Part shown: positions 1 to 58,917 of the stretch, in pieces | Layout of the letters: each line of letters opens with the position of its first letter | Numbering within the stretch: position 1 is the stretch's first letter | Notes under the pieces: generated by a model | Databases searched by the model: none | What the model was told of the DNA's origin: nothing | The model's input: only the letters and a program-made list of their open reading frames with translations | Position numbers and translations under genes: made by a program | Source: Chloroflexota bacterium | GTDB taxonomy: Bacteria; Chloroflexota; Limnocylindria; QHBO01 | Assembly (NCBI GenBank): GCA_025937535.1 | Contig: JAICRD010000001.1 | Location: 1 to 58,917, forward strand | DNA: 58,917 nt | Direction: 5' to 3'

Positions 1-35
1 CTGCACCCGGAGGGGCCTTCATGAGCTTCCCTGCC

Positions 36-140
36 CGATCTGTCAGGCCCAGCTGCGCAGGAGAGGCACCTCGCGTGCAGGATTGCCCGATCTATCGGCG
101 GCACCTCTCGACCTGACGGCGGCACCTCTCGACCTATCGG
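36..140. repeat. Degenerate direct repeats, core CGAYCTRTCGG-like
   Basis: Four copies of a short core start at 36 (CGATCTGTCAGG), 88 (CGATCTATCGGC), 109 (CGACCTGACGGC) and 130 (CGACCTATCGGC). The last two sit in an exact 21-bp tandem repeat whose shared block CGGCGGCACCTCTCGACCT is at 96-114 and 117-135. No gene is visible in 1-176. The repeats lie beyond the 3' end of the first gene, so they belong to whatever is further left or form an independent element. Confidence 0.6.
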
Positions 141-176
141 CAGACTTCTGAGCCGCGGCCGGCGCGAAGAAAAGGC

Positions 177-1412
177 TCAGACCAGCTTGTGCTCCACGGC
201 GTAGAGGGCCGCCTGCGTGCGAGACGCCAACCCGAGCTTGCCCAGGATGTTGGAGACGTGGGTGCGCGCCGTGCGCTCGGTGATGCCGAGCTCGTACGCG
301 ATCTCCTTGTTGGAGGCGCCCTTGGCCAGCTGCGAGAGGACCTCCTTCTCGCGGCCAGTCAGCGGCTCGACGGGCTCAGCTTCCTTGCGCTGGCGGAGGC
401 GCTGGGCGAGCAGCCGCGACACCGCCGGATCCAGGTGGACCTCGCCGTTGTAGGCGGCGCGGATGGCCTGGGCCACTTCCTCGGCCTCGGCGTCCTTGAG
501 CAGGTAGCCCGACGCGCCGGCCTCGAGGGCAGAGGTGACCTTCTCCTCCTCGATGAACGAGGTGACGGCGACGATCTCGATCTCGGGATGCGCCTGCTTG
601 ATGGCGGCGATGGCCTCCAGCCCGCCCATCTCCGGCATGAGCAGGTCCATCAGGACCACGTCCGGAACGAGGCGATCGGCGGCAGCGACGCCCTCGCGGC
701 CGTTCTCGGCCTCGCCGACGACGTCGAAGTCCTTCAGCAGCTCGAGAAAGCCTCGCAGGCCACGGCGGACGACGGCATGGTCATCGACCAGCAGCACCCG
801 GATCGGCCCTTCTTCTTCAATCACGCTCTGGTCCCCTGCGTACTCGGATTCGTCAGAACGCGACTCATCGGCGGAGCGCGCGCGCGAAGTATGCACCAGC
901 GCGAACACGCGTTCGGGCTCTGACATGTCGCGCAGCCGCTGTTCGCCGAGGTCACGCAGGACCGCGCCGTCGGGCACGGCACCACCCAGCGCCTCGATCG
1001 TCGTGCCGGAGATGAGCGTCTCGCCACCTGCGGCGAGCGACTGCAGCCGCGACGCGCGGAACAGCGGCCGCCCGTAGAAGCGGTCGTCGTGCGTCTCGAC
1101 CTCGCCGCTGGCCAGCGAGATCCGAACGCGGACGCGCCCGACATCGCCCCAGTCCTCCTCGCCGATGGCGGTCTGCAGCTCATCCGCAGCGGCAACCGCG
1201 GCGCGGGCATCGGTGAAGCACGCGTACGCGCCGTCGCCGATGCGCTCGAAGATCCGGCCGCCATGGCGCTCGGTCGACTCGGCGACCAGGCGGTGGTAGC
1301 GCGCCAGCGCAGCTCCGGCGGCCGCGCCGTGCAGCTCGGCCAGGCGCGTGCTGCCCTCGACGTCGGCAAAGAGGAACGTCAGATCGGTGGTGGCGGGCAC
1401 GGAGGGACGCAT
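177..1412 (-). CDS. Cyclase-like domain / receiver / LuxR-type response regulator fusion
   Basis: A 411-residue protein joins three modules. A class III nucleotide cyclase-like domain occupies about 8-170. A receiver at about 204-320 has phosphoacceptor Asp256 in LMDLLMP and Lys306. A NarL/LuxR helix-turn-helix covers about 351-411. The cyclase domain keeps both metal Asp positions (Asp17 in FADVEG, Asp60 in GDG), but the transition-state Asn is replaced by Phe118 in PLFRASRL, although Arg122 remains. I infer weak or lost cyclase activity and a sensory role. The start at 1412 is preferred over an in-frame start at 1553, because the latter would overlap the divergent tag gene and a -10 hexamer lies 7 bases before 1412. 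Confidence 0.9.
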   Translation of the reverse strand: MRPSVPATTDLTFLFADVEGSTRLAELHGAAAGAALARYHRLVAESTERHGGRIFERIGDGAYACFTDARAAVAAADELQTAIGEEDWGDVGRVRVRISLASGEVETHDDRFYGRPLFRASRLQSLAAGGETLISGTTIEALGGAVPDGAVLRDLGEQRLRDMSEPERVFALVHTSRARSADESRSDESEYAGDQSVIEEEGPIRVLLVDDHAVVRRGLRGFLELLKDFDVVGEAENGREGVAAADRLVPDVVLMDLLMPEMGGLEAIAAIKQAHPEIEIVAVTSFIEEEKVTSALEAGASGYLLKDAEAEEVAQAIRAAYNGEVHLDPAVSRLLAQRLRQRKEAEPVEPLTGREKEVLSQLAKGASNKEIAYELGITERTARTHVSNILGKLGLASRTQAALYAVEHKLV

Positions 1413-1419
1413 CCGCAAC

Positions 1420-1425
1420 AGGATA
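1420..1425 (-). promoter_or_regulatory. -10 hexamer TATCCT for the cyclase-receiver-LuxR gene
   Basis: TATCCT read on the minus strand ends 7 bases before the ATG at 1412. Transcription would begin at or next to the start codon, giving a leaderless mRNA. No clear -35 element is visible. Confidence 0.5.
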
Positions 1426-1502
1426 GAAGCCGATGCGAACGGTGGCCGCTGACGAATGACGTAGCGTCCGCTCGGCCGAAGATCCTTCCGGGCCCGGCCC
1501 GC

Positions 1503-1508
1503 TATCCT
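1503..1508 (+). promoter_or_regulatory. -10 hexamer TATCCT for tag
   Basis: TATCCT ends 8 bases before the GTG at 1517, in the divergent interval shared with the response regulator. The placement supports GTG 1517 as the start. Confidence 0.5.
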
Positions 1509-1516
1509 CGTGCGCG

Positions 1517-2098
1517 GTGGCCGCCGACCAAGGGTCCCTGCCGCGCTGCGCATGGGCCGGCACCGACCCGCTCTACATCGCCTATCACGACCTCGAGTGG
1601 GGCGTGCCGATGCGCGACTCGCATCGGCTGTTCGAGTTGCTGTGCCTGGAGGGCGCGCAGGCCGGGCTCTCCTGGATCACGATCCTGCGCAGGCGGGACG
1701 GGTACCGCGAGGCGTTCGACGAATTCGACCCGCAGCGCATTGCCGCCTACGGCGATGCCGACCGCACGAGGCTCCTGGCGGACGCCCGCATCATCCGTAA
1801 CCGCGCCAAGGTCGACGCATTCATCGGCAACGCCAGGGCCTTCCTCGACATCGGCGGCTTCAGCGCGCTGGTGTGGTCCTTCGTCGGAGGCAGCCCGGTC
1901 CAGAACCGGTGGCGAACCGTCGAGGCGGTGCCGGCAGTCACCGAACAATCGATCACGATGTCGCGGGACCTTCGACGGCTGGGATTTCGCTTCGTTGGCC
2001 CGACAATCTGCTATGCCTTCATGCAGTCCGCTGGACTCGTAAACGATCATGTGGTCGACTGCTTCCGCTATGCCGAGTTGCGAGGGGAGGACCGCTGA
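1517..2098 (+). CDS. tag: DNA-3-methyladenine glycosylase I
   Basis: The 193-residue protein removes 3-methyladenine from alkylated DNA in base-excision repair. It carries the Tag signature near the N terminus (PLYIAYHDLEWGVP). All four zinc ligands of the HhH zinc-snap type are present: a Cys in RCAW at residue 11, His24, and the C-terminal His and Cys in NDHVVDCF. Length is typical. The start is GTG, supported by a -10 element 8 bases upstream. It may be co-transcribed with the histidine kinase that follows after about 60 bases. Confidence 0.95.
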   Translation: MAADQGSLPRCAWAGTDPLYIAYHDLEWGVPMRDSHRLFELLCLEGAQAGLSWITILRRRDGYREAFDEFDPQRIAAYGDADRTRLLADARIIRNRAKVDAFIGNARAFLDIGGFSALVWSFVGGSPVQNRWRTVEAVPAVTEQSITMSRDLRRLGFRFVGPTICYAFMQSAGLVNDHVVDCFRYAELRGEDR

Positions 2099-2161
2099 CC
2101 AGGCGCTCGCCCGCTGGCATGGAGCGTGCTGGTCCGTCACCAACTTCGTGCCCGTGACCGC

Positions 2162-4054
2162 ATGACAGCGACCGAGCTCATCAGCCTCGTTACCCAGGCG
2201 CTCTTCGTCGGGCTGTTTCTCGCCACCCTCTGGCAGCTTCTGCGGCGGCCGTCCCGCTCGAGCCTCGACACGCTGCTGCTCTTCGGCTCGATCGCCGCGG
2301 TGGTGCTGGTGAGCCGTATCGCCGAGTGGTTCGGCCTGAACGAGACGTTGGCCACCGGACTGACTATCGTTTTCATCAACATGGCCCCGTTGGCCATGAT
2401 CCGGCTGGTCGACGACTTCAGCGGCACTGCCCGGTGGATTCCGTGGCTTGGCGTGGCCGTCTTCGTCGGCGTATCGGCCATCTCGGTGGTCGCCTACCAA
2501 TCGTCCCCCCGGGCCATCGAGCTCATCCTGATCGCATGGTTCCTGCTCGTCGGCGGCTACGCGGCGGCCTCGTTCGCATGGGCCGCGGCCAGATCGCGCG
2601 GAATCACGCGACGACGCATGACGGCGGTGGCCATCGGCGCCGTGAGCTTCATCGCCGCGATCGTCCTCGTGCTGGTCGGCGCCCTGGTGGAGAGCGAGGT
2701 GACCTCGGTCATCGGCCAGCTGCTGGCCCTGGCATCGGCCATCGCCTTCTTCCTGGGCTTCGCTCCACCGGGATGGGTCCGGCGCGCATGGCGTGAGCCG
2801 GACCTCCGCGAGTTCCTCCAGCACTCCATCCACCTCGCATCCCTGACCGATGAGCGCAAGGCGATCATGGATCTACAGTCGGCCGTCGCCGATACCTTCG
2901 GAGCGACGGGGGCAGCCATCGGCGTCGCCGATCCGCAGGGCCGGGTCCTGCGCTATGCCCGCAGGACGGGCGAATGGCTGGAGTCGCCATCCGACGCGTT
3001 CATCGGCGGTCGCGCGTTCACGCAGCAGCGCCGCATCGTGACGCACGACGCCCCGGGCGAGGACCCCGAGAATGCGTCGACGTACCAGGAGGTCGCAGCC
3101 CACACCGTCATTGCGGCGCCGATCACGCTGGAGGATCGGCGCATCGGCGTCCTGACCGTGTTCGCCAGCCGGGCGCCGATCTTCATCGAGGACGACATGT
3201 GGCTGCTCGACCTGATCGCCGATCAGACCGGCGTGCTGCTCGAGGCGCGAGCGCTCAATGCCGAGGAGGCGAGCCTCCAGTCGCGCGAAGAAGCGGCCCG
3301 CCTCAAGGAGGAGTTCCTCTCGGCCGCGGCACACGACCTGCGCACGCCGCTGACGGTGGTGCTCGGCCAGGCCGAGCTGCTCGAACGGCGGGCTGCGCGC
3401 AACCCCACGGCGCCGGTCGACGCGGCCGGCATCGCCCGTATCGCGAGGGAGGCGCGCCGGCTGCGCGACCTGGTGAGCCAGCTGCTCGACGTCCAGCGCC
3501 TCGAGAAGGGTGCTGCGCCGATGGAGCTCGCCGAACACAACCTGTGGGACGTCGTGTCCGCCGTCCAGGAGCGCTTCGGCGAGCACGGGCTCGACCTGCG
3601 CGCCGTTCCTCCGGCGGCGCCGCTGGTGGCGACGATGGATCGCATGCGGATCGAGCAGGTGCTCGACAACCTGATCGAGAACGCCATCAAGTACACGACG
3701 AGCGGCGAGCTGCCGGAGATCAGCGTCGACTGGGAGGGCGACCAGGCGCGCATTGCCGTGATCGACAAGGGCGTCGGCGTTCCGGAGGCGGAGCGGGAGC
3801 GCATCTTCGAGCGGTTCTATCGAGGGTCGAACGTCGAGAAGGTCACCGATACCGGGATGGGCCTGGGCCTCTATATCTGTCGCCGCATCGTCGAGGGCCA
3901 TGGCGGACGCATCTGGGCGCAGCCGACCGCCGGCGGAGGGACGACCTTCGTGGTGACGCTCCCGGCGCGACCGGCCGTCGAGGCCGTCGCCGGGCCGGGA
4001 GCGGCGTCGTGGCAGATCAGCCCGGCCGGAAGCGAGGCTGCCGCCGATGCCTGA
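2162..4054 (+). CDS. Membrane sensor histidine kinase with GAF domain
   Basis: This 630-residue kinase starts with about seven hydrophobic helices (residues 1-215), followed by a GAF-like domain (about 235-370). The HisKA dimerisation helix has His391 in AAHDLRTPL, and the HATPase domain has its N box (NLIENAIKYT) and glycine boxes (DKGVGVP, TGMGLGLY). It autophosphorylates on His and passes phosphate to a receiver. I chose ATG 2162 because the first helix starts there; a GTG at 2126 would add 12 residues. The 3' end overlaps the next receiver gene by 8 bases, marking the cognate partner. Confidence 0.9.
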   Translation: MTATELISLVTQALFVGLFLATLWQLLRRPSRSSLDTLLLFGSIAAVVLVSRIAEWFGLNETLATGLTIVFINMAPLAMIRLVDDFSGTARWIPWLGVAVFVGVSAISVVAYQSSPRAIELILIAWFLLVGGYAAASFAWAAARSRGITRRRMTAVAIGAVSFIAAIVLVLVGALVESEVTSVIGQLLALASAIAFFLGFAPPGWVRRAWREPDLREFLQHSIHLASLTDERKAIMDLQSAVADTFGATGAAIGVADPQGRVLRYARRTGEWLESPSDAFIGGRAFTQQRRIVTHDAPGEDPENASTYQEVAAHTVIAAPITLEDRRIGVLTVFASRAPIFIEDDMWLLDLIADQTGVLLEARALNAEEASLQSREEAARLKEEFLSAAAHDLRTPLTVVLGQAELLERRAARNPTAPVDAAGIARIAREARRLRDLVSQLLDVQRLEKGAAPMELAEHNLWDVVSAVQERFGEHGLDLRAVPPAAPLVATMDRMRIEQVLDNLIENAIKYTTSGELPEISVDWEGDQARIAVIDKGVGVPEAERERIFERFYRGSNVEKVTDTGMGLGLYICRRIVEGHGGRIWAQPTAGGGTTFVVTLPARPAVEAVAGPGAASWQISPAGSEAAADA

Positions 4055-4409
4055 CGTCCACGTCCTGGTCGTCGACGACGAGCCCGACATCCGGGCCACG
4101 GTCTCGGCGATGCTCGAGATCGAGGGCTACGCGGTCACCGAGGCCGCGAACGGAGCCGATGCGCTGCACCGCGTCGAAGAGCGAGCGCCCGACGTCATCC
4201 TGCTCGACATGCGCATGCCCGTCCTGGACGGCTGGGGCTTCGCGGCCGAGCTGCGACGGCGCGGGCACCGCATGCCGATCGTGGTGATGACCGCCGCGCG
4301 TGACGCCGCCCACTGGGCCAGCGAGATTGCGGCATCGGCGTTCGTCGCGAAGCCCTTCGGCTTCGACGACCTCATCACCGCGGTCGAGGAGGTTCGGCCC
4401 GGCACCTGA
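4047..4409 (+). CDS. Single-domain response regulator (receiver only)
   Basis: This 120-residue CheY-like receiver has acidic residues at VDDE, phosphoacceptor Asp54 in LLDMRMP, the conserved Thr in VVMTA and Lys102 in AKPF. No output domain follows, so it must act through protein contacts or a phosphorelay. It overlaps the upstream kinase gene by 8 bases and is almost certainly its translationally coupled partner. Its stop codon lies inside a hairpin shared with the convergent gene. Confidence 0.9.
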   Translation: MPDVHVLVVDDEPDIRATVSAMLEIEGYAVTEAANGADALHRVEERAPDVILLDMRMPVLDGWGFAAELRRRGHRMPIVVMTAARDAAHWASEIAASAFVAKPFGFDDLITAVEEVRPGT

Positions 4410-4431
4410 GCGACGGGCGCTTCGCTCAGGT
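4404..4431. terminator. Bidirectional hairpin spanning two stop codons
   Basis: Perfect 9-bp arms ACCTGAGCG (4404-4412) and CGCTCAGGT (4423-4431) enclose a 10-base loop. Each arm contains the stop codon of one of two convergent genes. There is no T-tract on either side, so intrinsic termination is inferred from position and symmetry. Confidence 0.55.
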
Positions 4432-4911
4432 CGCCAGCGAGCCCGCTGCGTCCCAGCCGCGACCTCCGTAGCCGAGGAAGCGCGTCGGGCGCAGCACGAT
4501 CGGCTGCGAGTAGACCTCGGCGAATCGCTGCACGGTCAGGTTCGCGCGACGCAGCAGCTCGCGGTACTTCGCGCCGAAGCCTTCGGGCATGATCTCCGCC
4601 GCATCGGCTTCTGGAATCTCCGCGGTCGCCTCGATCAGCTCGACCTGGAAGTCCGGCCCGGGCGTGCCGACCGCGAGCATCACGCTCGGCTGGTCGCGGA
4701 GGTTGTCGACCTTGCGGGCGTTCGGCTTGCTGAAGGCCACGATCCGCTCGCCGTCCCAATGGAACCAGACCGGCACCAAATGCGGGCGACCGTCTCGCTG
4801 CACCGAGCTGAGCCACACGACCGGATCGTCGCGGAGCGCCGCTTCGACCGACGGTCGACGCGTCGCGAACTGGCGGGCTGTTACCTCAGGGGCCTGGGCG
4901 GTCGCTGGCAT
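4426..4911 (-). CDS. PPOX-class flavin/F420-type oxidoreductase
   Basis: The 161-residue protein fits the split-barrel pyridoxamine-5'-phosphate-oxidase superfamily, in the subset resembling F420-dependent Rv3369-type proteins. The typical strand pattern is visible in VVWLSSVQRDGRPHLVPVWF, followed by the KPNARKVDNLRD stretch. Substrate and cofactor (FMN, F420 or haem-like) cannot be told from sequence. A possible -10 (GACACT) lies 6 bases before the ATG, so it is probably monocistronic. Confidence 0.8.
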   Translation of the reverse strand: MPATAQAPEVTARQFATRRPSVEAALRDDPVVWLSSVQRDGRPHLVPVWFHWDGERIVAFSKPNARKVDNLRDQPSVMLAVGTPGPDFQVELIEATAEIPEADAAEIMPEGFGAKYRELLRRANLTVQRFAEVYSQPIVLRPTRFLGYGGRGWDAAGSLAT

Positions 4912-4917
4912 GACCGA

Positions 4918-4923
4918 AGTGTC
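4918..4923 (-). promoter_or_regulatory. -10 hexamer GACACT for the PPOX gene
   Basis: GACACT on the minus strand ends 6 bases before the ATG at 4911. It matches the spacing seen at other genes here but departs from TANNNT at the first base. Confidence 0.3.
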
Positions 4924-5018
4924 GCCCTCGCGCGGCGTCGCTCACAGGGTGGGACGTCGTGCACGATGCTCGGACGTTGGCCGAGCGCCGCCGCGGCCGG
5001 ATGACGTAGGGGCGATCC

Positions 5019-5024
5019 TATACT
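5019..5024 (+). promoter_or_regulatory. -10 hexamer TATACT for thrB
   Basis: TATACT ends 8 bases before the ATG at 5033, implying a leaderless or nearly leaderless transcript. Confidence 0.5.
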
Positions 5025-5032
5025 CGGCCCTC

Positions 5033-5947
5033 ATGCCGCCCATCGCCAGCGTCGACGTTCCCGCCTCGACCGCCAACCTCGGCAGCGGGTTCGACTCGTT
5101 TGCCGCGGCGCTGTCGCTGAAGCTGCGTGCGGAGCTGTGGCACGGCGACGAGGCCGGCATCGTCCTCAACGCGCGCGGCGAGGGTGCTCCCCGACCCGAC
5201 GAACCCGCCGACGAGAACCTGCTCATCCGAGCCTTCCGCGAGGGCCTGCGGGTCTCGGCCGCACCGGGGGCCGCGTCGTGGCGGCTGGAGGTGTCGAGCA
5301 TGATCCCCGCTGCCCGCGGCCTCGGCTCCAGCGCGGCGGCGATCGTGGCCGGAGTCGTTCTCGGCGCGGCCGTCGGCCGGCGGACGGTCGAGGCCGACGA
5401 GCTTCTCGCCCTGGCGGCGCGCCTGGAGGGTCATCCGGACAACGTCGCAGCAGCGCTGTACGGCGGCTTCACCATCGCGCTGGCCGAGACGGACGAGCGG
5501 ATCGTGCTGCGCCGATTCCGCGTGCCCGAGGCGTGGATCCCGGTCGCCTTCATCGCGCAACGCGAGAGCCGGACGCATGAGATGCGCGAGGCGCTGCCGG
5601 CAGCGATCAGCCATGCCGCGGCGGCACGCCAGGCCGGCCGCAGCGCGCTGCTGGCGACAGCGATCATGACCTCCGACGCCAGCCTGCTTCGGGCCGCAAT
5701 GACCGATGAGCTGCACCAGCCGTTCCGCCTTCCGCTGCTGGCCGGCAGCCGCCATCTGATCGAGCTTGCCTACGATCGAGGCGCAGCGGGCGCGTGCCTG
5801 TCCGGGGCAGGCCCAACGGTGCTTGCCATCTGCGACTCGGCGCCGTCCGCCCATGCCGTGGAGAAGGCCTGGAACGCCTCCGGCGTCCCCGGCATGGCGA
5901 CCCGGTTGCGCTTCGACACTGCGGGTGCCCGCCTGATCGCGGACTGA
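5033..5947 (+). CDS. thrB: Homoserine kinase
   Basis: ThrB phosphorylates L-homoserine with ATP, the penultimate step of threonine synthesis. This 304-residue GHMP-family protein shows the N-terminal [13 protein letters not shown] motif, the ATP-binding [12 protein letters not shown] loop and the C-terminal [11 protein letters not shown] motif. The start at 5033 matches the family N terminus and follows a -10 element by 8 bases; longer in-frame extensions would overlap the divergent PPOX gene. lysC, in the same pathway, lies about 4 kb away. Confidence 0.95.
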
Positions 5948-5985
5948 GGCGCGAAGGCGGCTCGCGCTACCATGCTTCCGCCCCC

Positions 5986-7992
5986 ATGAGCCTCGTGACG
6001 ATCAGCGGCGTGTCCAAGAGCCACGGCGCGCAGCATCTCTTCAGCGAGGTCGGCCTGCTGATCAGCGCCGGCCGCCGCATCGCCGTCATCGGCCCCAACG
6101 GGGCCGGCAAGACGACCCTGCTCGAGCTCATCACCGGCGACCAGCAGCCCGACGCCGGAACGATCACCCGCGCCAAAGACACCGTCATCGGCTACCTGCG
6201 CCAGGAGGTTGCACAGAGCCGCGGCCGAACGGCGCTGGCAGAGGTGCTGGCCGGGGCGGGCGAGGTGAGTGGCATCGAGCGCCGCATGCACCACATCGAG
6301 TTGGAGCTCGAGGACACGTCCGACGACGACGAGCTGGCCGAGCTGATGGAGGAGTACGGCCGGCTGCAGCATCGGTTCGAGGCATTGGGCGGCTACGGGC
6401 TGGAGGCCGACGGGCGGCGCATCCTCGCAGGCCTCGGCTTCGCCGACGCCGACGTCACCCGCGACATCGGCGAGTTCAGCGGCGGCTGGATGATGCGCGT
6501 GGCGCTCGCGAGGCTGCTGCTCCAGAACCCCGACGTGCTGCTCCTCGACGAGCCGACCAACCACCTGGACCTCGCGAGCGTGGAGTGGCTCCAGGGCTTC
6601 CTGGCCCAGTACGCCGGGGCGATCGTGCTCGTGAGCCACGATCGCGACTTCGTCAACGAGGTCGCCAATCGAATCGTCGAGCTGCACGATGGCCAGGCGA
6701 CCGAGTACGTCGGTGACTACGCCGACTTCGTCGACCAGCGCGAGGAGCGAATCGCGTATCTGCAGCGCCAGGCGCGCGTGCAGGGCCGCAAGGTCGCTCA
6801 GCTGGAGCGCTTCATCGAGCGTTTTCGGTACAAGAAGACGAAGGCGCGCCAGGTGCAGAGCCGGATCAAGCAGCTCGACCGAATGGAGCGCATCGAGGTT
6901 CGCGACACCCGGGTCAAGTCCGTGAAGTTCCGCTTCCCGCAGCCGCCACGCTCCGGCCGCGTCGTCATCACCCTCAACGACATCGCCAAGCGCTACGGCG
7001 AAAACGTCGTCTACGACGGCGACCTCGACCTCCAGTTGGAGCGCGGCCAGCGCGTGGCGCTCATCGGCCCGAACGGTGCCGGAAAGTCCACCCTGCTGAA
7101 GATCCTGGCCGGCGTGCTGCCGTTCGAGGCAGGCACCCGCGAGCTGGGCTCGAACGTGCGGGTGGCCTACTTCGCGCAGCACCAGATCGAGGCGCTCGAC
7201 CCGACCAAGACCGTCTTCGAGGAGCTCAACGACGCCGCGCCGATGCTCTCGACCTCGGAGGTCCGCAAGCTGCTTGGCGCGTTCCTGTTCAGCGGCGATG
7301 CCGTCGAGAAGAAGGTCCGCGTCCTCTCGGGCGGCGAGCAGACCCGCCTTGCCATGGCCAAGCTGCTGGCCGATCCGGCCAACCTGCTGTGCCTGGACGA
7401 GCCGACGAACCACCTGGACATCCAGTCGCGCGACGTGCTCGAGGATGCCTTGAATGCCTTCACCGGCACGATCGTGCTCATCACCCACGACCGATACCTG
7501 ATCCGCAGCGTCGCGAACACCATCGTCGAGGTCAACGATGGCCAGGCCACGCTGTATGCGGGCGACTTCGAGTACTACGCCGCCAAGCGCGGCGTGGACA
7601 TCGAGACGCGCGGCGCGGTCGAGGGCGCCCAGGCAACGCCACGCGGCGTCATCGCCGCGGCCCCGAAGCCACGCGAGTCGGCGCGTGCGGCCGCCGAACG
7701 AAAGCGCCGCGAGGCGGAGGCGCGCAACCAGCGTCATCGACGCACCCGCGACCTGCGCACGGCCCTCGCGGACGCGGAGGCCGCTGCCGCGGCAACCGAG
7801 CGCGAGCTCCACGAGGTGACGCAGCGGCTGGCCGACCCATCCATCTACGCCGATGCGAACGCGGTCCGCACGCTGGTCGAGCGCCATAACCAGCTGCGAG
7901 ACAGGACCGATGCGCTCGCGGCCGACCGCGAGCGGCTCGCCGCCGATCTGGCGGCGGCGGAGGCCGAGGCCGGGCCGGTCGCGGCCCGATGA
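5986..7992 (+). CDS. ABC-F family ATPase
   Basis: This 668-residue soluble protein has two ABC cassettes and no membrane segment. Walker A motifs are GPNGAGKTT and GPNGAGKST, signatures are FSGGWMMR and LSGGEQTRL, and both Walker B regions read LDEPTNHLD. An arginine/lysine-rich inter-domain linker (about 245-310) and a charged C-terminal coiled coil (about 560-668) are typical of ABC-F translation factors of the Uup/YdiF kind, which act on ribosomes. Its stop overlaps the next gene by ATGA. The start is set by homology; TACCAT at 5968-5973 is a possible -10. Confidence 0.92.
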
Positions 7993-8951
7993 CGGCGCCC
8001 GACCCATCCCGCCGGGCGGATGCCACCGGCGCGGCCTTCATCGCGCTGGCCGCCATCTGCTTCGGCACGCTTGGCCCCCTCAGCCGCTTCGCCGCCGATG
8101 CGGGCGTCTCGTCGCTGACGCTCGTCACCTGGCGCGCGGCGCTCGGCGCCGTCGTCGTGGCGATCTTCATCTCGGCCCGCCTGGCCGCCGGCAGCGCCCG
8201 ACCGAAGTCGTTGCGAGCCATCCCATCGCGCGACCGTTGGTTCATGGCCGCCGCGGCCGTTGCCAACACGCTGCTGAACTTCAGCGTGTTCGTCGCCTTC
8301 GGGCGGGTCAGCATCGCCCTCGCGCTATTGGTCTTCTACCTGTACCCCGCACTGGTCGCGCTGGTATCGGTCATCTGGTTCGATGAGCGGCTGGACAGCG
8401 TGCGCTGGGCGGCCCTGGCGATCTCGTTCGCCGGGCTGGTGCTCGTCCTGGCAGGCGCGGAGGGCGGCGTCGGCCGGATCGATCCCCTGGGCGTCGGCCT
8501 GGCATTCGTGGCCGGCCTGGCGCAGGTCTTCTACGTGCTCGCCGCACGGCATGGCTTCGCGCATGTGCCCGGACCCCAGGCGGCCGCGCTGACCATGGGC
8601 GGAGCTGCCGCGCTGTACCTCGTCATCGCGCTCGTGACGGGCTCGCTGGCGGGGCTCCTGGTGCCGATCGCATCCGTCGATGCGCTCTGGCCAGTGGCAG
8701 TCGCCGGCGTCATCGGTGCCGGCATTCCGACGGTCGCCTACATCACCGGCATCCGGCGCCTCGGGCCGTCGCGCGCCTCGATCCTCGCCATGCTCGAGCC
8801 GGTGGTCGGCGTGCTCCTGGCGGCGTGGCTGCTGGCCGAGCGTCCGACCGCCATCCAGCTGGCCGGCGGTGCGCTCATCCTGGCCGCCGCGGCGCTCCTC
8901 CAGCTGCGACCGCGCGGGCCGATTGCCGACCACGAGGCGATTGGCGCCTGA
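7989..8951 (+). CDS. EamA/DMT-family transporter
   Basis: The 320-residue protein has about ten hydrophobic helices arranged as two EamA repeats, typical of the drug/metabolite transporter superfamily. The N-terminal repeat begins [18 protein letters not shown] and the C-terminal repeat ends at about 300. The substrate is unknown; relatives export amino acids or metabolites. The ATGA overlap with the ABC-F gene indicates translational coupling, though no functional link is obvious. Confidence 0.88.
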
Positions 8952-9026
8952 TTTGCCGTTGCGGTCGCGCAACGGCTTGCGCACCGATCCGCACGCCTCC
9001 TCCGGAGACCGCCCGTGACCGCACCG

Positions 9027-9058
9027 CCGGAGGTACTACCCGCCGGTAGGACCTTCGG
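9027..9058 (+). promoter_or_regulatory. Long hairpin in leader of secreted-protein gene
   Basis: Two arms, CCGGAGGT-a-CTACC (9027-9040) and GGTAG-g-ACCTTCGG (9045-9058), form a 14-bp stem with one A/G mismatch and one G-T wobble, closed by the tetraloop CGCC. No T-tract follows. It lies 76 bases after the transporter stop and 62 bases before the next start, so it could be a terminator for one gene or a leader element for the other. Confidence 0.5.
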
Positions 9059-9120
9059 GTACGGTCGGGCCACGGGCCGGCACCCACGCCGGTCCGCGGG
9101 GCTTCCAGGAGGGCGTGGAC

Positions 9121-9759
9121 ATGGTTCGACTTCACCTTCATCGCAGACGGCTCGGTGGCCTGGCGACGGCCGCGCTCGCCATCGCGCTCGCCGCGCCGCT
9201 GAGCGTGGTCGCCGCGGCGACGAGCGTTCCGCTGCACCAGGCCCACGTGGGCACCGTCGCCGACTGCGGCGCGAACGGCATCCTGTGGCACTTCGTCCTC
9301 AATCAGCTCGACGCGGGCACCGCCAGCGGCACGGTCACCGCGACGTTTGCATCCGCCGGCGCGAAGAGCGATGCCGGCGAGCCGGTCGGCAACGGCAAGG
9401 TCCAGCACTTCTGGATCGCCACCGGATCGGCCGATACGTTGCTCGGCGCATCCGCCAGCGTCGCCGATCAGAGCGGCTCTCCGAAGCTCGTGCTGAGCCA
9501 CTGGGAGTGCGGCGACGCTGCACCGAACACGCCGCCGTCGAACCCGCCGTCGAACCCGCCCTCGGGCGACGTCGGTGGTAGCTCGGGCGCCGTGCGCGAG
9601 AACACCAAGGGCAGCAACAGCGGTCCCATCGTCGCCGTCCTGCCGAACACCGCCATGAGCACCGGCACCGCGTCGGCGCTGCTGCTGTCCGGCCTCGTCC
9701 TGCTCGGCAGCGCGACCCTCTTGGCGGTCACCGTGGCCAGCCGGCCCCGCCGGCGCTAG
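9121..9759 (+). CDS. Secreted/cell-wall protein with LPNTA sorting-like tail
   Basis: A signal peptide with a basic start and a hydrophobic stretch ending near AAA is followed by an unrecognised domain of about 100 residues containing HFVLNQ and two Cys. Next come a Pro/Ser linker (NPPSNPPSG) and a C-terminal LPNTA pentapeptide, a hydrophobic helix and the basic tail RPRRR. That tail order is the sortase cell-wall sorting signal layout. A GTG at 9115 is an alternative start two codons upstream; a Shine-Dalgarno-like AGGAGG precedes both. No sortase gene is visible in the window. Confidence 0.75.
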   Translation: MVRLHLHRRRLGGLATAALAIALAAPLSVVAAATSVPLHQAHVGTVADCGANGILWHFVLNQLDAGTASGTVTATFASAGAKSDAGEPVGNGKVQHFWIATGSADTLLGASASVADQSGSPKLVLSHWECGDAAPNTPPSNPPSNPPSGDVGGSSGAVRENTKGSNSGPIVAVLPNTAMSTGTASALLLSGLVLLGSATLLAVTVASRPRRR

Positions 9760-9775
9760 ACGAGCTCCTCGTCGG

Positions 9776-9804
9776 CCGCCGCTCCGGGATCCCCGGGGCG
9801 GCGG
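9776..9804. terminator. Strong GC hairpin between convergent genes
   Basis: A 13-bp stem (one T-G pair) with a 3-base loop runs from CCGCCGCTCCGGG to CCCGGGGCGGCGG. It lies between the stop codons at 9759 and 9812, as expected for a shared terminator. It lacks a clear T-tract. Confidence 0.65.
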
Positions 9805-9811
9805 TTCGGAA

Positions 9812-10837
9812 CTACGGTCGAGCCATGAACGAGGCGTGCACCGCCTGGGCCGCCGATGCGGCCGATGCGAGCGGCACCTCCGCCCACACGACGCGCATCC
9901 CGCCGGTGTCGAACGCGCCCTCCCCGTGGGCGGGCAGCGGAAGCACCTCCGGCATCAGAGCGGCGGGCCCGACCAGGCTGATGCGCGCCATGCGCTCCTT
10001 GCGGTCGACCGCCAGCATCAAAACTCCGCCTTCATCGCGCGACGCCGCACGGACGGTCGTCTGCGGCGCGTCGTCGTCGAGTGCGCGCACCACCAGGTTC
10101 AGGCGTCCCCGCCGTGCGCGCCGGACGGCGACCGGGTGGACCACTTCCGCGCCGAGGTCGGCGAGCAGCTCGAGCTGAAGCGCGTCGACCGCCGGCAGGA
10201 AGCGCGCGGCCGGCACGAGGTGCGGATCGGCCTCCAGCACGCCGCCGACGTCCTTGAACAGCTCGCAGCGGGCGGCACGCAGGGCCACGGCGAGCGCCAC
10301 CGCCGACAGATCCGTGCCACCGCGGCCGAGGGTGGTCAGCTCACCGTGAGTGCCGATGCCCTGGAACCCGGCCACCACCGGCACCAGGCCGTCGGCCAGC
10401 GCCGACCGGAGCGGCCGCGACAGGACGCGGCGGACCTCCGCGCCCAGGTGCGCCGCGGCGGTGCGGATGCCGGCCTCCGCGCCGGAGAAGGACCGCGCGG
10501 GGATGCCGCGCGCCTGCAGGCCGAGGGCGAACAGCGCCGCCGACAGCGCCTCACCGGTCGCCAGGGCGCGGTCGGTCTCGCGGGCGAGCCCGGAGCCGGC
10601 CTCCTGGGACGGCTGGCGCAGCCAGCCGGCTCCCTCGTCGGGCAGAAGGACGCGAGCGGCGCCCAGGATGGTATCGGTGACGCCCTCGAAGGCGCTGACC
10701 ACCACCACCGGGCGCAGCCCGGCGTCGCGCTGTCGCTCGACGACCGAGACCGCAGCTGCGATGTCCTCGGGTCGCCGGAGGACCGAGCCGCCGAACTTGT
10801 CGACCACGACCTCGGACGGCTGCCCGGACGGCGACAT
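9812..10837 (-). CDS. lysC: Aspartate kinase (short form)
   Basis: LysC phosphorylates aspartate at the head of the Lys/Thr/Met pathway. The 341-residue protein has the kinase start motif VDKFGGSVL and the LTTLGRGGTDLSA substrate/nucleotide motif. Usual enzymes have about 400-460 residues with two ACT domains; here only about 75 residues follow the kinase core, room for one ACT-like fold, so feedback control may be reduced. It starts 2 bases after the HAD hydrolase stop and is co-transcribed with it. Confidence 0.9.
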   Translation of the reverse strand: MSPSGQPSEVVVDKFGGSVLRRPEDIAAAVSVVERQRDAGLRPVVVVSAFEGVTDTILGAARVLLPDEGAGWLRQPSQEAGSGLARETDRALATGEALSAALFALGLQARGIPARSFSGAEAGIRTAAAHLGAEVRRVLSRPLRSALADGLVPVVAGFQGIGTHGELTTLGRGGTDLSAVALAVALRAARCELFKDVGGVLEADPHLVPAARFLPAVDALQLELLADLGAEVVHPVAVRRARRGRLNLVVRALDDDAPQTTVRAASRDEGGVLMLAVDRKERMARISLVGPAALMPEVLPLPAHGEGAFDTGGMRVVWAEVPLASAASAAQAVHASFMARP

Positions 10838-10839
10838 GG

Positions 10840-11625
10840 TCAGGCCGGCGGAGCAAATGCCGAGGGCGCCTCGATGCCCTCGCCGCGCGGCAGCGGGCCC
10901 CCGGCGCGCACGATCTCGGGGAGCTCGTCGAGCGATCCGATGCGGCGCACGTCCGTCGGCATCGGCTCATCCGCGGGCGTGATGTTCATGCCCTCCTGGC
11001 GGTCGAGCCAGACCGCGTCCATGCCGGCGCTCCACGCGCCGCGCACGTCGGCCCGGTACGAGTCACCGACCATCAGCGCCGACGCGGCATCGACGCCGAC
11101 CGAGTCGAGCGCCATTCGATAGAAGGCGGGATTCGGCTTGGCCACGCCGACGGCCCCGGATGGAAGGACGAAGTCGAGGTACCTGTCCAGTCCGAGCTCG
11201 GCCAGGATGCCGCGTAGGTTCGAGCCCCAGTCGCTGACGACGCCGATGCGGACGCCCATGTCGCGAACCACCACCAGCATCGGCTCGGTGTCGGGGAAGG
11301 GCTCCCAGGAGTCGGCCGCGAACTGGCTGGCCAGGATGCGGTCGAGCGTCTCGTTGCGCGCCTCGACGCCGAGGCGGCCGAGCATGACGCTGTGGTACTG
11401 GCGCCAGTACGCCTCGATGCGCTGGTCGTCCGTCCAGGTGTCGTTGCCGGGCCGGTGGTACTCGTCCCAGAACCAGCGGTCGGCCTCCTCCCATGCGCGG
11501 CGCATCTCCTCCTCGGTCACCGGGTGGCCGTCCTCCGTCAGCACGCCGGACAACGCATCGGCCAGGGTGCGTCTCGGCGTGAGCAGGGTGAACCCGGCAT
11601 CCAGGCACAGGAGTCGGTAGCTCAT
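10840..11625 (-). CDS. HAD-superfamily hydrolase with atypical motif I
   Basis: This 261-residue HAD-IA hydrolase has motif I as LDAGFTLL, where the second Asp of the canonical DxD is Gly, as in haloacid-dehalogenase and REG-2-like members. Motif II is VVSDWGS, motif III uses KPNPAFY, and motif IV is MVGDSYRADV. The substrate is unknown. The start at 11625 is chosen because the fold begins there and a -10 element lies 8 bases upstream. It is the first gene of an operon with lysC. Confidence 0.85.
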   Translation of the reverse strand: MSYRLLCLDAGFTLLTPRRTLADALSGVLTEDGHPVTEEEMRRAWEEADRWFWDEYHRPGNDTWTDDQRIEAYWRQYHSVMLGRLGVEARNETLDRILASQFAADSWEPFPDTEPMLVVVRDMGVRIGVVSDWGSNLRGILAELGLDRYLDFVLPSGAVGVAKPNPAFYRMALDSVGVDAASALMVGDSYRADVRGAWSAGMDAVWLDRQEGMNITPADEPMPTDVRRIGSLDELPEIVRAGGPLPRGEGIEAPSAFAPPA

Positions 11626-11633
11626 GGCGGCAA

Positions 11634-11639
11634 ACGGTA
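11634..11639 (-). promoter_or_regulatory. -10 hexamer TACCGT for the HAD-lysC operon
   Basis: TACCGT on the minus strand ends 8 bases before the ATG at 11625. It is divergent from the mutY promoter. Confidence 0.45.
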
Positions 11640-11679
11640 GCGCACCGCGCGAGACCGATGCGTCCGCAGCCATCGCTGC

Positions 11680-11685
11680 TACGCT
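11680..11685 (+). promoter_or_regulatory. -10 hexamer TACGCT for mutY
   Basis: TACGCT ends 6 bases before the ATG at 11692, consistent with a leaderless transcript. Confidence 0.45.
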
Positions 11686-11691
11686 CCGTCA

Positions 11692-12570
11692 ATGCCCGCC
11701 TCCGCGGAGGCCCTCCAGGTCCGCCATGACCTGCTCGAGTGGTACGACCGCAACCACCGCGACTTCCCGTGGCGACGCAGGCACGATCCGTACGCCGTCC
11801 TCGTCAGCGAGGTCATGCTCCAGCAGACCCAGGCGTCGCGCGTGGTTGACCGATTCGTCCGCTTCATGGACCGCTTTCCGACGGCCGACGCGCTTGCCGC
11901 CGCGCCGACCGCGGCCGTGCTGGCCGAGTGGAGCGGCCTGGGCTACAACCGGCGGGCGCTCGCCCTCCCGCGCGCGGCCGCGATCGTGGCGCGCGACGGG
12001 TGGCCACCCGACGTCGCGGGTCTCGAGCGTCTGCCGGGCGTCGGGCCGTACACCGCGCGAGCCGTCGCGTCGCTCGCCTTCGGCGTGCCGATCGGCGTGG
12101 TCGACACGAACGTGCGCCGCTGGCTGCTGCGCCGCTTCGGTGGTGCCGATGCGCCAGCCGCACTCCAGGAGCGCGCGGACGCGCTGGCGGCGCCCGGGAC
12201 CGGGCCGGCCATCGCGGCGTGGACCCACGCCAGCATGGAGTTCGGCGCCGCCATCTGTCGCTCCCGCAACCCTCGGTGCGACGCGTGCCCCGTCGCCGAC
12301 GGCTGCCCGTCGCGCGGCGCCGCGGTCGCCGTGCCGGTCCCACGGCAGCCGGCCCTGCAGGGGTCCGATCGAGCGGTGCGGGGCGCCATGCTGCGCCAGC
12401 TGGCCGTCGCGGCGGGTCATGCGCTGAGCGAGACTGCGGCGCGCGAACGCATCGGCGCGGATCTGGACGGCGAGCGCTGGGAGCGGATCCTGGCCGGGCT
12501 GGAGCGCGACGGCCTCCTCCATCGCCGAGGCGGAACCGTGGCGCTGGGCGCGGCTACAATCGGCCGATGA
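11692..12570 (+). CDS. mutY: A/G-specific adenine DNA glycosylase
   Basis: MutY removes adenine mispaired with 8-oxoguanine. The 292-residue protein has Glu40 in SEVMLQQT, the helix-hairpin-helix LPGVGPYTARAVAS, catalytic Asp138 in VVDTNVRR and a 4Fe-4S cluster motif (Cys189, 196, 199, 205; spacing 6-2-5). The C-terminal NUDIX-like recognition domain of longer MutY proteins is missing and a short winged-helix-like tail (about 225-292) takes its place. The stop overlaps the next start by ATGA. Confidence 0.93.
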   Translation: MPASAEALQVRHDLLEWYDRNHRDFPWRRRHDPYAVLVSEVMLQQTQASRVVDRFVRFMDRFPTADALAAAPTAAVLAEWSGLGYNRRALALPRAAAIVARDGWPPDVAGLERLPGVGPYTARAVASLAFGVPIGVVDTNVRRWLLRRFGGADAPAALQERADALAAPGTGPAIAAWTHASMEFGAAICRSRNPRCDACPVADGCPSRGAAVAVPVPRQPALQGSDRAVRGAMLRQLAVAAGHALSETAARERIGADLDGERWERILAGLERDGLLHRRGGTVALGAATIGR

Positions 12571-13085
12571 GCACGAAGTTGACGGTCGGCGACCAGCTTC
12601 CGTCGGTCGGCCTGCGCGCCACCGACGGCTTCCTCCTCAACCTGCGCAGCTACGTGACGAAGCAGGCGGCCGTCTTCCTGTTCTTCGGGGCACCAACCCT
12701 CAAAGGCGCCGCGCGCCGGCGTGGGCTGAAGGCAATCGAGGCACTGGTTGCGGGATTCGATCGGCTGCGCGAGGCCGGGATCGCGATCGGCGGCATCAGC
12801 ACCGACTCGGAGCAGCAGCAGAAGAAGTTCGTCGAGGAGCGCGAGCTGCCCTTCCTCCTTTTCAGTGACGAGCGTCGCTCGGCGGTCGGGCTGCTCGGCA
12901 TCGAAACCGCCGCCGAGGGCGAGAACATCAATGTCGCCAAGCCGGTCGCCGTCGCCGTCGATCGTGACGGCATCATCCGGGCGGTCATCGATCCGGTAAC
13001 GCCGGAAACCCTCGTCGACGATGTCATGCGCGCCCTGGCCGAGCCGATCCCGGCCGCGACCGAGGACGCTCCGGCGACCTCGTAG
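12567..13085 (+). CDS. Peroxiredoxin/thioredoxin-fold protein without cysteine
   Basis: This 172-residue protein has the AhpC/TSA fold order: the start LTVGDQLPSVGLRATDG, a central strand-loop AVFLFFGAPTLKGAARR, and a later VAVDRDGIIRAV strand. The loop where peroxidatic Cys should sit reads GAPTLKG and the whole protein has no Cys, so thiol peroxidase chemistry is excluded. It begins at an ATGA overlap with mutY. A structural or binding role beside an oxidative-damage repair enzyme is inferred. Confidence 0.8.
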   Translation: MSTKLTVGDQLPSVGLRATDGFLLNLRSYVTKQAAVFLFFGAPTLKGAARRRGLKAIEALVAGFDRLREAGIAIGGISTDSEQQQKKFVEERELPFLLFSDERRSAVGLLGIETAAEGENINVAKPVAVAVDRDGIIRAVIDPVTPETLVDDVMRALAEPIPAATEDAPATS

Positions 13086-13091
13086 ACCACC

Positions 13092-14129
13092 ATGCTCGCC
13101 GCGCGGCTGCATGCCCCCGGCGAGGCGCTGCGCCTGGTCGACGTCCCTCGGCCCGAGCCAAGCGGTAGCGACGTCCTCGTCCGCGTTGCGGGCTGCGGCG
13201 TGTGCCACACCGACCTCCACATCGCCGATGGCACCCAGGCCCGGGTCGAGCTGCCGCTGACCCTGGGCCACGAGGTCGCCGGCTACATCGAGGGAGTTGG
13301 GCCGTCGGCGGCGAGAGCCCTGCGGCGCGCCCGCCTGGCGGTCGGCGACCCGGTGCTCGTCTTCGGCGGCTGGGGCTGCGGCTCATGCCGTGAGTGCCTC
13401 GCCGGATCGGAGCAGCGCTGCGAGCGCTCACGCGCACCGGGCTTCCAGGAGGACGGCGGCTATGCCGAGGCCATGCTCGTCCCCGATCCACGCCACCTGG
13501 TCCCGTTGGGATCGCTGGATCCGGTCCGTGCCGCCCCGCTGGCGGACGCCGGCGTCACGCCGTACCGCGCCGTGCGGCGTGCGGAGCCATGGCTGCCCGA
13601 GGGCGCGCGGGTGCTCCTCATCGGCTCCGGCGCGCTCGGCCAGTTCGCGCTCCAGTACCTGCGACTGATCGTGCCAGGGGGGCCGTCGCTGACGATCGCG
13701 GTGCGCGAGCTCAACCCCGCCCGGCTGGAGCAGGCATCGTCCCTCGGCGCGGACATCGGCCTGCTGGACGGCGACGGGGCCATGGTGCGAGAGGCTCTTG
13801 GCGGCCCGGCCGACGTCGTCTTCGACTTCGTCGGCAACGACCAGACTCTGCGGATCGGCGCGGACGTCGTCGCGGCGGATGGCCTCGTGATGCTCATCGG
13901 CGAGGCCGGAGGTCACCTCTCGTTCGGCTTCGACCGGCCGCCGGTCGAGTCGTGGCTGACGACCGTCGCGTGGGGCTCCCACGCCGACCTGAGCGACGTC
14001 GTCCGGCTGGCGCGCCGCGGGCGGATTCGTTGGAACGTCGAGCCGATGCCTCTGCGACAGGTCGCCGAGGCACACGCGCGCTTGCGCGGCGGCGACGTCG
14101 ACGGTCGCCTCGTGCTCGTGCCTGGCTAG
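13092..14129 (+). CDS. Zinc-dependent alcohol dehydrogenase (MDR family)
   Basis: The 345-residue medium-chain dehydrogenase has catalytic zinc ligands in GCGVCHTD and GHEVAGY, plus a full structural-zinc cysteine set in CGSCRECLAGSEQRC. A Rossmann fold follows (LLIGSGALGQFALQ). It should oxidise a primary alcohol or related compound with NAD(P)+; the substrate is unclear. It starts 6 bases after the peroxiredoxin-like gene and is probably the last gene of the mutY operon. Confidence 0.9.
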   Translation: MLAARLHAPGEALRLVDVPRPEPSGSDVLVRVAGCGVCHTDLHIADGTQARVELPLTLGHEVAGYIEGVGPSAARALRRARLAVGDPVLVFGGWGCGSCRECLAGSEQRCERSRAPGFQEDGGYAEAMLVPDPRHLVPLGSLDPVRAAPLADAGVTPYRAVRRAEPWLPEGARVLLIGSGALGQFALQYLRLIVPGGPSLTIAVRELNPARLEQASSLGADIGLLDGDGAMVREALGGPADVVFDFVGNDQTLRIGADVVAADGLVMLIGEAGGHLSFGFDRPPVESWLTTVAWGSHADLSDVVRLARRGRIRWNVEPMPLRQVAEAHARLRGGDVDGRLVLVPG

Positions 14130-14159
14130 CCGAACAGCCGCGTCGAAGGCCGCCCCGAA

Positions 14160-14903
14160 TCAGCCGCCGAACAGGCGGCCAAAGATGCCCTTGTGCTCGT
14201 CACGACGGACGTAGAACGGCGCGGCGGTGGCGTCGTAGGTGGCGAGGAGCGCGGGCGCGCGCAGATCGGTCACTGCCAGCAGGCGGCGAGAGCCGAGGTG
14301 CTCGGTGGCCACGGCGTGCAGCCGGTTGCGAACGGCGTCGAAGTCGCCCAGCACGGCGTCGGGAACCATCTGGATGCCGGCCGTCCACGCCGTCCCGGCG
14401 CGCAGCAGCCAGGCGCGCGCAACCTGCGGCAGGTCCTCCAGCGCGGCGCGCAGCTCGCGTCCGAACGGATCGGGCACCTGCTCCGGCACCTCGAGCGGTG
14501 GCATGTCGCCCAGCGGATGTCGGGCGCGCAGCGCATCCGGCCGGTTCGGATCGATGCCTGCCGCCAGGAACGGCAGGACGCCCGCCGCGATATCGACCTG
14601 GGTGGGCGCACCCGGATCGATCACCACCCGCTCCTGGGCGGCATCGGCGCGCTCGAAGAGGTCGCGTGCCGGCAGGCGCACGTGGTCGCTGCCCGGCGGG
14701 CCGAAGTCGCGCAGCACGTCGACGCTCGAGAAGGCGGCGATGAAGCGGCTGCCCTCGTCGTCGGTGCCATGCCGATAGGCGTCGGTCGAGAGGCGTTCGG
14801 CGTCCGGGCTCTCGCCCGACGACGACCGGATCGGCACGAGCAGCTCACGGTCGATGAGCTGGTCGAGGCGCGGCGCCAGGTCGCCCGGCTTCGGCTCCGT
14901 CAT
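14160..14903 (-). CDS. SseB-family protein
   Basis: The 247-residue soluble protein matches the SseB (enhanced serine sensitivity) arrangement: an N-terminal domain with FIAAFSSVDVLRDFGP and VVIDPG, then a C-terminal SseB-type domain with ALEDLPQVARAWLLRAG near 155-220. The biochemical role of the family is not settled. It begins at an ATGA overlap with the gltX stop, so it is translated with the tRNA synthetase. A small hairpin, GCCGCC/GGCGGC, lies in its last codons (14163-14179). Confidence 0.75.
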   Translation of the reverse strand: MTEPKPGDLAPRLDQLIDRELLVPIRSSSGESPDAERLSTDAYRHGTDDEGSRFIAAFSSVDVLRDFGPPGSDHVRLPARDLFERADAAQERVVIDPGAPTQVDIAAGVLPFLAAGIDPNRPDALRARHPLGDMPPLEVPEQVPDPFGRELRAALEDLPQVARAWLLRAGTAWTAGIQMVPDAVLGDFDAVRNRLHAVATEHLGSRRLLAVTDLRAPALLATYDATAAPFYVRRDEHKGIFGRLFGG

Positions 14904-16381
14904 GCGCGCACCGCCCCAAGCTTGCCGAGCGCGTCGTCGATGCGCGCCAACGAGCGCTCGCGACCGAGAAGCTCGAGCGAGGCGAACAACGGGGGCGAGA
15001 TCGGCCGCCCGGTGATCGCCATGCGGATGGGTGAGAAGAAGTCGCCGGCCTTCATGCCCGCCGCCTCGGCGGCGGCACGGCAGCGCTGTTCGAGCACCTC
15101 TGCGCTGAAGTCGGCGGGATCCAGCGCGGCCAGCGTGTCGCGGGCACCCTCCAGCGCCGCGCGCGCCTCCTCGGGGCCGCCCTTGCGCGGCGCGAGGTCC
15201 GCGGGCTCGTACCAGCCGGCCACGACGTCATCGGGCTCCCATGCGAAGCCGATGAGCTCGGGCACGTCCCCGAGCTTGACCAGGCGCTCCTTGACCAGCG
15301 GCACCATGCGCACGAGGTCCTCATCGGCCACGGCGGCCGGCACGAAGTCTCGCAGCCGCAGCGCCAGCTGCTCATCGGCCAGGGCGCGGATGTAGACCCC
15401 GTTCAGGTGATCCAGGCGGTCGCGGTCGAAGATCGCGCCGCCCTTGTGCACCTTATCGATCTCGAAGCGGTCTGCGAGCTCGTCGAGGCTGAAGATCTCC
15501 TCCTCCGTGCCCGGCGACCAGCCCAGGAAGGCGAGGAAGTTGACCATGGCCTCCGGCAGGTAGCCCTGCTCCCGGTACGCGCTCATTGCCGTCTGCGACT
15601 TCCGCTTGCTCATCTTCGACCGATCGGCATTGAGGATGAGCGGGATGTGGCCGAAGCGCGGCTCGCGGTAGCCAAGGGCGCGGATCAGCGCGATGTGCTT
15701 CGGCGTGTTGGAGAGGTGGTCCTCGCCGCGGATGACGTGGCTGATCTCCATCGCCTCGTCGTCGACGACGACGACGAAGTGGTAGAGCGGCATGCCGTCG
15801 TTGCGGACGATCACGAAGTCGCCGAGCAACGAATTGTCGAACTCGACCTCGCCTCGGACCAGGTCGTCGAAGCGGATGACCTCCGGCTCGACCTTGAAGC
15901 GGATGACCGGTTTGCGGCCGTCGGCCTCGAAGGCGGCGCGCTCCGCATCGGTCAGGTTGAGGCAACGCCGGTTGTAGCGCGGTGGCTGCTTGAGCGCCTC
16001 CTGCGCCTTGCGGACCGCCTCCAGCTCCTCGGGCGTGCACCAGCAGCGGTAGGCAGCGCCAGAGGCGAGAAGCCGATCCGCCTCCGTTGCATAGAGCTCC
16101 ATGCGCAGACTCTGGCGGTAGGGCGCAAATGGACCGATATCGTCGCCGTCGGCGGCCTGCGGCCCCTCGTCCCAGGTGATGCCCAGCCAATGCAGGTTGT
16201 CGATGATGTCGCGCTCGAACTCGAGCGTGCTCCGAGCGGTGTCGGTGTCCTCGATGCGTAGCACGTACGTCCCGCCGGCGTGGCGCGCCGTGAGGAAGTT
16301 GTAGAGGCTCGTTCGCGCGGTGCCGATGTGCAGCGGCCCGGTCGGGCTGGGTGCCATGCGCACCCGCATCGGTCGATCCAT
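14900..16381 (-). CDS. gltX: Glutamyl-tRNA synthetase
   Basis: GltX charges tRNA with glutamate. The 493-residue class I synthetase has the HIGH-type motif PSPTGPLHIGTART near the N terminus, the zinc-less type insertion, and the KMSKS motif as SKMSKRKS. The C-terminal anticodon-binding helical region has normal length. A -10 hexamer lies 6 bases before the ATG. It is followed by the SseB-like gene with an ATGA overlap. Confidence 0.97.
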   Translation of the reverse strand: MDRPMRVRMAPSPTGPLHIGTARTSLYNFLTARHAGGTYVLRIEDTDTARSTLEFERDIIDNLHWLGITWDEGPQAADGDDIGPFAPYRQSLRMELYATEADRLLASGAAYRCWCTPEELEAVRKAQEALKQPPRYNRRCLNLTDAERAAFEADGRKPVIRFKVEPEVIRFDDLVRGEVEFDNSLLGDFVIVRNDGMPLYHFVVVVDDEAMEISHVIRGEDHLSNTPKHIALIRALGYREPRFGHIPLILNADRSKMSKRKSQTAMSAYREQGYLPEAMVNFLAFLGWSPGTEEEIFSLDELADRFEIDKVHKGGAIFDRDRLDHLNGVYIRALADEQLALRLRDFVPAAVADEDLVRMVPLVKERLVKLGDVPELIGFAWEPDDVVAGWYEPADLAPRKGGPEEARAALEGARDTLAALDPADFSAEVLEQRCRAAAEAAGMKAGDFFSPIRMAITGRPISPPLFASLELLGRERSLARIDDALGKLGAVRA

Positions 16382-16387
16382 GCGCCG

Positions 16388-16393
16388 ATGCTA
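16388..16393 (-). promoter_or_regulatory. -10 hexamer TAGCAT for gltX
   Basis: TAGCAT on the minus strand ends 6 bases before the ATG at 16381. Confidence 0.5.
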
Positions 16394-16464
16394 GCAGGGC
16401 GTTGGGTCTAGGCACCGCCCGGCTGCAGGCCTATCATCCGCGCCTGCACCGATAGGAGGCCGAC

Positions 16465-16863
16465 GTGGTCCGACACCCCGAGCGAGACCCCTACGACCCG
16501 CCGCCCCAGTTCGAGCCGTACCAGGGACCCGGCTTCAACCACTGGGATGACATCACGCCGCCGATCTTCGACGACGAGAACACGCCCAACGAGCGCAAGC
16601 CGCGGCTGCTCGCGGCCAAGTTCGAGAGCAGCTCCCGCGAGGCCGAGATCTTCCTGCACGATCCGGTCTCGTCGCTGGTGAATGGCGCGGTCGAGGGCAT
16701 CAGCAGCGCCATCCAGGACGCCTCCGAGCTGCCCCGGGATCCATATATCGCGACGCTGGTCATCAACCATCACCGCCGGCTCGACTACCGCGTCATCCGC
16801 GCCACGGCCATGGTGGATGACGAGTCGATCGGCATCACCATCCACAAGGAGGACGGCTCCTAG
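16465..16863 (+). CDS. Conserved-looking hypothetical protein, 132 aa
   Basis: I do not recognise this 132-residue acidic protein. A Pro/Tyr-rich N terminus (DPYDPPPQFEPYQGP) is followed by a compact alpha/beta region with no membrane helix, no signal peptide and no Cys. The GTG start is preceded by a strong AGGAGG Shine-Dalgarno, and TATCAT at 16432-16437 is a likely -10, so unlike many neighbours it has a true leader. It precedes the large cyclase gene by 15 bases and probably shares its transcript. Confidence 0.7.
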   Translation: MVRHPERDPYDPPPQFEPYQGPGFNHWDDITPPIFDDENTPNERKPRLLAAKFESSSREAEIFLHDPVSSLVNGAVEGISSAIQDASELPRDPYIATLVINHHRRLDYRVIRATAMVDDESIGITIHKEDGS

Positions 16864-16878
16864 CGGGCCACGCGTCCG

Positions 16879-19800
16879 ATGCCCTGCCGGGCGTGCGGCG
16901 GCGCCAACCCGGAGGGCGCCAGATTCTGCGGTTCGTGCGGCGCGTCGCTCGGCGCGACGTGCCCGCATTGCGGTGAGCCGGTCCCAGGGGCGAACCGCTT
17001 CTGCACGGCCTGTGGCGAGCCGGTCGACGGCGCCCGGGAGGTCGAGCGGCCCGCAGGGCCCGTCGCCGAGCGACGTCGGGTCTCGATCCTGTTCGTCGAC
17101 GTCGAGGACTTCACCGGCCTGGCCGAGCATCTCGACCCCGAGGAGATGCGAACCGTCCAGTCGCGCTACTTCGAGGCCGCGCGCTCGGTCGTGGCGACCT
17201 ACGGAGGAACGATCGAGAAGTTCATCGGCGATGCGGTCATGGCCGTCTGGGGCGCGCCGCTGGCGCACGAGGACGATGCGAACCGGGCGGTGCGAGCCGC
17301 GATCGACCTGGTCGACGCCGTGCGACGCCTGGGCGGGGTGACCGCCAATCGGTCACTCGCCGCGCGGGCCGCGGTGAGCAGCGGGGAGGCGGCCGTCACC
17401 CTGGGTGCAATCGGGCAGGGCATGGTCGCCGGGGACCTCGTCAACGCCGCGGCTCGCCTCCAGTCGCACGCCCCGTCCGGCGGCGTCCTGGTGGATGCGG
17501 CGACGCGCGAGATGGCGCCCATGGCCGCAGCGTACGAGCCCGTCGGCGAGCTTGCGCTGAAGGGACGGACCGCGCCGGTCGTGGCGTTCGTGGCGAGCCC
17601 GGTGAGCCGGCCGGCGCACGGAGTCGAACGCGCGTCGCACGCCGGCCCGTTCGTCGGCCGGGACCACGAGCTGGCCGAGCTGATCGGTCTTTTCGAACGA
17701 ACCGTGCGCGATCGGCGCAGCCGGCTGGTTTCCGTGACCGGCATTGCGGGCATCGGCAAGAGTCGCCTGGCGTGGGAGCTGGGCGAGCAGATCGAGGCGC
17801 TGCCCGAGCAGGTCTTCTGGCACACGGGGCGCGCGCCGGCCTACGGCGACGAGGTCACCTTCTCCGCGGTGGGGGACATGCTGCGACGGAGGATTCGCCT
17901 CGCCGATGACGCCGAGCCGGAGCTGGCTCGTCGTCAGCTCCGATCGGCCCTCACCGAGATCGTCAGGGACGACGCCGAACGCGCCTGGATGGAGCCGCGG
18001 CTGGCGGTGCTGCTGGCGGACGATCCGCTGGCTGCGTTCGAGCGCGATGAGCTCTTCGCGGCCTGGCGTCGCTTCTTCGAGCGCGTCTCCGACTCGGCAC
18101 CGACGGTGCTCGTCTTCGAGGACATCCAGTGGGCAGACCCGAGCCTGCTGGACTTCATCGAGCACGTGGCCGCCTGGGCTCGCGAGCATCCGATCCTGAT
18201 CGTGACCCTGGCACGGCCGGAGCTGCTCGAGCGGCGGTCGGGCTGGGGCTCCGGGGTGGCGAGCTTCTCGTCGCTCCACCTCGAGCGCCTCCCCGACGAC
18301 GCGATCCGGCAGATGCTCGCCGGCCACGGCCCGGCCGTCCCGGCGCAGCTGATCCCCACCATCCTGGCGCGCGCCGGTGGGATCCCGCTGTACGCGGTGG
18401 AGGTCGCTCGCGCCCTCGCCGACCTCGCACCGGGTGACGGCGCGCCGGGCGTCGATGTGCCGGAATCCCTGCACGGCGTGATCGCCGCGCGCGTCGACGC
18501 CCTGCCCGGCGAAGAGCGCCGGCTGTTGCTTACCGCGGCGGTACTCGGGCGTCGTTTTCGGCCCGACGCGCTCCGCGCGGTCGCGTCGGGAGATCCCGAG
18601 ACGGTCCGCCGGCACACCGATGCCCTCGTGCGCCGGGAGCTCCTCGCCGTCGATGAGGAGCTCGCCTCGCCGGGGCGCGGCGAGCTCGCCTTCGTGCAGG
18701 ACCTGGTGCGCGAGGTCGCGTATGCCACCCTCTCGCGCGCCGAGCGCCGGTCGCTGCACCTTGCCGCGGCGCGCTGGCTCGAGACCCGTTCGGAGGACGA
18801 GGTGGCCGAGTCGCTGGCCCGTCACCTGCTGGAGGCGCACCGCCTGGCGCCGGAGCATCCCGACGCCAATCGGCTCGCCCGCCGCGCCGTCGCCGCACTC
18901 CGACGCGCGTCGCAGAACGCCATGCGCCTGCACCTGCCGGACCGCGCGCTCGACCACCTGGAGCACGCGCTGAAGCTGACCGACGTCGCCGAGCAGCGCG
19001 CCCTGGTGCTCGAGGAGGCGGCGGCCGCGGCCCGCGCCAGCGCGCGCCTCACACTGGCCGAGGAGCATCTGCGCGAGCTCGTGAGGCTCCACGCCGATGC
19101 CGGACGCAGCCGCGAGTCGGCCGCCGCCCGGGCGCGCCTGGCCAGCGTGCTCCTGATGGAGCAGCGCAACGAGACCGCCATCGCCGAGCTCGAGTCGGCG
19201 CTGCGCGCCGGCCGGCGGATCGAGACCTACGACGCGGGTGTCGAGCTGGCAGCGCAGCTGGCGCGCGCCCACATGCTGGTGGGCGAATACCGCGCGGCGC
19301 TGCGCTGGGCGGATCGGGCACTGGAGGCCGCGGAGCAACGGGGTCTGGAGGTCGTGGCCACCGACATCCTGATCACGCGCGGCACCACGCGCTTCTCGCT
19401 CGGCGACGAGGACGCCGGACTGGCCGACCTGCGCCTCGCCGTCGAGCGAGCCGAGGCAGCCGGCAACCTGACCACCGAGCTTCGGGCGCGCAACAACCTG
19501 GCCTGGCTCGTCGTGACCGATGACCCCCGCGCCAGCTTCGAGGCGGCGCGCGAGGCGGTCACGCTGGCGACCACCATGGGCGTCGGCGACATCGCGTCGC
19601 AGCTCGGCGAGGTCGCCACCGCCGTCGCGGTGGACACGGGCGATTGGGACTGGGCGCTCGACACCGCCGACGAGCTGGCACGTGGGCCTCTGCCCGAAGC
19701 GAACCGCGTCAACATCGCGGCATCGATCGCCATCATCCGGGCTCTGCGCGGGGATCCGGAGCCGATGGCCGAGCTCGACGCCATCGCACCGATCGCCATC

Positions 19801-20397
19801 GACGCCGACGCGCAGATCGTCGCGGGCGTGACCTTCGCCCGGGCGTGGTCCGCCTTCGTCGCCGGCGACCTGGAGGCAGCGCACCTGCTGGCTGCCGAGG
19901 CCGCCGCCTCGTGGCTCGGTCCGGAACGAGTCGACGCCTGGACGCTCGCCGGCCGGGCGGCACTGTGGCTGCGGGATCCGGCGGCGGCCAGCCTCGCACG
20001 CGGCGCGGTGGCATCCGCCAATGTGTCGGGCCGGGCGATCGATGCACGCCTCCAGACCCTGGACGCCGGGCTGTCCACGCTGCGCGGCGAACCGGCCGCA
20101 CGCGACGCGTACCGCACCGCCGCCGAGTCCTGGCGCCAGCTCGATCTGCCGCTGCATCTGGCCCTCTCCGAGCTCGACGAGCACCTGCTCGCCGGGGATG
20201 GTGAGCCGCCGGAGGAGGTCCTGCGCATCCTCGAGGAGCTCAAGGCCGATGGCCTCGTGTTTCTCCTCAGCCTTCGGCGGCCAGGCTCGCGCGCACGACG
20301 GGCTCGATCGAATCGACCCAGCGTGCGTACTGCACCCCCGACGGATGCAGACCGTCCGGCGCGACGAGCCGCTCGTCCTCGCTCGCGAGCTCGCTGA
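16879..20397 (+). CDS. Zinc-ribbon / class III cyclase / AAA / TPR protein
   Basis: A 1172-residue multidomain signalling protein. A double zinc ribbon with four CxxC pairs fills residues 1-52. A class III cyclase domain (about 65-235) keeps the metal Asp residues (FVDVEDF, GDAVMAVW) and the Asn/Arg of DLVNAAARLQ, so it may be active. An AAA/STAND ATPase (about 255-560) has Walker A GIAGIGKSRL and Walker B VLVFEDIQWADP, and long TPR-like helices follow to about 1125. The last 45 or so residues are Arg/Pro-rich, lie antisense to the SGNH hydrolase, and look unlike the rest. Confidence 0.88.
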   Translation: MPCRACGGANPEGARFCGSCGASLGATCPHCGEPVPGANRFCTACGEPVDGAREVERPAGPVAERRRVSILFVDVEDFTGLAEHLDPEEMRTVQSRYFEAARSVVATYGGTIEKFIGDAVMAVWGAPLAHEDDANRAVRAAIDLVDAVRRLGGVTANRSLAARAAVSSGEAAVTLGAIGQGMVAGDLVNAAARLQSHAPSGGVLVDAATREMAPMAAAYEPVGELALKGRTAPVVAFVASPVSRPAHGVERASHAGPFVGRDHELAELIGLFERTVRDRRSRLVSVTGIAGIGKSRLAWELGEQIEALPEQVFWHTGRAPAYGDEVTFSAVGDMLRRRIRLADDAEPELARRQLRSALTEIVRDDAERAWMEPRLAVLLADDPLAAFERDELFAAWRRFFERVSDSAPTVLVFEDIQWADPSLLDFIEHVAAWAREHPILIVTLARPELLERRSGWGSGVASFSSLHLERLPDDAIRQMLAGHGPAVPAQLIPTILARAGGIPLYAVEVARALADLAPGDGAPGVDVPESLHGVIAARVDALPGEERRLLLTAAVLGRRFRPDALRAVASGDPETVRRHTDALVRRELLAVDEELASPGRGELAFVQDLVREVAYATLSRAERRSLHLAAARWLETRSEDEVAESLARHLLEAHRLAPEHPDANRLARRAVAALRRASQNAMRLHLPDRALDHLEHALKLTDVAEQRALVLEEAAAAARASARLTLAEEHLRELVRLHADAGRSRESAAARARLASVLLMEQRNETAIAELESALRAGRRIETYDAGVELAAQLARAHMLVGEYRAALRWADRALEAAEQRGLEVVATDILITRGTTRFSLGDEDAGLADLRLAVERAEAAGNLTTELRARNNLAWLVVTDDPRASFEAAREAVTLATTMGVGDIASQLGEVATAVAVDTGDWDWALDTADELARGPLPEANRVNIAASIAIIRALRGDPEPMAELDAIAPIAIDADAQIVAGVTFARAWSAFVAGDLEAAHLLAAEAAASWLGPERVDAWTLAGRAALWLRDPAAASLARGAVASANVSGRAIDARLQTLDAGLSTLRGEPAARDAYRTAAESWRQLDLPLHLALSELDEHLLAGDGEPPEEVLRILEELKADGLVFLLSLRRPGSRARRARSNRPSVRTAPPTDADRPARRAARPRSRAR

Positions 20398-20860
20398 TCT
20401 CGAAGATCTGCGGCACGAACGGAATGGAGCGCTGCTCGCTCGCCTCGCGCAGGATGGCGTTCACGCGGACGATGGCGTCGCTCTGCTGCATCGGGTCGCC
20501 ATAGTCACCGCCGCGCGGGGTCCTGGTGTAGTCGGGCGTGGCGACGCACAGGATGCGCGACGGCGGCAGGCGGCTGAGCAGCTCCTCCAGGATGATCGTC
20601 ACGTTTCCGGCGTAGACCCGGTCCGGAACGCCGCGGACCACGTCGTTGACGCCAATCAGGACGCTGACGTACTCCGGTTGCAGCCGATCCAGCTGTGGCA
20701 GCTCCTGCGTGATGAGGTCGGTCGAGGTGTAGCCGTTGACGGCCAGGTTCGCGGCGAGCTCCAGCTCCGGCAGCCGTGCCACGAGCTGGCTCGGCCAGCT
20801 CTGATCAGGCGTCACCGAGGTGCCGATGGTGAAGGAGTCCCCGAGCGCCACGTACCGCAC
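20267..20860 (-). CDS. SGNH/GDSL-type esterase
   Basis: This 197-residue hydrolase has block I VALGDSFTIG (nucleophile Ser), block III IGVNDV and block V PDGLHPSG with the Asp/His pair. I place the start at the GTG at 20860, giving the family-typical start M-R-Y-V-A-L-G-D-S; a GGAGG Shine-Dalgarno sits 5 bases before it and TAGCCT further upstream suits a -10. An ATG at 20902 is the alternative. No signal peptide is seen with this start. Its 3' end overlaps the convergent cyclase gene by 131 bases. Confidence 0.85.
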   Translation of the reverse strand: MRYVALGDSFTIGTSVTPDQSWPSQLVARLPELELAANLAVNGYTSTDLITQELPQLDRLQPEYVSVLIGVNDVVRGVPDRVYAGNVTIILEELLSRLPPSRILCVATPDYTRTPRGGDYGDPMQQSDAIVRVNAILREASEQRSIPFVPQIFEISELASEDERLVAPDGLHPSGVQYARWVDSIEPVVRASLAAEG

Positions 20861-20926
20861 CGCCCCCTCCGTCAGATGTGGGATCGCTAGGCTACCTCGC
20901 ATGCCACGTGCCGCTCCGAGGCGGGA

Positions 20927-21661
20927 ATGTTTCTGACCGGGACGCTGCTCAATGTCGCGACAGTGCTGGTCGGTACCGCAGTCGGCGTGCTGCTCGGCAG
21001 CCACGTCCCCTCCCGCGTCAACGAGGCGCTCACCACCGGCCTCGGCTTCTTCACGCTCCTCCTGGCCATCAGCATGGGGCTCGGCGTCTTCACCAGTCCC
21101 GACGCCCGGGCCGGCGACGACCTTGCGGTGCTGGCCGCAGTCCTGGGCGGCGTCGCCATCGGCGAGCTCCTTCGCCTGGATGATGGCCTGGAGTGGATCG
21201 GAGGCTGGTTCCAGCGGCGACTCGCCACGAGCGATCGGCCGAGCAGGATCGCCGAGGGCTTCGTGACGGCCAGTCTCGTCTTCTGCGTCGGTCCCCTGAC
21301 CATCCTCGGCTCGCTCGACAATGGCCTGACCGGCGACGTCCAGCTGCTGGCCATCAAGTCCCTGCTCGACGGTGTGGCCAGCATCGCCTTCGCCGCGGCG
21401 CTCGGCCCGGGCGTCGGCCTGGCGGCCATCACGGTCCTCGTGGTGCAGGGTGCCATCTCGGCCGGGGCGTTCCTGCTGCGCGAGGCGATGGACCCACCCA
21501 CGATCCTGGCCATCACGTCGGCCGGCGGCGTCATCCTGCTCGGCGTGGCGCTGCGCCTCCTGCAGCTCAAGATGGTGCGAGTGGCGAGCTTCCTGCCCGC
21601 CCTGATCCTGGCGCCGCTGTTCGTCCGCGTGGCCGAGGCGGTGCGCCACCTGCTCGCCTGA
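20927..21661 (+). CDS. DUF554 membrane protein
   Basis: The 244-residue protein has about six to seven hydrophobic helices and matches DUF554 (YdfK-like), with characteristic stretches GTLLNVATVLVGTAVGVLLG and GPLTILGSLDNGLTGD. The function of the family is unknown. It is divergent from the SGNH hydrolase; their -10 elements (TAGGCT / TAGCCT near 20888-20894) overlap on opposite strands. Confidence 0.88.
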   Translation: MFLTGTLLNVATVLVGTAVGVLLGSHVPSRVNEALTTGLGFFTLLLAISMGLGVFTSPDARAGDDLAVLAAVLGGVAIGELLRLDDGLEWIGGWFQRRLATSDRPSRIAEGFVTASLVFCVGPLTILGSLDNGLTGDVQLLAIKSLLDGVASIAFAAALGPGVGLAAITVLVVQGAISAGAFLLREAMDPPTILAITSAGGVILLGVALRLLQLKMVRVASFLPALILAPLFVRVAEAVRHLLA

Positions 21662-21667
21662 CGGCGG

Positions 21668-21684
21668 ATCGGCGATCAGCCGAT
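21668..21684. terminator. Small hairpin between convergent genes
   Basis: ATCGGC (21668-21673), loop GATCA, GCCGAT (21679-21684) form a 6-bp stem in the 14-base gap between the DUF554 and asparaginase stop codons, extending into the latter. Weak, positional evidence only. Confidence 0.35.
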
Positions 21685-22752
21685 GCGGAACGCGGCCCTG
21701 ACGTCGCCCGAGCGATCGCCGCGTGGATCGAGGATCGGCTGTGCGTCGTAGTCGACCAGCGGGCCGGCCAGTGGGTCACTCGCCATGCCGAGCTGGCGGA
21801 GGATGGCGACCGAGATCGCATCTCCAGCTCGCGGGCCCAGGCTGCCGTCCTCCACCTTGGCGGCGACGCCCATCGGACCATCGCCGAACGGGGCGTTGGC
21901 CGGCAATGCGCCCGGCGGGAAGCCCATGGCCAGGACGCCCTCGGCGCCACCCTTGCTGACCACTCGCTTCGGGAAGGCGCGCATGACGGCGGTGTCGATA
22001 CGCCGTCGCTCGCCGGCGACGAGCTCGGGATGCTCCATCATCGCGTCGCGGATGCGGGTCAGCGCCGAGCGCAGCGGCGGATCGGCGACCGCCGACGGAT
22101 CCGCCAGCCGCGCGAAGGCTGTCGCGAGGCCGCGCAGCGGCATGCCGAAGGTGACCACGCCGCAGCCATCGGTGGCCGTCGCGATGTCCTCGATCGGCAC
22201 GTCAGACAGCGCCGAGACCGTCTCGAGCGCCAAGCGCTGCACCGGGTGGTCGGGGTGCCAGTACGTGTCGATGGGCCACCCCGACGCCTTGGCGAACAGC
22301 ACCATGGCCGCATGCTTACCCGAGCAGTTGCCGCGCAGGACCGTCGGCCGCTCGCCGTCACGCACCAGCCGGATAGCCGTCTCGGAGTCGAACGGCGGGT
22401 GGACCTGGTTCTGGAGCACGGTGCTCGTGAGGCCCGCGCGGCGCAGGATCTCCTGGACCAGCCGCACGTGACGGTCCTCGCCGCTGTGGCTGGCGGCCAT
22501 CACCGCCAGCGCGTCGGTCCCGAGGCCGTACTCGTCGAACCGGCCGGAGGCCACGAATGGCGCCAGCTGGAACGGCTTGGCGCTGGAGCGGGCATAGGCG
22601 AACTGGTCGGGGTCCCCGACCGATGCGATGGTCGAACCGTCTGGCGCGACCACCACCAGTGAGCCGCGATGCGTGGACTCGACGCGGTCGCCGCGGGTGA
22701 TCTCGACCAGCACGGGCGGCGCGGCTGAGGCCGATCGACGGCTGCGCGTCAC
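21676..22752 (-). CDS. Asparaginase (asparaginase II family, PF06089-like)
   Basis: The 358-residue protein resembles the bacterial asparaginase II family, structurally distinct from the AnsA/AnsB type. Motifs include RGSLVVVAPDG, ARSSAKPFQ and the RGNCSGKHAAM segment. It would hydrolyse asparagine to aspartate and ammonia, probably in the cytoplasm because there is no signal peptide. It starts at GTG 22752, 24 bases after the bactofilin stop, so it may be co-transcribed. Confidence 0.85.
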   Translation of the reverse strand: MTRSRRSASAAPPVLVEITRGDRVESTHRGSLVVVAPDGSTIASVGDPDQFAYARSSAKPFQLAPFVASGRFDEYGLGTDALAVMAASHSGEDRHVRLVQEILRRAGLTSTVLQNQVHPPFDSETAIRLVRDGERPTVLRGNCSGKHAAMVLFAKASGWPIDTYWHPDHPVQRLALETVSALSDVPIEDIATATDGCGVVTFGMPLRGLATAFARLADPSAVADPPLRSALTRIRDAMMEHPELVAGERRRIDTAVMRAFPKRVVSKGGAEGVLAMGFPPGALPANAPFGDGPMGVAAKVEDGSLGPRAGDAISVAILRQLGMASDPLAGPLVDYDAQPILDPRGDRSGDVRAAFRIG

Positions 22753-22776
22753 CTCACCGAGCGTGCTGGCGGGCGG

Positions 22777-23415
22777 CTACTCGCCGCCGCCGCCGCTCTG
22801 CCCGGCGGGCTGGCCCTCTCGCTGTGCGGCCTGCTCGCCGCCGCGCTCGCCCTTGCTGAAGATGCTCCCGCCGCCCTGCGCGTTGCCGCCACCACCCTGG
22901 GCATTCGCGGCCTGACGCTGTCCCGGCTGTGGAGCGGGAGCCGTTGGTCGGGCGCCGGGCTCGCGCGTCATGGTCACGCCGCCCTCCCAGTGCGCGCCTT
23001 CCTTGACGACCAGCACCTGGGTCTTGACGTTGCCCTTGACCCGGCCGGTGGAGCCGACCTCGAAGCGACCGCCACAGTCGACGTCGCCCTCGTAATCACC
23101 GTTCACGATGACGTTGTGGGCCTTGATCGCGCTGCGAACGCGCGCCTGCGGGCTGATGATCAGCGTGCCCTGGCACTCGATCTCGCCCTGCGCCTCGCCC
23201 TCGATCCGCAGGTCGCGGTCGCTGACGTACTTGCCGTTGAAGCGTGCGTGGGGGTCGATGACCGACTCGTTGCCGCGATCCGTCGTCCGGGGGAATTCGC
23301 TCGATGACTGTGCCACGTCGACCTCACTCGTCAGGCTATCCGGATACAGGTTCCCGACGACGTCCTCGCGCGAGAGGCTGTCCGGCTTGGTTTCTCGCTT
23401 TGATCCGAAGACCAT
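22777..23415 (-). CDS. Bactofilin-like polymer-forming protein
   Basis: A 212-residue protein with a central bactofilin beta-helix (about 55-150: GKYVSDRDLRIEGEAQGEI onward, repeated hydrophobic/Gly turns). It has a polar N-terminal tail and a Gly/Gln/Ala-rich disordered C terminus after about 155. Bactofilins polymerise into filaments that organise the cell envelope or polarity. The ATG is preceded by AGGAGG and AGGAG, so this message has a normal leader. Confidence 0.88.
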   Translation of the reverse strand: MVFGSKRETKPDSLSREDVVGNLYPDSLTSEVDVAQSSSEFPRTTDRGNESVIDPHARFNGKYVSDRDLRIEGEAQGEIECQGTLIISPQARVRSAIKAHNVIVNGDYEGDVDCGGRFEVGSTGRVKGNVKTQVLVVKEGAHWEGGVTMTREPGARPTAPAPQPGQRQAANAQGGGGNAQGGGSIFSKGERGGEQAAQREGQPAGQSGGGGE

Positions 23416-23572
23416 GCTCTCCTAACCTCCTCAGGTACGGTCCGGCGACGGGCTGGGCACGGTCCGTAGCGCGATTGTTCGTGCAGGGACCGATAGCCTA
23501 CCAGCATGCCGCCACTGGAGGTAGATCCGGCCGATCCCGCACGACGCGTACCAACGTGAGCATCGGCTCGCC

Positions 23573-24685
23573 CTATCGAGTGGCGACGCGTGTCCGCGAC
23601 GACGCGGCGATCACCAGCGCAGCCACCGGCACCACGGCCAACGCGACCCGCAGCCCGGCGAGCTCGCCAAGCATCCCCACCAGCGAGGGGCCGACCAGGA
23701 ATCCCGCGTAGCCGAGGGTCAGCACGTACGAGGCAGCCCGACCCGCGTGCGCACCGGCCCGATCGGCGGCCAGGCTGACGACCACCGGGACCACGAACGC
23801 CGCACCCAGCGCGGCCAGCGCCATGCCCGGAAGGGCCAGCAGGGGCACCGGGACGACAAGGGCCACGGCCATGCCCACGACGGTCATCGATCCGGCCACG
23901 AGCAGCGTCGTCGCCGCTCCGAGCGACCCGGCCACGCCGGCGCCGATGAGGCGCCCGACGAGCATCGCGGCGTGGAAAGCGCCCGGACCGAGCGCTCCGA
24001 CGAATGCGCCCGCGCCGAGCACGTCGCGCAAGTAGATTGCCGACCACGTCTCCATCGACCCCTCCGCCAGGAATGCCAGGCCGGCGAGCGCCGCCAGCGG
24101 AAGCATCGCCAGCGCGATGGCTCGGGGAACCGACTCTCCCGTCGAGGTGTTCGACCAGCGCGAGCTCGCCGTCATGGCGACGGCGCCGAGCACGGCAATG
24201 GCGAGGAGCGGGTAGACGATCTGGAAGTCGACGCCGGCCCCGATGAGCGCGCCGCCGCCGACCGCGCCGATCACACCTCCTCCGCTGAACCCGGCGTGCA
24301 GGAGGGTCAAGCGCGACGACCGGCTCCACACTGCGTCGCCCATGGCCGCGCCGTTGATGGCAACGTCGAATCCGCCGCTCCCCGACGAGAACAGCATCAC
24401 TCCGATCACGAGCAGCGGCACCGGTGGCAGGCTGCCGATGAGCACGAGTCCCACCGCCATGGCCAGCGCCGGGACGCCGATCCCCCACGCCACGCCGAAC
24501 CGATCCACGAGCCGGCCGGTGAGCAGCATCGCTGGCAGGGCCACCGCAAAGCCGGCGGTCAGCATTGCGCCCAGCGGACCGCTGGTCAGGTCGTAGTGGC
24601 CGGCCAGATCGGGCAGCACGGCCTGCCAGGCGCCCCACAGCACCCCGAAGACCGCGAACGCGACGACGAGCGGCGAGGGGCGCAT
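23573..24685 (-). CDS. MFS transporter
   Basis: The 370-residue permease has about twelve hydrophobic helices. The cytoplasmic loop after helix 2 reads GRLVDRFG, the usual major-facilitator motif, and PSLVGMLGE sits in the C-terminal half. Substrate unknown; the sequence resembles sugar or drug permeases with a short C terminus. It is divergent from upp, and each has a -10 element just before its start. Confidence 0.85.
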
Positions 24686-24691
24686 CGGTGC

Positions 24692-24697
24692 ATTGTG
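24692..24697 (-). promoter_or_regulatory. -10 hexamer CACAAT for the MFS gene
   Basis: CACAAT on the minus strand ends 6 bases before the ATG at 24685. The first base departs from TANNNT. Confidence 0.35.
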
Positions 24698-24713
24698 CGC
24701 ATCCGCGACGACC

Positions 24714-24719
24714 TAGAAT
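24714..24719 (+). promoter_or_regulatory. -10 hexamer TAGAAT for upp
   Basis: TAGAAT ends 8 bases before the ATG at 24728. Confidence 0.5.
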
Positions 24720-24727
24720 CTGCGCCG

Positions 24728-25435
24728 ATGCCCCTGCATGTCAGCCAGCACCCGCTGGTCGCCCACAAGCTGGCCATCCTGCGCGACAAGACCACGGAGC
24801 CGAAGAAGTTCCGCGAGCTGGTGCGCGAGCTGACCTGGCTCCTCGGGTATGAAGCCATGGCGGACCTGACCACCCGGCCGGTCCAGATCGAGACGCCGTT
24901 GGAGCCGATGACGGCGGCCAGCATGGAGCCGCGCGTCGGCCTGATCCCGATCCTCCGCGCCGGCCTCGGGATGGTCGACGCCATGCTCGAGCTGCTGCCG
25001 ACCTCGGAGGTCTGGCACATCGGCCTCTACCGCGACGAGCGGACGCTCAAGCCGGTCGAGTACTACAACAAGCTGCCCGATGCGGCGACCGTTCAGGTCT
25101 GCCTGGTGCTGGATCCGATGCTGGCCACGGGCGGTTCCGCCGCCGCGACGATCGACATCCTCAAGGCGTGGGGCGCTGCGCGCGTCAAGCAGGTGTCGCT
25201 GATCGCCGCCCCCGAGGGCGTCCGTACCCTGGGGGATGCGCACCCCGATGTCGACGTCCACGTTGCCGCGCTCGACTCTCACCTCAACGAGCGTGGATAT
25301 ATCGTGCCCGGGCTCGGCGACGCCGGCGATCGCCAGTTCGGCACTTTCGCGGGCCCTGGCTCGGAGCCGGGCCACGGTCCGGACGACGAGACCGCCGAGG
25401 TCGTCCGCCGCCTGCAACGCGATCTCGAGCGCTGA
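24728..25435 (+). CDS. upp: Uracil phosphoribosyltransferase
   Basis: Upp makes UMP from uracil and PRPP in pyrimidine salvage. The 235-residue protein has the PRPP loop [11 protein letters not shown], the flexible-loop segment [12 protein letters not shown] and the uracil-binding [12 protein letters not shown]. It is about 25 residues longer than typical (about 208), with a charged C-terminal tail after the last motif. The start is fixed by homology and by the -10 element 8 bases upstream. Its 3' flank holds a potential structured RNA. Confidence 0.95.
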
Positions 25436-25450
25436 TCTCGCCGCGGAGCA

Positions 25451-25539
25451 GCAGCCAACGCGCACAAAGAAATGTCCCGAAGGAACCGCCTTCGGACCAT
25501 TGATGCAATCGCTGGTGCCGTTGGCTGCCCCTTCGGGAC
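25451..25539. ncRNA. Candidate structured RNA with alternative helices
   Basis: Helix A pairs GCAGCCAACG (25451-25460) with CGTTGGCTGC (25519-25528), a perfect 10 bp. Helix B pairs GTCCCGAAGG (25474-25483) with CCTTCGGGAC (25530-25539), also a perfect 10 bp. The inner CCGAAGG (25477-25483) can instead pair with CCTTCGG (25489-25495). A and B cross, so they form a pseudoknot or alternate. Strand is unknown because inverted repeats read equally both ways. It does not match tmRNA, RNase P or SRP RNA features I know. It lies in the 257-base gap after upp. Confidence 0.4.
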
Positions 25540-25612
25540 GACCAGAGCATATGGGCCGCCGAGCGGGGCGCGCAATCCCCCTTCTCCACGACCTTGTGTG
25601 TCGTACGCCCGC

Positions 25613-25632
25613 TTATCCACACGTTATCCACA
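25613..25632 (+). other. Tandem perfect DnaA boxes
   Basis: Two exact TTATCCACA nonamers at 25613-25621 and 25624-25632 are separated by CG, an 11-base repeat period that puts both on the same DNA face. A third weak match (TTCTCCACG, 7 of 9) is at 25582-25590. Two adjacent perfect boxes are very unlikely by chance in high-GC DNA. No dnaA or dnaN gene is in the window, so this may be a DnaA-regulated promoter, a titration site or an origin part. Confidence 0.7.
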
Positions 25633-25680
25633 GTCGTGGACATCTTCCGGGCCGGAACGACAGAGGCCCGAGGGCGCTGA

Positions 25681-25686
25681 TAGTCT
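25681..25686 (+). promoter_or_regulatory. -10 hexamer TAGTCT for the NUDIX-ABC operon
   Basis: TAGTCT ends 6 bases before the GTG at 25693. The DnaA boxes end 48 bases upstream of it, within reach for promoter control. Confidence 0.45.
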
Positions 25687-25692
25687 GCGGCC

Positions 25693-26202
25693 GTGAGCCG
25701 GACCGTTCCCGCCTGTCCTCACTGCGCAGCCGCGGATGAGCAGCCACTGGTATGCGACCGCTGCGGCTGGCGCTGGTACGCCAATCCGAAGCCCGCCGCG
25801 GCCGTCCTGCTGGAGCGCCCGGCCCATGACGCGGGCGAGCCCGAGATCCTGCTGCTGAGGCGGGCCGTCGAGCCCGGCCGCGGCGCGTGGGACCTGCCGG
25901 CGGGGTATCTCGATCCGGGCGAGTCGTTCGAGATGGCCGCCCGTCGCGAAACGCTCGAGGAATCGGGCATCGAGGTCGAGCTGCTCGGCCTCGTCGGCGT
26001 CTACCATTCGCCGCCGGCCAATGCGGTGACGGCGGTGTTCCGCGCGAAGCCCACGCACACGGACGCGTCGGTCACGCTCGACTTCGAGTCCAGCGATCAC
26101 GCCTGGGTCGCGCGTTCCGACGTCCCAGACTGGCTCCCGCGGCTGGCATTCGCGTCCATGTCGGCTGCGGTATCCGACTGGGCGTCCCGGGCCGAACGAT
26201 GA
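25693..26202 (+). CDS. Zinc-ribbon NUDIX hydrolase
   Basis: The 169-residue protein has an N-terminal zinc ribbon (CPHC and CDRC) and a complete Nudix box, G-x5-E-x7-RE-x2-EE-x-G, in the segment starting GYLDPGE. The arrangement resembles NUDIX pyrophosphatases of the NudC/YjhB type acting on nucleotide derivatives; the exact substrate is unknown. The GTG start is supported by a -10 element 6 bases upstream. It overlaps the next ABC gene by ATGA. Confidence 0.9.
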   Translation: MSRTVPACPHCAAADEQPLVCDRCGWRWYANPKPAAAVLLERPAHDAGEPEILLLRRAVEPGRGAWDLPAGYLDPGESFEMAARRETLEESGIEVELLGLVGVYHSPPANAVTAVFRAKPTHTDASVTLDFESSDHAWVARSDVPDWLPRLAFASMSAAVSDWASRAER

Positions 26203-27140
26203 GCGCGGTGCTGGAAGCGCGGGCCCTCACCCGTCGCTTCGGCGACGTCACCGCGCTCGATGACGTGAGCTTCGCCATCCCGGCCGGCCAGGTCGTTGGG
26301 CTGCTCGGCCACAACGGCGCGGGCAAGACGACGACCATCCGGCTCCTGAATGGCCTGCTTGCGCCGACTGAGGGCGACGTGCGAACGCTCGGGCTCGATC
26401 CGGGGACCAATGGCCCGTCGGTCCGCGCGCGAACGGGGGTGCTGACGGAGACGCCATCGCTCGACGACCGGATGACGGCGCGCGAGTCGATGACCTTCTG
26501 GGCCGACATGTGGAATGTCCCGCGGCCGAACGTCGAGCGACGGGTGACCGAGCTGCTCGATCGCTTCGAGCTTGCCGACCGCGCCGATGACCGCGTCGGC
26601 GGCTACAGCCGTGGCATGCGGCAGCGACTTGCCCTGGCACGGACGCTCGTCCATGACCCGCCGGTCCTGTTCCTGGATGAGCCGACGGCGGCGCTCGACC
26701 CGATCGCCGCACTCGGGGTCCGCGACCTGGTCCGCACCCTGGCTGCCGGCGAGCAGCGGACCGTGCTCATCTGCACGCACAACCTCGTCGAGGCGCAGGA
26801 GCTGTGCGATCGGGTCATCATCCTTCGTCGCGGTCGCGTCGTCGCCGATGGCTCTCCTTCGGAGGTCGTCCACGCGGCCGCGCTGCCGGTCGGCGTGGAG
26901 ATCGAGGTGGACCCGGAGCACTCGGCGGCCGCGCTGTCCATCGCCAGCGAGATATCGGCGGATCGGGCGACGCTGGGCGCAGGCGGCGCCATCGCCATCG
27001 AAGGCATGGCGCGCGACGCGGTGCCGCAGCTGGTGCGCCGGCTCGTGGCCTCGGGCGCGGAGGTCTATCGGGTAAGTCCGCGGCAGGCCACCCTCGAGGA
27101 CGCGTACGTCGCGCTCTACGGCAACGAGGACGCCGCATGA
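26199..27140 (+). CDS. ABC exporter ATP-binding protein
   Basis: The 313-residue ATPase has Walker A GHNGAGKTTT, signature YSRGMRQRL and Walker B VLFLDEPTAALD, plus an approximately 80-residue C-terminal extension common in ABC-2 type exporters (DrrA/NatA-like). It should power the permease encoded next, to which it is joined by ATGA (27137-27140). The start at 26199 gives the canonical N terminus and an ATGA overlap with the NUDIX gene. Confidence 0.92.
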   Translation: MSAVLEARALTRRFGDVTALDDVSFAIPAGQVVGLLGHNGAGKTTTIRLLNGLLAPTEGDVRTLGLDPGTNGPSVRARTGVLTETPSLDDRMTARESMTFWADMWNVPRPNVERRVTELLDRFELADRADDRVGGYSRGMRQRLALARTLVHDPPVLFLDEPTAALDPIAALGVRDLVRTLAAGEQRTVLICTHNLVEAQELCDRVIILRRGRVVADGSPSEVVHAAALPVGVEIEVDPEHSAAALSIASEISADRATLGAGGAIAIEGMARDAVPQLVRRLVASGAEVYRVSPRQATLEDAYVALYGNEDAA

Positions 27141-27946
27141 GTTGGCGCCAGATCTTCGCCATCGTCCGCCGCGACCTGCGCCTGGTCGCCCGCGCACGCG
27201 CCGTGGTGATGCCGCTCGTGATCGTGCCGCTCATCTTTTTCGTGGTCTTCCCGATCGGCGCGGTGCTCGCCATCCGGGCCGGCGGCGAGGCGCTCACCGA
27301 ACTTCAGCCGCTGATCGCGATGCTGCCGGCCGAGATGGCCGCCAGCCTCGGGCCGCCGCCGCTCGAGCGGCAGCTCCTGGTCTATCTGCTCGAGTACCAG
27401 TTCGCCAGCTTCTTCCTGCTCGTGCCGCTCATGGTGTGCGCGGTCATCGCGGCGGACAGCTTCGCCGGCGAGAAGGAGCGAAAGACGCTGGAGGCGCTGC
27501 TGTACACCCCGACGAGCGACCGGGAGCTGTACCTGGCGAAGCTGCTCGGCCCGTGGCTGGCGGCCATCGGCGTGTCGCTCTTCAGCTACGTCGTCTACCT
27601 CGTCATCGCCAACGCGCTCGCCGCGGGCGACGTCGGACGGCCGGTGGCGATCACATCGCTCTGGATGCTGACTGTCTTCTGGCTCGGGCCGGCGGTCGGA
27701 GCCATGGCGATCTCGATCCTCGTCGTCGTGTCTGCCCGGGTGCGCGGGTTCCAGGAGGCCTACCAGCTGGGCGGCGCGATCGTGTTGCCGGTGGTGGCTC
27801 TCGTGGTCGGCCAGCTGGCGGGGGCGGTCGTGCTCGACGCTCGGCTGGCTGCGGTGCTCGGTCTGATCGTGTGGCTCGTGGCCGCGGCGATCCTGTACGT
27901 CGCCTCGCGCGGATTCCGGCGCGAGCGCCTGCTCCGCCAGGTCTGA
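27137..27946 (+). CDS. ABC-2 type exporter permease
   Basis: The 269-residue membrane protein has about six hydrophobic helices: a cytoplasmic start ([18 protein letters not shown]), helix 1, a long outer loop, then five helices. The [25 protein letters not shown] coupling region is typical of NatB/ABC-2 permeases. Together with the preceding ATPase it forms an exporter of unknown substrate (Na+, drugs or peptides are family possibilities). Confidence 0.88.
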
Positions 27947-27961
27947 ACGCGGACGGGGGCC

Positions 27962-27989
27962 GATCGAGCGTGCTGCGCTACACTCGATC
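27962..27989 (+). terminator. Possible hairpin after the ABC permease
   Basis: GATCGAG (27962-27968) and CTCGATC (27983-27989) form a 7-bp stem with a 14-base loop between the permease stop and mdh. TACACT at 27979-27984 is also a possible -10 for mdh, so the element may be promoter or terminator. Confidence 0.3.
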
Positions 27990-28013
27990 ACGACCCTTCA
28001 CCACAGGAGACCG

Positions 28014-29005
28014 ATGGCCGACTCCACCGTTCGCGTTGCTGTGACCGGCGCTGCCGGACAAATCGGGTACGCGCTCCTCTTCCGCATCGCGTCGGGCCAG
28101 GCGTTCGGGCCCGATACCAAGGTACGGCTCCAGCTGCTCGAGCTGCCCGCCGCGCTGCCCGCGCTCGAGGGCGTGCGCATGGAGCTCGACGACTGCGCGT
28201 TCCCGCTCCTGGAGGGCGTCACCTGCACCTCGGACACGGACGAGGCCTTCGTCGACGCCAACTGGGCGCTCCTGGTCGGTGCGGTGCCGCGCAAGGAGGG
28301 GATGGAGCGCAAGGATCTCCTGAGCATCAACGGCGGCATCTTCACCGGACAGGGAGAGTCGATCGCGCGCAACGCGGCGAGCGACTGTCGCGTGCTGGTG
28401 GTCGGCAACCCCTGCAACACCAACGCGCTCATCGGCTCGACCGCCGCGGCGCGCAATGGCATGGCGAAGGACCGATGGTTCGCCATGACCATGCTCGACG
28501 AGAACCGCGGCCGCTCGCAGCTCGCCGGCCGAGCGGGCGTTCCGGTCGACGAGGTGCGTGACCTGGCCATCTGGGGCAACCACTCCTCGACCCAGTTTCC
28601 CGATGCCTGGCACGCGACCATCAGCGGCCGGCCCGCGCCCGAGGTGATCGACGACGAGGACTGGCTGCGCGGGGAGTTCATCGGCAGCGTGCAGCAGCGT
28701 GGGGCGGCCATCATCAAGGCCCGCGGCCAGAGCTCGGCGGCCAGTGCGGCGAACGCGGTCATCGAGACCGTCCGCAACGTCAGCCGGCCGACCGGCCAGA
28801 TCTTCTCGTCGGCCATCCCGGCGCCTGCCGACGGCGGCTACGGGGTTCCCGAGGGCCTCGTCTTCGGCTACCCGCTGCGTGCCACCGCGCCGGGCACCGT
28901 CGAGATCGTCCAGGGCATCGAGCATGGCGACTTCGCGCGGTCGCGGATCGAGGCGACCGCCGCCGAGCTCCTGGAGGAGCGATCCGCCGTCGAGGTGCTG
29001 CTGGC

Positions 29006-29009
<4 letters not shown>
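28014..29009 (+). CDS. mdh: Malate dehydrogenase
   Basis: Mdh interconverts malate and oxaloacetate. The 331-residue enzyme belongs to the cytosolic-type MDH group: Rossmann motif [20 protein letters not shown] site [11 protein letters not shown], Arg in [11 protein letters not shown], catalytic His in [12 protein letters not shown] good AGGAG Shine-Dalgarno precedes the ATG. It is coupled by GTGA overlap to citrate synthase, so two adjacent TCA steps are co-expressed. Confidence 0.96.
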
Positions 29010-30313
<1,304 letters not shown>

Positions 30314-30327
30314 GTGAGCCGGCGCTG

Positions 30328-31092
30328 ATGCGGCTCACGGTCCTCGGACGCTCCCCCGCCTCGCCCAACCCGGGCGAGGCGTGCGCCGGCTACCTGGTCG
30401 AAGCCGGCGGCTCGCGCGTGCTGGTCGACATCGGCCCCGGCGTGGTCGCGCAGCTGGTGCGCCGCCACCACCCCGATGAGCTCGACGCCGTCGTGATCAG
30501 CCACATGCACGCCGACCACATGCTCGACCTCGTCACGCTCCGCTACGTGTATCCCTGGCGGGCGCGACCGAAGGACCAGCGACTGCGCGTCATCGCCCCA
30601 CCGGGATCCGCGGACCAGCTGCTCGAGCTTGCCCGCGGCGTCGGCAGCGCTCGGCACTTCGAGGATTGCTTCCGCATCTCGGAGCACGACGGCTCGAGCG
30701 CCTTCACCGCCGGCGCGCTCTCGCTGACGCCGGTTCGCACACAGCACTACATCCCGTGCTGGGGCTTCCGGATCGAGGCGGATGGCCGCCGCCTGGCCTA
30801 TACCGCCGACACCGCGCCGTGCGGCGGCCTGGAGGACCTCGCCGACGGACCGGACCTGCTGCTCAGCGAGGCGACGCTGCGCTCCCTCGACGAGGACGCC
30901 AAGCCACCGGAGCCGCGCGGGCATCTGCTCCCGGCCGAGGCAGGCGCCGCGGCGCGCGACGGACGTGCCAGCCGCCTCGTCTTGACCCACCTCCCGGTCA
31001 ACGGTGACGGATCCTGGGCGACCGCGCTGGCCGCCGAGGCCTTCGGAGCCGATGTGGCCATCGCAGAGCCTTCCGCGACCTACGACATCTGA
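30328..31092 (+). CDS. MBL-fold metal-dependent hydrolase (RNase Z-like)
   Basis: The 254-residue protein has the metal-binding HxHxDH motif in SHMHADH, later ligands in TADTA and THLP, and an overall order like RNase Z/beta-CASP-free hydrolases. Without the RNase Z exosite it is more likely a small-molecule phosphodiesterase or lactonase-type enzyme; the substrate is unknown. I chose the ATG at 30328 because it gives the fold start (RLTVLGRSPASPNPGEA). Confidence 0.82.
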   Translation: MRLTVLGRSPASPNPGEACAGYLVEAGGSRVLVDIGPGVVAQLVRRHHPDELDAVVISHMHADHMLDLVTLRYVYPWRARPKDQRLRVIAPPGSADQLLELARGVGSARHFEDCFRISEHDGSSAFTAGALSLTPVRTQHYIPCWGFRIEADGRRLAYTADTAPCGGLEDLADGPDLLLSEATLRSLDEDAKPPEPRGHLLPAEAGAAARDGRASRLVLTHLPVNGDGSWATALAAEAFGADVAIAEPSATYDI

Positions 31093-31229
31093 AGGGGGAC
31101 CGCGCCGTCACCACGCGTGCGGCCGGTCGGGCGCCCGTCCCAGATCAGTCGACCACCGGTGAGCCGGAACGGGTCGAGCCTGAGCCGCTTGCTGGCGACG
31201 TCCTAAAACGTACTCCCGCAGGCTTCCCA

Positions 31230-31247
31230 ACCAAACGTTCGTTTGGT
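31230..31247. promoter_or_regulatory. TetR-type palindromic operator
   Basis: Perfect 8-bp arms ACCAAACG and CGTTTGGT flank TT. The right arm touches the -10 element (31247-31252), so a bound repressor would block RNA polymerase. The palindrome fits the CNAACGNNCGTTNG pattern I recall for the Thermus PaaR phenylacetate/acyl-CoA regulator. Autoregulation of the fad operon by the TetR protein encoded next is inferred. Confidence 0.75.
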
Positions 31248-31252
31248 AAGGT
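31247..31252 (+). promoter_or_regulatory. -10 hexamer TAAGGT for the fad operon
   Basis: TAAGGT ends 8 bases before the ATG at 31261, overlapping the end of the operator. Confidence 0.45.
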
Positions 31253-31260
31253 TTGATCCG

Positions 31261-31845
31261 ATGACGACGCCGATTCCCGCCCGCCCACGAGAGGCGGAGC
31301 TCCTCGCCGCGGCGACGCGGCTCTTCCGCCAGCGTGGCTACCACGCAACGAGCATGCAGGACCTGGGCGAGGCGCTCGGCATGAACCGCGGCAGCCTGTA
31401 CCACTACATCAATGGCAAGGACGAGCTGCTGTGGGCCATCCTCAATCGCGCGCTCGACGTCCTTGAGGTCCGGGTCCTCCCCATCCTCGAGGCCGATGCG
31501 CCCGCCGTCGAGCGCCTCACCGATGCCATTCGCGAGCACCTGCGCGTCGCGGCGGATCACGCCGACGAGCTGTCGCTGATCCAGATCGAGCTCCGCGCGC
31601 TCGACCGCGACCGCCAGCGGGACATCATCGCCCGCCGCAACGCGTACGAGAACCGCTGGCGCGCGACGATCGAGGCGGGCATCGGCGATGGCAGCCTGCG
31701 GCAGTTCGATGTGCGCCTGGCGGGCATCGGCATCCTGAGTGCCTGCAACTGGTTCACGCAGTGGTACCGGCCGGACGGCCGCCTCGGCGTCGACGAGATC
31801 GCGGACGCCTTCGCCGAGCTCTTCCTGGGCGGGTTGCGAGCATGA
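31261..31845 (+). CDS. TetR-family regulator of the fatty-acid operon
   Basis: The 194-residue regulator has an N-terminal helix-turn-helix (SMQDLGEALGMNRGSLYHYINGKDEL, about 30-55 in the protein) and an all-helical ligand-binding C terminus resembling TetR_C domains of acyl-CoA-sensing regulators. A TTG at 31243 in the same frame would begin inside the operator, so ATG 31261 is chosen. It overlaps fadN by ATGA and probably represses the whole operon until acyl-CoA binds. Confidence 0.9.
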   Translation: MTTPIPARPREAELLAAATRLFRQRGYHATSMQDLGEALGMNRGSLYHYINGKDELLWAILNRALDVLEVRVLPILEADAPAVERLTDAIREHLRVAADHADELSLIQIELRALDRDRQRDIIARRNAYENRWRATIEAGIGDGSLRQFDVRLAGIGILSACNWFTQWYRPDGRLGVDEIADAFAELFLGGLRA

Positions 31846-34124
31846 CGCCGCGGATCGGATCGACCGTGGTGGTCGGTGCCGGGACCATGGGCGCGCAGAT
31901 CGCCGCCCTATTGGCCGGCGCAGGCGTTCGGGTTCGGCTCTTCGACGTGACGGCCGACGTCGCGCTGGGCGGCCTGGATCGTGTGGCGAAGCTCAAGCCG
32001 GCGCCGTTCTACACGCCGGCTCACCTGTCTCGGATCCGCGTCGGCGGCCTCGATCAGGACGGCGCTCTCGAGTCGGCCGTCGCCGATGCCGAGTGGGTGC
32101 TCGAGGCGATCGTCGAGCAGCTGGAGCCCAAGCGAGCACTGTTCGAACGCATCGACGCCGCACTCAGCGACCGCACCCGCTACGTCACGACCAACACCAG
32201 CGGGCTGTCCATCGGCGCACTTGCCGACGGGCGCCCCTCTGCCTTCCGACGACGGTTCTTCGGGACCCACTTCTTCAACCCGCCGCGCTACACGCGCCTG
32301 CTGGAGCTCATCCCGCTGGCCGACACCGATCCGTCGGCGGTCCAGGCACTTTCGGACTTCGCGTCAGTGCACCTCGGCAAGGGCACCGTGGTCGCGCGAG
32401 ACACGCCGGCGTTCATCGCCAACCGCCTCGGCGTGCACGGGCTGATGGTCGCCCTTCGACTTGCGCAGGAGCTGGGCCTCGGTCCGGATGAGGTCGACGA
32501 GCTGACGGGCCCCCTCATCGGCCGGCCGAAGAGCGCCACCTTCCGGACGCTCGACCTGGTCGGGATCGACGTTGCCGCCGCGGTCGCGGATCACTGCCAC
32601 GCCGACCTGGTCGACGACCCGGAGCGCGAGACGTTCGTGGTGGCGCCGGTGATGCGGGCGCTGCTGGAGAAGGGCGCTCTCGGCGAGAAGACCGGCGCCG
32701 GCTTCTATCGCAAGGACGGCGGTGAGATCCTCGCGCTCGACCTCACAAGCGGCGACTACCGGCCGCGGCGCACGATCGCCTCGTCCGCGGTCAGCCTGGC
32801 GCGCAACGAGACCGATCTCGCCAAGCGCCTGCGGATGCTCATCGGCGCCGACGACATTGCCGGCGAGTTCCTGCGACGCGCGCTGGCGTCCAACCTCGGC
32901 TATGCGGCGCGCATCGGTCCCGAGATCGCCGATGGCGTGGCCGACGTCGATGCGGCCATGCGCCTGGGCTTCGGCTGGGAGCTCGGGCCGTTCCAGATCA
33001 TCGCTGCCCTTGGAGACGCGGCCGCGCAGCTGCTTCCGGAGACCGAGCTGCCGCCGCGGCTGTACGACAACGGGTCCGCCTGGCGGTTCGATACGGGCAC
33101 ACTGGCAGCCGTCACCAGGCCGGCCGGCTCCATCGACCTCGCCCGATTGCGCACGCCCGCGCTGCCGTCGAACTCGGCAGCCAGTGTGATCGAGCTCGAG
33201 AGCAACATCCTGGGCCTCGAGCTGCACGGCAAGCTCAACATCCTCGGCCTCGACACGATCTCGATGATCGAGAAGGCGGTGGCGCTGGCCGGGGAGCGCC
33301 ATGACGGCCTCGTCATCGGCACCGCGTCGCCCGACTTCAGCGCCGGGGCCAACCTGGCCCTGATGCTGATCGAGGCCGAGGAAGGCGAGTGGGACGAGCT
33401 CGATCGCGTCGTCCGCCGCTTCCAGGGAGCCACCCAGGCCATTCGCCACTCGCCCGTCCCGGTGGTCGTGGCGCCGCGCGGTCGCACGCTGGGCGGTGGC
33501 GCCGAGCTCGTCCTCGCCGCGGCTCGGGCCCAGCCGCTGGCAGAGACGTACATCGGCCTGGTGGAGCTGGGCGTCGGGCTGATCCCGGCTGGAGGCGGCT
33601 CGACGGCGATGGCGAGACGCGTGGCCGAGCGGCTTCCCGCCGGCGCGCGCGACGACCTCTTCCCGCTCTACAGCCACGTCTTCATGGCGATCGCCACCGC
33701 GACTGTGGCGACGAGCGCCTGGGAGGCACGCGAGTACCTGTTCCTGTCGGAGGCGGATGCGATCACGGCGAACCCGGACCGCCAGTGGACCGATGCGGCG
33801 CGCACGGCCCGCGCGCTCGCCGATGGCGGCTACCGACCGCCGGGAGACGTCCGCTTCCCGGTGCTGGGTCGCCGCGGGATCGCCGCGGCGGAGTCGCTCT
33901 CCTACAACCAGCTGGTCGGCCGTCACATCAGCGAGCACGACCGGCGCCTGGTACTCGAGCTGGCGACCGTGATGAGCGGCGGAGACGTCGCCGAGGGCAC
34001 CTTGGTGAGTGAGCAGCACCTGCTCGACCTCGAGCGCGAGGCGTTCCTGCGCATGCTCGGCGAGAAGCTCACCCGCGACCGAATCCGCCACACCCTCAAG
34101 ACCGGCAAGCCCCTGCGGAACTGA
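31842..34124 (+). CDS. fadN: 3-hydroxyacyl-CoA dehydrogenase / enoyl-CoA hydratase
   Basis: The 760-residue bifunctional protein has the dehydrogenase first (NAD motif VVGAGTMGAQIAA; catalytic His in FGTHFFNPPRYT; C-terminal 3HCDH domains to about 440) and a crotonase domain last (about 450-690; oxyanion-hole segments SPDFSAGANL and RTLGGGAELV). This is the FadN order, opposite to FadB/FadJ. It performs hydration and oxidation in beta-oxidation and starts at an ATGA overlap with the regulator. Confidence 0.93.
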   Translation: MTPRIGSTVVVGAGTMGAQIAALLAGAGVRVRLFDVTADVALGGLDRVAKLKPAPFYTPAHLSRIRVGGLDQDGALESAVADAEWVLEAIVEQLEPKRALFERIDAALSDRTRYVTTNTSGLSIGALADGRPSAFRRRFFGTHFFNPPRYTRLLELIPLADTDPSAVQALSDFASVHLGKGTVVARDTPAFIANRLGVHGLMVALRLAQELGLGPDEVDELTGPLIGRPKSATFRTLDLVGIDVAAAVADHCHADLVDDPERETFVVAPVMRALLEKGALGEKTGAGFYRKDGGEILALDLTSGDYRPRRTIASSAVSLARNETDLAKRLRMLIGADDIAGEFLRRALASNLGYAARIGPEIADGVADVDAAMRLGFGWELGPFQIIAALGDAAAQLLPETELPPRLYDNGSAWRFDTGTLAAVTRPAGSIDLARLRTPALPSNSAASVIELESNILGLELHGKLNILGLDTISMIEKAVALAGERHDGLVIGTASPDFSAGANLALMLIEAEEGEWDELDRVVRRFQGATQAIRHSPVPVVVAPRGRTLGGGAELVLAAARAQPLAETYIGLVELGVGLIPAGGGSTAMARRVAERLPAGARDDLFPLYSHVFMAIATATVATSAWEAREYLFLSEADAITANPDRQWTDAARTARALADGGYRPPGDVRFPVLGRRGIAAAESLSYNQLVGRHISEHDRRLVLELATVMSGGDVAEGTLVSEQHLLDLEREAFLRMLGEKLTRDRIRHTLKTGKPLRN

Positions 34125-34139
34125 TGGAGGAGAGCACCG

Positions 34140-35371
<1,232 letters not shown>

Positions 35372-35375
<4 letters not shown>

Positions 35376-37138
35376 CAGTCGAGACGCGGGAGCAGGCGGC
35401 GCCGGGCGGCAGCTTCATGACCGGGCCGGTCGAGGCGGGATCGGTCTTTACCCCCGAGCAGCTCTCCGACGAACATCGCGCCATCCGTGAGGCCGTGACC
35501 GCCTTCGTCGACAGGCAGGTCGCTCCCCGCCGCGAGCAGGTCGAGGGCAAGGACTACGCGACGCACCGGGCGCTCCTCGAGAGACTCGGAACCGATGGCT
35601 TCCTCGGCATCGACGTCCCCGCGCAGTACGGTGGCGCCGGCCTGGACCGCATCAGCAGCCTGGTCGTCAACGAGGCGATCTCGACCGCTGGCTCCTTCGC
35701 GGTCACGTACGCGGCCCACACCGGGATCGGCACCCTGCCGGTGGTCTTCTTCGGCACCGATGCGCAGAAGCAGCGCTACCTGCCCGGTCTCGCCGATGGC
35801 ACCCGCGTCGGCGCCTACTGCCTGACCGAGCCGGCCGCCGGTTCCGACGCGATGAGCATCCGCACCCGGGCCTCCAGGCTCCCCGACGGGCGCTGGCAGC
35901 TGGACGGGACGAAGCAGTTCATCACCAACGCGGGCTTCGCCGACCTGTTCACGGTCTACGCCAAGATCGATGGCGAGCAGTTCAGCGCCTTCCTGGTGGA
36001 GCGCGACACGCCGGGCCTGAGCATCGGTCCCGAGGAGGAGAAGATGGGCCTCCACGGGGCGTCGACGTGCCCGATCACGCTCGACGGCGTGGTGGTGCCC
36101 GAGGATGCGCTGCTCGGCGAGCCGGGCAAGGGGCACCGGATCGCGTTCAATGTGCTCAACGTCGGTCGCTTCAAGCTCGGGGCCGCCACGCTCGGAGGCA
36201 TGCGGCCGGCGCTCGCGCTCGCGACGCGGTACGCCGGCGAGCGGACTGCCTTCGGCCGCAAGCTGGCCGACTTCCCGCTCATCGGAGCCAAGCTGGCAAC
36301 CATCGCGGCGCGCACGTACGCGGTCGAGTCGAGCGTCTACCGCATCGGCGGCCTGCTGGAGGGCAGCCTTGCGGCGGCCGAGGACGCGAGCAGCCCGGAT
36401 GCCATTCGCGCAGCCCTCGAGGAGTACGCCGTCGAGTGCTCGATCGCCAAGGTGCTGGCCAGCGAGGAGCTCGGCTACGTGGTCGACGAGCTGGTTCAGA
36501 TCCACGGCGGCTATGGGTACATCGAGGAATACCCGGCCGCGGGCTATTACCGCGATGCGCGCATCCATCGGATCTGGGAGGGCACGAACGAGATCAACCG
36601 CCTGCTCATCCCGGGCACGCTGCTCAAGCGCGCCATGACCGGGCGCCTCGACCTGCTCGGTCCCGCGCAGCGCGCCACCGACGCGCTCATGGGCGGCGAC
36701 CTGCCCGAGTTCGACGGCCCGTTCGCGGTCGAGCAATCGGCCGTCGCGAACGCCCGGACCGCGACCCTGCTGTTGGCCGGAGCCGCGGTTCAGCGCTACG
36801 GCACGTCGCTCGAGAACGAGCAGGAGATTTTGGCCGGACTGGCCGACCTCGCGATCGACCTGTTCGCCATGGAGTCGTCGCTCGAGCGGGCCCTGCCCGC
36901 CTCCAGCGCTCCGTCGGCATCGGTCCATGCCGACCTGGCTCGGCTGGTGGTCGCCGAGCGCTCGGCGGCCGTGGAGACGCGCGCCAAGGCGCTCGGGGCA
37001 AGCCTGGCGGAGGGAGACGAGGCCCGGACGCTGGTGGCCGGCCTCCGCCGCCTGCTGCGCGGCGAGCCCACCGATCGAATTGCCATAGGACGCCGGGTCG
37101 CGGCGTCCGTCATCAACCGCGGCGGGTATCCCGCCTGA
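35372..37138 (+). CDS. fadE: Acyl-CoA dehydrogenase (long form)
   Basis: This 588-residue flavoenzyme introduces the alpha-beta double bond in acyl-CoA. It shows ACAD motifs CLTEPAAGSD, KQFITNAGFAD and the IHRIWEGTNEINR region that carries the catalytic Glu in related enzymes. About 190 residues follow the classic domain, matching the long FadE of Gram-positives. The ATG at 35372 overlaps the thiolase stop. Confidence 0.93.
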
Positions 37139-37161
37139 CGCCGTAGGGAGGTGCAGACGCC

Positions 37162-38877
37162 ATGACGACGCTCGAACGACCGGCCCAGCCGGCGCAGGCC
37201 GCGGATCGGCCATGGCTTACCAGCTACGAGGCCGGCGTGCCTGCCGAGATCGAGATCCCCGACATCCCGGTTGACGCAATCCTTCGCCAGACGGCCGGCA
37301 GGCACCCGGAGCGCACCGCGACGATCTTCTTCGGCAAGAAGACATCGTTCGCGCAGCTCGACCGTGCCGCGGATCGCTTCGCGCACGCGCTCCGCAGCAT
37401 GGGCGTCGAGAAGGGCGACCGGGTGAGCCTGCACCTGCCCACCAGTCCCGCCTTCGTGATCGCGTTCATGGGCGCCATGCGGGCCGGCGCCATCGCGGTG
37501 CCGATGAACCCCCTGTACGTCGAGCGCGAGCTGGCCGAGCTGTTCCGCCTCGCCCGCCCAAAGGTCTCGGTCACGGTTGACCTGCTCGTGCCGCGACTTG
37601 ATCGCGTCGCGGAAGCCGCCGACGGCGTTCCGGGTCGTTACATCGTGACCGGCATCCAGGACTCGCTGCCGGTCCCGATCCGCTGGCTGTACCCGCTCAA
37701 GGCCAGGCGCGAGGGTCGGTGGAATCCGGCGCCACACACGGATCGCACGCCGAACCTGTTCAAGCTCCTTGCCGATGCACCGGCCAGTGCGTTCGGCTCA
37801 CTGGCCTCACCCGACGACACCGCCGTCCTGCAGCCGACCGGTGGCACGACCGGCACCCCCAAGTTCGCGATGCTCACGCACCGAAACCTCGTCGCCAACG
37901 CGATCCAGGTTGCGTCGTGGTTCCCCGGGATGCTCGACGGCGACGGTGCGGGCGTCCTGTGCCCGCTGCCGCTCTTCCACATCTACGGCCTCACCGTCGA
38001 CATGAACTTCGCGATGCTCATCGGCGGCACGCTGATCCTCATCCCGCGCTTCGACCCGGAGATGGTGCTCAAGGCGACGAAGCATCGTCCGCGGCTCTTC
38101 CCCGGCGCGCCGATCATGTACCAGACGCTTGCCCACCATCCCGACGTCGGCAAGTACGACCTGTCGAGCATCGAGGCCTGCATCAGCGGGGCGGCGCCGC
38201 TCGCGCCCGAGGTCCAGCGTGACTTCGAGGCGGTCTCCGGCGGTCGTGTCGTCGAGGGCTACGGCCTGACCGAGGCGTCTCCGGTCACGCACTGCAACCC
38301 GGTGCACGGTGAGCGCCGCACCGGAACGATCGGCCTGCCCTTCCCGTCCACCGATGCGCGCGTCGTCGATCCGGAGACCGCGGAAGCGGCGCCAATCGGT
38401 GAGGTGGGGGAGCTGATCGTGCGCGGGCCGCAGGTCATGGCCGGCTACTGGGAGCGGCCCGACGAAACAGCCGCGGTCCTCAACGACGGCTGGCTGCGCA
38501 CCGGCGACATGGCCACCATGAGCGAGGACGGGTTCTTCACCATCGTCGATCGGGCCAAGGACCTCATCATCGTCGGAGGCATCAACGTCTATCCGCGCGA
38601 GGTCGAGGAGGTGCTTCTGACGCATGCCGCCGTCGAGGAGGCGTGCGTCATCGGCTCGCCAGAGGAGCGACACGGCGAGGTGCCGTACGCATTCGTGGTC
38701 CTCAAGCCGGGAGCGACGGTGAGCGAGCAGGAGCTGATCGAGCACTGCCGCGCAAACCTGTCGCGCTACAAGGTGCCGGCCACGGTCGAGATTCGCGACG
38801 AGCTGCCAAAGACCATGATCGGCAAGGCGCTGCGCAAGGATCTGCGCGCCGAGCTCGAGGCTCGGAGCAAGGCTTAG
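37162..38877 (+). CDS. fadD: Long-chain acyl-CoA ligase
   Basis: The 571-residue ligase activates fatty acids with ATP and CoA, feeding the three preceding enzymes. AMP-binding motifs: the P-loop-like PTGGTTGTPKFAM, GYGLTEASP, GWLRTGDMA, and the C-terminal IIVGGINVYPREVEE. The C-terminal catalytic Lys is in KTMIGKALRKDL. A GGGAGG site precedes the ATG. Its stop overlaps the convergent membrane-protein gene by 4 bases. Confidence 0.93.
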   Translation: MTTLERPAQPAQAADRPWLTSYEAGVPAEIEIPDIPVDAILRQTAGRHPERTATIFFGKKTSFAQLDRAADRFAHALRSMGVEKGDRVSLHLPTSPAFVIAFMGAMRAGAIAVPMNPLYVERELAELFRLARPKVSVTVDLLVPRLDRVAEAADGVPGRYIVTGIQDSLPVPIRWLYPLKARREGRWNPAPHTDRTPNLFKLLADAPASAFGSLASPDDTAVLQPTGGTTGTPKFAMLTHRNLVANAIQVASWFPGMLDGDGAGVLCPLPLFHIYGLTVDMNFAMLIGGTLILIPRFDPEMVLKATKHRPRLFPGAPIMYQTLAHHPDVGKYDLSSIEACISGAAPLAPEVQRDFEAVSGGRVVEGYGLTEASPVTHCNPVHGERRTGTIGLPFPSTDARVVDPETAEAAPIGEVGELIVRGPQVMAGYWERPDETAAVLNDGWLRTGDMATMSEDGFFTIVDRAKDLIIVGGINVYPREVEEVLLTHAAVEEACVIGSPEERHGEVPYAFVVLKPGATVSEQELIEHCRANLSRYKVPATVEIRDELPKTMIGKALRKDLRAELEARSKA

Positions 38878-39392
38878 GGCTCGTCCAGCCGAGCCCGCGC
38901 GATCCAGCGGTCGGCGCCCCAGGTGGCGACTGCCCAGACCTGGCTCAGGACCAGGGCCATAGCGACCATGACGCCGGCGGCGACGAGCGTGCCTCCGACC
39001 GGCATCGCGCCGCCCATGATCAGCGCCGCGCCCAGGATCATCAGCGCGATGACGACGACCATGACCAGCGCGATCTTCGCCGCGGTCAGCATGAACCAGC
39101 CGAGCGTGTGCCCCTGAGCGCGGCCGGCCAGCCACAGGACGCACGGCCCGGCAGCACCGGCCAGCGCGGTGTAGATCCCAAAGCCTCCGAACAAGGCGTC
39201 GAGGCCGAGCCGCTGGCCACTGACCATCCAGACGAAGATCCACGCCGCCAGCAGGGTCGACAGTGCGCCGATGCCGATCAGCCACACCAACAGGAGCGTC
39301 GCCGTCCCACCGGACAGCCGCTCGATGAGCTCGCCCTCCTCGGTCTCGACGACCTCCGTCGGACCGTCCTCGCGCGGCTTCTCGTCCGTCAC
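38874..39392 (-). CDS. Hypothetical membrane protein, 172 aa
   Basis: A 172-residue protein with an acidic cytoplasmic start (EDGPTEVVETEEGELIERL) and four to five hydrophobic helices. I recognise no family motif. It begins at an ATGA overlap with the stop of the PLP enzyme gene and ends 4 bases into convergent fadD. Co-expression with sulfur amino-acid metabolism suggests nothing specific. Confidence 0.7.
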   Translation of the reverse strand: MTDEKPREDGPTEVVETEEGELIERLSGGTATLLLVWLIGIGALSTLLAAWIFVWMVSGQRLGLDALFGGFGIYTALAGAAGPCVLWLAGRAQGHTLGWFMLTAAKIALVMVVVIALMILGAALIMGGAMPVGGTLVAAGVMVAMALVLSQVWAVATWGADRWIARARLDEP

Positions 39393-40543
39393 GAGCCCGC
39401 GCTTCGGAAGGCCGCCTCGAGATCCGACTGGAGGTCGCCAGCGTTTTCGATGCCGACCGACAGCCTCACCAGTGAGGGCGACACGGCCAGGGCGGACTCG
39501 GCGACGGATGCGTGGGTCATCGGTGCTGGCAGCTCGATCAGCGACTCGACCGCACCGAGCGATTCGGCCAGCGTGAACAGGCGGGTGGCGGCCGCGAATC
39601 GCCGTGCCGCCTCCTCCCCACCGCTCATCTCAAAGCTGAGCATGGCGCCGGGCAGGCGCATCTGCCGCTCGACCAGCTCGGCGGCCGGATGGTCCGGTAG
39701 ACCGGGGTAATGCACCGCGGCGACGCCGGGTCGCTCGCTGAGCCACAGGGCCAGGACAAGCGCGTTGGCGCATGCCCGCTCCATGCGAACCGCGAGCGTG
39801 CGGAGGCCTCGCATGACCAGGAAGCAGTCGAAGGGACTCGGCACCGCGCCGGCGGCGTTCTGGTGGAAGCGCAGCCGCTCGGCCAGCTCGTCGGAGCGTG
39901 TGACCACCAGCCCGCCGATGACGTCGGAGTGGCCGCCCAGGTATTTCGTGGCCGAATGCAGGACCAGGTCGGCGCCGAGCTCCAACGGCCGTTGCAGGTA
40001 CGGCGTGGCGAATGTGTTGTCGACCACCGTGATCGCGCCCGCCACGGCCGCCAGGCGGGCCACGGCGCTGATGTCGATGACCTTCAGAAGCGGGTTGGAC
40101 GGAGTCTCGATCCACACCATGCGTGGGGGCTTCGCGCTCGACAAGGTGGTCGCGACGGCGTCCAGGTCGCGGAGGTCGATCGTATCGGTCTCGATCCCGT
40201 AACGGCGCCAGACCTTGTCAGCCAGGCGCCAGGTGCCGCCGTAGACGTCATCGCTCATGAGCAGCCGGTCGCCCGGCTCGAGCAGGTACAGGATGTTCTG
40301 GGTGGCCGCCAGTCCTGACGCGTAGGCGAGACCGTGAGCACCGTTCTCCAGGACGCAGATGGCCTCCTCCAACGCCTTTCGCGTCGGGTTTCCGGAGCGT
40401 CCGTACTCGAAGCCGCCGCGCAGGCCGCCGACGCCGTCCTGCTTGAAGGTGGTGCTCATCTGGATCGGCGGCACCACCGCGCCGGTCTCCGGATCGGGCG
40501 CGGCGCCAGCGTGAACGGCCAGGGTCTCGAATCGGTCGGTCAT
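39389..40543 (-). CDS. Cystathionine gamma-synthase/lyase (PLP)
   Basis: The 384-residue enzyme belongs to the Cys/Met-metabolism PLP family. The cofactor Lys is in LHSATKYLGGHSD; YASGLAATQN and DDVYGGTWRL are family motifs. Synthase (methionine synthesis) and lyase (transsulfuration to cysteine) cannot be told apart by sequence; the nearby cystathionine beta-synthase-like gene favours the lyase. ATG 40543 is chosen since a -10 element lies 8 bases upstream and the fold starts there. Confidence 0.88.
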   Translation of the reverse strand: MTDRFETLAVHAGAAPDPETGAVVPPIQMSTTFKQDGVGGLRGGFEYGRSGNPTRKALEEAICVLENGAHGLAYASGLAATQNILYLLEPGDRLLMSDDVYGGTWRLADKVWRRYGIETDTIDLRDLDAVATTLSSAKPPRMVWIETPSNPLLKVIDISAVARLAAVAGAITVVDNTFATPYLQRPLELGADLVLHSATKYLGGHSDVIGGLVVTRSDELAERLRFHQNAAGAVPSPFDCFLVMRGLRTLAVRMERACANALVLALWLSERPGVAAVHYPGLPDHPAAELVERQMRLPGAMLSFEMSGGEEAARRFAAATRLFTLAESLGAVESLIELPAPMTHASVAESALAVSPSLVRLSVGIENAGDLQSDLEAAFRSAGS

Positions 40544-40551
40544 CGGCGGCC

Positions 40552-40557
40552 ATTCTG
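40552..40557 (-). promoter_or_regulatory. -10 hexamer CAGAAT for the cystathionine enzyme gene
   Basis: CAGAAT on the minus strand ends 8 bases before the ATG at 40543. The first base departs from TANNNT. Confidence 0.35.
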
Positions 40558-40635
40558 CCACCGATGGCCGCGGAGGGCCTCAGATCGCGGCTTCGCTCCC
40601 CTCGTCCAGGCGTCCAGGACGAACCGTGGTGCCGA

Positions 40636-42180
40636 TCAGCGCGTGCGCGGGAACCCGAGGTCGACCGAGGACGTTCCCGGGTCAGGCCAGCGGGCCGTGA
40701 CCACCTTGGCGCGGGTGTAGAACTGGATGCCCTCCGGCCCGTACATGTGCAGGTCACCGAACAGCGACGCCTTCCAACCGCCGAAGCTGTAGTAGGCGAC
40801 CGGCACCGGGATCGGCACGTTGATGCCGACCATGCCGACCTCCACGTCGAACTGATACTGCCGCGCCGCACCGCCGTCGCGGGTGTAGATCGCGGTCCCG
40901 TTGCCGTACTGGTTGTCGTTGACGATCTTCAGCGCCGATGGGTAGTCCGGGACGCGGACGATCTCGAGGACGGGCCCGAAGATCTCGTTGCGGTAGCACT
41001 CCATCTCCGGTGTGACGTTGTCGAGCAGCGAGACGCCCAGGAAGAAGCCGCCGTCCTTGTCGTACAGGACGTGCTCACGGCCATCGACGCGCAGCGTCGC
41101 GCCCTGGTGCTTGCCGCTGTCCAGGTACGAGGCGACCTTGTCGCGGTGCTCCTTGGTGATGAGCGGCCCCATCTCGGAGCCTTCCTGGTGACCGGGACCG
41201 ACCTTGATCTTCGGCAGTCGCTCCTCGATCGCCTGAACCAGCGGATCGGCGACGTCGCCGACGGCGACGACCACCGAGATCGCCATGCAGCGCTCGCCGG
41301 CGGAGCCGTAGGCGGCGGAGACGGCGGCATCGGCGGCCATGGCGATATCGGCGTCCGGCAGGACGACCATGTGGTTCTTGGCACCACCCAGGGCCTGCAC
41401 CCGCTTGCCGGCCTTCGTGCCGGTCTCGTAGATGTACCTCGCGATCGGCGTCGAACCCACGAACGAGACGGCGGCGATGTCGGGATGCTCGAGGATGCGG
41501 TCGACCGCGACCTTGTCACCATGGACGACGTTGAAGACGCCGTCCGGCAGCCCGGCTTCCTTCCACAGCTCGGCCAGGTAGACCGATGCGGACGGGTCCT
41601 TCTCGCTGGGCTTGAGGATGAAGGTGTTGCCGCAGGCGATGGCGTTGGCGAACATCCACATCGGCACCATGGCCGGGAAATTGAACGGCGTGATGCCCGC
41701 CACCACGCCCAGCGGCTGACGGATCTGGTAGACGTCGATCCCGGTCGACACCTGCTCGCTGAAGCCGCCCTTGAGCAGGTGAGGGATGCCGGTCGCGAAC
41801 TCGATGTTCTCCAGGCCTCGCGCGACCTCGCCCAGCGCATCGGTCCTGACCTTGCCGTGCTCGCGCGTCAGGAACGCCGCGATCTCCTCGCGATGCTGGT
41901 CGACCAGGTTCCGCATCCGGAACAGGATCTCGGTCCGTCGACTGATGCTCGTCGCACGCCAACCGGGAAGGGCTGCCTGCGCGGCGGCAACTGCCGCGTC
42001 GACCTCCTCGACGGATGCGAAGTCGACCTCTCGGGCCGTCTCGCCCGTGGCGGGGTTAAAGACGGGGCCCTTGCGGCCGCTCGTGCCCGCCACTCGGGCA
42101 CCGTTGATCCAGTGATTGACCCGCTCCAGCTCGGTCGCGTCGCGCTCCCCGGCGACCGGCGGCTCTGCGACGTGCGTCAT
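40636..42180 (-). CDS. mmsA: Methylmalonate-semialdehyde dehydrogenase (CoA-acylating)
   Basis: This 514-residue aldehyde dehydrogenase resembles MmsA/IolA, which converts methylmalonate or malonate semialdehyde to propionyl- or acetyl-CoA in valine, inositol and beta-alanine breakdown. The catalytic Cys is in SAGERCMAIS. The segment ALGGAKNHMVV lacks the general-base Glu of ordinary ALDHs, as expected for CoA-acylating members. AGGAG precedes the ATG at 42180 by 5 bases, which selects that start. Confidence 0.93.
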   Translation of the reverse strand: MTHVAEPPVAGERDATELERVNHWINGARVAGTSGRKGPVFNPATGETAREVDFASVEEVDAAVAAAQAALPGWRATSISRRTEILFRMRNLVDQHREEIAAFLTREHGKVRTDALGEVARGLENIEFATGIPHLLKGGFSEQVSTGIDVYQIRQPLGVVAGITPFNFPAMVPMWMFANAIACGNTFILKPSEKDPSASVYLAELWKEAGLPDGVFNVVHGDKVAVDRILEHPDIAAVSFVGSTPIARYIYETGTKAGKRVQALGGAKNHMVVLPDADIAMAADAAVSAAYGSAGERCMAISVVVAVGDVADPLVQAIEERLPKIKVGPGHQEGSEMGPLITKEHRDKVASYLDSGKHQGATLRVDGREHVLYDKDGGFFLGVSLLDNVTPEMECYRNEIFGPVLEIVRVPDYPSALKIVNDNQYGNGTAIYTRDGGAARQYQFDVEVGMVGINVPIPVPVAYYSFGGWKASLFGDLHMYGPEGIQFYTRAKVVTARWPDPGTSSVDLGFPRTR

Positions 42181-42301
42181 GACGCTCCTTCGTGTGCGCG
42201 CTCGGTGTATCTCGTACGGCCTCAACCATACTCCGCGCGCCCCAACCCGTCAGAACGGAGGTCTCCCTGGCGCGGCGGACCGAGCGCTTGTCCCGGACGC
42301 G

Positions 42302-42307
42302 TATCGT
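42302..42307 (+). promoter_or_regulatory. -10 hexamer TATCGT for the small zinc-ligand protein
   Basis: TATCGT ends 6 bases before GTG 42314, favouring that start over ATG 42323. Confidence 0.45.
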
Positions 42308-42313
42308 GACGGC

Positions 42314-42484
42314 GTGGAACCGATGACGAGAACCTGCGACATGTGCGGCGATCCCATCGACGCGGACCACGCCTGGATGCAGGCCGACGACGGCGCCGCG
42401 GCGCATTCCGGCTGTGTGTACTCGAACACGGACGTCGAGCAGCGCGACCGATGGATGCCATCGGACACGGAGGCCGAAGCCTAG
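42314..42484 (+). CDS. Small Cys/His-rich protein, 56 aa
   Basis: A 56-residue protein with CDMCGDP near the start, a His in DADHAW, and HSGC later; these Cys/His ligands suggest a single zinc ribbon. The function is unknown. GTG 42314 is preferred because of the -10 element 6 bases before it, with ATG 42323 the alternative. It ends 1 base before the convergent beta-synthase-like gene. Confidence 0.65.
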   Translation: MEPMTRTCDMCGDPIDADHAWMQADDGAAAHSGCVYSNTDVEQRDRWMPSDTEAEA

Positions 42485-42485
42485 G

Positions 42486-43505
42486 TCAGCCGCGCGGGAC
42501 CTCGTCGCCAGTCAGGACCACCGCCGGCGACGTCTCCCGCCAGTCGTAGGCCGCCACCTCCTCGTCCACGCCAAGCAGACTGTTCTCACGCAGCCACGCA
42601 TCGTCGTAGAGCTTGCCGACGTAGTTGCGACCGGAGTCCGGCAGCAGCACCACGAACAGGGCATCGGGATCGTCGACCTCGCGGGCATGCTGTAGCGCGG
42701 CCCACAGCGCCGTCCCCGCCGACTCCCCCATCAGGATGCCCTCGCGCGCCGTCGCAACGCGCGCCATCAGCATCGAGTCGCGGTCGCTGACGCGGATCAC
42801 CACGTCGCAGATCGAGGTGTCGTAGGTTGTCGGCCAGAAGTCCTCGCCGATGCCCTCGGTCAAATATGGGTGCGGCGCGGCACCGGAATACACCGAGCCG
42901 TCCGGATCGGCCCCAACGACGACGACGGACGAGTTGCGCTCCTTGAGGTAGCGGCCGACGCCCGACACGGTCCCACCGGTGCCGAGCGCGACCACCAGGT
43001 GGGTGATGCGCCCCTCGGTCGCCTCCCAGATCTCGGGGCCGGTCGTCTCGTAATGGGCCTGTGGGTTGGCCGGGTTCGAGTACTGGTCCGGCTTCCAGGC
43101 GCCCGGAATGTCGCGCGCCAGCCGATCGGAGACGCGGTAGTAGGAACGCTCGTCATCGGGGTCGACGTCGGTGGGGCAGACGACGACCTCGGCGCCATAC
43201 GCCCGCAGCAGCGCCCGCTTCTCCTCCGACTGCTTGTCCGCCATCACGAAGATGCACCGATAGCCTCGCGCGGCGGCCGCCTGCGCGAGCCCGACGCCGG
43301 TATTGCCGGACGTGGGCTCCACGATCGTTCCGCCCGCCTTGAGCAGACCCGCGCGCTCGGCAGCCTCGATCATCGGCACCGCGATCCGGTCCTTCACGGA
43401 CCCGCCGGGGTTCATGTGCTCCAGCTTGGCCACGATGCGCGGCCGGACGTCGGCAGCCAGCCGATCAAGGGCGACGAGCGGCGTCCTGCCAACCGCGGCG
43501 GTCAC
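42486..43505 (-). CDS. Cystathionine beta-synthase / cysteine synthase family
   Basis: The 339-residue PLP enzyme has the cofactor Lys in NPGGSVKDRIAV, substrate loop EPTSGNTGVG, phosphate loop GTGGTVSG and DSGRNY near the C terminus, as in cystathionine beta-synthases. It lacks C-terminal regulatory CBS domains. Paired with the cystathionine gamma-enzyme about 2 kb away, it could form a transsulfuration route; O-acetylserine sulfhydrylase activity is the alternative. GTG 43505 is the only clear start, 22 bases after the lgt stop. Confidence 0.88.
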   Translation of the reverse strand: MTAAVGRTPLVALDRLAADVRPRIVAKLEHMNPGGSVKDRIAVPMIEAAERAGLLKAGGTIVEPTSGNTGVGLAQAAAARGYRCIFVMADKQSEEKRALLRAYGAEVVVCPTDVDPDDERSYYRVSDRLARDIPGAWKPDQYSNPANPQAHYETTGPEIWEATEGRITHLVVALGTGGTVSGVGRYLKERNSSVVVVGADPDGSVYSGAAPHPYLTEGIGEDFWPTTYDTSICDVVIRVSDRDSMLMARVATAREGILMGESAGTALWAALQHAREVDDPDALFVVLLPDSGRNYVGKLYDDAWLRENSLLGVDEEVAAYDWRETSPAVVLTGDEVPRG

Positions 43506-43527
43506 ATCGGGCAGGATGCCCGGCCGT

Positions 43528-44424
43528 TCAGCCAGCGGAGGCCTCGACGTGCGGCTGCGAACCCAATCCGGTCGAGAGCTCGGGATCGGGCCGAAGCATC
43601 GGCGAGCCCCAGCCTCGGCGATGACGGTAGATCAGCCAGCCGCCCGCCAGGATGAAGCCGATGATCCCGACCCACATCGCGGTCGGCACACCGATGATCG
43701 TCCAGTTATTGACTCGATACGTCTCGAGCAGGGTTCGCACGGCGCCGTACCACATGATGTAGATCAGGGCCGCGTCCCCGGCGAAGAGGCGAGGCGCGAA
43801 GCGCCGGATGACGTACAGCAGGACCGCCATGCCGATGAGGTTCAGGACCATCTCGTAGGCGAACATCGGAACGAACTGGGTCGTCTCCACCGGGTAGGTC
43901 GCCGCATCCCAGGGAGTCCCGGCCCGGTGCGCCGCGTCGATCGGGATGCCGAATGGCAGGCACGGAGGAAATCCGTTGCCGCACTCGCTGATCGGCGGTC
44001 CGTACAGCTCCTGGTTGACGAAGTTGCCCAGGCGACCGATCACCTGGCCCAGCAGCAGGGCGGGCGCGAAGATGTCCAGCCAGCGGGCGGTGTTCAGGCC
44101 CTTCGACCGCGTGTAGAGGAAGATCCCGAGCGCCCCGCCGGCGACCGCCCCCGGAATGCCGATGCCACCGTTCCAGACCTGCGGGATCAGGATCGGATTC
44201 TCGCGGTAGAAGTCCCACATGTGGATCACGTGGTACACGCGCGCGCCGATGACGGCCAGGATGATGACGAGCAGGAGCATCGACCAGCCGTCGTCGGGGT
44301 CCTCGCCGAGCCACGCCGCCACCCGGGAGCCGACGAGCGCGGCGACGAGCACCGCGGTGGCGATGATGATCCCGTACCAGTGCAGCTGGATCGGGCCGAT
44401 CTCGAGAGCGATGGGGTCGATCAC
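43528..44424 (-). CDS. lgt: Prolipoprotein diacylglyceryl transferase
   Basis: Lgt attaches diacylglycerol to lipobox Cys of lipoproteins at the membrane. The 298-residue protein has about seven helices and the Lgt signature GRLGNFVNQELYG; catalytic His and Arg lie in the HWYGIIIA and VRTLLETYR regions. A -10 element ends 6 bases before the GTG at 44424. It is followed by the beta-synthase-like gene on the same strand. Confidence 0.95.
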   Translation of the reverse strand: MIDPIALEIGPIQLHWYGIIIATAVLVAALVGSRVAAWLGEDPDDGWSMLLLVIILAVIGARVYHVIHMWDFYRENPILIPQVWNGGIGIPGAVAGGALGIFLYTRSKGLNTARWLDIFAPALLLGQVIGRLGNFVNQELYGPPISECGNGFPPCLPFGIPIDAAHRAGTPWDAATYPVETTQFVPMFAYEMVLNLIGMAVLLYVIRRFAPRLFAGDAALIYIMWYGAVRTLLETYRVNNWTIIGVPTAMWVGIIGFILAGGWLIYRHRRGWGSPMLRPDPELSTGLGSQPHVEASAG

Positions 44425-44430
44425 CGGCCG

Positions 44431-44436
44431 ATTCTA
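44431..44436 (-). promoter_or_regulatory. -10 hexamer TAGAAT for lgt
   Basis: TAGAAT on the minus strand ends 6 bases before the GTG at 44424. Confidence 0.5.
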
Positions 44437-44474
44437 GCGCCGATCCCACGGATCGGCCGATGACGGCAAAGGCG

Positions 44475-45719
44475 CTAGGGCATGTCCTCAGGCTCGGGGA
44501 AACGGTCGAGGCGTCGCAGAACCGGGAAGACGCGAGTCCAGGTCGCGGCGACCGCGAGCGTCGCCGCTCCGCCGACGACAACGGCCGGGACGATCCCCCA
44601 CCACGACGCGGTGATGCCCGACTCGAACTCACCGAGCTCGTTGGATGCGCCGATGAACACCGAGTTGACCGCGCTCACGCGACCCCGGATCGCATCGGGC
44701 GTCTCGAGCTGCACGAGCAGGTGGCGGATGTACACGCTGACCATGTCGCCGGCGCCCATCACGACCAGCGCCGCCACGCTCAGTGGGAAGCTGGTCGACA
44801 CGCCGAAGAGCATGGTGGCGATCCCGAACACGATGACGCCGCCGAACATCCATCTGCCCACGTTGCGCCGGATGGGGCGCACAGCCACGACTGCCGCGAG
44901 GACGCCGGCACCGACCGCCGGAGCGGCCCGCATGATGCCCAGGCCGACCGGTCCAACATCGAGGATCTCACCGGCATAAATGGGCAGCAGCGCCTCCGCC
45001 CCGCCGAACAGGACCGCGAAAAGGTCGAGCGAGATCGAGCCAAGCACGATCGGACGGCTGCGCACGAAGTTGACGCCCGTGAGCAATGCCGCCCACGACA
45101 CCGGTTCGGTCGAGGCTTCGGTGCGACCACCTCCGCGCAGCCCTGCGACCAGCACCACCGCGGCCACCAGCAGCACGAGCGAGAGCCCGAACGCCACCTG
45201 CTCTCCGAACAGGACCAGCGCGCCGCCGATCGCCGGCCCCGCGATGGTGGCGACCTGACCGAGCGACGAGTTGACGGCAACGGCACGAGGAAACAGCGCG
45301 ATCGGGGCCAGGTTCGGCAGGAGCGCCTGGCCGACGGGGTGATTGAAGGCGCGCGCGGTGCCGAACAGCACCATCACGGCGAAGACGGGCCCGGTATCGA
45401 TGTTTCCGGACAGCGCGAGACCGAACAGCGCCGCGGCGCAGGCCGCCAGCAGCACGTACGTCACGAGCTGGATGCGGCGCCGATCGTATCGGTCGGCGAC
45501 ATGTCCGGCCGGCAGGATGAGCAGCACGAAGGGCAGGAACTGCGATAGCGCCACCAGGCCCAGGTCGAAGGGGTCGCCCGTGGCCCGGAAGACCTGCCAG
45601 CCGACGGCGACGGTCTGGACCTGGGTGGCGATGGACGCGATGAAGCGAGCCGTCAGGTAGCGACGCAGGTCGGGATGGCGCAGGACGATGAGCCGGCCAG
45701 CCGCCGGATCGGTCGACAT
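44475..45719 (-). CDS. MFS transporter (MdfA/enterobactin-exporter-like)
   Basis: The 414-residue permease has about twelve helices. Motif A reads GHVADRYDRRR after helix 2, and the order resembles the Bcr/EntS-like drug or siderophore exporters. The substrate is unknown. A -10 element ends 8 bases before the ATG. It is divergent from a second MFS gene across a 245-base region carrying tandem repeats and a palindrome. Confidence 0.85.
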   Translation of the reverse strand: MSTDPAAGRLIVLRHPDLRRYLTARFIASIATQVQTVAVGWQVFRATGDPFDLGLVALSQFLPFVLLILPAGHVADRYDRRRIQLVTYVLLAACAAALFGLALSGNIDTGPVFAVMVLFGTARAFNHPVGQALLPNLAPIALFPRAVAVNSSLGQVATIAGPAIGGALVLFGEQVAFGLSLVLLVAAVVLVAGLRGGGRTEASTEPVSWAALLTGVNFVRSRPIVLGSISLDLFAVLFGGAEALLPIYAGEILDVGPVGLGIMRAAPAVGAGVLAAVVAVRPIRRNVGRWMFGGVIVFGIATMLFGVSTSFPLSVAALVVMGAGDMVSVYIRHLLVQLETPDAIRGRVSAVNSVFIGASNELGEFESGITASWWGIVPAVVVGGAATLAVAATWTRVFPVLRRLDRFPEPEDMP

Positions 45720-45727
45720 GAGCGCTC

Positions 45728-45733
45728 AGGGTA
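45728..45733 (-). promoter_or_regulatory. -10 hexamer TACCCT for the MFS gene
   Basis: TACCCT on the minus strand ends 8 bases before the ATG at 45719, just left of the 11-bp repeats. Confidence 0.4.
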
Positions 45734-45750
45734 CGCGGCCGATAGGGACC

Positions 45751-45794
45751 GGTAAGCGGCCGGTAAGCGGCCGGTAAGCGGCCGGTAAGCGGCA
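45751..45794. repeat. Four 11-bp tandem repeats (GGTAAGCGGCC)
   Basis: Units at 45751, 45762, 45773 and 45784 are identical except the last base of the fourth. The 11-bp period is one DNA turn, so each copy faces the same side, as in cooperative operator or iteron arrays. They sit 18 bases upstream of the leftward MFS -10 element. Confidence 0.8.
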
Positions 45795-45806
45795 GGGTGG
45801 TATCAC

Positions 45807-45829
45807 AGTGTTCAAGAGTCTTGAACACT
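45807..45829. promoter_or_regulatory. Long perfect palindrome, likely operator
   Basis: 10-bp arms AGTGTTCAAG and CTTGAACACT flank AGT. This size and symmetry suit a dimeric regulator of the MarR/TetR/HxlR kind. No regulator gene is adjacent, so the protein must be encoded elsewhere. It could control either divergent MFS gene. Confidence 0.7.
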
Positions 45830-45964
45830 CGCGGCACGGCGCTGCCCTCGAGGCGCCAGAAGGCTGGAGCAAGCCGCCCGCATTCGGGCCGCAGTGCCGG
45901 TGACCCATGGTGCTCGCCAACGCGCGGCCGTAGGCTGCGCACCACACCACGACGAGGCCACGGC

Positions 45965-47362
45965 ATGCTCGAATCGGCGGCACCTGAGACGGCTGCGGAC
46001 GACCGCGACGAGTTCGGCCGGCCGAAGGCCGAGCTGTCGACCGGGCGGCTCCTGGCGGTCACCGCCTACTGGCTGGCCATCACGACCCTGATGGGAGCGC
46101 TCACCTTCAGCGTCATCCCGCGCCTGGTGGAGTCGGTGCTCGGGAACTCGAACCACCCGCTGGCTGGACTCGCCGTCGGCGCCATCACCACGGCCGGGGT
46201 GCTCATCGCCATCGTCGTGCAGCCGACCATGGGAGCCATCAGCGACCGAACCCAGCATCGGCTCGGGCGGCGCAAGCCGTTCATCGTGGCCGGCACGCTG
46301 ATGGACCTCGTGTTCCTGGCGTTCCTTGCGTGGGCCTTCTGGAACGAGCTGTACTGGCCGTTCCTCATCGCGGTCGCGTGCCTCCAGTTCAGCAGCAACT
46401 TCGCGCAGGGCCCCTACCAGGGCTACGTCCCGGACCTCGTGCCCTCGCACCAGGTCGGGCTCGCATCCGGCCTCCTGGGCGGCGCCAACATCGCCGGCAA
46501 CCTGCTCGGGCCGGGCCTGGCGATCCTGTTCATCACCGTCCTGCCGGGCGTCCTCGGCTTCCCGGAAATCACGCTCGGGCTGTTCGTGACCATCGGTCTC
46601 ATCGAGGTGGTGACCATGCTCATCACCGTCATCTGGGTCCCCGACCGACCGGCACCGCCCAACGAGATGGGCCTCCTCGAGCGCGCAAAGTCGGCTTGGG
46701 GCACGGACATCCTCGACGAGAAGGACTTCGTGTGGGTCATGGTCAGCCGCCTGCTCGTGCTGACCGGCCTCGTGACGCTCCAGGCGTTCGCGGTCTTCTA
46801 CCTGGAGAACGCTCATCGCATGGGGCCGGACGAGGCGCAGGGCGCCAGCTTCCCGGTGCTCGTCCTGATGCTTGCCGCGGCGCTCATCAGCTCCGTGCCG
46901 GGCGGGCGGATCTCGAACCGAATCGGCCGCAAGCCGGTCCTGTATGTCGCCATCGGCTTCGGCGCCGTGGGCGGACTGATGCTGGCGTTCGCGCCCGCCT
47001 ATTGGATGGTGCTCGCGGCGGCGGTGCCCATCGGGCTCTGCACCGGCGTCTTCCTCGGCGTCGACTGGGCGTTGATGACGGACATCATTCCCAAGGCGGC
47101 ATCGGGCCGATACATGGGCATCAGCAACATCGCCGTCGCCAGCGCAGGGCCGATCGGCTCGACCATCGGCGGACTGATCACCTTCGCGGTGGCCCTCTTC
47201 ATCGCCGATCGGACGGTGGCCGCCGAGCTGGGCTTCCGCGCGCTGTTCGTCGTCATGGCCCTCGAGCTCGGGCTCGGGGCGCTGGCGCTGCGCCGCGTTC
47301 GTGAACCGGTCCGTGCCGGAGCCCCCGCGCGCACGGACGAACAACGGGCGGTGGCGGCGTGA
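45965..47362 (+). CDS. MFS transporter, GPH/SLC45-like
   Basis: The 465-residue permease has about twelve helices. The motif ISDRTQHRLGRRKPFIV after helix 2 resembles sugar:cation symporters of the GPH/SLC45 group, and a later repeat reads GRISNRIGRKP. The substrate is likely a sugar or related solute but is not shown. The ATG at 45965 is chosen because longer frames would read through the palindrome. It overlaps plsC by GTGA. Confidence 0.85.
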   Translation: MLESAAPETAADDRDEFGRPKAELSTGRLLAVTAYWLAITTLMGALTFSVIPRLVESVLGNSNHPLAGLAVGAITTAGVLIAIVVQPTMGAISDRTQHRLGRRKPFIVAGTLMDLVFLAFLAWAFWNELYWPFLIAVACLQFSSNFAQGPYQGYVPDLVPSHQVGLASGLLGGANIAGNLLGPGLAILFITVLPGVLGFPEITLGLFVTIGLIEVVTMLITVIWVPDRPAPPNEMGLLERAKSAWGTDILDEKDFVWVMVSRLLVLTGLVTLQAFAVFYLENAHRMGPDEAQGASFPVLVLMLAAALISSVPGGRISNRIGRKPVLYVAIGFGAVGGLMLAFAPAYWMVLAAAVPIGLCTGVFLGVDWALMTDIIPKAASGRYMGISNIAVASAGPIGSTIGGLITFAVALFIADRTVAAELGFRALFVVMALELGLGALALRRVREPVRAGAPARTDEQRAVAA

Positions 47363-48105
47363 ACGCCGTCACCGATCGCGTCCGCCGCACGGGACCGCGC
47401 GAGCTGAGCGTGTCCGTGACGCCGCGCTACCGGCTCATGCGCTGGCTCGTTCGCGCGCTGGTCCGGCCACTGTTCGACGTCCGCGTCAGCGGGCTCGAGA
47501 ACTGGCCCGCGGGACCGTTTCAGCTCGTCGCCAACCACCACAACGGCTGGGACCCTCTGCTCGTGATCGCGGTCACGCCGATGGAGCCGCGCATCACCTG
47601 GTTCGGGCCGCGCGAGGCCGACTTCAGCCGCGGCTTCAAGAACAGGATCATGGCCTTCTTCGGCGGCATGATCCCGTACGACCCCGCCGGGACCACCATG
47701 ACGTCGGCGGTTCGGGCGGTCCGGCGAGTCTTCGACGCCGATGGCGTGCTCGGCATCTTCGCCGAGGGGCGCATCGGCTTCGACGAGACCTCCCTGTTGC
47801 CGTTCGAGGAGGGTGCGACCGCGTTCGCCGCCGCATCCGCGGTCCCAGTCGTTCCATGCGCGATCGTCGGCAGCACGGACCTCTGGCTCCGCAAGCGCGT
47901 CGACATCCGGTTCGGTGCGCCGATCGAGGCGGGTGCGACCCGCGGCCGCGAGGCGAGAGCTGCGCTCGAGCGCGCGGTGCGCGAGGGGATCCTCGAGCTG
48001 CTTCCGCGCCAGCAGCCCACCCTTCCGCGCTGGCGACCATTGGCGTTCGTGAGCGACCTGCTCAACGGCGCCGATGACGTCGCGCGCCGGCGGGACGTGC
48101 GCTGA
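47359..48105 (+). CDS. plsC: 1-acyl-glycerol-3-phosphate acyltransferase family
   Basis: The 248-residue protein has the acyltransferase HX4D motif as HHNGWD and the second motif in FAEGRIGFDE. It should acylate lysophosphatidic acid or a related glycerolipid at the membrane. The GTG start overlaps the MFS stop, so both are translated from one message. Confidence 0.85.
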   Translation: MNAVTDRVRRTGPRELSVSVTPRYRLMRWLVRALVRPLFDVRVSGLENWPAGPFQLVANHHNGWDPLLVIAVTPMEPRITWFGPREADFSRGFKNRIMAFFGGMIPYDPAGTTMTSAVRAVRRVFDADGVLGIFAEGRIGFDETSLLPFEEGATAFAAASAVPVVPCAIVGSTDLWLRKRVDIRFGAPIEAGATRGREARAALERAVREGILELLPRQQPTLPRWRPLAFVSDLLNGADDVARRRDVR

Positions 48106-48122
48106 CGAGGCGTCGCCGCGGG

Positions 48123-48128
48123 TAGCAT
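48123..48128 (+). promoter_or_regulatory. -10 hexamer TAGCAT for the small membrane protein
   Basis: TAGCAT ends 6 bases before the ATG at 48135. Confidence 0.45.
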
Positions 48129-48134
48129 CTGGAC

Positions 48135-48407
48135 ATGCTTCCGGTCATCTGGGCGATCTTCGCCGTGCTTGCCGTGGGCGGCTTCCTCATGATCGCGGCC
48201 TACTGGCTGGACGTGCAGGACCGAGCCGACCTCAGCGTCCGCGGCCGCATCGCCTGGTCGGCGGCGGCGTTCGTCTTCCCGCTTGCCATTCCGGTCTACG
48301 CGTTCGCGGGAGGCGCCGGATGGCCGCCATTCCTGCGGGCGGCGAGCATCGTGCCGCTGCTGGCGGTCGCGCTCTTCCTTGGCTTCGTGTTCGGCGCCTT
48401 CAGCTGA
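48135..48407 (+). CDS. Small membrane protein, 90 aa
   Basis: A 90-residue protein with three hydrophobic helices (about 4-22, 38-58, 65-88) and a short charged loop VQDRADLSVRGR. No family is recognised. It has its own -10 element and overlaps the convergent NTR-like gene by 8 bases. Confidence 0.7.
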   Translation: MLPVIWAIFAVLAVGGFLMIAAYWLDVQDRADLSVRGRIAWSAAAFVFPLAIPVYAFAGGAGWPPFLRAASIVPLLAVALFLGFVFGAFS

Positions 48408-48981
48408 TCCGGCGCGGCGGCTCCGAGCGGAACGCGAACCAGGACGCGCCGAGGATGAGCGCGACCGCGCCAAGCACGCCGAGCGCGGTCCATGGGATCT
48501 GCATCGGCGCATCGGGCACGGCACCCTCCGCGCCTGGCGCTGACATCGGCAACGGCGGCGCCTCGTCCGGCGCGAGCATGAGGTTGCCGGCGCACAGGCT
48601 CGTGGTGTGCACCGCGCCATCCCAGGAGGCGAACACCAGCCACCGCTCGCCGATGCCGAAGCTCATGCCGCACGACGCGCCATCGCCGCCGCCGAGCAGC
48701 TCGACCTGCGCGCCGACCTCGCCCTTGGCAACGCCGTCGACCTTGAAGGTGTAGATCACCTGGCCGAGCGGCCCGGGCATCGGCGCCGTGGCCGCGACCG
48801 CGCGGAGCGGACCATCCTCGCGGCCGACCGGGCGCTGGTCGACGACCGTTCCGGCGAACACCGCCTGCGCATTCGCGGCCGCCTCCTCGACGGTCGTCTG
48901 TGCGCACGAGCAGGCGGCGACCTGGTCGATGGGCAGCGCGGCGAGAGCGAAGGCGGCGGCCAGCGCCAGCAGGAGCCTCAT
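48400..48981 (-). CDS. Secreted/lipidated NTR-like protein with C-terminal helix
   Basis: The 193-residue protein has a signal peptide ending VAAC-SC, so Cys24 is the first mature residue and Cys26 follows. The CSC start plus a compact beta domain with IYTFKVDGVAKG and FASW resembles the netrin/TIMP fold, in which the free N-terminal Cys matters. VAAC also fits a lipobox, so it may be an Lgt substrate. A C-terminal hydrophobic helix (about 160-182) with a basic tail follows. Function unknown. Confidence 0.65.
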   Translation of the reverse strand: MRLLLALAAAFALAALPIDQVAACSCAQTTVEEAAANAQAVFAGTVVDQRPVGREDGPLRAVAATAPMPGPLGQVIYTFKVDGVAKGEVGAQVELLGGGDGASCGMSFGIGERWLVFASWDGAVHTTSLCAGNLMLAPDEAPPLPMSAPGAEGAVPDAPMQIPWTALGVLGAVALILGASWFAFRSEPPRRIS

Positions 48982-49033
48982 TGGCGCCGGAGACGCTCGA
49001 GCGTGGCCATCGGTTGCATCGGCCCAACCAGCC

Positions 49034-49039
49034 TATCAT
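49034..49039 (+). promoter_or_regulatory. -10 hexamer TATCAT for the M20 peptidase gene
   Basis: TATCAT ends 6 bases before the ATG at 49046. Confidence 0.5.
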
Positions 49040-49045
49040 CGACGT

Positions 49046-50473
49046 ATGACGAGCCAGACCGATACCGTCCGCATGACCGATGCGGCCCTCGACTACCTGC
49101 GCGAGCACCAGGACCAGCATCTTGCCCAGCTCGACGCCTTCCTGTCGATCCCGAGCGTCAGCGCGGATCCGGAGCGTGTCGCGGACGTGCGCCGCACGGC
49201 GGAGTGGATCGTCGACGAGCTCAGCCGACTCGGCATCGAGCGCGCCACGTTGCACGAGACCTCGCACCACCCCATCGTCACCGGCGAGTGGTTGAAGGCC
49301 GGCGACGGTGCCCCGACCGTGCTCGTCTATTGCCACTACGACGTCCAGCCGGCCGATCCGCTCGAGGAGTGGATCCGTCCCCCGTTCGAGCCACGCCACG
49401 AGAACGACCGCGTCTACGCGCGCGGAGCCGGGGACGACAAGGGCCAGCTGTTCATGCATCTCAAGGCGGTCGAGGCCTGGATGAAGACTGCCGGCCGCCT
49501 GCCCGTCAACCTGCGCTTCTTCTTCGAGGGCGACGAGGAGGTCGGCTCCGAGCCGATCGAGCAGTTCATCTCCGATCACGCCGAGCTGCTCCAGGCCGAT
49601 GTCTGCGTCGTCAGCGACGGCGACACCTTCGACGACGAGGGCACCCCCGCCATCGGCCACGGCCTGCGTGGCATCGCGTACTGGGAGGTGAAGGTCCATG
49701 GCCCGCGCCAGGACGTGCACTCCGGTCAGTACGGCGGAGGCGTCGACAACCCGGCCAACGTCCTGGTCCGCATGCTCGCCTCGCTCACCGATGCCGACGG
49801 CCGCTTCACCGTTCCCGGCTTCTACGACGACGTCCGCGAGCTCACCGACGACGAGCGCGCCGCCTACGCCTCCCTCCCCTTCGACGAGCGCGCCTGGGCC
49901 GACGAGACCGGCGTCGCGCAGCCGATGCAGGGCGAGGCGGGCTACACGCTCCGCGAACGCCTCTCCGCTCGACCCACGTTCGACGTCAACGGGCTCTGGG
50001 GCGGCTATTCCGGCGAGGGCTCGAAGACGATCATCCCCGCCTGGGCCGCGGCCAAGATCTCGACCCGCCTCGTTCCCGACCAGGATCACCGCAAGATCGA
50101 ACGGCAGGTGGTCGATCACCTGAAGGCCATCGCCCCACCGACCGTTCGCGTCGAGGTCAAGGTCATCCACGGCGGGGCGCCGGCATTGACGCCGCTCGAC
50201 CATCCCGGCGTCGCCGCTGCGGCCCGGGCGCTCGAGGCTGGTTTCGGGACCGCGCCCCTGTTCCAGCGGTCGGGTGGATCGGTCCCGGTCGTCGCGGCGC
50301 TCGATGCCCACCTCGGCATCAAGACCCTGATGGTCGGCTTCGCCAATCCCACCGGCAACTTCCACGCCCCCAACGAGTGGATGAGCCTGCGCAACATCCG
50401 CGACGGCATGGCCTCGCTCGTCCATCTCTGGGCGGAGCTCGGGGCGATGGGCGCGGACGAGCTGCGCGGCTGA
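49046..50473 (+). CDS. M20 family dipeptidase
   Basis: This 475-residue cytoplasmic metallopeptidase has the zinc ligand pattern YCHYDVQP, GAGDDKGQ, FEGDEEVGSE, SDGD and HAPNEW, characteristic of M20 dipeptidases acting on short peptides. Two zinc ions are expected. The ATG at 49046 is supported by a -10 element 6 bases upstream. The next gene begins 18 bases after the stop. Confidence 0.92.
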   Translation: MTSQTDTVRMTDAALDYLREHQDQHLAQLDAFLSIPSVSADPERVADVRRTAEWIVDELSRLGIERATLHETSHHPIVTGEWLKAGDGAPTVLVYCHYDVQPADPLEEWIRPPFEPRHENDRVYARGAGDDKGQLFMHLKAVEAWMKTAGRLPVNLRFFFEGDEEVGSEPIEQFISDHAELLQADVCVVSDGDTFDDEGTPAIGHGLRGIAYWEVKVHGPRQDVHSGQYGGGVDNPANVLVRMLASLTDADGRFTVPGFYDDVRELTDDERAAYASLPFDERAWADETGVAQPMQGEAGYTLRERLSARPTFDVNGLWGGYSGEGSKTIIPAWAAAKISTRLVPDQDHRKIERQVVDHLKAIAPPTVRVEVKVIHGGAPALTPLDHPGVAAAARALEAGFGTAPLFQRSGGSVPVVAALDAHLGIKTLMVGFANPTGNFHAPNEWMSLRNIRDGMASLVHLWAELGAMGADELRG

Positions 50474-50490
50474 CGGCCACCGGAGTCTTC

Positions 50491-51147
50491 GTGCCCGAAC
50501 GCCCCGCACCAGCCGCCGATCCCGACGATCCCTGGCTGCCGCTCGGCGCTGCCTCGCGCCTGGTGGGCGTCGGTCCGGACACGCTCAGGCGGTGGGCTGA
50601 CACCGGCAAGGTGCAGAGCTATCACACCCCCGGCGGCCATCGGCGCTTCCTGCGCTCCAGCCTCGAGGCGATGATCAACGCGCCGCGCCGGCAGCGATAC
50701 GGCATGGACCGCCTGCCCGACTCGCGACAGACGATGGCCGGCGAGCTGCATCGGCGAATGCAGCGGACGGGCTACGCCAGCCAGCCGTGGCAGGCGCGAC
50801 TGTCGGCGGAGCAGCGCGACGAGTTCCGCCGATGGGGACAGCGCACCTTCCAGCTGGTGATCGAGTACGTCGCCGCCTCGAAGAAGGCCGAGCGCCAGCT
50901 CCTGCTGGAGGAGGCCGAGAAGATGGGCGCGCTGTACGGAGGCGAGGCCTCGCGCGCCGGGCTGTCGCTGGCCGAGACGGTCGAGGCATTCCTGTTCTTC
51001 CGCTCGCCGGTCCTGGACGCGATCGTGGGCCATCTGCGACGGCGCTCCGCGGACGTGGCCGAGGTCACAGCCGCCTTCCATGAGGCCAACGCGGCGATCG
51101 ACCAGGTGCTGACCGCCCTGGTCAGCTCACACCGGGGCCGAGACTAG
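50491..51147 (+). CDS. MerR/excisionase-type HTH with C-terminal helical sensor-like domain
   Basis: The 218-residue protein has an N-terminal helix-turn-helix typical of MerR/excisionase proteins (GAASRLVGVGPDTLRRWAD, then TPGGHRRF wing) and a C-terminal helical region (about 100-215) that resembles the RsbR-type N-terminal sensor fold. The role is transcription control under stress or growth signals by inference. GTG 50491 follows GGAG by 5 bases. It probably shares a message with the M20 peptidase. Confidence 0.75.
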   Translation: MPERPAPAADPDDPWLPLGAASRLVGVGPDTLRRWADTGKVQSYHTPGGHRRFLRSSLEAMINAPRRQRYGMDRLPDSRQTMAGELHRRMQRTGYASQPWQARLSAEQRDEFRRWGQRTFQLVIEYVAASKKAERQLLLEEAEKMGALYGGEASRAGLSLAETVEAFLFFRSPVLDAIVGHLRRRSADVAEVTAAFHEANAAIDQVLTALVSSHRGRD

Positions 51148-51151
51148 CCAG

Positions 51152-52288
51152 TCAGGAGACGAGGTAGAGCTGCGTCGAGGTGGTGTTGAGGCGCTCGCCA
51201 CCGGACTCGGTGCAGACCACGATGTCCTCGATGCGCGCGCCCCACGTGTCACGGATATAGATGCCAGGCTCGACGCTGAAGGCGTTGCCGGCAACCAGCG
51301 GTTCGGCGTTGGACGAGACGATGTACGGCTCCTCGTGGGTTTCCATGCCGATGCCGTGGCCGGTCCGGTGCAGGAATGCGTCGCCGTAGCCGGCATCGGT
51401 GATGATGTCGCGCGCCACGCGGTCGATCTGCGCCGCCGGGACGCCCGGGCGGACGGCGTCGCACGCGGCCGATTGGGCGTGGCGCAGCACCTCGTAGAGC
51501 GCGGCGAAGTCGGGCGGTGGCTCGCCGACGAACGCCGTGCGTGACGTGTCGCTGCCGTAGCCGGCGCGGAAGCCGCCGATGTCGAGCACGATCGCATCAC
51601 CGGCCTCGATCTCCCGATCGCCGGCCGCATGATGCGGGCTCGCCGCGTTCGGCCCGGATGCGACGATGGCGAAGCCCGCCTCGTCGTGGCCGGCCTCGAG
51701 CAGCAGCTCACGGACCCGTGTGCTCACGTCGCGCTCGGTGCGCCCGGAGAGGCGCTCGCCGGTGATGGCCAGCATCGCCTGGTCCGCCGCGGCGGCCGCC
51801 GCGCGAAGGCGATCGACCTCATCGACGTCCTTGACCCGCCGAAGCGAGCTGAGGATCGGTCCAGCCGCCACCAGTTGGGCCGGGTCGAGCGCGGCCTGCA
51901 GGGCCAGGGCGAAGCGCGCCCACATCTGATCCTGCACGGCCACCCGGCCGGCCGATCCAACCAGGGTCTGGACGGTGCGGATGGGGTCCTCGGTTTCCGC
52001 CCACGGCACGATCTCGAGCTCATCGGCGAGGTCGCCGAGCTCGTGGCGGGCGAGCGGCTCCTCCAGTCGCGGCAGGACCAGCGTCGCGTTGCCATCCGCG
52101 GGGACGACCAGGCAGGTCAGGCGCTCCATGGCCGGCGCCGCGTAGCCCAGCAGATAGGCGTAGTCCTTCGACGGCGTGACGAGCATCACGTCCACGCCGG
52201 TCTCGCGCGCCTGCGCGGCGGCGCGCTGCAGCCGCTCGCGGTGGCGCGTTGCAACGGAGCCACCTACGTCAAACGCCGGAGTCGTCAT
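51152..52288 (-). CDS. Xaa-Pro aminopeptidase (M24 family)
   Basis: The 378-residue peptidase releases residues next to proline. The C-terminal pita-bread domain has metal ligands in VLDIGGFRAGYGSDTSRT (Asp, Asp), HRTGHGIGMETHEEP (His), SVEPGIYI (Glu) and RIEDIVV (Glu); the N-terminal half is a creatinase-type domain. A -10 element ends 6 bases before the ATG at 52288. It is divergent from the S8 protease gene. Confidence 0.92.
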   Translation of the reverse strand: MTTPAFDVGGSVATRHRERLQRAAAQARETGVDVMLVTPSKDYAYLLGYAAPAMERLTCLVVPADGNATLVLPRLEEPLARHELGDLADELEIVPWAETEDPIRTVQTLVGSAGRVAVQDQMWARFALALQAALDPAQLVAAGPILSSLRRVKDVDEVDRLRAAAAAADQAMLAITGERLSGRTERDVSTRVRELLLEAGHDEAGFAIVASGPNAASPHHAAGDREIEAGDAIVLDIGGFRAGYGSDTSRTAFVGEPPPDFAALYEVLRHAQSAACDAVRPGVPAAQIDRVARDIITDAGYGDAFLHRTGHGIGMETHEEPYIVSSNAEPLVAGNAFSVEPGIYIRDTWGARIEDIVVCTESGGERLNTTSTQLYLVS

Positions 52289-52294
52289 GGACGA

Positions 52295-52300
52295 AGGCTA
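52295..52300 (-). promoter_or_regulatory. -10 hexamer TAGCCT for the M24 peptidase gene
   Basis: TAGCCT on the minus strand ends 6 bases before the ATG at 52288. Confidence 0.5.
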
Positions 52301-52400
52301 CACCGATTGCCCATTGCCGCCGACGCGTGCTGAGCCGATAGTGAGGATCGCCGCTATGCAAGACTGTCATACGGCGTCTTACGAACGAGAGAGGCTGAAA

Positions 52401-54923
52401 GTGCGCAGTCGCAGACCGCGCGCGCTCGCCCGTGGGGGGGCGCTCGTGATTTCGCTGGTCGTGGGTGGGACGGTATTGGTGCCCGGCGGGACGGCGCGTG
52501 CCGCGGAGCCGCCAGCTGCGGCTGCGGCACGCCATCTGGCCGAGACGCGCGGCGGATCGCCGAACGACTTCGAGCTGCTCTACGAACGCGACGCCGCGGT
52601 CGAGCACTCCGATGCGACGCTCTGGGCCGGGAAGTTCCTGGATCGGACGACCGGTGAGATCGTCGCCGTCGACAGCGATCCTGCGGCCGGCGTCACGGCC
52701 GGCCCGGGCCTGCGCGAGGAGCGCTCGGCGGCAGCCGCCAAGGATCTCCCCGCGCTGGAGCGGAAGGCGGATGCCGCACTCCAGGCAGCCGTCGCCGGCG
52801 GCAAGCCCGACTCGCTGCGCGTGGCCGTCTGGCTGGATGCCGATCCGGCCGCGGCGGAGGCCGCGGTGCGCGACGCACATCCGGAGATCACCTGGGTCGC
52901 CGGCCGGCCAATGGCCGAATCGATCGAGCAGGTCCGCGCCCTGCGCGCCGAGCTGTGGGAGGCGCGGCGGGCGACCTACGAGGCAGCCGCCAACGCGTTC
53001 CGTCCGGCGGTGGAGGCCGCCGGCGGCGGCATCGGCTACGCCAGCACCTCCGCCCCGCTCGTGTTCCTGGACGTGCCCGCCCCGGCGGTGGCGGGGCTCG
53101 CCGCGCGCGCCGACGTCCTGAGCCTGGGCCTCGAGGAGCAATGGGAGGCGCAGATGTCCTCCGCCGGCCCGGCGATCGGCGCCGATTGGACGGGCGACGG
53201 CGGCGACCAGGGCAGCGGCGTCCGCGTCGGCATCGTGGAGTACCACAACGTTTCGAACTCGGGCGACCTGGCGGGCAAGGTCGCCGCCAGCTATTCGACC
53301 AGCGGAACGACCGTCGTCGGCGGGCATCCCACCTGGGTCGCGGGTGCGATCGCCAGCCAGAACGGGACGTACGGCGGCGTCGCTCCCGGCGCGGTCATCG
53401 TCTCGGCCGGGACCGGTGGCTACACGCCGAGCCTGGCCTACGACCGGGCCATCATCGCCGCCGCGGACTGGGCCGTTGCACCGGGCGGCGGGAACGCCGA
53501 CATCCTCAACGCCAGCATCGGCCAGGACACCGCGCAGGGCGCGGAGGAGGCGCGTCGCTACTTCGACTCGATCGGCTGGGAGGGCAACCGCCTCGTCGTC
53601 GCCTCGTCCGGAAACTTCACCACCTTCGGGAACTGGAACGTCGTCTCGCCGGGCACCGGATACAACGTGCTGACCGTCGGCGGCATCGACGACCGCAACT
53701 CCGCCGGCACCGCCGACGACATCCTGTGGTATCGGCCCGGCGTCAACGGCGCGAACTACGTCGACCTGGGCGGTACGGCATGGAACCCTCACGGCGACTA
53801 CAACAAGCCGAACCTCTCCGCTCCCGCGGTGAGCGTGCGAACCGCCAACGGCATCTCGGGCGATGGCACCAGCGTGGCCAGCCCGATCGTCGCCGGCCTG
53901 GCGGCGCAGCTGCTGGCTCGTGCACCGTCGCTGGCGGTGTGGCCGGAAGGGACGCGCGCCATCCTCATGGCCGGAGCACTTCGCCGCACGCCGCTGCCCG
54001 GCGGCGGCGCGAACAACGATCACGAGGGCGTCGGAACGGCGTCGGCGGTGTGGTCGAACCGGATCCTGGTCAACGGCAACGGTCCATGGGGCGGCTACCG
54101 CATCGGCGCCGCGCATCCCGGCGAGTCGATCGTGCAGGAGGTCCCGGTCGTGGCCGGCCAGCAGGTTCGGGTCGCCCTCGCCTGGAGCAGCCATACCTCG
54201 GGCAGCACGAACCTGGGGAAGGCGGACGTGCTCACCGCCGATCTCGACCTGCGCGTGACCATGCCGAGCGGCGCACCGGGCCTCTCGATCAGCTACGACA
54301 ACCCGTACGAGGTGGTCGACATCTCGGCGGCAGCCACGGGAGTGATGCGGATCGAGATCCTTCAGCCGCGCTTCAACGCTGCCGAGGAGCCGTTCGGGCT
54401 GGCGTGGGCCATGACGAGCCCGTTCTCGGATGCCGCCGGATCGCCGTTCTATGACGACATCCTGTGGATCGCGCAGCGCGCCATCACCATCGGCTGCGGA
54501 AGCGGGATGTTCTGCCCCACGGACGCCGTGACTCGTGCGCAGATGGCCTCGTTCCTCGTCCGCGCGCTCGGCCTGCCGGGTGCGGGCACCGACTACTTCG
54601 ACGACGACGCGGGCCTGCACCAGGCCGACATCAACGCCCTGGCGGCGGCAGGCATCACGCTCGGCTGCGGGTGGCGCGTCTACTGCCCGGACCGGGCGGT
54701 CACGCGCGAGGAGATGGCCTCGTTCCTGGTGCGGGCTCTCAGGCTCCCGGCGTCCGGGACCGACTTCTTCACCGATGACTCGGCCTCGCCGCACCAGGCC
54801 GACATCAACGCGCTCGCCGCGAGCGGGATCACGCGCGGATGTGGTCCGTCCACCTACTGCCCGGGCAGTGCCGTGAGCCGTGAGCAGATGGCGGCCTTCC
54901 TGCACCGCGCGCTCACGCGCTGA
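52401..54923 (+). CDS. Secreted S8 subtilisin-like protease with S-layer-like repeats
   Basis: The 840-residue exported protein has a signal peptide (basic start, hydrophobic to about residue 35, ARAAEPP cut site), a propeptide-like helical region, the peptidase S8 domain (about 270-560), a beta-rich region and three Cys-bearing SLH-like repeats (about 680-840). His309 (GGHPTWVAGAIAS), Asn405 (SSGNF) and Ser491 (GTSVASPIVAG) match the triad and oxyanion hole, but the Asp position holds Glu280 (VGIVEYHN). The GTG start follows GAGAGG. Its stop region overlaps the JAMM gene by 11 bases. Confidence 0.88.
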   Translation: MRSRRPRALARGGALVISLVVGGTVLVPGGTARAAEPPAAAAARHLAETRGGSPNDFELLYERDAAVEHSDATLWAGKFLDRTTGEIVAVDSDPAAGVTAGPGLREERSAAAAKDLPALERKADAALQAAVAGGKPDSLRVAVWLDADPAAAEAAVRDAHPEITWVAGRPMAESIEQVRALRAELWEARRATYEAAANAFRPAVEAAGGGIGYASTSAPLVFLDVPAPAVAGLAARADVLSLGLEEQWEAQMSSAGPAIGADWTGDGGDQGSGVRVGIVEYHNVSNSGDLAGKVAASYSTSGTTVVGGHPTWVAGAIASQNGTYGGVAPGAVIVSAGTGGYTPSLAYDRAIIAAADWAVAPGGGNADILNASIGQDTAQGAEEARRYFDSIGWEGNRLVVASSGNFTTFGNWNVVSPGTGYNVLTVGGIDDRNSAGTADDILWYRPGVNGANYVDLGGTAWNPHGDYNKPNLSAPAVSVRTANGISGDGTSVASPIVAGLAAQLLARAPSLAVWPEGTRAILMAGALRRTPLPGGGANNDHEGVGTASAVWSNRILVNGNGPWGGYRIGAAHPGESIVQEVPVVAGQQVRVALAWSSHTSGSTNLGKADVLTADLDLRVTMPSGAPGLSISYDNPYEVVDISAAATGVMRIEILQPRFNAAEEPFGLAWAMTSPFSDAAGSPFYDDILWIAQRAITIGCGSGMFCPTDAVTRAQMASFLVRALGLPGAGTDYFDDDAGLHQADINALAAAGITLGCGWRVYCPDRAVTREEMASFLVRALRLPASGTDFFTDDSASPHQADINALAASGITRGCGPSTYCPGSAVSREQMAAFLHRALTR

Positions 54924-55350
54924 TCCGGATCGCGACCTCCGATACCGCGCCGTCCTTCACGATCCAGCCGCGGAGCGCGTCCGCGGCATCGCCCCCTGGG
55001 TCGGCCAGCGTGGCGATCAGGTGAACGGCCTCGTATCGGGCCTCGCGCACATCCGTCGGCGACGGAACGGCTGCCGATCGCGGGTGCGAATGGAAGACGG
55101 CCAGGAGCGCTTCGCCGGCCGACTCGATGGTGAAGACGATCCGGACGAGGTCCTCCGGATGAATGTCGTATCGCAGCGGGCTGGCGTGCCGGTTGCGAGC
55201 CGGATGGAAGCTGACCGCTCGCCTGGTGGACGGGTCACCGCCCACCAGGCCGCATGCCTCGTTCGGCAGCTCGGCTCGAGCATGCTCGAGCATGCGCGCG
55301 GCGAGATCCACCGGGAGCACGAGGCTCGCGACCGGTGCCGCGGGCGTCAC
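54913..55350 (-). CDS. JAMM/MPN metallopeptidase (Mec-like)
   Basis: The 145-residue peptidase has Glu in NEACGLVGG and the JAMM motif HSHP...PSPTD. Such proteins cut isopeptide or thiocarboxylate-linked amino acids; the Mycobacterium relative Mec frees cysteine from a carrier. GTG 55350 is chosen since it overlaps the previous stop as GTGA. It is the last gene of the sulfur operon. Confidence 0.85.
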   Translation of the reverse strand: MTPAAPVASLVLPVDLAARMLEHARAELPNEACGLVGGDPSTRRAVSFHPARNRHASPLRYDIHPEDLVRIVFTIESAGEALLAVFHSHPRSAAVPSPTDVREARYEAVHLIATLADPGGDAADALRGWIVKDGAVSEVAIRISA

Positions 55351-56462
55351 GCCGAGGCGGGCGCGATGGCCGGATGCCTCCAGGGAGCCGCGGCCGACCC
55401 GCAGGTCACGCACGCCGGGTCGCGCGGGATGGCGATCTCGTCAAATCGGGCCCCGAGCGCGTCGTAGATGAGCATCCGGCCGACCAGCGGCTCGCCCACG
55501 CCAAGCAGGAGCTTCAGCGCCTCAGCGGCCTGGATGGTGCCGACGATGCCGGGCAGCACGCCCAGCACGCCCGCAACGTCGCAGTCGAGCACGAGATCGT
55601 CGGGCGGCCGGACCGGGTGGAGGCATCGGTAGCAGGGCCCCTCGAACGGGACGAGCGTCGTGACCTGGCCATCCCATCGGTATACCGATCCGTGCACCAC
55701 CGGCGTGCCGGTGGCGACGGCAGCATCGTTGAGCAGGTAGCGGGTGTCGAGGTTGTCGGTGCCGTCGACCACGAGGTCGTAGCCGGCGATGAAATCGGCG
55801 ACGTTGGCGGCGCTCAGGCGCGCGTCGTGCTCGACCACGTTCGTCTCGGGGTTGAGCGCACGCACCGCCACCGCTGCCGAGGCGACCTTGCGCATTCCGA
55901 GCCGTTCCGCGGCGTGCACGACCTGCCGCTGGAGGTTCGACTCGTCGACCACGTCGTCGTCGACGATGCCGAGGGTGCCCACGCCGGACGCCGCAAGGTA
56001 CAGGGCCACGGGCGAGCCGAGCCCTCCCGCACCCACGACCAGCACGCGGGCCTCGAGCAGCTGCCGCTGACCCTCCGGGCCGACCTCGGGCAGGACGAGC
56101 TGACGGGCGTATCGACGCCGTTGGGCGTCCGTCAACGAGGTCGTCGGCTCCACCCAGGCCCCACCCTGCTCACGCCAGCCGTCGATCGAGCCGTCAAGGT
56201 TGGCGACGTTCGTGTAGCCGAGGTCGACCAGCCACCCGGCAGCGCGCGCCGAGCGAGCACCGGCACTGCAATGCAGCAGCAGTGGAGCGTCGCGATCGGG
56301 GGCCACCCGGTTGATGCGCTCGACGACGTCGCCGAGCGGCAGCAGCGTCGCATCGGCGATGTGACCGGCATCCCATTCGACCGGCTCGCGCACGTCGATG
56401 ACCCGACAGCCGGCCCGCGCGAGCGCGACCGCCTCGGCCGCACCGACGTTGCGAACGCTCAC
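55347..56462 (-). CDS. moeB-like: Rhodanese / ThiF-MoeB E1-like fusion
   Basis: The 371-residue protein has an N-terminal rhodanese domain (about 5-95; active Cys in LLLHCSAGARSARAA) and a ThiF/MoeB adenylation domain (about 110-345; GAGGLGSP, DGTDNLDTRYLLND, zinc pairs CYRCLHP and CVTCG). It should adenylate and sulfurate a ubiquitin-like carrier C terminus. Rhodanese-first order is the reverse of the common MoeB-rhodanese layout. GTG 56462 overlaps the sufU stop. Confidence 0.88.
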   Translation of the reverse strand: MSVRNVGAAEAVALARAGCRVIDVREPVEWDAGHIADATLLPLGDVVERINRVAPDRDAPLLLHCSAGARSARAAGWLVDLGYTNVANLDGSIDGWREQGGAWVEPTTSLTDAQRRRYARQLVLPEVGPEGQRQLLEARVLVVGAGGLGSPVALYLAASGVGTLGIVDDDVVDESNLQRQVVHAAERLGMRKVASAAVAVRALNPETNVVEHDARLSAANVADFIAGYDLVVDGTDNLDTRYLLNDAAVATGTPVVHGSVYRWDGQVTTLVPFEGPCYRCLHPVRPPDDLVLDCDVAGVLGVLPGIVGTIQAAEALKLLLGVGEPLVGRMLIYDALGARFDEIAIPRDPACVTCGSAAAPWRHPAIAPASA

Positions 56463-56899
56463 GGCGCCGAGCCGCCGGCGTTCCCGCCGGCCAGGACGTC
56501 CGCCTCCTCGGGCCAGCCGACCGCCGCTCCTCGCACCGCACCCTGGAGGACCTTGTACACGAGCAGCGCGCACTTCAGCCGGGCCGGGCCGATCGGCACG
56601 CCGAGGTTGGCGACGACCTCGGCCGGATCGAGCTCTCGAAGCTCGCCCAGCGTCAGCCCGCGCAGGTCATCGGTCAGGATCGAGGCCGATGCCTGGCTGA
56701 TGGCGCATCCCCGTCCATCGAAGGCGATGTCGGCGACGCGCTCCCTGGCCTCATCAAGGCGCAGGGTCATGCTCATCTCATCGCCGCAGGTCGGGTTGGA
56801 ATCGGCGAAGTGCAGGTCGTGCGGCTCGAGCACGCCTCGGTTGTGAGGTTCTCGATAGTGCTCGAGGATGAAGTCGCGGTACAGGTTGTCGCCGGTCAT
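56459..56899 (-). CDS. sufU: SufU-like Fe-S/sulfur-transfer scaffold
   Basis: The 146-residue protein has the three ligand Cys at 38 (NPTCGDE), 65 (GRGCAIS) and 110 (LKCALL) plus Asp40, as in SufU. SufU proteins bind zinc and accept persulfide from SufS, or build Fe-S clusters. It starts at an ATGA overlap with sufS and overlaps the E1-like gene. Confidence 0.92.
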   Translation of the reverse strand: MTGDNLYRDFILEHYREPHNRGVLEPHDLHFADSNPTCGDEMSMTLRLDEARERVADIAFDGRGCAISQASASILTDDLRGLTLGELRELDPAEVVANLGVPIGPARLKCALLVYKVLQGAVRGAAVGWPEEADVLAGGNAGGSAP

Positions 56900-58155
56900 G
56901 CGGTGCCGAAGACCTGCTGTGTCGTGCGAATGCCGTCGACGAGGCGCTCGACATCATCGAGGTCGTTGTAGACGTAGAAGCTGGCGCGCGTGGTGGCCGG
57001 CAGGTCGTAGCGCAGCATGACCGGCTGAGCGCAGTGGTGGCCGGCCCGAACGGCGATTCCCTCGCTGTCGAGGATGGTGGCCACGTCGTGCGGATGGATG
57101 CCATCCACCACGAAGCCGATGACGCCCGCATGCTCGTCCGGAGAGGCCGGGCCAAGAAGGCGGACGCCGGGCATGTCCTCGAGCGACGCCCAGGCACGCT
57201 CGAACAGGAAGCGCTCGTGGGCGCGGACGCGGTCCATGCCAATGCTCTGGAGGTAGTCGATGGCCGCGGCGAGTCCCATCGCCTCGGCGATGGCAGGGGT
57301 GCCGGCCTCGAACTTCCACGGCACCTCGTTCCACTCGGCACCCTCCAGCGTGACGCGCGTGATCATGCTGCCGCCGGTCAGGAAGGGTGGCATCGCATCG
57401 AGCAGCTCCCGGCGGCCCCACAGCGCGCCGATGCCCGACGGTCCCAGCATCTTGTGCCCCGATAGCGCCGCGAAGTCGACGCCGAGCGCGGTCACGTCGA
57501 CGGGCATGTGGGGCACGCTCTGGGCGGCGTCCAGGACCACCAGGGCGCCGGCCTCGTGCGCCATGCGCGTGATCTCAGCCACCGGGTTGATGGTCCCGAG
57601 CGAGTTGCTGACGTGCGCGAGGGCCAACAGCTTCGGGCCGCGCGCCAGGCGCGCGCGCAGGTCGTGGAGATCCAGGCGGCCGTCATCGGTGATGGCGACG
57701 TACTCCAGCCCGGCGCCGGTTCCGCGCGCGACCTGCTGCCAGGGCACGAGATTGGCGTGGTGCTCCATCTCGGTCGAGAGGACGAGGTCGCCCGGGCCGA
57801 GGTTCGCGCCACCCCAGCTCGCCGCCACCAGGTTGAGCGCCTCGGTCGCGTTGCGGACGAAGACGACCTCGCGCGGGCTGGATGCGCCGATGAAACGGGC
57901 GACGGCGGTGCGCGCAGCCTCGTAGCGCGAGTCGGCGTCGACGCTCAGCTCGTAGATGCCGCGATGGACGTTGGCGTAGTGATGGCCGTACGCATCGGCC
58001 AGGGCTTCGATGACGGCCCGTGGCTTCTGCGACGACGCCGCGGAGTCGAGATAGGCCAGCGGGCGGCCGGACGCCGTCGGACGCTCGAAGACCGGGAAGT
58101 CGGCCCGCAGCGCGGCCCCGTCCAGGAGCGGGGCGCCGACCTGCCCGACGGCCAT
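56896..58155 (-). CDS. sufS: Cysteine desulfurase
   Basis: SufS takes sulfur from cysteine as an enzyme persulfide. The 419-residue class II desulfurase has PLP Lys in LSGHKMLGPSG and the active Cys in RAGHHCAQPVM, with the short loop typical of SufS. ATGA couples it to sufU. It begins 7 bases after the sufC stop. Confidence 0.94.
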   Translation of the reverse strand: MAVGQVGAPLLDGAALRADFPVFERPTASGRPLAYLDSAASSQKPRAVIEALADAYGHHYANVHRGIYELSVDADSRYEAARTAVARFIGASSPREVVFVRNATEALNLVAASWGGANLGPGDLVLSTEMEHHANLVPWQQVARGTGAGLEYVAITDDGRLDLHDLRARLARGPKLLALAHVSNSLGTINPVAEITRMAHEAGALVVLDAAQSVPHMPVDVTALGVDFAALSGHKMLGPSGIGALWGRRELLDAMPPFLTGGSMITRVTLEGAEWNEVPWKFEAGTPAIAEAMGLAAAIDYLQSIGMDRVRAHERFLFERAWASLEDMPGVRLLGPASPDEHAGVIGFVVDGIHPHDVATILDSEGIAVRAGHHCAQPVMLRYDLPATTRASFYVYNDLDDVERLVDGIRTTQQVFGTA

Positions 58156-58162
58156 CGAAGGC

Positions 58163-58917
<755 letters not shown>

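Follow-up and report, generated by a model that had tools for sequence, protein, structure and literature searches.

DnaA is known mainly as the initiator of replication and as a regulator of protein genes. The E. coli protein favours pairs of boxes 2–3 bp apart, with wider spacing leading to weaker binding, and tandem boxes spaced in this way lie near promoters at nrdA, mioC and in the purH region, where DnaA is the candidate regulator (PMC11317965). A second type of site, represented by datA, DARS1 and DARS2 of the same organism, consists of intergenic clusters with three core DnaA boxes (PMC5742627). Small RNAs tied to cell-cycle control have been described as well, namely EcpR1 in Sinorhizobium (PMC4414408) and CcnA in Caulobacter (PMC8959179). 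The locus considered here lies within a 58,917-nt stretch of a Chloroflexota genome ("the window") and has features of each. As in the E. coli double-box promoters, a tandem pair sits near a promoter, but the product is a small structured RNA with several paralogous copies, and beside the −35 element there is a third box at a constant distance of 31 bp. Unlike those of datA and DARS, the boxes have a fixed relation to a promoter and an RNA gene, are in direct orientation and occur in several copies. The direction of control would differ too: EcpR1 and CcnA have cell-cycle regulators as their targets, whereas at this locus the RNA would be the target of the initiator (a comparison by description and Rfam scan). 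A literature search found no DnaA-regulated small RNA; a looser search returned EcpR1 and CcnA, neither matching the element. We consider it probable that the boxes form a control array upstream of a minus-strand gene for a small RNA, and that this gene is part of a DnaA-controlled small-RNA regulon.

Two exact TTATCCACA boxes occupy positions 25613-25621 and 25624-25632 on the plus strand, separated by 2 bp. The first-pass annotation had reported this pair together with a weaker third nonamer, and a check of the sequence bears out all three at 25582-25632 (Table 1). It was also right that the window lacks dnaA, the genome's own copy being divided between contigs C177 and C140. By an order-1 Markov estimate, 0.022 exact boxes and 4e-9 tandem pairs would be expected in the window. 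In the corresponding assembly (2.15 Mb, 253 contigs, 83% complete), exact boxes number six and the exact pair occurs once. More decisive than chance odds, however, is recurrence: in relatives, each copy of a conserved RNA element is preceded by the box array.

Table 1. Coordinates of the box array, the candidate small RNA gene and the flanking genes in the window.
Feature	Sequence	Position	Strand	Remarks
upp, uracil phosphoribosyltransferase		24749..25435	+	PF14681, E=2e-73; convergent with RNA gene
U-rich tail 3′ of hairpin, intrinsic-terminator-like		25466..25473	-	tail kept in copies
Small RNA, long imperfect hairpin		25474..25539	-	P1 arms 25539-25527 and 25486-25474
Apical motif, conserved	GAU-NNN-AUCAA	25500..25510	-	GAU...AUC core almost invariant, 65 copies
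−10 element	TATGCT	25546..25551	-	mean 1.18 bits per position (43 copies)
−35 element	TTGCGC	25570..25575	-	18-bp spacer to −10; 1.03 bits per position vs 0.15 in spacer
Box I	TTCTCCACG	25582-25590	+	−51 from RNA start, directly upstream of −35; box here in 44/44 f1 copies
Box II	TTATCCACA	25613-25621	+	−82 from RNA start; box I 31 bp away
Box III	TTATCCACA	25624-25632	+	−93 from RNA start; box II 2 bp away
Inverted fourth box	CGTGGACAT (ATGTCCACG on minus strand)	25635-25643	-	mostly in upp-adjoining copies
NUDIX hydrolase gene		25693..26202	+	PF00293, E=1e-18; divergent from RNA gene

To which gene do these boxes belong? Read along the minus strand, the window presents the boxes, a sigma-70-type promoter (TTGCGC-N18-TATGCT), a rod-like hairpin RNA of ~66 nt and a U-rich, terminator-like tail. 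Thus ordered, the boxes appear to control a small RNA gene that had not been described before and that lies on the strand opposite to the neighbouring genes' own. Aligned copies repeat this order on the minus strand: box III, box II, ~22 variable bases, box I and the −35 element (TTGC..) are followed by 17–18 bp, the −10 element (TATNCT), 6 bp and a hairpin that begins GUCCCGAAGGGGC and ends CCUUCGGGAC, then AUUUCGUU. Both hexamers are conserved and the tail is terminator-like, as expected of an RNA gene; the minus strand has two terminator-like sites here, which overlap, against 0.1 expected. A strict consensus promoter scan did not call the −35/−10 pair of the window, whose match to the consensus is only moderate; in copies of a second family (f2), the −35 element is usually TTGAC. 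The fold z-score of the window RNA is −5.8, single-sequence values across copies ranging from −4 to −6. Covariance model R1 matches the minus strand at 25462-25551 with 103.5 bits, and the model score falls from 103 bits on this strand to 29 bits on the plus strand. Two G.U pairs in P1 are conserved in 64 and 54 of 65 copies and would turn into A.C on the opposite strand, which assigns the RNA to the minus strand. Although the region folds in the plus-strand direction too, that reading was rejected, since RNA model and G.U pairs alike point to the minus strand; a plus-strand pseudoknot, at first suspected by eye, was dropped. The element bears a superficial likeness to SRP RNA.

When the upp–NUDIX intergenic region (25436-25692) was searched against the GTDB family of the window (f1), 21 of the 22 genomes matched, often in multiple copies. 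Searches with covariance models R1 and R2 placed the RNA in all 22 f1 genomes and in ~100 genomes of f2 (most of that family, which belongs to the same class), plus a weak match under R1 in one f5 genome; for the class as a whole, the count is 122 of 177 genomes. Among 400 genomes drawn across the phylum, matches fell in f1 and f2, with three marginal ones outside the class. The class of f1 and f2 is probably Ca. Limnocylindria, with f2 probably corresponding to CSP1-4 and f3 to Limnocylindraceae (PMC13212565, PMC10608941). All listed f3 genomes (1-Mb) lack the RNA, consistent with loss during genome reduction.

Covariation lends further support to the structure. In an alignment of 65 copies (A3, which was fitted to the model and is hence biased toward the named structure), 96.8% of pair cells are standard, eight pairs show two-sided changes, and 88 cells carry such changes as compared to 27 in shuffles and far fewer in slid controls; compensatory changes in both P1 and P2 exceed the shuffled and the slid controls. 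The f2 copies have diverged in sequence and retain promoter, boxes and structure. In some copies there is an additional hairpin or the apical module is doubled, and three of them (L069, L084, L128) carry GAU-NNN-AUCAA two times, which looks like a duplication. Within the window's own assembly, contigs C204, C163 and C89 (L076, L077, L078) begin or end inside a near-identical class-C copy into which a long hairpin is inserted; this suggests that the repeat is recent or that the assembly duplicated it. Rfam likewise comprises small structured bacterial RNAs, Chloroflexi-1 included, but in a covariance scan no family reached its gathering score, and even with E values of up to 10 none matched credibly. 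As judged from these comparisons, an RNA gene is well supported, and its hairpin product would represent a new family missing from Rfam.

Well-assembled f1 genomes usually contain four copies (A–D), each at its own conserved locus. Copy A adjoins upp in convergent orientation, a mannosyltransferase-like gene converges on copy B in two of the genomes checked, copy C is convergent with an AAA_33 ATPase gene, and copy D lies 3′ of a CbiQ-type transporter gene on the same strand in three genomes. The copies appear to be vertically inherited in this Chloroflexota group, and all retain the phased box array. A mobile element or part of a phage was considered and dismissed: the copies sit at conserved orthologous loci, and there was no phage match.

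The first-pass annotation had named control of the plus-strand NUDIX-ABC operon as one possible role of the boxes, and they do lie 60–110 bp upstream of the NUDIX start. The NUDIX gene, however, adjoins copy A in some genomes only, its place being taken elsewhere by a phosphatase/ArsC-like gene (recognised by sequence alone). Because the boxes are kept next to this other neighbour and at three loci with unrelated neighbours, control of the operon as their main role is unsupported; they track the RNA. That they are a cis-regulatory element of the operon, or chance boxes in front of it, therefore strikes us as very improbable, given that the element persists without NUDIX and recurs at unrelated loci, and that chance is excluded by their presence in 44 of 44 f1 copies and by the Markov estimate. 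A side effect on the divergent NUDIX promoter is possible. The related proposal of cell-cycle control via DnaA survives in spirit, with the qualification that the target would be the small RNA on the opposite strand and not a nucleotide-processing operon.

Box geometry varies little. All 44 f1 copies have boxes near −51 and −82, which are 31 bp apart in 42 copies and 32 bp apart in the remaining two; box III follows at the 2-bp gap in about half of the copies, being weak in the other half. Information per position amounts to 1.0–1.6 bits in the boxes and ~1.1 bits in the hexamers, as opposed to 0.15–0.35 bits in the two main spacers, the one between the boxes reaching 0.35. Spacers that keep their length but not their sequence are characteristic of protein sites kept in phase with the helix. 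Spacing is looser in f2 (30–32 bp), and some f2 copies are without a clear second box. At the sequence level, then, candidate cooperative boxes occur at a fixed place relative to the promoter, as would be expected of a DnaA-controlled promoter. A double-box search of 22 genomes returned ~9 distinct places, eight of nine at RNA copies; the sole place without an RNA copy is a triple DnaA-type array in one of these genomes (G014:C185:54227-54257, L286). A general promoter element of stable RNAs was also considered and rejected, such boxes occurring at only one of 30 tRNA genes in one relative.

Three phased boxes, present in several copies per chromosome at fixed loci, might alternatively serve mainly to titrate or reactivate DnaA in the manner of datA or DARS, which in E. 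coli are likewise intergenic box clusters, with RNA transcription being secondary. We deem this quite improbable, since the array keeps a constant distance from a promoter that is conserved and an RNA that covaries, an arrangement for which a pure sink would have no need. Titration could possibly accompany control of the RNA as a side effect of the array.

Which protein might read the array? A PF08299 search identified DnaA as the only protein with the DnaA DNA-binding domain, with one in nearly every genome, and the DnaA proteins concerned carry the canonical GGRDHSTVLHA helix. A paralogous DnaA-like regulator was rejected on the same grounds (one protein in nearly all genomes; G018: plus one short fragment). 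Moreover, the dnaA-dnaN regions, that on the window genome's contig C140 included, carry boxes of the same type as the array. Box I deviates from the classical box in that its last position is usually G or C, not A, and position 7 is often C for A. This consistent departure (TTATCCCCG or TTCTCCACG) and the near confinement of the array to these RNA promoters would suit a genuine RNA gene whose dedicated transcription factor is not DnaA but another protein that recognises a TTATCCACA-like site. Such a factor seems unlikely to us: boxes II and III agree both with the DnaA consensus and with the boxes at oriC in these genomes, E. coli DnaA favours just such a 2-bp gap between tandem boxes, and further exact boxes adjoin ftsZ and parAB. 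Judging from sequence, DnaA probably binds the array.

Three of the genome's six exact boxes belong to the promoters of RNA copies A and B; of the others, one precedes ftsZ, one precedes parAB and one separates a second parAB from a tRNA-Met gene. The first of these (C143, 1501-1509; L006) is joined by a second near-box in the ftsA-ftsZ intergenic region. The parAB box (C172, 1501-1509; L007), also exact, is located ~85 bp upstream of parA and retained in G016 (L293:4925), with no strict box in G004 or G008. The third (C79, 2333-2341; L012) is accompanied by TTGTCCACC and retained in G004 (L221), that is, in two genera.

The presence of DnaA boxes had also raised the prospect of a replication origin, or part of one, at this site. 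This we consider next to negligible: box-rich dnaA-dnaN regions, the classical oriC position, exist elsewhere (again including contig C140), there are several arrays per genome, and the orthologous site is ~210–245 kb from dnaA in three relatives. The site does not lie between dnaA and dnaN, and GC skew, computed over the window, shows no sharp switch.

How could such an array operate? The RNA family, its strand, the conservation of its promoter, the box geometry and the conserved loci are established here by comparing sequences, and the recurrence of the array at RNA copies suggests that the replication initiator switches on a small-RNA set of its own. DnaA would bind boxes II and III, spaced by 2 bp, as a cooperative dimer and would also occupy box I by the −35 element, three helical turns away on the same face of the DNA; RNA transcription would then be switched in step with the DnaA level or its ATP/ADP state. 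With box I directly upstream of the −35 element, activation by DnaA appears somewhat likelier than repression. The RNA itself likely acts in trans, perhaps via its apical loop or 3′ tail. For the full chain, in which DnaA, through a fixed 11+31-bp array, controls four paralogous hairpin RNAs that relay a cell-cycle signal to post-transcriptional targets, we regard the chances as evenly balanced.

The here-described element adds an RNA family that Rfam is missing. If its control by DnaA holds true, replication timing in these bacteria would be connected to RNA-level control by a route of its own, and the RNA family would offer a means of reading DnaA activity in a class for which mostly uncultured genomes are known.
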